Shown here one piece after another: positions 1 through 33,562 of a stretch of 33,562 nucleotides of DNA. Position 1 is the first letter of the stretch; every line of letters begins with the position of its first letter. The DNA comes from Granulosicoccus sp. Lineage in GTDB: Bacteria > Pseudomonadota > Gammaproteobacteria > Granulosicoccales > Granulosicoccaceae. The translations under genes and the position numbers were made by a program. Under the pieces are notes generated by a model. The model had not been told where the DNA came from. It saw only the letters and a program-made list of their open reading frames with translations, and made no database searches. The DNA is taken from contig JALZWO010000206.1 in assembly GCA_023300375.1 (NCBI GenBank), forward strand, positions 1 through 33,562. Reading direction: 5' to 3'.

Positions 1-90
1 AGAAGCGTGGACGCCCCCTCTGTCAGGATTGTTGCAGCCTCTCACTGAGAGAATTCTTATAATATAGAGAGGGCAAGAGAATGAACAAAG

Positions 91-573
91 ATGGGTTATT
101 CCGCAGAACGTAAAGAGGCGGTGCTCAAGAAGCTAATGCTACCCAACAGCCTGTCAATGGCAGAGCTGTCAAAACTAGAAGGCATCAGCGATGCAACCCT
201 GTATACCTAGTGTAAACAAGCCAGAGCACAGGGTCGACTTATGCCAGATTCAGACAACACACCTGACGATTGGAGTTGACGCGACAAGTTTGCAGCCGTG
301 ATGGAAACTGCCGCCATGTCACAGAACGACATAGCCGCCTACTGTCACCAGAAAGGAATTTATCCAGAGCAGCTGGTAGCTTGGCGTAGTGCCTGCGAGC
401 AAGCAAACGACTGGAGCCAAACGTCGGAAAAAGAGCTCAAGGAGGCGACGCAGGGCGAGCGTAAGAAAAACAAACAATTGCAGAAGGAGCTTTATCAGCA
501 GGCACGTAATGAGCACCCAGAACGCTGGAGTGGAAAACCCGTAACTGGACGCGCGATGAAACGACTACGTTGA
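91..573 (+). pseudogene. IS3-type transposase OrfA remnant, two in-frame stops
   Basis: The reading frame from ATG 91 begins MGYSAERKEAVLKK and continues through SMAELSKLEGISDATLY, a helix-turn-helix typical of the OrfA proteins of IS3-family elements. Those proteins bind the element ends and normally act with the OrfB integrase made by frameshifting. The frame is broken by TAG at 208-210, where the family usually has Trp, and by TGA at 277-279. It then stays open to 573 (YPEQLVAWRSACEQANDW is the conserved middle part). The usual C-terminal coiled-coil segment is lost after about residue 155, and no OrfB follows, since the next gene is on the other strand. This is a dead fragment of an insertion sequence; I could not define the IS ends. 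Family assignment rests on remembered sequence pattern. Confidence 0.75.
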
Positions 574-596
574 ACGCAGATAAACAGGAGGAAAAA

Positions 597-1394
597 CTAC
601 AGAACGCAGCTTGAAAAAATGCTGCAACATTCTTGACAACCACCACCAAGGTCATATTGCAATTGAATCCCCCGACCGCTGTTGCTTTCCATGCCTAGGT
701 AACGACCTTCTGAGTAATTTAATCTCCGTTCGAATTGCTGTGCTCTCTCAGGAGAACCCGTATCTCTAGAAGTTAGTGATAAATCCAAATCTCGTGTGGG
801 TATTTTTGTGAACTTCCAGTAGCTGCCTCTTTTAGATTGATTTTTACATTCATAAGTCCCACTAAGTTGAATTGGGAACATAATGCCTTCAGGGAGCTTT
901 GTGTGACGGGTACTTTCAGTTGCCGTCGCATCGAAAGGTTTCAGAATTATTTCACCACAGTTTCTGTGGGCGACAATTCCTTTAAGTTGATTGCCGTCAT
1001 AGGTTACCCTTAAGGAAATAATTGCAGTGTTAGAAGATTTTTGAATCCACTCAATACCCTGCAAAAGCAGTTAGTCACCTTTGCGCCATATTCCCATAGT
1101 GTAAGTGCCGGCTGGAACCGGCTTGGCATCTTTTCCTGGTTTGAAATCAAACCGTGCAGTTTCTTCATCAACGATGGTAAGCGTAGCCACTCGTGCTTGG
1201 CTGGAGCAACTGTAGTTGCCACTCCATATTCCACTAAACTCTGCTGAAAAGGCGCTGCTAGGGCCAATCAAAACACCCAATAACACGAGAACTTTAATCA
1301 ACCATAGAGCAGGTGAGCACTTACAATATCCACACTGAAGATTTGGCTTGTCTTTAAAATAAACCAAATCAACAAACAATGCCATCTTTAGCAA
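597..1394 (-). pseudogene. Small exported beta-rich protein gene broken by in-frame TAA
   Basis: Two reading frames, 1394-1071 and 1064-597, lie in the same phase and are separated only by a TAA at 1073-1071. The first begins with a hydrophobic export signal (LIKVLVLLGVLIGPSSAFSA, cleavage likely after SAFSA). It then reads FSGIWSGNYSC, LTI and FDFKP, and after the stop the frame continues with GIEWIQKSS and LKGIVAHRNCG. Together these resemble one small secreted domain with a G-W-G-Y-C start, a central WI motif and a final G-x-C motif. I therefore read it as one gene with a premature stop, although a short exported protein ending at 1071 is possible. The last 40 or so residues before 597 look random and probably run past the original end. 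No known function; no clear neighbour relation. Confidence 0.5.
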
Positions 1395-1474
1395 TGAAGG
1401 CTATCCTGAATTTTTGACGTGATAGGTGGGTGTCGTTTGCCGACAGCTTCTTGCAACGTAGATACAAACCCCCA

Positions 1475-4400
1475 CTAAGCCACAGCAGCTCGATAGTTCA
1501 AGAACGCCTGCGCGGGTAACGCTTGCTGTAATTTCCAAGTGATCGCCATCGGTTGTTCACCCACATGTGATACGTAGTCAGCAAGGCCCACGCACAGGTA
1601 GGGAGCTGTGCGCCCATAGTCATCTTTTTTTCCATGTCGAACAAACAAGGCTACTTGACTACCATTAGCACGATGATGGATATAACGCTGCCCAGTGACT
1701 GATGCTTCCCGCGTCCGACCCTGGCTCTCCCAATGAAATAATTCACGAGTAATTGCATAGTCACGATACATAGTGGATGGACTGAAATCACGGTCGCTTT
1801 TGTTTAACGTAATAAAGAACAGATCAATGTTGCGATTCTCAACCCACTTAACGCCTTCTCTCACCTGAGGTGGTTTCTCCGGCGAACCAACATCAAACGC
1901 TGCGAGTATTTCGTTGAGACTGTAACTGGCGTGTAGCAACAACGGGGCTTCTTTTCCAAAAACCGCCCTACCTGTCTGAACATCACGACTCGTGCAAAGT
2001 AGTTGTAGCATCTGCAGAAGTTCTTGCAGCAACGGCTGACAACCCCAAAGGCGCCTCCAACCTTCCTCAAGCGACAACCCTTTGCTTACACCCCATATCA
2101 GGTAATGAAGTTGTGTGGCAAAACGACGTTCTTCTTCGTTTAGCTTAGCCACAAGAGGTGGACTATCGGCACTAAGCCATTTTACGAAAAGCGCACGACG
2201 GTTGTCGTCGTCGATGTACAACATGCGGCCGATAGCCCGACCTAGTGTTTTTTCATGGTCACCGGGTTTCCCCTCTAGGTATCCGCTGGCCCGTCGTAAC
2301 TCAGTATAGAAGTGGCTGCCTGTATAAATATCTGGAAGCTCTAAGCCAGTGGCTTCAAGAAAAGAGGCGAGATCCAAGTCGCCTAATGCCTTCGATTCTC
2401 TTTTTCTATCTGCCCAGCTAATGGGAATAGCTGCCCGAATGTTATCCAGAACTACTTGCTTGCTGATCTTGTCTAGTGTTATCGAACAACCCGCTGGCAA
2501 GAACGGGAAGTCGTCTTGAATTTGCTTCTCTACCTCCGGGCGTGTACCACCCAATAGTTTTCTGAAGCGTTGATCGAAGCGGAAGTCGGTTCGTTGGTGC
2601 CCCACAAAATCGAGTACCGTTAATACATCTTTGACCGAGTTCGCTCCATCTTCCGTTCGGCGTAAACCTCGGCCAAGCTGTTGGAGGAAAACTGTTGCAC
2701 TCTCGGTAGGTCGTAGAAACAGAACAGTATCAACTTCAGGTATGTCAACGCCTTCGTTGAATACATCAACAGCAAAAATTACTTGAATAACACCGGTGCG
2801 TAGCTGATCTATTGCAGTTGCTCGCTCGTCTCTATGCGTTTCACCTAAGACAGCGATTGCATTCAACCCAGCCGCCTGGAACCGACTAGCCATAAATTTT
2901 GCGTGATCTACAGATACGCAAAATCCTAGCGCACGCATAGATGAGGCATCAGTCACCTTATCTTTCAGCGCTTGAAGTACCTTGCCAAGCCACACGTCGT
3001 TGGCCGTGTAGAGGTTAGTGAGCTCGTTGGTGTCATAGCCGCCTTTCACCCAAGACACATCAGATAAGTCGGTGCCATCAGCAATACCGAAGTAATGAAA
3101 AGGCGACAAATATTGTTGCTCAAGCGCATCCCATAATCGAAGCTCAGCGGCGATTCGCCCTTCAAATATGTCTGCTACGTTGACACCGTCTGTGCGTTCT
3201 GGTGTTGCTGTCAACCCTAGCAGCTCTTTAGGCTGAACCCAATCAAGCAAGCCCTTGTAGCTGGGTGCTTCGGCATGATGGAATTCATCAATAATGACGA
3301 CATCAAAATGATCCTTAGGCAAGGCATTTAATGTACCTGCATTGATGCTTTGAATAGACGCAAACACATGTGTCCATTGATCAGGCTTCTCTCCATCTAC
3401 CCACAACTCCCCAAACGATGCAGAGCGCAATGCGAGCCTGAAGGTATGTAAACTCTGTCGCAGTATTTCCTTCCTATGTGCCACAAACAACAAATTGGCG
3501 CGTCCAGTGTCAGCGTCCATTCTACGGCGCAAGTTACGGTAATCGATGGCAGCCATCACGGTCTTACCGGTGCCGGTGGCTGCGACAATCAGGTTGCGAT
3601 GATGCCCTAACGTTCGCTCAAACTCGAGTTGTTCCAACAGTCCCTGCTGGAAAGGCTTAGGCATTAAATCAACGAACGAGAAATCGAACTCGTTGTTGCT
3701 TCTGGGCTGCGTCGCCACTCGATGTTGCGCCGCAAATTCTTCTGGGTCGTAGGGTACAAAATTGTCATCACGCCAGTAAGACTCGAAGGTGGCATCAAAC
3801 TTCTCAACCAAAGCAGCATTGCCCACAACCGATGCACGAACGTTCCATTCAAGCCCAGTAACCTGCGCCTGATGTGTCAAATTCGAGGAACCGATGTAAA
3901 CAGTGGTAAAGCCACTATGCCGACGAAATAGCCATGCCTTAGCATGTAGCCGAGTAGCGGTGCGATCGTAGGATACGCGCACCTCTGCGCCAGCGGCGCA
4001 CAACTCATCTAAAGCTCGTTGCTCGGTGGTGCCTGTGTAAGTTGTGGTCATCACCCGAACTACGCCGCCCTTTTGTGTCAACTGACGAATATGAGGAAGA
4101 AGCTGCCGAACACCTGTGAAGCGGATAAATGCTCCAAGGATATCCACGCCATCTGCTGATAGCAGCTCTGACTCCAGTTGACCCACCAGCGTGGGTTCAC
4201 CCGGTGCATTGGTCAGTAATGCTGTTTGCCCGAGCGCTATCTTCGGATGAGACACCGCTACTGCCTCACCTGTTGGCGTAGCTGCACGCAATGATGTGAG
4301 CACATGCGGTTTGACAAGGGCTACCACTGAATCATCACAGGCTTGCAGCTTTGGCAATCGTGCGCTCAAGTGATCAATCAACACATTGACTAAGTCAGCT

Positions 4401-4594
4401 CCAGCGTTCACCCGCTCCTTATCTGGGAATGCAGATATGGCACGATGCAGCACCGAGGCCATTAAGAGTGAATAGTATTCGGCAGCCTCCGAGGCGTCCA
4501 CTTCATTTGCCACACTGACAAGATCAGTGTTCGTCAAAGCCTGCTCAACAGCTTGTGTAATTAGCGTGTCGTAGGCACCACGATGTAGTTTCAC
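1475..4594 (-). CDS. PLD-nuclease / SF2 helicase / DUF3427 protein
   Basis: This 1039-residue protein fuses three modules. Residues about 130-280 are a phospholipase-D-like nuclease domain with HAK at 217-219 followed by GSSN at 235-238, the usual HxK...N half-site. Residues about 310-690 are a superfamily 2 helicase with Walker A GTGKT (341-345), DEFH (436-439), TATP (462-465) and a motif VI reading QQLGRGLRR. The C-terminal region (about 900-1030) matches the DUF3427 pattern, including the FHWESQ segment. Proteins of this build are cytoplasmic, ATP-dependent DNA enzymes and are suspected of roles in genome defence; that role is inference. The start is GTG at 4594 with only a weak ribosome site; no in-frame ATG is near. 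It stands alone on the minus strand with no methylase beside it. Confidence 0.88.
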   Translation of the reverse strand: MKLHRGAYDTLITQAVEQALTNTDLVSVANEVDASEAAEYYSLLMASVLHRAISAFPDKERVNAGADLVNVLIDHLSARLPKLQACDDSVVALVKPHVLTSLRAATPTGEAVAVSHPKIALGQTALLTNAPGEPTLVGQLESELLSADGVDILGAFIRFTGVRQLLPHIRQLTQKGGVVRVMTTTYTGTTEQRALDELCAAGAEVRVSYDRTATRLHAKAWLFRRHSGFTTVYIGSSNLTHQAQVTGLEWNVRASVVGNAALVEKFDATFESYWRDDNFVPYDPEEFAAQHRVATQPRSNNEFDFSFVDLMPKPFQQGLLEQLEFERTLGHHRNLIVAATGTGKTVMAAIDYRNLRRRMDADTGRANLLFVAHRKEILRQSLHTFRLALRSASFGELWVDGEKPDQWTHVFASIQSINAGTLNALPKDHFDVVIIDEFHHAEAPSYKGLLDWVQPKELLGLTATPERTDGVNVADIFEGRIAAELRLWDALEQQYLSPFHYFGIADGTDLSDVSWVKGGYDTNELTNLYTANDVWLGKVLQALKDKVTDASSMRALGFCVSVDHAKFMASRFQAAGLNAIAVLGETHRDERATAIDQLRTGVIQVIFAVDVFNEGVDIPEVDTVLFLRPTESATVFLQQLGRGLRRTEDGANSVKDVLTVLDFVGHQRTDFRFDQRFRKLLGGTRPEVEKQIQDDFPFLPAGCSITLDKISKQVVLDNIRAAIPISWADRKRESKALGDLDLASFLEATGLELPDIYTGSHFYTELRRASGYLEGKPGDHEKTLGRAIGRMLYIDDDNRRALFVKWLSADSPPLVAKLNEEERRFATQLHYLIWGVSKGLSLEEGWRRLWGCQPLLQELLQMLQLLCTSRDVQTGRAVFGKEAPLLLHASYSLNEILAAFDVGSPEKPPQVREGVKWVENRNIDLFFITLNKSDRDFSPSTMYRDYAITRELFHWESQGRTREASVTGQRYIHHRANGSQVALFVRHGKKDDYGRTAPYLCVGLADYVSHVGEQPMAITWKLQQALPAQAFLNYRAAVA

Positions 4595-4599
4595 TTGGG

Positions 4600-4740
4600 A
4601 AGCTCGACATTGGAACGGTAGCTGCCAGGGTACGACAAGAACTCAATAAAATTACAAACCAAGTGGTTTTTCCTCAAGAGAAGTTTAAGATTGCAGCAAA
4701 TAAGAAGAACGGTACGGCCAGCAAAATGAACGTTGTATAG
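4600..4740 (+). pseudogene. 3' gene fragment, not recognised
   Basis: A 46-codon open stretch ends at TAG 4738-4740 and has a protein-like composition, reading VAARVRQELNKITNQVVF and ending KKNGTASKMNVV. It has no start codon with a ribosome site, and its upstream end runs into the antisense of the helicase start. It looks like the tail of a gene whose body was removed when the helicase region was inserted. I do not recognise the family. It could also be chance coding-like sequence. Confidence 0.3.
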
Positions 4741-4815
4741 AAATTGAGCATTCCTTCCATAATCAGGAAAGGCTCTTAGTGTTTTATCACTTCCCTGCTT
4801 CCAAGGAATACCTTT

Positions 4816-5250
4816 GTGTTAAAGACTGCGGTAATACACCCCACTATCATGGAAGTGCTGGCGCGTTCAGGCCACTTCGCACAGGTTGTCATTGCGGACG
4901 GTAATTTGCCCGTCGGCGCGATGACAGGCCCTAACTCCACCACGGTGCATCTCAACTTTCGTCCCGGGCTACTAGATGCTCTCACGGTGCTTGAAGGCAT
5001 ACTGGAAGTCTGCCCTATTCAGGGTGCGATCGTGATGGAAAAGCCTGCAGAAGCAAGCGCAGAAATACACGATGCCTATAAAAAACTGCTCGGCGATGTC
5101 ACGTGGGACACCTTAGAGCGTTGGGCGTTCTACGAAAAGATCAGAAAACCGGCCACCACATTGATTATTCAAACGGGTGAGCAACGTCGCTTTGCGAATT
5201 TAATTCTGACCGTTGGTGTGGTGAAAATGGCTGAAGAAATAGGTTTTTAG
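4816..5250 (+). CDS. RbsD/FucU-family sugar mutarotase
   Basis: The 144-residue product matches RbsD/FucU mutarotases in length and layout. These cytoplasmic ring-forming enzymes interconvert the anomers or ring forms of sugars such as ribose or fucose before phosphorylation. The N-terminus MLKTAVIHPTIMEVLARSGH carries the conserved GH (His20), followed by D28 and NLP. The C-terminal part has WAFYEKI and a TGE...NLILTVGV ending, which is closer to FucU than to RbsD. The start is GTG 4816, chosen because AAGGA lies at 4803-4807. The FGGY sugar kinase 2.7 kb downstream, now separated by the AbiE unit, suggests a sugar-use locus. The actual sugar cannot be told from sequence. Confidence 0.85.
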   Translation: MLKTAVIHPTIMEVLARSGHFAQVVIADGNLPVGAMTGPNSTTVHLNFRPGLLDALTVLEGILEVCPIQGAIVMEKPAEASAEIHDAYKKLLGDVTWDTLERWAFYEKIRKPATTLIIQTGEQRRFANLILTVGVVKMAEEIGF

Positions 5251-5443
5251 CGACACAATAGTATTCACTAAAAAGATGCGTTTAGAAAAAGGAAATTCGG
5301 AATTATCAGGCTACCGTAAGGCGAATGATTCGCAGTGCATCGGTGCGGAAAAATCACCTAGTCGCGAGTAAGCTAAAAATTCTTGAACTACTAGAGTTTG
5401 CCCCCAGTATGCTCTTCTTTACATAACTGCGAGAGCACCTAAA

Positions 5444-5977
5444 GTGAACCCTCAAAAGCTGGCCTCGGGAGCTGTCTTCCCCAACATCACTGTGCCTAAA
5501 CTGGGCGGTGGCGAAATCACTCTGGGTAAGCCTGCTGCTCCCAATGATTGGCAACTAGTCATTATTTATCGTGGCAAGCATTGCCCTTTGTGTACTCGAT
5601 TGTTAACGGAGCTCAACGACTCTTTATCTGCGCTAAGCGATCTGAAAGTAGATGTAGTCGCAGTCTCAGCTGACTCCGCAGAAAAGGCGCAAGCGCAGAT
5701 TGAGCCGTTGGCTGTGGGTTACAGCGTTGGTTACGATTTAAGCCTCGAACATATGACGGAACTGGGTCTGTATATCTCTAACCCGCGCTCACCAGAAGAA
5801 ACCGACAGGCCTTTCGCTGAACCGGGTGCTTTTGTAATTAATGACAAGGGCGAGCTACAACTGATCGACATCTCCAATGCGCCTTTCCTCCGACCGCATC
5901 TACCGAGCGTGTTAGCAGGATTGGGCTTTATCCGTAATCCTGAAAACAATTACCCGATACGTGGCACATACAGCTAG
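5444..5977 (+). CDS. Peroxiredoxin-like (AhpC/TSA, CxxC) protein
   Basis: The 177-residue protein has the thioredoxin-fold peroxiredoxin layout: LASGAVFPNITVPKLGGG at the N-terminus, a strand VIIYRG leading to HCPLC (Cys47 and Cys50), then VVAVSADS, and GAFVINDKGEL near the end. Such proteins reduce peroxides or act as thiol oxidoreductases in the cytoplasm. The CxxC spacing is that of the AhpC/TSA-like branch (PRX-like) rather than of classic 2-Cys peroxiredoxins. The start is GTG 5444; the ribosome site is poor, so the true start is somewhat uncertain. Its last four codons and stop lie inside the first 78-bp direct repeat, so an insertion next to it left the gene intact. Confidence 0.85.
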   Translation: MNPQKLASGAVFPNITVPKLGGGEITLGKPAAPNDWQLVIIYRGKHCPLCTRLLTELNDSLSALSDLKVDVVAVSADSAEKAQAQIEPLAVGYSVGYDLSLEHMTELGLYISNPRSPEETDRPFAEPGAFVINDKGELQLIDISNAPFLRPHLPSVLAGLGFIRNPENNYPIRGTYS

Positions 5978-6031
5978 ATGCTTTAGTGTTGTAGGAGGTA
6001 TTTGTGTAGCTCGAATCAGCTATTTAGCCTA
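5954..6031 (+). repeat. 78-bp direct repeat, left copy
   Basis: These bases recur at 7815-7892, 1861 bp away, with a single mismatch (T at 5962 versus C at 7823). The copy includes the last codons and stop of the peroxiredoxin gene and then 54 bp of downstream sequence. The two copies enclose the AbiE operon. Confidence 0.97.
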
Positions 6032-6039
6032 CGGGGCAT

Positions 6040-6083
6040 AGGGACTACAAACCGCCTCTTCCTTGGCAGTTTTGTAGATCCCT
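6040..6083. repeat. Imperfect hairpin, 12-13 bp arms with one bulged base
   Basis: AGGGACTACAAA at 6040-6051 pairs with TTTGTAGATCCCT at 6071-6083, leaving one unpaired base in the right arm and a 19-base loop. It starts 9 bp inside the left direct repeat boundary. There is no run of T after it, so it is a poor terminator. Its role is unknown; it could be part of the recombination site of the AbiE unit or an end of the upstream transcript. Confidence 0.55.
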
Positions 6084-6111
6084 TGCTTTACCCTAGTGCT
6101 GCATAAATTTT

Positions 6112-6136
6112 ATAGTCGCGGTACTGCGACTGTTGC
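6112..6136. repeat. 25-bp dispersed repeat, copy 1
   Basis: This 25-bp stretch matches 11419-11443 at 22 of 25 positions, all three differences being transitions. Here it contains a perfect 6-bp inverted repeat, AGTCGC (6114-6119) and GCGACT (6126-6131). The second copy forms the 3' end of the broken FG-GAP/Fn3 gene, so this copy may be a scrap of a related gene. Chance similarity is not fully excluded. Confidence 0.4.
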
Positions 6137-6177
6137 ATAATGCAGGTATATATTGACATTTACCTACTATATGCAAC
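6132..6177. promoter_or_regulatory. Inverted repeat, candidate AbiEi operator/promoter
   Basis: A 17-bp arm at 6132-6148 (GTTGCATAATGCAGGTA) is matched in inverted orientation by 6161-6177 with 14 of 17 pairs, across a 12-bp spacer. The spacer holds TTGACA at 6153-6158, a consensus -35 box; a -10 is not clear (TACTAT at 6164-6169 is the best looking hexamer but does not pair with this -35). AbiEi antitoxins are known to repress their own operon by binding inverted repeats upstream. The position, 12 bp before the preferred abiEi start, fits that role. Confidence 0.6.
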
Positions 6178-6188
6178 AATATACAGAA

Positions 6189-6788
6189 ATGGGAACCTCA
6201 CAACAACGTGTCTTAGATCTCGCTGCAAAACGCGGTCTTATTCGCCCGCGCGATCTCGCTGAGCATGGCCTACCCAGTGTCACGCTAACGAGAATGGTTC
6301 GCCAAGGCTTACTAAACAGGGTGGGCCGAGGACTTTATGCCATTCCTGGACGTTCAGAGTCGGAGCACGGTTCGCTCGCAGAGATAGCACACACACATCC
6401 GCAGGCCATTTTCTGCCTACTCTCGGCACTGCGTTTACATGATCTTACTACGCAGGCACCCTTTGAAGTTTGGCTCGCCATTCCCAACAAATCGCGCCCA
6501 CCAAAAATTGATTACCCACCGCTTCGAATCGTGCGTTTTTCTGGTGTGGCACTGACTGAAGGGATCGAAGAGCATCAGATTGATGCTGTAACTGTGCTAG
6601 CTACCAACATTGCTCGTACAGTCGCCGATTGCTTCAAATTTCGTAATAAGATTGGTCTCGACGTCGCTTTGGAAGCACTGCAAGAGGCATGGCGCGAGAA
6701 ACGCGTGACTATGGACGAACTATGGCACTATGCCGCCGTCTGTCGCGTGACCAATGTGATGCGACCGTACATGGAAAGCCTGCCATGA
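6189..6788 (+). CDS. abiEi: AbiEi-type antitoxin / autorepressor
   Basis: The 199-residue protein is an AbiEi antitoxin, the protective partner of type IV toxin-antitoxin pairs. It has an N-terminal winged helix (RVLDLAAKRGLIRPRDLAEH, then VTLTRMVRQGLLNRVGRGLY) for DNA binding. The larger C-terminal domain carries FCLLSALRLHDLTTQAPFEVW, RIVRFSG and TVADCFKFRNKIGLDVALEAL. The family neutralises AbiEii without binding it tightly and represses the operon. I chose ATG 6189 because homologues begin near the RVLDLA helix. ATG 6171 and TTG 6153 are in frame, but 6153 would lie in the -35-like box. The stop overlaps the abiEii start (ATGA), so the two are co-translated. Confidence 0.9.
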   Translation: MGTSQQRVLDLAAKRGLIRPRDLAEHGLPSVTLTRMVRQGLLNRVGRGLYAIPGRSESEHGSLAEIAHTHPQAIFCLLSALRLHDLTTQAPFEVWLAIPNKSRPPKIDYPPLRIVRFSGVALTEGIEEHQIDAVTVLATNIARTVADCFKFRNKIGLDVALEALQEAWREKRVTMDELWHYAAVCRVTNVMRPYMESLP

Positions 6789-7696
6789 ACGAGCGCAATG
6801 TAGCAGCCTCAGTACGTGCTCGGCTGCTCAACCACGCTAGAGAAACAAAACAAGATTTTAATCTCGTACTAACACGCTACGCTATTGAGCGCCTTCTATA
6901 CAGACTTAGCCTATCAACGCACGCCAATAACTTTTTATTGAAAGGCGCGCTGTTGTTTGACTTGTGGTTCGACATTCCTCACCGTCCAACTAGAGATATC
7001 GACTTACTTGGATTCGGTTCGATAGAATTGCCAGACATTGAAAACGTGTTTAAAGACATCTGCAGCCTCGAGATCAATGATGGTGTAGTTTTCCTTGCAC
7101 AGAGCGTGCGTGCAATTGAGATTCGCTCCGATGCGAACTATTCTGGTGCCAGAGTGTTGTTGTTGGGCATGATCGAGAATGCACGCTGCCTGATTCAGAT
7201 CGACATCGGTTTTGGTGATGCGGTAACACCGGGACCAGAATATGCACAATACCCTGTAATGTTCGAGGAATTCGAAGCTCCCCAGCTCCGAGCGTATCCT
7301 CGCTACACAGTGGTAGCTGAGAAATTCGAAGCATTGACAGTTCTTGGAATTGCCAACAGTCGAATGAAGGATTATTTCGACTTATGGATATTTTCACGCT
7401 ATTGCGATTTTGAAGGTGACGTTCTTCGACATGCCGTTCAAGCTACTTTCAATGCTCGCAATACAATATTAACCAGAGAAACGCCTTTCGGCCTTACCTT
7501 GGCATTTGCACAAGATGCACAGAAAGATACACAGTGGCAGGCATTTCTTCGTAAGAATGAACTTGAAGCACCCACACTGAATGAGATTATTGAAGCGCTA
7601 GTTATCTTTATGCAGCCAGTTTTTGAAGCAGCTAGTGATAAATCAGTGCTCAGCACCTATTGGCACGCCGGGGGTCCTTGGTCAGTAGATCGTTGA
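6785..7696 (+). CDS. abiEii: AbiEii-type nucleotidyltransferase toxin
   Basis: This 303-residue protein is a DUF1814/AbiEii nucleotidyltransferase toxin. The polymerase-beta-like catalytic start is visible as FLLKGALLFDLWFDIP followed by TRDIDLLGFG (Asp71 and Asp73 as the DxD metal ligands). Downstream come VVAEKFEALTVLG and RMKDYFDLW, matching the family's later KxD-type motifs. Members modify RNA or block growth, and some stop phage infection by abortive infection; relatives such as MenT transfer nucleotides to tRNA. The start ATG 6785 overlaps the abiEi stop by 4 bp. All key residues are present, so the toxin looks functional. The pair sits alone between 78-bp direct repeats. Confidence 0.9.
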   Translation: MNERNVAASVRARLLNHARETKQDFNLVLTRYAIERLLYRLSLSTHANNFLLKGALLFDLWFDIPHRPTRDIDLLGFGSIELPDIENVFKDICSLEINDGVVFLAQSVRAIEIRSDANYSGARVLLLGMIENARCLIQIDIGFGDAVTPGPEYAQYPVMFEEFEAPQLRAYPRYTVVAEKFEALTVLGIANSRMKDYFDLWIFSRYCDFEGDVLRHAVQATFNARNTILTRETPFGLTLAFAQDAQKDTQWQAFLRKNELEAPTLNEIIEALVIFMQPVFEAASDKSVLSTYWHAGGPWSVDR

Positions 7697-7814
7697 GATA
7701 TAACTTGGGGTGGGATCCACACGCCGCAGCGAACTATCACAGGACTAGAAATCATCCGACGATTGGGTTAATCCAGGCTAATGAGGTATTTCGGAAAACA
7801 TACATCTCAGAGCG

Positions 7815-7892
7815 CCGATACGCGGCACATACAGCTAGATGCTTTAGTGTTGTAGGAGGTATTTGTGTAGCTCGAATCAGCTATTTAGCCTA
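7815..7892 (+). repeat. 78-bp direct repeat, right copy
   Basis: This is the second copy of the sequence at 5954-6031 (77 of 78 identical). It lies between abiEii and the sugar kinase and includes a non-functional copy of the peroxiredoxin gene tail. Outside the repeat, left and right flanks differ. The 118 bp between abiEii and this copy show no gene. Confidence 0.97.
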
Positions 7893-7934
7893 ACCTTATC
7901 GGCACTTACTACAGCGGTAGCAAAATGGGCAACA

Positions 7935-9515
7935 ATGACTGACTACATCATCGGCTTGGACTTCGGTTCAAGCTCGGCACGTGGCGTTCTGATAGAGGCG
8001 GCAACGGGGCATGAGCTCGCCTCCCACAGCCATGACTATCAACACGATATATTGTCGTCCTCCTTGCCCAACGGTTTGTTGTTGGGCAAAGGGTGGGCTT
8101 TGCAGGTAGCTACAGATTACCTGGATGCTGCTCAGATCATTCTGTCGACAATTGGGCGAGGTCGTAACGTATTGGCGTTAGGACTTGGTTTCACGGCGAG
8201 CTCACCGATGCCGACAACGCTTGAAGGAACACCGCTGTCAACCCTGTATCCAGACGATCCACACGCCTACGTAAAACTGTGGAAACACGGTGCAGCGCAG
8301 CCCCAAGCCGACAGGATCAATAAAGTAGGCGGCGCCTACTTGGATCGGTTCGGTGGCAAGCTCTCTGGTGAGTGGCTGTTGGCCAAAGCCTTGCAGATTG
8401 TGGAAGAATCACCTGATAGCTGGAACAGAACTGAACGTTTTATAGAAGCCGGTGACTGGCTTGTGTGGCAGCTAACAGGCAATGAAGTCAGAAGCCTTGG
8501 GTTCGCAGCCTACAAAGCACAATACGACCCTGAATCCGGGTATCCGAAAGATAGTGTTCCAGGACTTGAGTCGCGTTTGAATAAGCCGCACGCTATAGGC
8601 TCAAAAGCTGGCGATCTGTCTGCAGACTGGCAGGCAAGAACCGGAATAGAGGGTACTTGTAGCGTGGCTGTAGCCGTGATTGACAGCCATGTGGTGCTGC
8701 CTGCCATCGGGGCCGTGGAGGATGGTTGCTTTGTCGGTGCGCTGGGCACCTCGGCGGTATCGATGATGTTAACGCGTGAGTATCGTCCACTGCCCAAAGG
8801 CATCGAAGGCATGGCTCTCGACGGTTCGATTCGGGGGCTCTGGTGCTATGAGGCCGGCCAGGCAAGCTTTGGTGACACGCTGAGTTGGTTTGTTCAGATG
8901 TTTGCGCACAGGGATAATCTTGACAATAGCTTCGATTACTTCAATGAGGCTGCAACTCACATTGCGCCCGGGCAAAGCCGATTGCTCGCTCTGGATTGGT
9001 GGAATGGCAATCGAGTGCCGCATGCCAATTCATCGCTGAGTGGCCTGTTACTGGGGCTTACCAATCATACTGAGCCCGTAGAGATCTATAGAGCACTAGT
9101 TGAATCACTTTGTCTGGGGATGCGTCAGGTTTTCAATCTGTATGAGACAGGTGGTTTCAGCATCAACCGTGTGGTTATGACCAGTGGCCTGGCAATGCGT
9201 AATCCACTGGTCGTTCAGATCATGGCGGACGTTCTTGGTCGCGATATCGAAGTGCCAGATATGCCTAACCCGACTGCTCGGGGTGCAGCCATCCACGGCG
9301 CAGTGGCCGCAGGACTCGTCAAAGACTTTGCCGAAGGATCTGCACGATTTGGTGCAAGAACAACACAGACGTATCACCCTGATATGAGCGCCTTTGCGGT
9401 TTACTCAAGGCTGTTCAAGCAGTACGAGGCACTTTCCAACAATCCTGATGTTGCTGCCGCTATGAAGGTGCTTAGTGAAATACAAGTGGACGAGCCTAAG
9501 GGTTTCAAAACATGA
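7935..9515 (+). CDS. FGGY-family sugar kinase, ribulokinase-like
   Basis: The 526-residue protein opens with the FGGY phosphate-binding strand-loop YIIGLDFGSSSARGVLIE. It has GDWLVWQLTG in the middle, GALGTSAVSMM as the second ATP-binding loop, and LALDWWNGNRVPHANSSLSG, which closely follows the AraB ribulokinase pattern. The C-terminal adenosine loop reads TSGLAMRNPLVVQIMADVLG. It should phosphorylate a keto-pentose or related sugar with ATP in the cytoplasm. AraB proteins usually have GTSTC where this has GTSAV, so the substrate may differ and I give no symbol. ATG 7935 is preferred over the upstream frame from 7863, which lies inside the direct repeat. The RbsD/FucU gene upstream is a natural partner. 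Confidence 0.88.
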   Translation: MTDYIIGLDFGSSSARGVLIEAATGHELASHSHDYQHDILSSSLPNGLLLGKGWALQVATDYLDAAQIILSTIGRGRNVLALGLGFTASSPMPTTLEGTPLSTLYPDDPHAYVKLWKHGAAQPQADRINKVGGAYLDRFGGKLSGEWLLAKALQIVEESPDSWNRTERFIEAGDWLVWQLTGNEVRSLGFAAYKAQYDPESGYPKDSVPGLESRLNKPHAIGSKAGDLSADWQARTGIEGTCSVAVAVIDSHVVLPAIGAVEDGCFVGALGTSAVSMMLTREYRPLPKGIEGMALDGSIRGLWCYEAGQASFGDTLSWFVQMFAHRDNLDNSFDYFNEAATHIAPGQSRLLALDWWNGNRVPHANSSLSGLLLGLTNHTEPVEIYRALVESLCLGMRQVFNLYETGGFSINRVVMTSGLAMRNPLVVQIMADVLGRDIEVPDMPNPTARGAAIHGAVAAGLVKDFAEGSARFGARTTQTYHPDMSAFAVYSRLFKQYEALSNNPDVAAAMKVLSEIQVDEPKGFKT

Positions 9516-9669
9516 CAAATAGCGTAAAAGAGACGTTGAGGGTGTAAGGTGGCCATGTGGCATTTGAACGTTAAATTCATAGTCCTTGAGGACAATTGAA
9601 CACTGCTTGGGTCCAACGCAGAATCAGTAGTGTGCAACCGTGTACACAAAGACAGGTAGAATCCCCCAT

Positions 9670-9704
9670 CCGATAACTCAAGTTATTCGGGCATTCATTT
9701 TTTT
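9670..9704 (+). terminator. Possible Rho-independent terminator after the kinase
   Basis: CCGATAACT (9670-9678) pairs with AGTTATTCGG (9681-9690) with one bulged base, and a run of seven T follows at 9698-9704. It lies 155 bp after the kinase stop and before the preferred MFS start, which argues against the longer MFS reading frame from 9640. The loop is only two bases, so the outermost pairs of the stem must open in practice. Confidence 0.4.
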
Positions 9705-9729
9705 GTATAGCCTTACAGACCCTTTGCGT

Positions 9730-10956
9730 ATGCGCTTATCGGTAATATTTATATTTATCACTATCGTGCTCGACTCAATGGGCATCGGCATCATCATGCC
9801 GGTGATGCCTGATTTGATTCAAGAAGTGGGTAATGTTGACTTAAGCAAGGCTGCCTTGTGGGGCGGCACGCTTACCGTTGTTTTCGCCATTAATCAGTTT
9901 TTATTTTCACCTATCATTGGTGGAATGTCTGATACCTATGGGCGTAGACCAGTGCTGCTAGTGGCGTTGTTCGTGATGGCGCTCGATTATTTAGTCATGG
10001 GCTTTGCCCATGCCATGTGGTTATTATTCTTAGGCCGTTTTGTTGGCGGTATAACAGCAGCAACGCAATCCACAGCGTCCGCTTACATGGCAGATATATC
10101 CACTAAAGAGGATAAAGCCAAAAACTTTGGACTACTTGGCGCGGCATTTGGTGTTGGTTTTATATTGGGCCCTATAGTCGGTGGATTGCTCTCCGAGTAT
10201 GGATCTCGAGCACCCTTTTTTGCAGCCGCCGCTATTGCTTTTGTCAATATGTTGTTTGGTTACTTTGTTTTGCCTGAGACAGTCACCGACGCTACCCGTA
10301 GAAAATTTGAATGGCGACGGGCAAACCCCTTTGGCACTTTCAAGCAGATGAAACAGCTTCAAGGGATGTTGCCCATGCTGTTTGTATTTCTACTGCTCAG
10401 CATTGCGTTTTTTGTGTACCCCTCTATCTGGGCATTTTTCGGACGCGCTCAATTTGACTGGGATGCTCGCATGGTCGGGATGACACTTGCAGCGTATGGT
10501 TTGGGCATTGTCATTGTGCAAGGATTTTTGATTCGTCCCATTCTTAAACGCTTCGGTGAAAAGAAAACTGCACTGTTTGGTATGTGTATGCATTTACTCA
10601 CTTTTACGGCTTATCAGTTTATGACTGAAACATGGCAGGTCTTTGCCTTCATGCCGCTCAGTGTTTTTAGTGCAGTGGCAGTTCCTGCGTTACAGGGTTT
10701 AATGAGTAATAGTGTTTCAGGCAACTCACAAGGTGAGCTTCAAGGTGCGATGGGATCGCTGACAGCGTTGGCAACCATAATCAGCCCGTTAGTGATGACT
10801 CAAGTATTTAGTTATTTCACCAATGAGAATGCCCCAATCTATTTGCCATCAGCGCCGTTTCTCGTATCGGCATTCGCTATATTGGTGGCACTGTTTATGT
10901 TTCGCTCATGGAGGCCACAGCAAGAGGCAGTAGCTGATAGCATTGGTAAATCTTGA
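9730..10956 (+). CDS. MFS transporter, TetA/TCR type
   Basis: The 408-residue protein is a 12-helix major facilitator pump of the tetracycline-resistance-like (DHA1) group. Helix 1 reads LDSMGIGIIMPVMPDLI, a near copy of the TetA start. The loop 2-3 motif GGMSDTYGRRP is at 64-74 and motif C is GVGFILGPIVGGLL. Such pumps use the proton gradient to export drugs or, in many marine strains, unknown small molecules; resistance cannot be claimed. ATG 9730 is chosen because homologues begin just before helix 1; the frame extends to GTG 9640 but across a probable terminator. It may be an independent unit from the kinase. Confidence 0.85.
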   Translation: MRLSVIFIFITIVLDSMGIGIIMPVMPDLIQEVGNVDLSKAALWGGTLTVVFAINQFLFSPIIGGMSDTYGRRPVLLVALFVMALDYLVMGFAHAMWLLFLGRFVGGITAATQSTASAYMADISTKEDKAKNFGLLGAAFGVGFILGPIVGGLLSEYGSRAPFFAAAAIAFVNMLFGYFVLPETVTDATRRKFEWRRANPFGTFKQMKQLQGMLPMLFVFLLLSIAFFVYPSIWAFFGRAQFDWDARMVGMTLAAYGLGIVIVQGFLIRPILKRFGEKKTALFGMCMHLLTFTAYQFMTETWQVFAFMPLSVFSAVAVPALQGLMSNSVSGNSQGELQGAMGSLTALATIISPLVMTQVFSYFTNENAPIYLPSAPFLVSAFAILVALFMFRSWRPQQEAVADSIGKS

Positions 10957-11422
10957 GTATCCGGCAGCGAAAGCTCGCCTGCAATCGGGTTTGCTGCAAG
11001 TAGATTACCGAGTTACGGAAGCTACTTCTTTGACAATGATACAGGCCAGGTACGAAAAGCCATTTCCGGCTATACGCTAAAGCAAGGCTATCGCGGGACA
11101 CGCAGTGATACCAAACTGTGTGTACAGCCGTTCATTTAGGGTTCATATCGGCTAAAAACGTAGGTCTGGAAATTATTGTACGCACACTGAGAAGGGCAAG
11201 GCAAACCGGCAAGAATGGCTTCTAACGTGCTAGTTTTGCCGTATAAACTATTTATTTTCTAACTGGCATAACGGGGCTTTGTTTAAGAAGTTCCTATCTA
11301 TAGATCCTTTCTAGAACCATACTAGAGGTTGCTGCGTACGAATGTAGCTGTTTGCATTTCACGCAAAACCTACGCGCTGCATAGCGCAGAGTGCTGATAC
11401 TTACTTTACGTATAATTCATAG
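10957..11422. other. Non-coding stretch with an in-frame gene scrap
   Basis: No complete gene is visible. Directly after the MFS stop, the same phase stays open for 60 codons to TAG 11137-11139 and has a protein-like composition (for example SYGSYFFDNDTGQVRKAISG and YRGTRSDTKLCVQPFI). It has no start and does not resemble an MFS tail, so it is probably the 3' end of another lost gene. The rest to 11422 is AT-rich, with a short hairpin GCGCT-GCAT-AGCGC near 11375. Confidence 0.35.
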
Positions 11423-11443
11423 TCACGGCACTGCGATTGTTGC
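11419..11443. repeat. 25-bp dispersed repeat, copy 2
   Basis: Second copy of the 25-bp sequence at 6112-6136, with three transitions. On the minus strand it encodes the last residues of the broken FG-GAP/Fn3 gene (ATIAVP, then stop). Confidence 0.4.
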
Positions 11444-13696
11444 TGGCTCTGATCTACTGCCCAGTGCATCTATGGCAACCAATGTGTAAACATGACCGAC
11501 ACCTTCTGCACGGGTGTCGTCAAAGTAACTATTGCCCGGGGAGGTACCGATAACTATGCCGTCGCGGATCACTTCCGTACTAACAACATCGGCATCTTCA
11601 ATCGCACGCACCCAGAAAAGTTCGGCAGCAGTGCTGGAATACACGGTTGCGCTCACCGCTTACGGGGAAGGGGTTGTATTTCCTGCATTGATGCCAGGCA
11701 ATTGGACGGTGCTCGCTGGCGATCGGCTGCCATCGGGTGCTATCGCGATTACTTCATAATTAGCTGCTGCATCGGGGCTGAGTGCTGTATCAAAATGGCT
11801 TGTTCCGAAAAAGGCTGAGCGTAACACCAGACCGTCTCGCTTTACTTCATATTGCAGCAGTGGATTTGTCGCACGGTCCCAGAACAATTCAGCATCTTTA
11901 AATGAGTAACGGACAACACAGAGGCTGGCTGGCGCGGCAGGCGCATCAGGATTGTTGCCACCACCATTATCATTATCACCGCCTAGCGCTGGCAACACAA
12001 TGGAGCTGGCACTGGAGCGACTGCCATCAAGACGCACGGCAATGATGTCATAGCTTGCACCACTGTTCTCTGGCCGCCTTGAATCGTAAAAACTGATACC
12101 ACTTTGCGTGCGCACCAGCGTACCATTACGGAAAACCTCGTACTGCAACGATGCCTCATCGGCTCTGTCCCAAAACACCTCTGCATCGAATGGCGAATAG
12201 CGCGCAACTGTTAAATTCCTTGGCGGTTCAGGCGCATCGTTCGGGTTGTTGTTATTGCCAGGCACGTTAGGGTCGGCTGGCGTGTTGACGCTAAAGGTAC
12301 CGGTCGCACATTGAATGTGAGGTCCGTCATCCAGCGCGAGATTGTCAAAATTGCTTTCTATCAGTACGTCACTGAATAATTGATACTCGTATGATTATCC
12401 CGGTAATACAGTGCTATCTACGTATGACAACCCTTGCGTACGCCCTACTATTTCTCCATCACGAACCACTTGCAGTCGTTGCAATTGTGGGTAATTAAAG
12501 TTGTCGCTCGTTGGGACAATAAAAAGCTCCAGTAGATCTCCTCTATACACCTCAATTGAAAAACTCTCGATAAGGCGTTGCACAGGCGAAAGTTGGCGTA
12601 CTTGGGTAGACAGTACGATCCCGTTCGCATCCATCGCCCGCACTGTCACGCGTACAGCAGCACCCTGAGTATCATCTGCTAGGTCAATCTGTGTCTGATC
12701 CGCAGATACTTCGATTATAAATCGTGTATCAAATTCGATACGGTAGCTTGCTGCACCCGAGACGTCTCGCCAGAGCAACATCAACTCAGTCGGGCTACGC
12801 CTGACACCCAGACCCAATACATCGATCCCATCGAGGTTGCGTGAGCGACCGGCTACGTAAGGAATATCTTGCCCGGTTGTCCAGAAGAAGTCATCAATAC
12901 CGTCAAGATTGATATCACCCAGTTCAGGCGATGATAGTGATGGTACGGCTGAACCAAGATCAAACGCCACACCCAGCAAACCATCAGCCTCATCGATAGA
13001 GCGAATCGGTGGACGTTCTCCCGGTGTTCCGAAAAGTGCATACCATGCCTGTCGTTGAGGGCTTAGGCGTTCTGCCTGCAACAACGCCAGAAAGATTTGA
13101 AAGCCCCGTAGCATGGCCAATGTCATCATAGCCATCACCATTGACATCACCTACCGGAAGAATAATTTGGGCGATACCCCCGCTTGGAAACCGTTACTGC
13201 CATCCAATGCTGCTGGATCGATTTGCACACCACCATTAATGGTGCCAAAAATGACGCGTGGCGAATTGTTGAATATGCCACTGACGTTAATAAACAAATC
13301 AATCAGCCCGTCACCGTTTACATCGCCGATACGGCGAGGCTCGGAAAACCCACGCAGGTTTCTAAATTGGCAGTCACCACTTGCTGAGTCTGGTGTATCA
13401 ACAATGCGTACCAGAGTATCAAGCTCGGTTCGGGTGAACGCGAAGGCAGTAGTTTGTGTGGATAGCCATACAGCGACACCAGGACAGGAGTTAGTATCGG
13501 TGGAACTGATTTCGATTATGCGATCGCCCAATCCGTCTCCGTCCAGATCACCCATTGCCCGGCTCCGTGTCCATACACCATCGACCGTAATGCGTGCATC
13601 ATTTCGGAGTTCTTAGCTGTCGTTGACAACATCAATAACGGACGGAAAGGATGCGTGAGATGTGCCTATGACACTGAGGAGAACGGCTGTCGCCAT
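11423..13696 (-). pseudogene. FG-GAP / Fn3-like surface protein gene with stops and frameshifts
   Basis: One phase runs from ATG 13696 to TGA 11423 (758 codons). It opens with a weak export signal (MATAVLLSVIGTSHA) and then FG-GAP-type calcium loops such as GDLDGDGLGD, GDVNGDGLID and GDINLDGIDD. At least three Fn3-like modules with an AELFWDRA-type core and a DGSRSPAS-type end follow. It is broken by TAA at 13615-13613, 12397-12395 and 11662-11660. The coding phase also leaves the main frame near the C5 run at 13177-13181, where the canonical GDVNGDGYDDI is read in another frame, and returns before about 13040. It would have been a secreted or cell-surface adhesion or binding protein. Each stop is one change from CAA (Gln). 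It lies back to back with the intact FG-GAP lipoprotein gene. Confidence 0.8.
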
Positions 13697-14371
13697 TGTC
13701 CTAGATCAAAGAACCTGCGACGCATGATTGCACGTGCGGAACAACTTAGGCTGTCGATCTGGCAGTTGCAATAAACACTTGATACCCATGAAAATTTCCT
13801 TGATAGCTTAGTTTCGCGAGTCTAGCCTCTAATAAATACACCACTGACCTTCTATCCTAAACGCGGTTCATGGCTTTAACCAACTGCCCAAAGGTATCTA
13901 TAAGTTTGGCATCACACCAATAAATGGTTCCGGTAAAATTACCCAGTCATTCTTTACAAACTTGAGTCGGTCAGAAATAGTTCATACGGTGAGATTGTTG
14001 GGATACTAGGACGCTTTACTGCACTCAACCTGTTCATATAGTTGGCATTGCAATAATCCCATTCCTCATTGGGCTTATCAATAGAAATTCACTCATTAAA
14101 ATTTATTGCAGTAAACGTCTGCAGAAATCTCTACTTATTGGTTTAGTGGTTTTAGGGGATGAATGCATTATCTTGAACAGCTATAACGTAATTGATCTGA
14201 ACTTCCTCGCAGTATAATGAGAAGCGCTATTCACTTTGCAACATCGGCAATACTGTAGTCACGTTTCTTCACATCAGACGCCGATTCTTTTTTCAAATTC
14301 TTTTACAGTAGGATAGTTATACGCCAGCCTTTTCTCAAGCTACGTCTTACTCTAACTCCTTGGATAGCACC
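13697..14371. other. Long AT-rich intergenic region, no gene seen
   Basis: These 675 bp separate the starts of the two divergent FG-GAP genes. I found no coding region, RNA gene or clear inverted repeat. Promoters for both genes probably lie here: TTTACAG with TAGTTATAC near 14300-14320 is a possible but unproved one for the lipoprotein. The out-of-frame MRRRFF reading just upstream of 13696 could be the original, positively charged start of the broken gene's signal peptide. Confidence 0.5.
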
Positions 14372-16564
14372 ATGATCGCTCGCCTCATCCCCTGCGTTAA
14401 ATCTATTTGTGTAATGTCAATCTGCGCGTTGCTCGTGGCGGGTTGTTCTGGTTCTATTGGCACAGCGTCTAGCGAAGGTAGTGATGCAACTGTTGAAGAC
14501 GGTATTAATACCAATGCAAACGAAGCTACCGAAGATCAACAGAACGCTCAAAACCCAAATGACAATTTAAGTGGAAGTAATAATCAGCAAAACAACAATG
14601 CATCTACTGAATCCACAGATACTTCAGACAACACGAATTCAACCGAAACATCAATTCTTGAGTTAACACACGCTACCTTCAACATTACCGTTCCGGTTTT
14701 TGTTTCGGATTCACTTCAAGTTCGACTCACCTGGGGTGATACCGATATTATCGGCAGTTGGGTTTCGGATGAATCTTGGGTAATCGAATCAGACTTACCA
14801 ACAAATACGAATAACCTGCTTACTGTCATGTTCAATTATGACAATGGAGCAATTGCTTTGGGCAGTGTCGAAACTAACTTTGCAACCGGAACACAAGCTA
14901 CGCAAACCTATACCATTTCAGCGGATGATTTTGACACGGCTAGGTGGGATAACGATGGGGATGGGTTTAGCAATCTGGATGAATTACTCACCGGCACAAA
15001 CCCACAAGCGATAGATGCACCGCTTGCTCTACAGGCCTCACTAACGCTCGAACCGGGAAGCATCGTACGTATCAATTGGCAAGCATCCCCTAGAGCAGAT
15101 TACTATCGCGTTTTTGAAAGCCCTCATGGTCTATCGGTATTAACTCAGATCAGCGATGATCTTAATGCTTCAACTGAGGAGTTCAGTCTCAGAGTACCGC
15201 TGCATAAGCGTGCAAACGCAAAGTATATGGTGCAAGCATGCAATACCGTTGACTGTACAGATTCAACCAGTTTGCTCGATATAGGCACCTTAGAAGATGC
15301 ACTTACTTTCGTGACGCCAAATCACATTGAAAGTGGTGATCGATTTGGAAATTCCGTTGCGTTTAGTGCTGACGGCCAAACCTTGGTGATTGGTGCACCT
15401 ACAGAAAGCAGCGCAGCCACCGGAGTGAATGGGGATCCATTTGATAACTCACTGGCAGGGACGGGGGCAGCTTATGTATTTGTGCGCGTTGATGGTCAAT
15501 GGCAACAACAAGCTTATTTAAAAGCGAGCAATGCAGGCCAATCAGATCAATTTGGTTCAGCTGTTAGTGTTAGTGCCGATGGCAATACCATTGCGGTGGG
15601 GGCCTATGGAGAGGCCAGTGCATCCACTGGTATAAATGGCAATCAGACTAACAATTCATCATTTAGAGCAGGTGCGGTTTATGTCTTTGTGCGAAGTAAT
15701 GATGTTTGGACACAACAGGCCTATGTAAAGGCTAGCAATACTCAACAAGACAATTACTTTGGTCGAGCAGTTAGTTTGAGCGCGAACGGCAATACGCTAG
15801 CCGTCGGCGCGCACGATGAGAAAAGTGATGCCACTGAAGTTAATGGTGATCAAACACAAAATTCTAATCGTAATTCTGGTGCTGCCTATCTATACACTCG
15901 CCAGAATAATCTTTGGTCTCAGCAAGCCTATTTAAAGGCGTTCAGAGAAGGAAGTGACGCCTGCTGTTTTGGCGGACTTGGCACAGTGCTAAGCCTTAGT
16001 GCCGATGGCCAAACCTTAGCTGCAGGAATGCAATACCGAAGCGAGCGCGCCATCATATTCACTCAAGTAAACGAAAGCTGGCAACAAACTGCAACCATTG
16101 AATCCCCCAATCGACAACTTGATGGAGATTTCGGGGAAAAATTAAGTATCAGTGGAGATGGTCAAACTATCGCCATTACCGCTGTTGGTGAGGTCCCAAT
16201 AGACGAGCAGGGAAGTCGGATCATTGGGACCGAGGAAGGCGTAGCCTATGTATTCACTCTTGAAGAGGGTGAATGGCAAGAGCAGGCTTACCTCTATATT
16301 GAAGAGCACCCCAACGGCCGACGATTTGCTCTAGATACGGATATAAGTTCAGACGGAAACACAATGGCAGTAACGTTCAATGCTAATCGGATATACATTT
16401 ACACCAGAAATGAAGGTACTTGGACCAATGTTTCGATACTGCCTGACACCACCCCAATTCCATCACTTTCTATTAGCCATCCTAGATTCAATGGAAACGG
16501 TGATTCCATGGCGACTACCGGGGGTAGACCCTCATTAGGTGAATTCGGTGCTTATTTATTTTGA
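14372..16564 (+). CDS. FG-GAP beta-propeller lipoprotein with Ca-binding loop
   Basis: The 730-residue protein has a lipoprotein signal, ICALLVAGC, with the acylated cysteine at 25. A long Asn/Gln/Thr/Ser-rich linker follows to about residue 95, as in surface-displayed proteins. Residues about 192-205 hold an EF-hand or thrombospondin-3-type loop (DNDGDGFSNLDE). An Fn3-like stretch (RINWQASPRADYYRVF) comes next. From about 323 there are five or more propeller repeats of about 70 residues with the form FG..VS.SADG.T.AVGA followed by GAAYVF. It is probably anchored in the outer membrane and binds a partner or polymer. ATG 14372 is preferred over TTG 14360, giving a normal n-region and GGA at 14362-14364 as ribosome site. 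Confidence 0.82.
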   Translation: MIARLIPCVKSICVMSICALLVAGCSGSIGTASSEGSDATVEDGINTNANEATEDQQNAQNPNDNLSGSNNQQNNNASTESTDTSDNTNSTETSILELTHATFNITVPVFVSDSLQVRLTWGDTDIIGSWVSDESWVIESDLPTNTNNLLTVMFNYDNGAIALGSVETNFATGTQATQTYTISADDFDTARWDNDGDGFSNLDELLTGTNPQAIDAPLALQASLTLEPGSIVRINWQASPRADYYRVFESPHGLSVLTQISDDLNASTEEFSLRVPLHKRANAKYMVQACNTVDCTDSTSLLDIGTLEDALTFVTPNHIESGDRFGNSVAFSADGQTLVIGAPTESSAATGVNGDPFDNSLAGTGAAYVFVRVDGQWQQQAYLKASNAGQSDQFGSAVSVSADGNTIAVGAYGEASASTGINGNQTNNSSFRAGAVYVFVRSNDVWTQQAYVKASNTQQDNYFGRAVSLSANGNTLAVGAHDEKSDATEVNGDQTQNSNRNSGAAYLYTRQNNLWSQQAYLKAFREGSDACCFGGLGTVLSLSADGQTLAAGMQYRSERAIIFTQVNESWQQTATIESPNRQLDGDFGEKLSISGDGQTIAITAVGEVPIDEQGSRIIGTEEGVAYVFTLEEGEWQEQAYLYIEEHPNGRRFALDTDISSDGNTMAVTFNANRIYIYTRNEGTWTNVSILPDTTPIPSLSISHPRFNGNGDSMATTGGRPSLGEFGAYLF

Positions 16565-16968
16565 GCATTCGCATCGCTACAACACTAAGCAGTTTTCAAT
16601 AGCTACAACAGGGCTTATCAACATTGCTGTTGTCCTGCGTTGCGAAGCACCTGGAGGCCTAGGTGTGTTTGCAACGCATAGATGCCACCCAAATAGTCCC
16701 CGTGATCAGCATGGCGTATTAGGGGCCCCGTGCCGATAGAATTAAACCACTGGATTGTCAATAAGCTCGATGCCTTCAGAGGTATTAGAGCCTGTGTTTA
16801 AACTTGTTCTTTGGGTAATGGCTTACCACCGTCGGTAAGAACCCACATTGAAAATGGATTGAACACAGTTTACGGTAGAATGCCTCCTGCTTTCGCTTCA
16901 AACCGTTCTTGACAGCCTCGTTGATAAAAGCATCATTGTGTTCGATGGTGAGTGTGTGCTTATATACA
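16565..16968. other. Intergenic region with two hairpins and an unproved small ORF
   Basis: No recognisable gene. A 43-base imperfect palindrome lies at 16636-16678. A second hairpin (CTTACC-ACCGTC-GGTAAG, near 16819-16836) lies inside a minus-strand reading frame of 62 codons (16973-16785) that ends FLPTVVSHYPKNKFKHRL. That frame has no family I recognise and may be part of a small repeated element. Confidence 0.4.
16636..16678. repeat. Imperfect palindrome, REP-like
   Basis: TGCGTTGC (16636-16643) pairs perfectly with GCAACGCA (16671-16678), and inside it CACCT (16648-16652) pairs with AGGTG (16661-16665) around an 8-base loop. It lies 72 bp after the lipoprotein stop. It lacks a T-run, so it resembles a REP or transcript-end stabilising element more than a terminator. 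Confidence 0.5.
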
Positions 16969-17815
16969 TACAAACCCTTTGCTGTTGTCGATTGTGCTGG
17001 CCCATTCCAGTACTACGGATAATACCCTTATCGTTTTTCTCAGGCGGTTGTTGAGGTCGGCTGTCACTATATCGATATTGCAGATGCTTCCGATTTTGTT
17101 GCAGGGTTTCATCAGCTTGATTTTATAGCGAAAGAAAACTCAGTGAGTGCGATATCAGGTGTAAGTTCAACACCCGCTATTACCGCAGCCGTTGCTGATC
17201 ACTTATCGCAATCGCTTAACAAAGTCCTATCAAATGAGACCGCGATTGTTCCTGACAATCTTACTCGTCGCACCCTCTCGGTTATGCAAGCCATCATTGG
17301 GCAGGCTGGACAGCCATTCAAACTGACGCGCGACGGACGAGAGGTCATCGAATTTGGCTGGAGTAAAACACGCCGCATTGATTTCGGTTTACCTTTAGAT
17401 AAACCCATTAAAGGTAGACTTGCCTCACTGGTGAATACGCCTGATGTCAAACTATTTCCACAACGTTATAACGCGTAAAGCGTGTCGTTGAGAGCAGGCC
17501 TTGAAGTGGTTGCGTTCCATCGAATACTGCAGCTTTTGGCTTGCGTAGTCAGATTACGGATAATACGTTCTCTAGTTGGAATGAGCCCATTTGCTCAACG
17601 TATTGCCAGTTGGTTTGAACGCTTGGGTTCGGAATTACTTGTCCACCTTCTGTTTGACACGCTGGCTGGGCCAGCACAGCGAAGCTCCATCATACAACTG
17701 CATGTGATCAATCGCCACCGCGCAGCCCTACCACGAAGAACACCCAGTTGCCTTGGCCGGGCGCCCCTACCCGCCTTCTACCTATGCAGTATCTTCTAGA
17801 TTAGATGAGTTCTAG
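16969..17815 (+). pseudogene. Saccharopine-dehydrogenase-like oxidoreductase remnant
   Basis: The phase from 16969 reads KPFAVVDCAGPFQYYG, then TAA (17020-17022). It continues with GCHYIDIADASDFVAGF, ISGVSSTPAITAAV and LFPQRYNA, then TAA (17476-17478), then SVSLRAGLEVVAFHRIL and SPFAQRIASWFERLGSE. This is the order of motifs in saccharopine-dehydrogenase-like NAD(P) oxidoreductases (VVDCAGPF and GVSS.P are the hallmarks). The N-terminal nucleotide-binding segment is missing. After about 17640 the phase is lost; another frame gives RLDEF before TAG at 17813-17815, near the expected C-terminus. A decayed, 5'-truncated gene; the original substrate is unknown. Confidence 0.78.
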
Positions 17816-17987
17816 AGCTGACTACAGGCACCAATAGAATTTCGTACCTTCAATTGCCAGATCATTGAAAATATCAAACGGCAAACGACCCTTGTTCCAT
17901 TGTATTTGTTTACTGCATCAGCTTATCGTTACCCTGACTCGACTCCACACTTTAGGAATGAGTAGGCTGTATAACCACACAGCACAC

Positions 17988-19922
17988 TCACATTTTACCG
18001 ACCATAAATTCATCAAAAAACTCAACTAGTTTGTTCTGTGCTGTGAGAGGTAATACCGTTGCTATGTGTTGGTCCGGTCGGACTACTACCATGCACCCGC
18101 TTGAGCGATCTATGCCTCGCTGCTCAAATACATCGTTTCCGTTTTCAGCATGGAATACTTTCTCGTAATCTCTTAACCCATATTTTCCTTTGGCTGGCCA
18201 TAGGAAGTCAGGTAATTCATCAATTGACAGGTCTTGCTGTTGAAACACGGCATAGACATCTATAACCGAATCAACATCTGCGCCTTCAGGCGTAAATTTT
18301 CGAACGGGAGAAAAGTCCTCGCTCGCAAGAAATTGCACAAGACTGTTTACATCTGAAGAGGACTGCGCAGGATTTTGTTGATTGCCAAAAATGAAAATAC
18401 GCCAACGACCATCCGCTTTGTTCAGATGGCCTAAATGTTGCCGCCCACCATCGGCTACACGAATAGCTTGAGCGGAATGGAATCTTTGGCCAATCTTAAA
18501 CCCGCTCGCTAAATCCTGATTTTCTGCACCGGTGCGTATCATAGAAGGGTTGTACTCGATAGAAGTACCAGCAACAAAACCACTTTGCCTTTCCATGAAT
18601 TTCTCGATGTCGACCGTATTGGTTTTAGTTTGGCTTGCATCGTTGTTTTTTGTAGGGCGAGTAGCCACCAAACTAGACAACTGCCTATCTGCCTCTATTA
18701 GTTGCAATGCGACTTTGCGTCGTTCTGAGGAATAGGTCTGCAATAATTTCGGCTGACTTTTTCCTTGTAAAACTGCAGCGACCTTCCAACCCAAATTAAA
18801 GGCGTCAGGCAACGACGTATTCAAACCCCACCCCCCCTTTGGACTGTGTGTATGACAGGCATCGCCTGCGACAAATGCGCGTGGAATAAGACCTTCAGGA
18901 TTACCAGCAGGGGTATCATCAAATCTATCTGCGACACGTTGTCCAACTTCGTAAATCGACCACCACGCAACTTCCTTAACATCCAATCGATAGGGCTGCA
19001 TAATTTTTTGTGCTCTTGCGATCACATCTTCTGCGGTCAGGTTAAGTTGTGATGCGCGTTGATCTTTCTCTAACAAGCCAAGCTCTATATAAAATCTAAC
19101 CAAGTATCCACCTTCGCGCGGAATGGTCATCACTGCACCGTCTTCTTTGGATTGAATAAAGCTCTTTACTCTGATATCAGGATAATCTGTCACCAACAAT
19201 AGGTCCATGACTCCCCAGGCTTTGTTCGCTGAATCCCCTTCCAAAACTATCGACAAATTTTTGCGAACCGTACTCCTTGCTCCGTCGCAACCCACAACAT
19301 ATCGTGCTCGAACAGTTTCTACTGTGGGAGATTGAGACATATCACTTCGCTCAAAAGTCGCCGTGATTGGGTGTGCGTCTAGCTCTTGGGTGAGTTTGGC
19401 GTCAACATCCAACTTAGTCAGTTGGCGACTGTAATGGGGAACGAGGTGCGTGACTGAATTCTTCATGCCGTCGAGTAACAACTCATGAAGCCGAGCCTGG
19501 TTAACAATCCCATGTGCAAATTCAGAGAGGCCAATTCTCGCATCTGGAATTTTATGTGTACGCTTTATGTTGGCAGGCTGCTCTTTGTTAGGCTCCCAGA
19601 ATGCAGTCTGGTTTAGTAGGTAGGCCTCTTTTACAAGCATCTCACTACTGTTGAATCCTTCCATAATCTCCATTGTGCGACAGGAAATTCCGTCAGCTTG
19701 CCCAAACAGTAGGGGGCCAGATTTTGCATCAACAATACAGGTTTTAATATCAGCAAATTCCGACATTTGCCTTGCCATCGCCAAGCCTGCCGGGCCACAA
19801 CCGACAATTAAAACATCGACTTCTTGAGGTAGATCCAAAACGGGCGGGATAGCGGCCGGCTCACGTACCGAGTCTGGAATTTGATAATTGCCGGGCTTAA
19901 AACCGTTTAGGTGGAATTGCAT
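17988..19922 (-). CDS. FAD-dependent aromatic monooxygenase, MobA/phenol-hydroxylase type
   Basis: The 644-residue flavoprotein has the FAD dinucleotide motif GCGPAG at 41-46 within VDVLIVGCGPAGLAMA. The DG motif is VVGCDGARSTVRKNL, the GD motif is FVAGDACHTHSPKGGWG, and a thioredoxin-like C-terminal domain ends in LPLTAQNKLVEFF. Length and order match 3-hydroxybenzoate 4-monooxygenase and phenol 2-monooxygenase, single-component enzymes that hydroxylate phenols ortho to the OH using NAD(P)H and O2. A GGAG 9 bp before ATG 19922 decides that start over TTG 19937. It is last in the hpa cluster, after a 224-bp gap, so it may feed homoprotocatechuate into ring cleavage by hydroxylating a hydroxyphenylacetate. 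That substrate is inference. Confidence 0.88.
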   Translation of the reverse strand: MQFHLNGFKPGNYQIPDSVREPAAIPPVLDLPQEVDVLIVGCGPAGLAMARQMSEFADIKTCIVDAKSGPLLFGQADGISCRTMEIMEGFNSSEMLVKEAYLLNQTAFWEPNKEQPANIKRTHKIPDARIGLSEFAHGIVNQARLHELLLDGMKNSVTHLVPHYSRQLTKLDVDAKLTQELDAHPITATFERSDMSQSPTVETVRARYVVGCDGARSTVRKNLSIVLEGDSANKAWGVMDLLLVTDYPDIRVKSFIQSKEDGAVMTIPREGGYLVRFYIELGLLEKDQRASQLNLTAEDVIARAQKIMQPYRLDVKEVAWWSIYEVGQRVADRFDDTPAGNPEGLIPRAFVAGDACHTHSPKGGWGLNTSLPDAFNLGWKVAAVLQGKSQPKLLQTYSSERRKVALQLIEADRQLSSLVATRPTKNNDASQTKTNTVDIEKFMERQSGFVAGTSIEYNPSMIRTGAENQDLASGFKIGQRFHSAQAIRVADGGRQHLGHLNKADGRWRIFIFGNQQNPAQSSSDVNSLVQFLASEDFSPVRKFTPEGADVDSVIDVYAVFQQQDLSIDELPDFLWPAKGKYGLRDYEKVFHAENGNDVFEQRGIDRSSGCMVVVRPDQHIATVLPLTAQNKLVEFFDEFMVGKM

Positions 19923-19955
19923 GTCATCATTCTCCAATTAGGGAATATTCAGCCT

Positions 19956-19974
19956 GGCCTAAGTGCTTTAGGCC
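19956..19974. other. Hairpin upstream of the monooxygenase
   Basis: GGCCTAA (19956-19962) pairs perfectly with TTAGGCC (19968-19974) around a 5-base loop. It sits 34 bp before the monooxygenase start inside the 224-bp gap after the FAH gene. No T-run follows on the minus strand, so it may be an operator or mRNA-stability element for a separately tuned monooxygenase gene. Confidence 0.4.
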
Positions 19975-20146
19975 TAACATTTACACTGCTTACATAAAGT
20001 TGATACTAACCAAACCGAATGAGCCAAAAATCCGCCTCGATGTGAGAACCGGGAGGACACTCGATTGGTCGAATAAAACTACCTAACAGAATGATCTGCC
20101 CAACACCAACCCTGCGCTGCCCCATTGATCGCAGCAGCGCTCAAAC

Positions 20147-20998
20147 TCATTTCTCATCTTCTACCGTATTGCGCAGAGTGCCGATACCATTAACCTCAAC
20201 TTCGACGATGTCCCCAGGCTTGAGAAATTGCGGAGGGTCAAGGCGTGCGCCAGACCCTGTCGGCGTGCCAGTAACGATGATATCGCCCGGCTGAAGCGTC
20301 ATAAAGGTTGAGATATATTCTATTTCACGCCGTATTGGATGCATCATGCGCGACAACACATCGTCCTGGCGTATCTCTCCGTTTACACGAGTCACGATAC
20401 GCGCATCATCTAATTGCGCTGGGTCTGTGAATGGAACCAACCACGGGCCGATTGAACCGGAGTTGTCCCAATTCTTACCTTGCGTGACATTGAACTTTGC
20501 ATGCCGAACCCAGTCGCGGATCGTGCCTTCATTACATAGGGTCAGAGCTGCAATGTGATCATAAGCATCAGCCTGACTGATACGACGTCCGCCTTTTCCA
20601 ATCACGATAGCAACTTCGCCTTCGTAATCCAGCTGCGGGCTTTCGGGGGGGCGGATCAGCGGGCAGTTGTGACCCGTAAAACCGGACACGAACCGCGGGA
20701 ACAGTGACATAAATTTAGGTTGCTCGGATCCATCCTTGTACTCGGCGTTCCGGTCTGGGAAATTCACACCGACACACAGGATGCGCCTTGCATTAGGCAG
20801 CACCATTTCGTATTTAAACGTTGTATGCGTGACGGGTTTGCCTTCAGCCGCTTTGGTCAATTCGTCAAGTGCACTCGCTTCTATAACATCAAACAGCGTT
20901 GGCCATTGAGGGAAGGTGTCGTTCAGGGCAATCATCCCTGTATCAGACACGGCGCCGTAAAAGATTTGACCGTCGCTGCTATACGTTGCAAAGTTCAT
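20147..20998 (-). CDS. Fumarylacetoacetate-hydrolase-family enzyme (HpaG-like?)
   Basis: The 283-residue protein is an FAH-fold enzyme. The signature LDYEGEVAIVIGKGG gives the metal-binding EGE pair, FNVTQGKNWDNSGSIGPW is the conserved lid and substrate region, and LQPGDIIVTGTPTGSG and LKPGDIVEVEVNGIGTLRN close the fold. Such enzymes cleave, decarboxylate or isomerise 2-oxo acids from ring cleavage using Mg or Mn. Next to hpaD and hpaE it probably acts as the HpaG-type isomerase/decarboxylase of 5-oxopent-3-ene-1,2,5-tricarboxylate or as an acylpyruvate hydrolase; I cannot choose between them. It is about half the length of two-domain E. coli HpaG. It follows hpaD by 34 bp in the same operon. 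Confidence 0.85.
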   Translation of the reverse strand: MNFATYSSDGQIFYGAVSDTGMIALNDTFPQWPTLFDVIEASALDELTKAAEGKPVTHTTFKYEMVLPNARRILCVGVNFPDRNAEYKDGSEQPKFMSLFPRFVSGFTGHNCPLIRPPESPQLDYEGEVAIVIGKGGRRISQADAYDHIAALTLCNEGTIRDWVRHAKFNVTQGKNWDNSGSIGPWLVPFTDPAQLDDARIVTRVNGEIRQDDVLSRMMHPIRREIEYISTFMTLQPGDIIVTGTPTGSGARLDPPQFLKPGDIVEVEVNGIGTLRNTVEDEK

Positions 20999-21032
20999 CT
21001 ATTGATTTCTCAGAATGGTTGGGAAATGAGGC

Positions 21033-22016
21033 TCACGGCGCGATGATCGGGCTAGCCTGAATATCGGAGTCTTTAGTGTCCACGCCAACGAAGGTTGTAC
21101 CGTGTTTAAACCAACTCTCTGGTGCTTGCGCTCCCCAGAGGGTCTGGCGTTGTGGGTCTTGCAGATCCCACTTGATCGGTTCGAGATCAGGATCGACAGT
21201 CTGATAGTCAGAACAATAAATCTCGATTCGATGACCGTCGGGATCAAGAATATAGAGAAAGAAGGCGTTGGATATGCCATGCCGTCCGGGACCACGTTCG
21301 ATATTATCGACATAGCCAGTAGTTGCCATCAGATCGAGAAGGTCGATGATATTCAGCGGTGTCGGCACCCAGAACGCTACGTGATGCATACGTGGCCCCG
21401 TACCATTGGTAAACGCCATGTCATGCACGCCACCCTTGCGATGCATCCAGGCTGCCCAGAGTTTGTTGCTCTGTTCATCTTCTGTGTATTCGGTGACACG
21501 AAAACCGAAGTCGGAATAGAACGCCACCGACGCATCAACGTCATGACTAAAGCAATTGAAGTGGTCTATTCGCAATGGTTTGACGCCACGATAGAGCGCG
21601 TATTTTTGATGGATAGGTTCTAGTCTGTCCATCGTGTGATAGAACTCGAGTGGAATACCCATATTGTCAGAGGTGAGCAGCGTTTTGCCTTGATACGGAC
21701 GTTCAACCCAACTTGTCGGCCGTCCCTTAGCTTTGAAATACACCTCAGCGCGATCCAGATCATCTTCATCGAAGGTCTTGAACCCCATGACTTCAACTGT
21801 ACCGGGCTGATCTGATTTTTGTAATTTTATACAATGGTGACCACGCTCTTCCATGGCCCGCAAGTAGACATGGGAATCAGTTTCATCCGTGACTTGCAGT
21901 CCAACTATTTGTGTGTAGAACGATTTGGATGCCGCCAAATCGCTAACGTTCAAACACACATGACTCAGCCGGATTGTGTTGAAATCAGGGTAAAGATTGG
22001 GCTTAGGTACGGGCAT
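21033..22016 (-). CDS. hpaD: Homoprotocatechuate 2,3-dioxygenase
   Basis: The 327-residue protein is a type I extradiol dioxygenase with two VOC modules. The metal triad is seen as His152 (RIDHFN), His212 (RMHHVAFW) and Glu265 (GHRIEIY). The stretches RVTEY, WAAWMHRKGGVHDMAFT, NIERGPGRHGISNAFFLY and LYILDPDGHRIEIY closely follow the Brevibacterium and Arthrobacter homoprotocatechuate 2,3-dioxygenases. It opens the ring of 3,4-dihydroxyphenylacetate with O2 to 5-carboxymethyl-2-hydroxymuconate semialdehyde in the cytoplasm. AGGAG lies just before ATG 22016. Its position between hpaE and the FAH gene supports the call; a related catechol substrate is the main alternative. Confidence 0.9.
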   Translation of the reverse strand: MPVPKPNLYPDFNTIRLSHVCLNVSDLAASKSFYTQIVGLQVTDETDSHVYLRAMEERGHHCIKLQKSDQPGTVEVMGFKTFDEDDLDRAEVYFKAKGRPTSWVERPYQGKTLLTSDNMGIPLEFYHTMDRLEPIHQKYALYRGVKPLRIDHFNCFSHDVDASVAFYSDFGFRVTEYTEDEQSNKLWAAWMHRKGGVHDMAFTNGTGPRMHHVAFWVPTPLNIIDLLDLMATTGYVDNIERGPGRHGISNAFFLYILDPDGHRIEIYCSDYQTVDPDLEPIKWDLQDPQRQTLWGAQAPESWFKHGTTFVGVDTKDSDIQASPIIAP

Positions 22017-22124
22017 TGGAGTCTCCTATTAAACGGGGATTACAACCTTTATCTGACCGTTGCTGTATGACGAAAGGTAGTCGGTCACAACTCTGTGCAT
22101 TGGCGGCGAGAACGATCCTCCCGA

Positions 22125-23636
22125 TTAAGATGCTCCCAGCTTGGTAATGGTATGCCGTCCGGTAGCAAAACCAATGTGCTTTTGCTCCATGTAGAACTCG
22201 AACGACCAATCCCCGCCATCACGGCCAATTCCACTGGCTTTGACACCGCCAAACGGGGTTGGTAAGTGACGGACATTTTCAGAGTTCACCCAGATCATCC
22301 CTGCTTCCAACTTGTCAGTGAATCGCAGCGCGCGGGTTAGATCGTTAGTCCAGACATAGCCTGTCAGACCGTACGGAATATCATTGGCTATTTGCAGTGC
22401 TTCTTCCTCAGTCGAGAAAGGTATGGAGGTAAGAACCGGACCAAAAATTTCCTCCTGAGCAATGCGCATTCCGTTGTTCGCAGTAGTAAACAACGTAGGG
22501 CGGACAAAATAGCCTTCATCGCCTACGGTTACACCACCTGCGGCGATGGTTGCACCATCCTGCTTGGCGATCTCAAAGTAACTTGTCACTTTATTAAAGT
22601 GTTCCTCAGTAACGAGTGGCCCAATTTCCGTAGCGGGATCCAACGGGTTACCGACTTTTATGTTGTTAACCCGTTCGATGAGTTTAGCCTCAAACTCCTC
22701 ACGAATAGTGTCTTGCACTATCAGACGCGATGATGATGTGCAGCGTTCGCCATTGATTGAATAAATCATGAAGATCACAGCATCCAGCGCTCGCTCCAAA
22801 TCAGCATCGTCAAAAACAATAACGGGGTTCTTACCACCGAGCTCAAGGTGGTTGCGCTTGAGCGTATCAGCCCCCTGTTTTGTAATAAGACTACCGGTAC
22901 GGCTCTCACCCACGAACGCGATCGCTTTGATCATGGGATGTTCACAAAGCGCTTTACCTGCACCTTCACCAAACCCATTGACCAGGTTCAACACCCCAGG
23001 AGGCAGTCCTGCCTCTTCGGTGATTTCCACCAGAAGACGGGCTGTCAATGGTGAGGCCTCTGCTGGCTTATGCACAACCGTACAGCCAGCCGCGAGTGCG
23101 GGTGCAATCTTCCATGTCGAGAGCATGAACGGCGTGTTCCATGGAGTAATCACCCCAACCGGCCCAATCGGTACGCGCGTGGTGACGTTCATCAACGTGG
23201 GTGATTTAAGATGCCGGCCATCACGCGCCTGCACAACCTGATCAGCGAAGTATCGGAAGTTTTCAGCACCACGCAGAGCCGCTTTGGACATGAATTTATA
23301 AGCTTGACCAGTATCCCAGCACTCACACAGCGCAATCTCTTCGGCGCGTGCTTCAATACCTTCTGCGATATTGATCAGTATTTTCTTGCGCTCCAGTGCC
23401 GGCATATCGCGCCAGTGCCCAAAGGCTTCATGGGCTGCGTTAGCCGCGCTGTCGATATCATCGCTGTTGCCATGTGCAACATCGCAAATGATCGACTTGT
23501 CTACGGGGGAGGTGTTCTGGAACCTACCATTACCACCGACAACGTCGTTTCCCGCTATCCGATTTAAAATACCGGTATCTTGAAAGCGCTCTAGATAGCC
23601 ATGCAATTTTTTTAAATTACTGTCAACAACGTTCAT
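22125..23636 (-). CDS. hpaE: 5-carboxymethyl-2-hydroxymuconate semialdehyde dehydrogenase
   Basis: The 503-residue protein is an NAD aldehyde dehydrogenase. GPVGVITPWNTPFMLSTWK is the cofactor strand, LELGGKNP carries the general base Glu265, and GERCTSSSR carries the catalytic Cys299. The details (VTTRVPIGPVGVITPWN, ENVRHLPTPFGGVKASGIGRDG and FYMEQKHI at the end) match HpaE, which oxidises the ring-cleavage semialdehyde made by HpaD. It is the first gene after the divergent hpaR promoter region; GGGG lies 9 bp before ATG 23636. hpaD follows 108 bp downstream. It ends with TAA, showing that TAA is a working stop codon in this genome. Confidence 0.9.
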   Translation of the reverse strand: MNVVDSNLKKLHGYLERFQDTGILNRIAGNDVVGGNGRFQNTSPVDKSIICDVAHGNSDDIDSAANAAHEAFGHWRDMPALERKKILINIAEGIEARAEEIALCECWDTGQAYKFMSKAALRGAENFRYFADQVVQARDGRHLKSPTLMNVTTRVPIGPVGVITPWNTPFMLSTWKIAPALAAGCTVVHKPAEASPLTARLLVEITEEAGLPPGVLNLVNGFGEGAGKALCEHPMIKAIAFVGESRTGSLITKQGADTLKRNHLELGGKNPVIVFDDADLERALDAVIFMIYSINGERCTSSSRLIVQDTIREEFEAKLIERVNNIKVGNPLDPATEIGPLVTEEHFNKVTSYFEIAKQDGATIAAGGVTVGDEGYFVRPTLFTTANNGMRIAQEEIFGPVLTSIPFSTEEEALQIANDIPYGLTGYVWTNDLTRALRFTDKLEAGMIWVNSENVRHLPTPFGGVKASGIGRDGGDWSFEFYMEQKHIGFATGRHTITKLGAS

Positions 23637-23717
23637 GAGTTATTCCCCACTCGAGCGACTATGTTGACAACCTTTTTAAGGTTGGCAGAATAGTGTGTGT
23701 GGAAATGCAGCATCAAA

Positions 23718-23754
23718 TATACTTAACATAACAACTATTATCATGTTAAGTATA
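23718..23754. promoter_or_regulatory. Perfect inverted repeat, candidate HpaR operator
   Basis: TATACTTAACAT (23718-23729) and ATGTTAAGTATA (23743-23754) are perfect 12-bp inverted arms around 13 bp, in the 161-bp gap between the divergent hpaR and hpaE genes. A second small inverted repeat, CAACCTT-TTT-AAGGTTG, lies at 23668-23684 nearer hpaE, overlapping a TTGACA box (23664-23669). E. coli HpaR also uses two operator sites between hpaR and the catabolic operon, so this layout fits autoregulation and repression of hpaE. Confidence 0.65.
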
Positions 23755-23797
23755 ATTTAATGAACTGTCAACCCCACTGCATTGCCAATGCAGGCGA

Positions 23798-24268
23798 ATG
23801 ACGCTAAAAGCAAGAATAATGAATACCATGGTAAAACCAACCCTCCCATCGACAGAGCGCTCGCTGCCCATTGCGCTGATTCGCGCTCGCGAAGGGATCA
23901 TGAATCCGATTCGAGAGATGCTTTTAAAGACCGGAATCACTGAGCAGCAATGGCGGGTGCTGCGGGCGCTGGCCGAGTACGGACGGATGGACACGAAAAC
24001 CTTGGCACAGCGTTCCAGCCTACTGTTTCCCAGTACAACCCGCATCTCGACCACCCTGCGTCAAAAGGGGTTCGTGACACAAACCCGGGACGACCAAGAC
24101 CGTCGCCGTCAGTTTGTCGAGATCACAATCGAGGGACAAAAAATCATTGACGAGCACACTCCACACGCTGTGCAGATCGTCAGCGATTTTAAAATAAAAC
24201 TGGGCGAAGAAAACTACGAAACCTTGCTTGACCTTCTCGCCATGCTAGACCCTGGAGCCATTGACTAA
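23798..24268 (+). CDS. hpaR: MarR-family regulator of homoprotocatechuate catabolism
   Basis: The protein of up to 156 residues is a winged-helix MarR repressor of the HpaR group. SLPIALIRAREGIMNPIREMLLKTGITEQQWRVLRALAE-type sequence spans the start, MDTKTLAQRSSLLFPSTTRI is the recognition helix region, and TRDDQDRRRQFVEIT is the wing. HpaR dimers repress homoprotocatechuate genes until the aromatic compound binds. It is divergent from hpaE across a region with a perfect inverted repeat. ATG 23798 is the longest ATG start; ATG 23819 is equally possible, since neither has a strong ribosome site. The gene ends 91 bp before the convergent FMN dehydrogenase gene, with no obvious terminator between. 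Confidence 0.88.
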   Translation: MTLKARIMNTMVKPTLPSTERSLPIALIRAREGIMNPIREMLLKTGITEQQWRVLRALAEYGRMDTKTLAQRSSLLFPSTTRISTTLRQKGFVTQTRDDQDRRRQFVEITIEGQKIIDEHTPHAVQIVSDFKIKLGEENYETLLDLLAMLDPGAID

Positions 24269-24359
24269 GCGCGTTGTCTAGCTAGGGTGCCGACACGGCG
24301 ATTTTCAGTCCTTTCGACATTCGTCTAGAACAGCAACTTCACAGAGCCAATATGAATTC

Positions 24360-25481
24360 TTAGCGCAGTACTATATCCTCACTCAGCGATTGCATATCGC
24401 GTAGTCCAAGTTGAGCGAGCGCTATGCTAGTCTCCGCGCTGAATACGTCGACCATCTCAGCCAAGCCGCGCTCGCCACCAGCTGCAATAGCAAACAACAG
24501 TGAACGGCCAAAGAAAACAAAATCGGCGCCCATTGCGTAGGCTTTGACCACGTCTTCTCCGCTGCGAATACCCGAGTCAAAGAACAACGGAAAGTCTGCA
24601 CCCAAGGCCGCTCGAATAGTCGCCAACGCGTGAATGGGCGGCGGCGCACTGTCGAGCTGACGACCACCGTGACTTGACACCTGTATGGCATCCACTCCAG
24701 CGTCGCGCAGTCTGATAGCGTCGTCGCTGTTGAGCACGCCTTTTACCACTAGGTTGCCTTCCCACAATTCACGGATATTGCTTAGCAATTGCCAGTCGGC
24801 ACCTGCTCGGCTAGTAGTTCGGTCAAACTCGCCAAACGCACCACCAAAATTTGCCAATTCAGGTGCACCTTTAAACAAAGTAGACAGAGACCACTGTGGG
24901 TGTAATGCAAAATCTACGAACTGCTGCGGCCCAATTTTAAAAGGCATTTTAAAACCGCGCTTGAGTTCACGTGGACGACGTCCCACTTCTGGCACATCTA
25001 CAGTTAGTACTAGGGTTTTGTAGCCCGACGCAGATGCTCTGTCAATCAGTGCTTTAGAGGCCTCAAAATCACCACTAAAGTACAACTGAAACCAGGCGTT
25101 GCCGTTGGCAGCTTCAATGATGTTCTCCAGCGAAGTAGACGCGGCTGTAGACGCCCCTACTGGCACTTTATGCTTGGCAGCCATGCGCGCCAGCATTAGA
25201 TCAGCGCCGGGTCTAGACAAATTACACATGCCCATTGGGCTAACACCAAAAGGCAGAGCCGCCGTCTCGCCAAACAACTGTACCGCTAAACTTCGGTGCT
25301 CGACGTTTCTGAGAATGCGAGGCTGCAATCGCAGCTCTCGCAGTGCTTGGCGATTGGCAGCTTCACCGTAGCCCTCGCCCGCTGCACCGTCTATATAGTC
25401 AAACACCATCCAAGGTAGCCGGCCCTGCGCAATGCGCCTAGCGTCTTCAGCCGAATGAATGTGTTGTGGCAGGTGCAGCAT
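24360..25481 (-). CDS. FMN-dependent 2-hydroxyacid (sulfolactate?) dehydrogenase
   Basis: The 373-residue protein belongs to the FMN TIM-barrel family of L-lactate, mandelate and glycolate dehydrogenases/oxidases. Visible active-site residues are Tyr29 (FDYIDGAAGEG), Tyr134 (FQLYFSG), Asp162 (LTVDVPEVGRRP), Lys247 (VVKGV), and the His271/Arg274 pair in SSHGGRQLDSAPP. It removes hydride from a 2-hydroxyacid and passes electrons to a carrier or O2. It is the last gene of the sulfonate operon, 19 bp after comE, so the likely reaction is sulfolactate to sulfopyruvate, the substrate of ComDE. That is inference. It occupies the place of SlcC/ComC/SlcD in known pathways; (S)-lactate use is the alternative. 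Confidence 0.85.
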   Translation of the reverse strand: MLHLPQHIHSAEDARRIAQGRLPWMVFDYIDGAAGEGYGEAANRQALRELRLQPRILRNVEHRSLAVQLFGETAALPFGVSPMGMCNLSRPGADLMLARMAAKHKVPVGASTAASTSLENIIEAANGNAWFQLYFSGDFEASKALIDRASASGYKTLVLTVDVPEVGRRPRELKRGFKMPFKIGPQQFVDFALHPQWSLSTLFKGAPELANFGGAFGEFDRTTSRAGADWQLLSNIRELWEGNLVVKGVLNSDDAIRLRDAGVDAIQVSSHGGRQLDSAPPPIHALATIRAALGADFPLFFDSGIRSGEDVVKAYAMGADFVFFGRSLLFAIAAGGERGLAEMVDVFSAETSIALAQLGLRDMQSLSEDIVLR

Positions 25482-25500
25482 TTGAGTCAGCGCTCTGTGA

Positions 25501-26064
25501 TCAGGCGTTTCGTGCTTCTAATGATTTCATAAAACGATCACGAATCACGACAGGGTCCATCGTAATCACGGGTACCTTGATATTGCCAGACTCGCATTTA
25601 CAAACAATAACAGTCATTTTGTTGCTGTCGATCGCTTTTTGCAGTGTGGCTGGTGCTTCTTCAGCCTGACACTCAATTACATTCTCGCAACCGCAAGCTG
25701 TGGCAACCGCAGTCAGTGAAGTTTTCATGCCCGCGTAGGTTGGCTGATCACCAGTAGAGCCATAGCTGCCGTTGTCGATTATCAACAGAATAAAGTTATC
25801 CGCTACATTGTTGGCTATGGTGGGCAACGTGCCAAAGTTTGTGAGCACCGAGCCGTCGCCATCTATAGAGATAACTTTTTCTTTTTGTGCCAGCGCAACA
25901 CCAAGACCAATAGACGAAGACAAACCCATTGTACCGAGCATATAAAAATTGGTGGGCTTGTCACCCATCAGGTGAAGTTCCTGGCTGGGCAAACCGATAT
26001 TGCAAACCACATGGTGATCAGCAAAAACAGGCAGTAGGCTTTTAATGACTTCTGAGCGAATCAT
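25501..26064 (-). CDS. comE: Sulfopyruvate decarboxylase, beta subunit
   Basis: The 187-residue protein is the ThDP-binding half of a two-subunit sulfopyruvate/phosphonopyruvate-type decarboxylase. The cofactor motif is SIDGDGSVLTNFG with the partner Asn in LLIIDNGSYG. FYMLGTMGLSSSIGLGVAL and HVVCNIGLPSQELH are typical of the ComE group. With ComD it decarboxylates sulfopyruvate to sulfoacetaldehyde. I place the start at ATG 26064, two bases after the comD stop, since homologues begin MIRSEVIK-like; ATG 26082 inside comD is also in frame. Phosphonopyruvate or another 3-substituted pyruvate is possible, but the neighbours favour sulfopyruvate. Confidence 0.87.
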   Translation of the reverse strand: MIRSEVIKSLLPVFADHHVVCNIGLPSQELHLMGDKPTNFYMLGTMGLSSSIGLGVALAQKEKVISIDGDGSVLTNFGTLPTIANNVADNFILLIIDNGSYGSTGDQPTYAGMKTSLTAVATACGCENVIECQAEEAPATLQKAIDSNKMTVIVCKCESGNIKVPVITMDPVVIRDRFMKSLEARNA

Positions 26065-26066
26065 GA

Positions 26067-26564
26067 TTAATATCCATTCCAAAAAGTGGCATCAGTCAAA
26101 ATTGCGACTGGCTTGTTACACATAAAGGTGTAGGCGAGAATTGCATCTAACTCTTCTACATCGGCTTCTTTGTGCAGATGATATGTAGGCACATTGATCT
26201 GCGCCAACAGTGCTTTGGTGTGCACCGCCATCTCAGCCTGACAGGCCACTGGTTCGCCAAGCTCACCACGGTAGCTGATCAGCATGGGCAACGGCATTCG
26301 ATAAAACTGAGTCAGTGTCACCAGTGTGTTAATGGTCACACCAATTGCCGTGTTTTGCATCACGATAGCAGAGCGCTTGCCGCCCATAAAAGCACCAGCG
26401 CAGATGCCCATGCCTTCGTCTTCTTTGTTAGACGGAATATGGTAGATACTAGGCTCAGCATCCACTTTTTCAATGACACCTGCCAACTGCTTGCAGGGCA
26501 CTGTAGTAACTAGCTCAATCCGGTGCTTGACCAGATCAGCAACTATTTTGTCTTCGATAGACAT
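26067..26564 (-). CDS. comD: Sulfopyruvate decarboxylase, alpha subunit
   Basis: The 165-residue protein is the PYR-domain half of sulfopyruvate decarboxylase. It holds the ThDP-activating Glu region SNKEDEGMGICAGAFMGG, the start LVTTVPCKQLAGVIE, and FYRMPLPMLISYRGELGEP, a stretch typical of ComD and phosphonopyruvate decarboxylases. It forms the active site together with ComE. GGAGG lies 9 bp before ATG 26564. Upstream, a 110-bp scar of a deleted alcohol dehydrogenase and about 100 bp of non-coding sequence separate it from the SDR gene, but the operon direction is kept. Confidence 0.88.
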   Translation of the reverse strand: MSIEDKIVADLVKHRIELVTTVPCKQLAGVIEKVDAEPSIYHIPSNKEDEGMGICAGAFMGGKRSAIVMQNTAIGVTINTLVTLTQFYRMPLPMLISYRGELGEPVACQAEMAVHTKALLAQINVPTYHLHKEADVEELDAILAYTFMCNKPVAILTDATFWNGY

Positions 26565-26668
26565 TTAAAAACTCCTCCATTTTAAAGACGAATCGCGACC
26601 GGTTTTGGTCCCACTCGACAAATATTTCACCCTGACGCAATGCTGCAATCAGGGCTTAATTTCTAGGC

Positions 26669-26779
26669 CTAGGGCCTGAGCACAATTTTGCGTGCTGCAA
26701 CCTCTCCACTTCTGATATCAGCAACAGCTGCTGCGCCGTCAGCCAGTGCACAAGCTTCTATCTAAACCAGAGCTTTCAT
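26669..26779 (-). pseudogene. Scar of a zinc-type alcohol dehydrogenase (internal deletion)
   Basis: The start ATG 26779 overlaps the SDR stop (ATGA) and reads MKALV, the usual opening of medium-chain zinc alcohol dehydrogenases. It then meets TAG and continues in the same phase as ACALADGAAAVADIRSGEV followed by AARKIVLRP and TAG at 26671-26669. That tail is how such enzymes end. About 300 central codons are missing, so the gene was almost wholly removed by an internal deletion. In the operon it sat between the SDR and comD. Some DHPS clusters carry further dehydrogenases (HpsO, HpsP); this may be the lost counterpart of one of them, which is inference. Confidence 0.65.
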
Positions 26780-27543
26780 TTTGCGGTAAATCCGCCGTCA
26801 ACCATCAACACTTGTCCTGTGACATAAGCCGAGGCGTCTGAGCAGAAAAATAATAAAGGTCCGTCCATATCGGCCACCTCACCGTTACGGCCGATACAGG
26901 TCTGCGCCGCATTGCGTGCCGAGCGCTCTGGGTCGTTAAACACCGCAGCTGTAAGCTCTGTGTGGAAAAATCCAGGACCCAGTGCGTTGGTGTTGATGCC
27001 ATCACTAGACCAGGCTTCAGCCATTGCTCGAGTCATTTGCGCTACACCACCCTTGGATGCACCGTAGGACAAACCACCGGGGAAAGCGCGATGGCTTTGC
27101 AAGGAGGCAAAATTGACAACACGCCCCCAGCCTTTCGCTCGCATGCTGGGCACCATTGCTTGAGCTAAAAAAAATGGCGCAGCTAGGTTGATGTCCAGAG
27201 TTGCATTCCAGCCCTCTGCAGTTATTTCATCTGCGGGTTCACGCGTATTTAGACCTGCCGCGTTAACCAAGATATCAGGCGATCCAAAAGGCTCTGAAAC
27301 TGCAGCAACGATGTTGATAAGCGCAGCACGATCAGCCAAATCAGCCACCACGTATGCAGTTGGCCCGTCAGTGCTCTCACTCCACTCGTGCAGTTGGTCT
27401 TCACGCCGAGCAACAGCAACAACAGAGGCACCAGCTCGCACTAACGTTGAAGCCGCTTGGCGCCCCAAACCAGAGCTAGCGCCAGTGACACAAGCCACCT
27501 TACCCTTCAAATCGAAGAACGGCGGTAGCTCAGCAGTAATCAT
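26776..27543 (-). CDS. Short-chain dehydrogenase/reductase of the sulfonate operon
   Basis: The 255-residue protein is a classical SDR: TGASSGLG at 20-27 for NAD(P), VNAAGLN as the NNAG-type motif, the catalytic serine in NFASLQSH, and YGASK with the catalytic Tyr and Lys, then ALGPGFFHTEL. It ends with VTGQVLMVDGGFTAK. It oxidises or reduces an alcohol/carbonyl pair in the cytoplasm. Its ATG overlaps the hpsN stop (ATGA), and its stop overlaps the start of the alcohol dehydrogenase scar, so it was translationally coupled on both sides. Likely jobs are HpsO/HpsP-like interconversion of DHPS enantiomers or reduction of sulfoacetaldehyde (IsfD-like). Sequence alone cannot decide. Confidence 0.85.
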   Translation of the reverse strand: MITAELPPFFDLKGKVACVTGASSGLGRQAASTLVRAGASVVAVARREDQLHEWSESTDGPTAYVVADLADRAALINIVAAVSEPFGSPDILVNAAGLNTREPADEITAEGWNATLDINLAAPFFLAQAMVPSMRAKGWGRVVNFASLQSHRAFPGGLSYGASKGGVAQMTRAMAEAWSSDGINTNALGPGFFHTELTAAVFNDPERSARNAAQTCIGRNGEVADMDGPLLFFCSDASAYVTGQVLMVDGGFTAK

Positions 27544-28850
27544 ACTTCAGGGACCGTGAGTTCAAATGTCTCGTCGGGAAAGTACTTGGCCAAACGAACA
27601 TCAGCTGAACGGGCATGCCCTTCCATGCCTTCTAATCGAGAGATGCGTGCAGTAGCCTCGGCGATTGACTTAGAACCTTCACGAGTAGCTCGTTGCCAAG
27701 TAACGATTTTCATGTACTTATGAACTGACAAACCGCCGGTGTAGTTGGCAGCACCAGAAGTTGGCAATACGTGATTAGTGCCCGAGGCTTTATCGCCGTA
27801 AGAAACAGTAGTTTCTTCGCCCAAGAACAATGAGCCATAGCACTGCAGACGATCCAACCACCAATCCAGATCTTCAGCTTGTACCGTCAAATGCTCAGGT
27901 GCGTAGTCATCGGAACATGCGGCCATCTCTTCACGGTCGCTGCACAAAATCACTTCGGCGTAGTCGCGCCATGCAGCTTCGGCATTCTTACCGTTTAGCT
28001 CTGGTAGATCGGCGATCAAGCCAGGCACCAGCTCCATAACCTTCTCGGCCAGAGCACGATCATCAGTGACTAGCCAAACAGGAGAGTTGTATCCGTGCTC
28101 AGCCTGGCTGACCAGATCCACTGCTGCGATCAGAGGATCTGCATTTTTGTCAGCAAGGATCAGGCTGTCTGTCGGGCCTGCGAACATATCAATGCCCACA
28201 CGACCAAACAGAATGCGCTTGGCTTCTGCGACAAACTGGTTGCCAGGACCAACCAGAATGTCTGCCTTTGGCAAACTGAACAAACCAAATGTCATGCTTG
28301 CAATAGCTTGAACACCACCCATCGCAAGGATGGTATCGGCACCTGCAATGTGCGCCGCATAAACGATAGCAGGGGCAACACCTACGCCAGGGCGCGGAGG
28401 CGAGCAAGCAACAATATTGTGTACGCCGGCTACCTTGGCGGTGGTGACCGTCATGATGGCAGAGGCTATGTGGCTGTAACGTCCACCTGGGATATAACAA
28501 CCCGCCGTGTTGCAGGGTATAGTTTTTTGACCTGCGATAAGACCCGGAACAACCTCGACTTCAATGTCTTGAAGCGTGGTTTTTTGAGCTTCTGCAAAAC
28601 GCTTAACGTTAGCGTGAGCAAACTGAATATCTTGCTTGAGCTTTTCAGGTACAAGAGCACAAGCCGCATCAATCTCTTCAGCGCTGAGAATGATACTGCC
28701 GTCGTAGTTATCGAACTTGGCAGCGTATTCCGTAGCAACACTGTCACCACCAGCCTCAATAGCATCGAGGATTTCTTTAACTGTGTGACTGACATCTGCG
28801 ACATCAGTTGATGAGGTGAGCGTCGCCTTTTTTAAGTATTGCAAAGCCAT
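27540..28850 (-). CDS. hpsN: Sulfopropanediol 3-dehydrogenase (HisD-like)
   Basis: The 436-residue protein is a histidinol-dehydrogenase homologue that keeps the zinc and catalytic residues: Gln249/His252 (QAEHG), Glu319/His320 (APEHL), Asp353/His360 (YGDKASGTNHVLPT) and His412 (EGMEGHA). The stretch AGCYIPGGRYSHIASAIMTV is typical of the HpsN branch rather than of true HisD, and no his genes are near. HpsN oxidises (R)-2,3-dihydroxypropane-1-sulfonate to 3-sulfolactate in two NAD-dependent steps. AGGA precedes ATG 28850. It lies 12 bp after the TRAP large subunit and overlaps the SDR by 4 bp. True histidinol dehydrogenase is unlikely given this context. Confidence 0.88.
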   Translation of the reverse strand: MALQYLKKATLTSSTDVADVSHTVKEILDAIEAGGDSVATEYAAKFDNYDGSIILSAEEIDAACALVPEKLKQDIQFAHANVKRFAEAQKTTLQDIEVEVVPGLIAGQKTIPCNTAGCYIPGGRYSHIASAIMTVTTAKVAGVHNIVACSPPRPGVGVAPAIVYAAHIAGADTILAMGGVQAIASMTFGLFSLPKADILVGPGNQFVAEAKRILFGRVGIDMFAGPTDSLILADKNADPLIAAVDLVSQAEHGYNSPVWLVTDDRALAEKVMELVPGLIADLPELNGKNAEAAWRDYAEVILCSDREEMAACSDDYAPEHLTVQAEDLDWWLDRLQCYGSLFLGEETTVSYGDKASGTNHVLPTSGAANYTGGLSVHKYMKIVTWQRATREGSKSIAEATARISRLEGMEGHARSADVRLAKYFPDETFELTVPEV

Positions 28851-28862
28851 TTTAAATCATTC

Positions 28863-30194
28863 CTATTGGTATATTTCAGGTAACAGCGACGTGGAAATTG
28901 CTGGCACATAGGCAATCAGTAGTACCACGGCTAACATGCCAATTACAAAGGGTACAGCACGCTCCGCAATTTTGAGAATAGATTCGCCGGTTATTCCTGA
29001 AACAACAAACAAATTGAGCCCAAGTGGTGGGGTTATGAAGCCAACTCCTAACGCTGAAATCATCATTATACAAAACTGAATTTCGTTCATGCCGATCTCG
29101 TCTGCCAGTGGCTTTAGAATGGGCGCAAGAATGACAATATTCGGTGTGGTTTCCATCACACAGCCCGCACAGATGAGTATGAAGATCATCAACAGAATGA
29201 GCAGTTGGGGATTTTCGGTGATCGAGGTAACTGATTCTACAAAGCCTTGCGGCACACCCATCACGGCGAGCGCCTGAGCCAGCGGTAGCGAAAAAGCGAT
29301 AATCGGCAGAATGACCCCGTTGACCTTTGCAGAGCTCAGCAACATTGGTGGGAAGTCCGCCAGTTTAAGGGTACCAATAATGAAACCAATGATGATCGTG
29401 ATAATCACAGCCGTGGCGCCAGCTTCTGTTGGCGTTAACCGTCCAGAGAAAATGCTGTAGAAAATAATGGCAGGCACCAAGAAAGCGTACCAGCCTGAAC
29501 CTATGGTTCTGCCTAGATTGCTGGCCCAGTCAACAAAACCGATCGGCTCGCCACCTTCGTAGTTGTGAATGCGATTGACCACCAGGTTAGTGATCAATAT
29601 TCCTAACAATATAGCGATACCCGGTATGACTGCCGCCAGAAATAGGGTCGAGGCAGAAATTCCCAGTACAAGACCAATAACGATATAGGCAATGGACGGT
29701 GGAATTAATATGCCGGTACAGGCACCTGCTGCCACCAACGCACAAGCATACGGCCGCGGATAACCACTCTCCACCAGACGGTTGATAGTCATACGCCCTA
29801 CCGCTGCAGCACCCGCTGCGTCCGAGCCAGAAATAGCTGCAAACATGCCACACACTAGAACAGTAGCTGAACCAAAGCCGCCTTTTGTCCAGCAAGTTAA
29901 CGCTTCAGCGACGTCGAGGAACTTCCGGCTCAAGCCGGTCCGCACCAACACATCGCCAGTTAAAATAAAGAGCGGAATAGCGGTCAACGCAAAGGCATCG
30001 ATACCATCAAATAACGACTCGCCAATCAACGACAGTGGCAGTGCACCAGACATGACCAGCAGCAAGATAGCCGCTGAACCAATGGCGGCCCAAACGGGCA
30101 CAGCCAGGGCACACAAAATAACAAACAGTAAGACGGGGATAAAAAAATCTGGCCCAAGGTTTACCGTACTTTCTAAAGCTTCAGTCCACAGCAT
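28863..30194 (-). CDS. dctM: TRAP transporter large membrane subunit
   Basis: The 443-residue protein is a DctM-type TRAP subunit with about 12 hydrophobic helices. Conserved features are FAAISGSDAAGAAAVGRMT, GILIPPSIAYIVIGLV and LGVGFITPPLGLNLFVVSG, the paired re-entrant hairpin sequences that bind Na ions and substrate. It forms the inner-membrane channel with DctQ and takes substrate from periplasmic DctP. It follows dctQ by 9 bp and precedes hpsN by 12 bp. Context makes DHPS or another C3 sulfonate the likely cargo, as for HpsKLM systems; TRAP sequence alone would fit any organic acid. Confidence 0.92.
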   Translation of the reverse strand: MLWTEALESTVNLGPDFFIPVLLFVILCALAVPVWAAIGSAAILLLVMSGALPLSLIGESLFDGIDAFALTAIPLFILTGDVLVRTGLSRKFLDVAEALTCWTKGGFGSATVLVCGMFAAISGSDAAGAAAVGRMTINRLVESGYPRPYACALVAAGACTGILIPPSIAYIVIGLVLGISASTLFLAAVIPGIAILLGILITNLVVNRIHNYEGGEPIGFVDWASNLGRTIGSGWYAFLVPAIIFYSIFSGRLTPTEAGATAVIITIIIGFIIGTLKLADFPPMLLSSAKVNGVILPIIAFSLPLAQALAVMGVPQGFVESVTSITENPQLLILLMIFILICAGCVMETTPNIVILAPILKPLADEIGMNEIQFCIMMISALGVGFITPPLGLNLFVVSGITGESILKIAERAVPFVIGMLAVVLLIAYVPAISTSLLPEIYQ

Positions 30195-30203
30195 GTTGCG
30201 ACC

Positions 30204-30719
30204 TCAATCAAAAAGCTTGTTGCCTTCAAACACAGAAGCGCCGCTTCGAAGGTCGCGAAGATCGCATAAAAAGGATTGCACTAATCGCAAAATCATCAGC
30301 GCAAATCCGATGGGTACTGCCGCTAAAAACCAAGCTAGAGAGACGCGTAAACCGTGGGTCACTGAGCCGAATTTAATGGACACTAAAAGAGTTTCAAATG
30401 ACCAATACAAAGCCACGCAGGCAACCACAAACATAACGATATCGCCAAACATGTAGAGCAATGTCTTTAGCTTTGGATTGATGTAGTGCATGAGCACATC
30501 GATGCGAATATGAGCGCGTTCACGCACAGCGGTTGCCGCGCCTATCCACGCCAAGTAAATAAATGAGTAACGTACGATTTCCTCGCCCCAGATAGAGGAG
30601 TAGGCAAACATTTCACGCCTAACTACTTCAACGGCCATGGTGATAACAAGCATCACGTAGAAAGCGAGTAGTGCCCAAGCCTCTCCGTTCTTGTCGATAG
30701 ATCTAAATATCTTTTTCAT
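30204..30719 (-). CDS. dctQ: TRAP transporter small membrane subunit
   Basis: The 171-residue protein has the four-helix layout of DctQ: a first helix at WALLAFYVMLVITMAVEVVRR, the conserved WGEEIVRYSFIYLAWIGAA with the E-E-x-x-R signature, RAHIRIDVLM, and a C-terminal helix. It scaffolds the large TRAP subunit in the inner membrane. A 99-bp gap with two stem-loops separates it from dctP, which probably lowers its level relative to the binding protein. The reading starts at ATG 30719. Confidence 0.9.
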   Translation of the reverse strand: MKKIFRSIDKNGEAWALLAFYVMLVITMAVEVVRREMFAYSSIWGEEIVRYSFIYLAWIGAATAVRERAHIRIDVLMHYINPKLKTLLYMFGDIVMFVVACVALYWSFETLLVSIKFGSVTHGLRVSLAWFLAAVPIGFALMILRLVQSFLCDLRDLRSGASVFEGNKLFD

Positions 30720-30749
30720 CGCTTATCACCCAGCACGCGAATTGAAGAA

Positions 30750-30808
30750 AGTTTCTTATGAGAAACTCAACGTTAGAATTCGAGGCGCTTAGACTAGCGA
30801 CTCGAATT
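30750..30808. promoter_or_regulatory. Two stem-loops between dctP and dctQ
   Basis: A strong stem lies at 30777-30788 with 30797-30808 (11 of 12 pairs, 8-base loop), just after the dctP stop. A second lies at 30750-30756 with 30761-30767 (7 perfect pairs, 4-base loop). No T-run follows on the minus strand. In TRAP and other binding-protein operons such structures commonly stabilise the upstream message or cause partial termination, giving excess binding protein. That role is inferred here. Confidence 0.55.
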
Positions 30809-30818
30809 ACAAGACAGC

Positions 30819-31967
30819 TTATGCGTCGTGAACGTAGTACTGGCCGCGAGTACTCGCCGCTTCTTCTAACTTGTTAAACGTATCCATGGAACCAGCCAGC
30901 TCAGTCTTGAAGCTATCCCACTCAGCAAGCTGATAACCACCAGTATCTTTCCATTGCGCCAGCTGATCGTCGCTGAGTGAATGGAATTCAACACCTGATT
31001 TAGTCAACTCCGACATTGCGTGGTTACGAGCTGAAGGTACTTTTGCCAAGTTCTGGTGTGCGGTCAACTCAGAAGCAAACTCAACAGCCTCTTGCAACTC
31101 TGGGCTGAGTGAGTTGAACCATTCCAAGTTACAAGAGTAAACCTGACTATCCGGAACTGCTTGAGTGAAAGTTACATGGCTTAGTACGTCTTTGAAGCCA
31201 AACACGAAAAGTGCGCCAACGGATGGATCTAGCGCATCAGCAACACCCTGTTTAATCGCAGATGGGGTTTCGCCCCAAGCGATAGGTGTTGGGTTTGCGC
31301 CGACCATGCGGTAGTACTGCTGCAACATCTTCGATCCCGGAACGCGAAATTTCATGCCGTCCAGATCGTCAGGAATTATTACAGCACCGGCACCGCCTTT
31401 GCGAACTGCCACTACGCGTGGATCAATGACGACGTAGAACAGAGCTTTGAAACCCTTAGCTTCGATCTTGGGATCCACTTCAGCCTTCCACGCGTCAGAG
31501 TTAACAAGGTTAACAAAACGCTGATTCGCACCGCAGAAGTAAGGCATGTTGATCAGATCAACAATTGGCGCAAATGGCGCAAAGTTAGACAGTGAGTGCT
31601 GAGCCGCGTTAATGGTTCCACCTTGTACTTTCTGTGCAAGTGCACCACCCGCTCCCAACTGACCTGCAGGCGCTAGCTTCACGTATATCTTGCCGCGTGT
31701 AGCGTTTTGGATGTTCTCTTTGAGATCCAACTGCATGATGGGGTAGCTGCGAGAAGATCCCAGAGCATAGGCCGTTGCAATAGTCATCACATGCTCAGCG
31801 TCTTTTTCGCGCTCAGCTTCTTCTTTTTTGGTAGCAGCTACCGCTTGCTCTGACCACAAAAAGCTGCCACTGGCAGCAATCACAGCAGCCGTGAAGGCGC
31901 CGGTGCTAGATAGCTTCAGGAAATTTCTACGCTCTAGCAAAGTTTTACCGTCTACTTGCTCGTTCAT
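30819..31967 (-). CDS. dctP: TRAP periplasmic solute-binding protein (Tat signal)
   Basis: The 382-residue protein begins with a twin-arginine signal (LERRNFLKLSSTGAF, Arg13/Arg14), a hydrophobic segment and a cleavage site near QAVAA, so it is exported folded. The mature part is a DctP-type binding protein: GKIYVKLAPAGQLG, LINMPYF, DDLDGMKFRVPGSKMLQQ (with the Arg that usually clamps the ligand's acid group) and a late WFNSLSPELQEAVEFA. It hands substrate to DctQM. Context suggests an anionic sulfonate such as DHPS. It is the second gene of the operon, 54 bp after the small membrane protein. Confidence 0.92.
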   Translation of the reverse strand: MNEQVDGKTLLERRNFLKLSSTGAFTAAVIAASGSFLWSEQAVAATKKEEAEREKDAEHVMTIATAYALGSSRSYPIMQLDLKENIQNATRGKIYVKLAPAGQLGAGGALAQKVQGGTINAAQHSLSNFAPFAPIVDLINMPYFCGANQRFVNLVNSDAWKAEVDPKIEAKGFKALFYVVIDPRVVAVRKGGAGAVIIPDDLDGMKFRVPGSKMLQQYYRMVGANPTPIAWGETPSAIKQGVADALDPSVGALFVFGFKDVLSHVTFTQAVPDSQVYSCNLEWFNSLSPELQEAVEFASELTAHQNLAKVPSARNHAMSELTKSGVEFHSLSDDQLAQWKDTGGYQLAEWDSFKTELAGSMDTFNKLEEAASTRGQYYVHDA

Positions 31968-32021
31968 GGTGTTTCCTCTCGTGATGTGTACGTACTTTTA
32001 TTAAAAGGTTGAAGACCCGCT

Positions 32022-32210
32022 TCACTCGTCGATTTTTGACTGGCTTGCTGTGCGTTCAGCACTTAGGATTGCGGCAACAAAAAACCCCGCTGCCGCCATC
32101 AGCAACAACATCTCGCTGACATCACCCATAAATGCCTGGCCATTAATTGAGCCCATCGCAACATTGCTGACAAAAAGCAAAAACAACCCGATAGAAATCC
32201 ATAAATACAT
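32022..32210 (-). CDS. Small two-helix membrane protein leading the operon
   Basis: The 62-residue product has two hydrophobic stretches, LWISIGLFLLFVSNVAMGS and MLLLMAAAGFFVAAIL, joined by a short NGQAFMGDVSEM loop, and ends in a charged tail. A strong ribosome site (AAGGGGTGA) precedes ATG 32210. It is the first gene after the candidate LacI-type operators and runs into dctP, so it is almost surely expressed with the TRAP and sulfonate genes. I know no function. A helper of the TRAP membrane complex is a reasonable guess. Its size and place make chance coding unlikely. Confidence 0.7.
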   Translation of the reverse strand: MYLWISIGLFLLFVSNVAMGSINGQAFMGDVSEMLLLMAAAGFFVAAILSAERTASQSKIDE

Positions 32211-32294
32211 AAGTCACCCCTTGGGCTGGCCAGCCAATCAAGCGCATTGCATCCAGCACTATTTTGTCAATGGCGCAACATCGCACGCAGCTAC

Positions 32295-32334
32295 AATGTA
32301 AGCGCTTACATGTTCAAATGCAAGCGCTTACATT
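32295..32334. promoter_or_regulatory. Double LacI-type operator over divergent promoters
   Basis: TGTAAGCGCTTACA (32297-32310) is a perfect 14-bp palindrome, and TGCAAGCGCTTACA (32319-32332) is its near copy. Their centres are 22 bp apart, two helical turns. The AAGCGCTT core is that of LacI/GalR-family operators. Possible promoters overlap on both strands: minus TTGCAT (32323-32318) and TACATT (32300-32295), plus TTACAT (32306-32311) and TACATT (32329-32334), each with 17-bp spacing. They would drive the sulfonate operon and the LacI remnant respectively. Confidence 0.72.
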
Positions 32335-32407
32335 GTGCTTTTAGCAGCTTTATTCTCGCCAGCGTCAGAATCACGGCTGAAATCTTTGCTTAAATACTTG
32401 AATTCCG

Positions 32408-32585
32408 ATGGAAAAAGCAGTGTTCCCCACCTTTGAAGATGTCGCCACATTTTGGCGCCAAAGCACTGGCCTCGAAACGCACAATCACCTACGGCGCTAT
32501 CATCGCGACGATGGTCAACGACATTTTTGCTCAAGCGCTCCAAGAGCCCCTCACGGAACACAGCGGCGCGCGTGCTGGTGGTTGA
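32408..32585 (+). pseudogene. LacI-family regulator remnant
   Basis: ATG 32408 starts FPTFEDVAT, like the first helix of LacI-type headpieces (PTLEDVA). After about 32450 a second frame reads AKALASKRTITYGAIIATM and continues VNDIFAQALQEPLTEHSGAR. That corresponds to the LacI hinge end and first strand of the effector domain (ALASRRTRTIGAIIPT...NAIFA). The intervening 45 or so residues and everything after about 32570 are gone. The frame ends at TGA 32583-32585, where it joins the flavin oxidoreductase remnant. It lies next to LacI-type operators, so it was probably the repressor of this locus. The match is by eye and short. Confidence 0.55.
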
Positions 32586-33328
32586 TTACCGTGAGTACCA
32601 GTTGCAACAGAGAGCCAATGTCAACATTTACCTCGACAGCGAACTAGACGCCGATAGTATTTTAGAGTTCGGCTTTGAGAACGTTGCGATAGCTACCGGT
32701 TTAAACTGGCGACGTGATGGCGTAGCGCGTCAGCATGTTGTACCAATGCCCATAGCCGATGGCGCTAAGGTGTACACGCCTGATGATTTGATGGGTGGAA
32801 AAGTGCCTGATGGCAATATCGTGATCTATGACGATGACCACTATTACATGGGGGGTGTCTTGGCTGAGCTTCTGGTTAAGAACGGGGCAAAAGTGACTCT
32901 TATCACGCCGTCAGCCTATGTGTCGGAGTGGACCAATAACACGCTAGAACAAGCCGCTATTCATTCTAAGTCTTGTGGAAATGGGCGTCGAAATTTTGTT
33001 GAACCGAGGCGTCGCTGAAATAACGGCAGATCATGTCGTCAGTGATTGTGTTTATACAGGGCGCACTAAAACCTTTGCAGCTGATGCCGTTGTTATGGTG
33101 GCATCACGCACTGGCAACGACGAAATTTACACAATGTTAATGGCGCGCGAAGCTGAGTGGGCGGATGCCGGCATAAAAACCGTGAAAATGTTTGGTGATG
33201 CAGAAGCACCTGGCCCTATAGCGTGGTCAACTTATGCAGGGCATCGCTATGCACGTGAGCTTGATGGCAAGGATATCGGTGATGCGCTGCCATTCCGCCG
33301 AGAGACTACGGCGCTTGCAATTGATTGA
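32569..33328 (+). pseudogene. Trimethylamine-dehydrogenase-like flavoprotein, C-terminal remnant
   Basis: The reading from 32569 (VLVVDYREYQLQQRANVNIY) through FGFENVAIATG, YTPDDLMGGKVPDG and VIYDDDHYYMGGVLAELL matches the C-terminal NAD/FAD-type domains of the trimethylamine/dimethylamine dehydrogenase group, which includes DgcA-like N-demethylating enzymes. Near 32968-32975 one base is gained or lost. The other frame continues as LVEMGVEILLNRGV, then VMVASRTGNDEIYTML, and ends AGHRYARELDGKDIGDALPF before TGA 33328. The whole N-terminal barrel with FMN and the 4Fe-4S cluster is absent. It is fused to the LacI remnant at its 5' end, so one deletion probably removed the end of one gene and the start of the next. 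Confidence 0.8.
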
Positions 33329-33463
33329 TATGTTTTGATGGAAAATCTATTTACTGCGCAGTCAACATGACACACTCAAGTCGCCAGCCATTGCGCCGCC
33401 CGCTTAGAACGAAACCTAGTTTGCTCATGTGCCGAATCAACAAAATTCTCGGCGATACTAAAC

Positions 33464-33562
33464 TGTGTGATTCATAGACATCCTTTCAATAGAATAGGTG
33501 GATATGGACAATCAAATACGACAAAGACTGGTCTGGGTTGAGATGTATGCTGAGTGCGGGGA
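33464..33562 (+). mobile_element. Left end of an IS481-like element (runs off window)
   Basis: A reading frame starts at ATG 33504 with an AGGTGGA ribosome site and gives MDNQIRQRLVWVEMYAECG before the window ends. This is how helix-turn-helix integrase-type transposases of the IS481-like group begin. The element end may be at TGTGTGATTCATAGAC (from 33464), because such elements commonly begin with TGT, but the matching right end is outside the window. Between 33329 and 33463 I see no gene. Confidence 0.5.
33504..33562 (+). CDS. Transposase/integrase N-terminus, partial
   Basis: Nineteen codons are visible, MDNQIRQRLVWVEMYAECG, at the start of a DDE integrase-type transposase whose helix-turn-helix would come next. 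The ribosome site AGGTGGA at 33496-33502 supports the start. The product would cut and join the ends of its own element. Too short for a firm family call; IS481 is the best guess. Confidence 0.5.
   Translation, partial: MDNQIRQRLVWVEMYAECG

Follow-up and report, generated by a model that had tools for sequence, protein, structure and literature searches.

AbiE type IV toxin-antitoxin (TA) systems are bicistronic, with AbiEi and AbiEii encoded in one operon and an inverted repeat in the promoter, according to the available text of the published account (PMC3985639). In hotspot 2 of the SXT/R391 ICEs, the site of mosAT, inserts directly follow the stop codon of traA; MosT carries a DUF1814 domain, and killing of cells that had lost the element was shown (PMC2654960 and PMC2791158, available text). 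The AbiE pair of ICESsuHN105 is likewise reported, in the available text, to stabilise its carrier DNA (PMC11062541). CIMEs, as described in the text available to us, hold cargo between two repeats at the 3' end of a gene and have neither integrase nor transfer genes (PMC5704250). The tmRNA islands I23/I44/I55, whose cargo is putative phage defence, carry their defence genes between direct repeats of 14 bp at a gene 3' end and encode IntY (PMC12595487, available text). Duplications arising by natural transformation (PMC3784515, available text) are background only. The matches listed, which covered open-licence titles and abstract openings, included no paper that describes TA pairs between duplicated gene tails. 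Work by Ramisetty and Santhosh in 2016 is said to deal with direct repeats that flank TA loci of the E. coli chromosome, and may overlap with the present finding.

The window analysed here is a stretch of 33,562 nucleotides that makes up the entire contig C206 of a 247-contig draft genome. A repeat search (seed 14, minimum 30 nt) reproduced the near-identical direct repeats on which the original prediction was built: two copies of 78 nt on the + strand, at 5954-6031 and 7815-7892, identical at 77/78 positions and with a start spacing of 1861. The left copy contains the end of a peroxiredoxin ORF (AhpC/TSA; 5444-5977, + strand; Pfam PF00578, E 3.3e-17), as had been claimed: it comprises the last 24 nt of the ORF and the 54 nt that follow, and this gene end is the source of the repeat; the C-terminal YPIRGT of the protein is common to its nearest relatives. 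At the right copy, the rest of the peroxiredoxin gene is absent. The single mismatch is a synonymous third-position change. The pair scored 75.5, whereas none of the 589 anchor pairs taken from 19 stretches in other genomes exceeded 28, and the match is thus far beyond chance. A twentieth stretch, L250, which is a tandem gene array and scored up to 1006, was excluded from these anchors. The only other direct-repeat family listed for the window lies inside one ORF (15345-16020). Outside the unit, the left flank carries an RbsD/FucU family gene (4816-5250, + strand; PF05025, E 1.1e-30) and the right flank an FGGY-family carbohydrate kinase (7935-9515, + strand; PF02782, E 1.3e-35).

The 1783 bp between the copies (6032-7814) hold abiEi and abiEii, as predicted, and Pfam and PADLOC agree on both. 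AbiEi, the predicted antitoxin and repressor (6189-6788, + strand; PF13338, E 3.6e-14; PADLOC AbiEi, E 2.1e-86), was given the ATG start picked by comparison with relatives, and its reading frame overlaps by ATGA with that of AbiEii, the predicted nucleotidyltransferase-family toxin (6785-7696, + strand; PF08843, E 1.2e-43; PADLOC AbiEii, E 1.3e-107). Just 5' of abiEi, a predicted operator (6131-6178) consists of a 9-bp inverted repeat, TGTTGCATA (6131-6139) and TATGCAACA (6170-6178), flanking TTGACA. This stretch matches loci L035, L123, L121 and L023, and it is a putative autoregulatory inverted repeat at the abiE promoter, as AbiE systems require. When compared with 41 other abiE loci, the inter-repeat DNA outside the genes had DNA-level relatives only for the operator (about 6128-6178). 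Judged from its AbiEii nucleotidyltransferase and AbiEi in one operon, the pair is an AbiE type IV system; it shares the PF13338/PF08843 domains, the bicistronic arrangement and the promoter inverted repeat with the described ones, and no difference was seen at the level of the genes, whereas the repeat-bounded setting differs. By their substitution rates against G024, another genome of the genus, both genes are under purifying selection (abiEi, dN 0.105 and dS 1.97; abiEii, dN 0.181 and dS 2.15).

We could recognise no machinery of the unit's own among the genes that it encodes. Besides abiEi and abiEii, the only ORFs of at least 80 aa between the copies are two that run antisense to abiEii, and no integrase, transposase or other recombinase gene was present among the inter-repeat ORFs, in agreement with the original prediction. 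An integrative element with its own integrase was therefore rejected, only abiEi and abiEii lying between the repeats. A transposon or MITE was also rejected, as terminal inverted repeats are absent (within 60 nt of the unit's ends, no exact inverted match is longer than 5 nt), and so was an integron cassette, since the folding of both strands of both copies was no better than that of shuffled sequences, where an attC hairpin should stand out (z -0.52 to 0.17).

We considered the possibility that two contigs had been falsely joined at a 78-bp overlap. The window is one whole contig of a draft in 247 pieces, which would allow for this; yet the copies differ by one base, their flanks are unique, and a single-contig genome, G397, has the equivalent layout of a TA pair between repeats. 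Assemblers also tend to collapse repeats rather than invent them. Such an artefact is very improbable.

The occurrence of AbiE in the genus bears on whether the operon was there from the beginning. Relatives do not all carry it: no AbiEii match at 1e-5 was found in 24 of 27 genomes, and the three with a match are the genome studied here, G024, where it is on a contig other than that of the peroxiredoxin, and G012, where it consists of two fragments at contig ends. A peroxiredoxin relative, on the other hand, was present at 1e-20 in 26/27 genomes, this one included. One could suppose that abiE was already in place and that the second gene tail beyond it is what remained of a tandem duplication after a deletion. 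A single mismatch in 78 agrees with recent copying on the spot, and the 24-nt coding part is compatible with any breakpoint. However, a pair of events would be needed, the genus has abiE only sporadically, and in an analogous case (L182, described below) the other loci are without both abiE and the second copy. We consider such a local rearrangement improbable.

The original prediction also proposed a search for a single 78-bp peroxiredoxin site without AbiE. The exact empty site was not found at the seven relatives' peroxiredoxin loci that were checked, where the peroxiredoxin alone matched and no other tested window gene was nearby; no genome with the empty junction of peroxiredoxin and kinase was found, and the surroundings of the relatives' peroxiredoxin loci differ. 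As another route to the empty site, the kinase was sought in 27 genomes at E 1e-60 and in 369 at E 1e-100, and in both searches the genome studied here was the only one with a match. Among 29 distinct peroxiredoxin loci of the genus, no duplication of the gene tail was seen, except that in one locus 15 bp matched a tandem repeat close by; most of these loci reach only 1.5 kb downstream, less than the spacing here, and only the six longer ones make a fair test.

Flanking repeats were then surveyed at other AbiE loci. At a score of at least 29, direct repeats flanked 9/100 testable AbiE loci, compared with 1/100 for inverted repeats and 1/80 for random places (one-sided Fisher, p 0.009 and p 0.022, respectively). 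At a score of 50, the counts were 5/100 direct and 0/100 inverted (p 0.03), and the difference from random places (1/80) was not significant (p 0.17); four of these five AbiE loci are at protein genes. These figures are to be read with the knowledge that both thresholds were picked once the scores had been seen, that L123, L103, L107 and L110 were known before the pooled count of 100 loci, and that the random count of 1/80 includes the tandem gene array L250. Two of the nine, L107, which adjoins a long repetitive ORF, and L222, which has a third, REP-like copy nearby, are probably something else. A plasmid locus with 84-bp repeats at a spacing of 3501 (L111) was set aside, as insertion sequences and replication genes lie around or between its copies. 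In a set of RelE/ParE loci, which had no inverted control, 4/45 reached a score of at least 35, and gene-boundary repeats were also seen at the RelE/ParE pairs L261, L296 and L324. For L269, L300 and L305 of the same set, no explanation was reached. Altogether, scars of this kind border about 1 in 20 of the related pairs examined, a hint of the way in which such genes come to settle in chromosomes.

The gene ends concerned are diverse. In L123 (genome G457), abiE lies between 112-bp copies (95.5% identical) of the 3' end of an M78-peptidase ORF, with a spacing of 1790; in L206 the repeat is 206 bp of a small ORF, and in L232 it is at the 3' end of a tRNA-Met gene. In L226 the repeats are traA tails (106/108 bp) ending at the stop codon; there and in E. 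coli cq9 the AbiE pair has another traA tail behind it, a likeness to the present unit. mosAT differs from the unit in that it sits inside a conjugative element. We take DUF1814, the domain of MosT, to be an older name of the AbiEii domain. Among seven further ICE loci the traA tail was single in six, five of them with an AbiE pair and one with another TA-like pair, and the traA repeat may result from the stacking of cargoes. In L182, 57-bp repeats span the start of cinA, between mutS and cinA, and this locus provided an empty site: mutS adjoins cinA, with no abiEii, in 29/29 other loci fetched (the best 29, from 59 other matching genomes of its genus). A base common to both repeat copies of L182 is missing from 9/9 compared relatives, which suggests that the second copy derives from the recipient's own site. 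In L206, by contrast, third codon positions account for 14/18 differences between the copies (p 1.4e-4). This suggests homologous DNA of foreign origin, not duplicated recipient DNA; mechanisms may therefore differ between cases.

These observations led us to lean, by a modest degree, towards the following origin: an AbiE islet was inserted behind the peroxiredoxin gene with duplication of the gene end, was captured by general repair or recombination, and was kept by addiction. What is observed is the repeats, an intact operon under selection, the recurrence at other gene ends and, in one analogue, insertion together with a second copy. Insertion at the peroxiredoxin site itself we infer from analogy only, as no empty peroxiredoxin site was found. 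The original prediction is upheld in part: the gene tail is duplicated on either side of a TA pair that lacks an internal recombinase, and insertion is the best reading of this pattern, which recurs at unrelated genes and has an empty site in L182. Mobility of the unit did not gain support, for no further copies of the repeat were found in the draft or in the other collections searched.

The main rival to insertion by general capture is a CIME-like origin, because close abiE relatives adjoin tmRNA or tRNA 3' ends, as the cargo of site-specific islands does. The 78-bp copies would then be att sites, attL and attR, left by an integrative element that once used the peroxiredoxin 3' end and brought a gene tail of its own; the loss of its integrase and transfer genes would have left abiE beside an att site and excisable in trans. 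Six loci (L018, L019, L022-L025) have a tmRNA gene or its 3' part upstream of abiEi, at a distance of 343-349 nt from the CCA end; L028, whose abiEii is partial, is 2.7 kb away from its tmRNA and was not counted as adjacent. When 14 loci were inspected, over 280-460 nt upstream only, an end was found and measured in 12, and the distance was exactly 349 in six of these (L018, L019, L021, L022, L023 and L025). Most of the 348 nt from the tmRNA or tRNA end to abiEi is conserved in L090, L023, L021, L018, L025 and L022, and more weakly in others. In L020 (Zhongshania aquimaris), abiE is between two identical 29-nt tmRNA-type 3' ends at a spacing of 2356, and a tyrosine integrase (PF00589) is encoded nearby, beyond the repeats. 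The abiE genes of G024 are flanked by degraded stretches that resemble tRNA ends by eye, where ARAGORN and Rfam find no tRNA; an integrase remnant read by eye in the same genome (L035, 8412-8594) had no Pfam match at 0.001 and was not counted.

CIMEs are a described kind of element, and direct repeats at a gene 3' end without integration or transfer genes between them, as in the available CIME account (PMC5704250), are present here too. Against this origin, no integrase or remnant of one, and no parent element, was recognised for the peroxiredoxin site, which differs in this from CIMEs as described there; the tmRNA islands, in the available text (PMC12595487), have an integrase and far shorter repeats, and the AbiE of ICESsuHN105 acts, in its available account (PMC11062541), on a large ICE, of a kind that was not recognised here. 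The 78 bp were also sought beside other cargo, as the original prediction had proposed, and as an attP-like match. The search of the draft itself yielded no third copy (a 201-base query over the repeat; remaining matches, E at least 0.23), and none came from 56 other genomes (a 617-base query containing the repeat; matches limited to the coding part), from plasmids and phages by blastn, or from viral contigs, where a single exact pattern of 23 bases was used. No tRNA or tmRNA was found in the window, and no gathering-level Rfam match near the repeats, where the one weak match was to a snoRNA (E 0.91) inside abiEi; an RNA structure was rejected. Finally, the window had no match to the island end conserved among the tmRNA cases, and no tail was duplicated at the genus loci described above. 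We regard the CIME-like origin as unlikely.

Recurrence at gene ends as different as those of peroxiredoxin, the M78 peptidase and traA, and at the start of cinA, speaks against one site-specific integrase. For insertion by general capture, we propose that incoming DNA with the TA pair, carrying no machinery of its own, was caught at the gene boundary by general DNA repair or recombination without a dedicated integrase, through staggered-break fill-in, template switching or one-sided homologous recombination. Insertion just 3' of the peroxiredoxin gene would have left the 78-bp duplicate of the gene tail on the far side as the footprint of capture. A crossover between the copies would delete the TA pair and restore the old site, but the deletant cells, having lost the antitoxin, would be poisoned by lingering toxin, and the repeat-bounded state would persist. 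As a tentative generalisation, TA pairs of several families might enter chromosomes by a kind of capture that needs no recombinase and makes a second copy of about 40-200 bp at a gene end; the islets would be visible because addiction punishes the crossover that erases them, a survivorship signature, and the repeats might later offer homology for spread between strains.

How TA pairs come to be in chromosomes, and what keeps them there, is an old question. Gene-tail repeats would be a readable scar, as they mark the place of insertion and predict the exact empty site and deletion product, which here would be a single 78-bp peroxiredoxin tail directly followed by ACCTTATCGG of the kinase side. 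They would also make the idea that addiction guards against repeat-mediated loss directly testable.

The contig under study is one complete contig of a 4.58-Mb draft genome. The direct repeats of the original prediction lie where it placed them (5954-6031 and 7815-7892), as two 78-nt copies that differ at a single base and start 1861 nt from each other. They enclose abiEi (6189-6788) and abiEii (6785-7696), identities backed by Pfam and PADLOC profiles, and the remaining ORFs of at least 80 aa between the copies are antisense to abiEii. The left copy takes in the final 24 nt of the ORF for peroxiredoxin, and the mismatch is synonymous in this gene. Because the C-terminal motif YPIRGT of this ORF is common to the window gene and its nearest relatives, we regarded the left copy as the gene's native end and the other as the additional one. 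Peroxiredoxin and abiE keep apart a RbsD/FucU gene (4816-5250) and an FGGY kinase gene (7935-9515), which perhaps serve a single sugar pathway; at the thresholds used, neither the 26 other genus genomes nor 368 further genomes of the class gave a match to the kinase. A large DEAD-helicase/PLD/DUF3427 protein (1475-4594, minus strand), best matched in PADLOC by a type IV methyl-directed restriction enzyme, lies near abiE and possibly forms a small defence neighbourhood with abiE. Elsewhere, a 43-nt unit occurs in four diverged copies, 207-219 apart, within one ORF encoding a repeat protein (15345-16020).

A flank test of 26 abiE loci gave a second case of the window kind, L123 (genome G457). 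An AbiEii (PF08843) survey of 398 genomes of the phylum matched 85, and 80 of the listed places were taken; 6 loci of the same genomes (L123 included) and 20 from the class survey brought these to 106, of which 100 had sufficient flank and were tested. On a scale on which the window pair scores 75.5, direct repeats scoring at least 29 flanked 9 of the 100 AbiE loci, against 1 of 100 for inverted repeats (one-sided Fisher p 0.009) and 1 of 80 random anchors (p 0.022), this anchor being a tandem gene array; at a score of 50 the counts were 5 of 100 against 0 of 100 (p 0.03) and 1 of 80 (p 0.17), all p values being only indicative because the thresholds were chosen once the scores were known. The five comprise L123 (112-bp copies of an M78-peptidase gene 3' end, spacing 1790), L206 (206 bp, 91%, most of a small ORF), L232 (91 bp, tRNA-Met end), L226 (108 bp, traA tail) and L182 (57 bp, cinA start). 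The left copy of L123 retains the ORF with a different C-terminus, and the right one has the look of its displaced tail. Among the other four, the repeat overlaps a tRNA-Glu 3' end in L103 and is tRNA-like by eye in L110; those of L107 and L222, counted in the nine, are probably internal or dispersed repeats. No recombinase was recognised between the repeats of these AbiE loci when their ORF lists were read.

The L182 site was compared with that of other genomes. Of 61 genomes of its genus searched, 60 matched, and 30 loci were taken: L182 itself and the best 29 of the others. All 29 carry the mutS and cinA parts together without an AbiEii match, and by this comparison the abiE of L182 is shown to be an insertion. 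The 57-bp segment itself was matched once each in 15 of the 29, and the wider leader alone in the remaining 14. The left copy is continuous with the native side of mutS, the right one with cinA. Both copies have, at one position, a base absent from all nine relatives compared, which suggests that the second copy was derived from the recipient's own site; at the sole position differing between the copies, the nine have the base of the right copy. A donor of the same strain, or gene conversion at a later time, would leave a similar picture. L206 points in the opposite direction to L182: third codon positions account for 14 of the 18 differences between its copies (p 1.4e-4), a pattern that would fit an extra copy acquired from a functional homologue at another place. 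Since these two loci disagree, we refrain from claiming a single mechanism for every case.

L226 has the gene order traV, traA, AbiE pair, other cargo, dsbC, and its traA part is 97-99% identical to pR997 and E. coli chromosomal copies. R997 is an SXT/R391-type ICE, and on this basis L226 was taken for such an element and the site for hotspot 2. Among seven further loci, five have an AbiE pair with a single traA tail (L355, L358-L361), L356 has a GNAT/DUF1778 pair with a single tail, and E. coli cq9 (L357) has a second tail; for three more E. coli records the match listing has two places each for the traA query. Since another cargo gene comes after the second tail of cq9, a fair reading is that two cargoes were stacked there by recombination. 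According to passages of two papers (PMC2791158, PMC2654960), hotspot 2 inserts begin directly 3' of the traA stop codon, and mosAT in hotspot 2 maintains the ICE via killing or inhibition of cells losing it, MosT carrying DUF1814.

We considered the possibility that the window repeats are attL/attR remnants of a former integrative element at the peroxiredoxin 3' end. AbiEii was matched in 3 of 27 genus genomes (the window genome, G024 at 71%, and G012 as two fragments at contig ends), and scattered Proteobacteria carry full-length relatives at 71-74%. Rfam detected tmRNA in 7 of 12 abiE loci submitted, its 3' end lying 343-349 nt before abiEi in six of them (L018, L019, L022-L025); the distance is exactly 349 nt in L018, L019, L021, L022, L023 and L025. 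In L020, two identical 29-nt tmRNA-type 3' ends, 2356 apart, enclose abiE, with a tyrosine integrase in neighbouring DNA outside them. These layouts indicate that the abiE lineage of the window travels on site-specific islands, an association that keeps an att-type origin alive. The conserved stretch between island end and abiEi had no match in the window unit, where a protein gene's tail takes the place of a tRNA-like site. The gene ends concerned vary widely and none came with a recognised integrase; for these reasons we favour general capture with duplication over an att-type origin. Other features of such loci were noted: ORFs downstream of abiE resembling a large serine recombinase and a ParB-like HTH protein (L018, 3034-3513 and neighbours) and a similar converging ORF in L019, L021, L022 and L090, all by eye; in L091 (reverse complement, 9335-9664), a stretch resembling an island end and matching the one in L019 at 82%, some 3.3 kb downstream of the abiE pair; and, in L026 (1517-1595), from a Pseudomonadota MAG, a match to a Group II intron upstream of abiEi.

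In a contrast set of 45 RelE/ParE loci, compared for direct repeats only, four scored at least 35. Gene-boundary copies surround a RelE/ParE pair in L261, among these four, and in L296 and L324, with lower scores. In L261 a ParE-type locus is enclosed by copies of about 152 bp (1272-1422 and 2079-2230; 92.8%) holding the start of a 452-aa ORF. The pattern may be common to TA pairs or to small insertions generally, the cargo compared being TA pairs alone.

Against six relatives, dN was 0.105-0.294 (abiEi) and 0.181-0.284 (abiEii); dS was either 1.6-2.1 or saturated. The operator palindrome is retained, and outside the genes it alone in the unit has relatives at the DNA level in the 41 other abiE loci. 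These values and the retained operator point to selection of the pair as protein-coding DNA over most of its history, whatever the date of insertion. No description of repeat-bordered TA islets of this kind was found among the titles and abstract openings listed in searches of the open-licence literature. The proposed repeat-bounded TA pair stands and, by analogy, we infer its insertion at the window site; mobility of the unit is only a possibility. The finding is real, and the window unit is a member of a recurring kind of TA islet.
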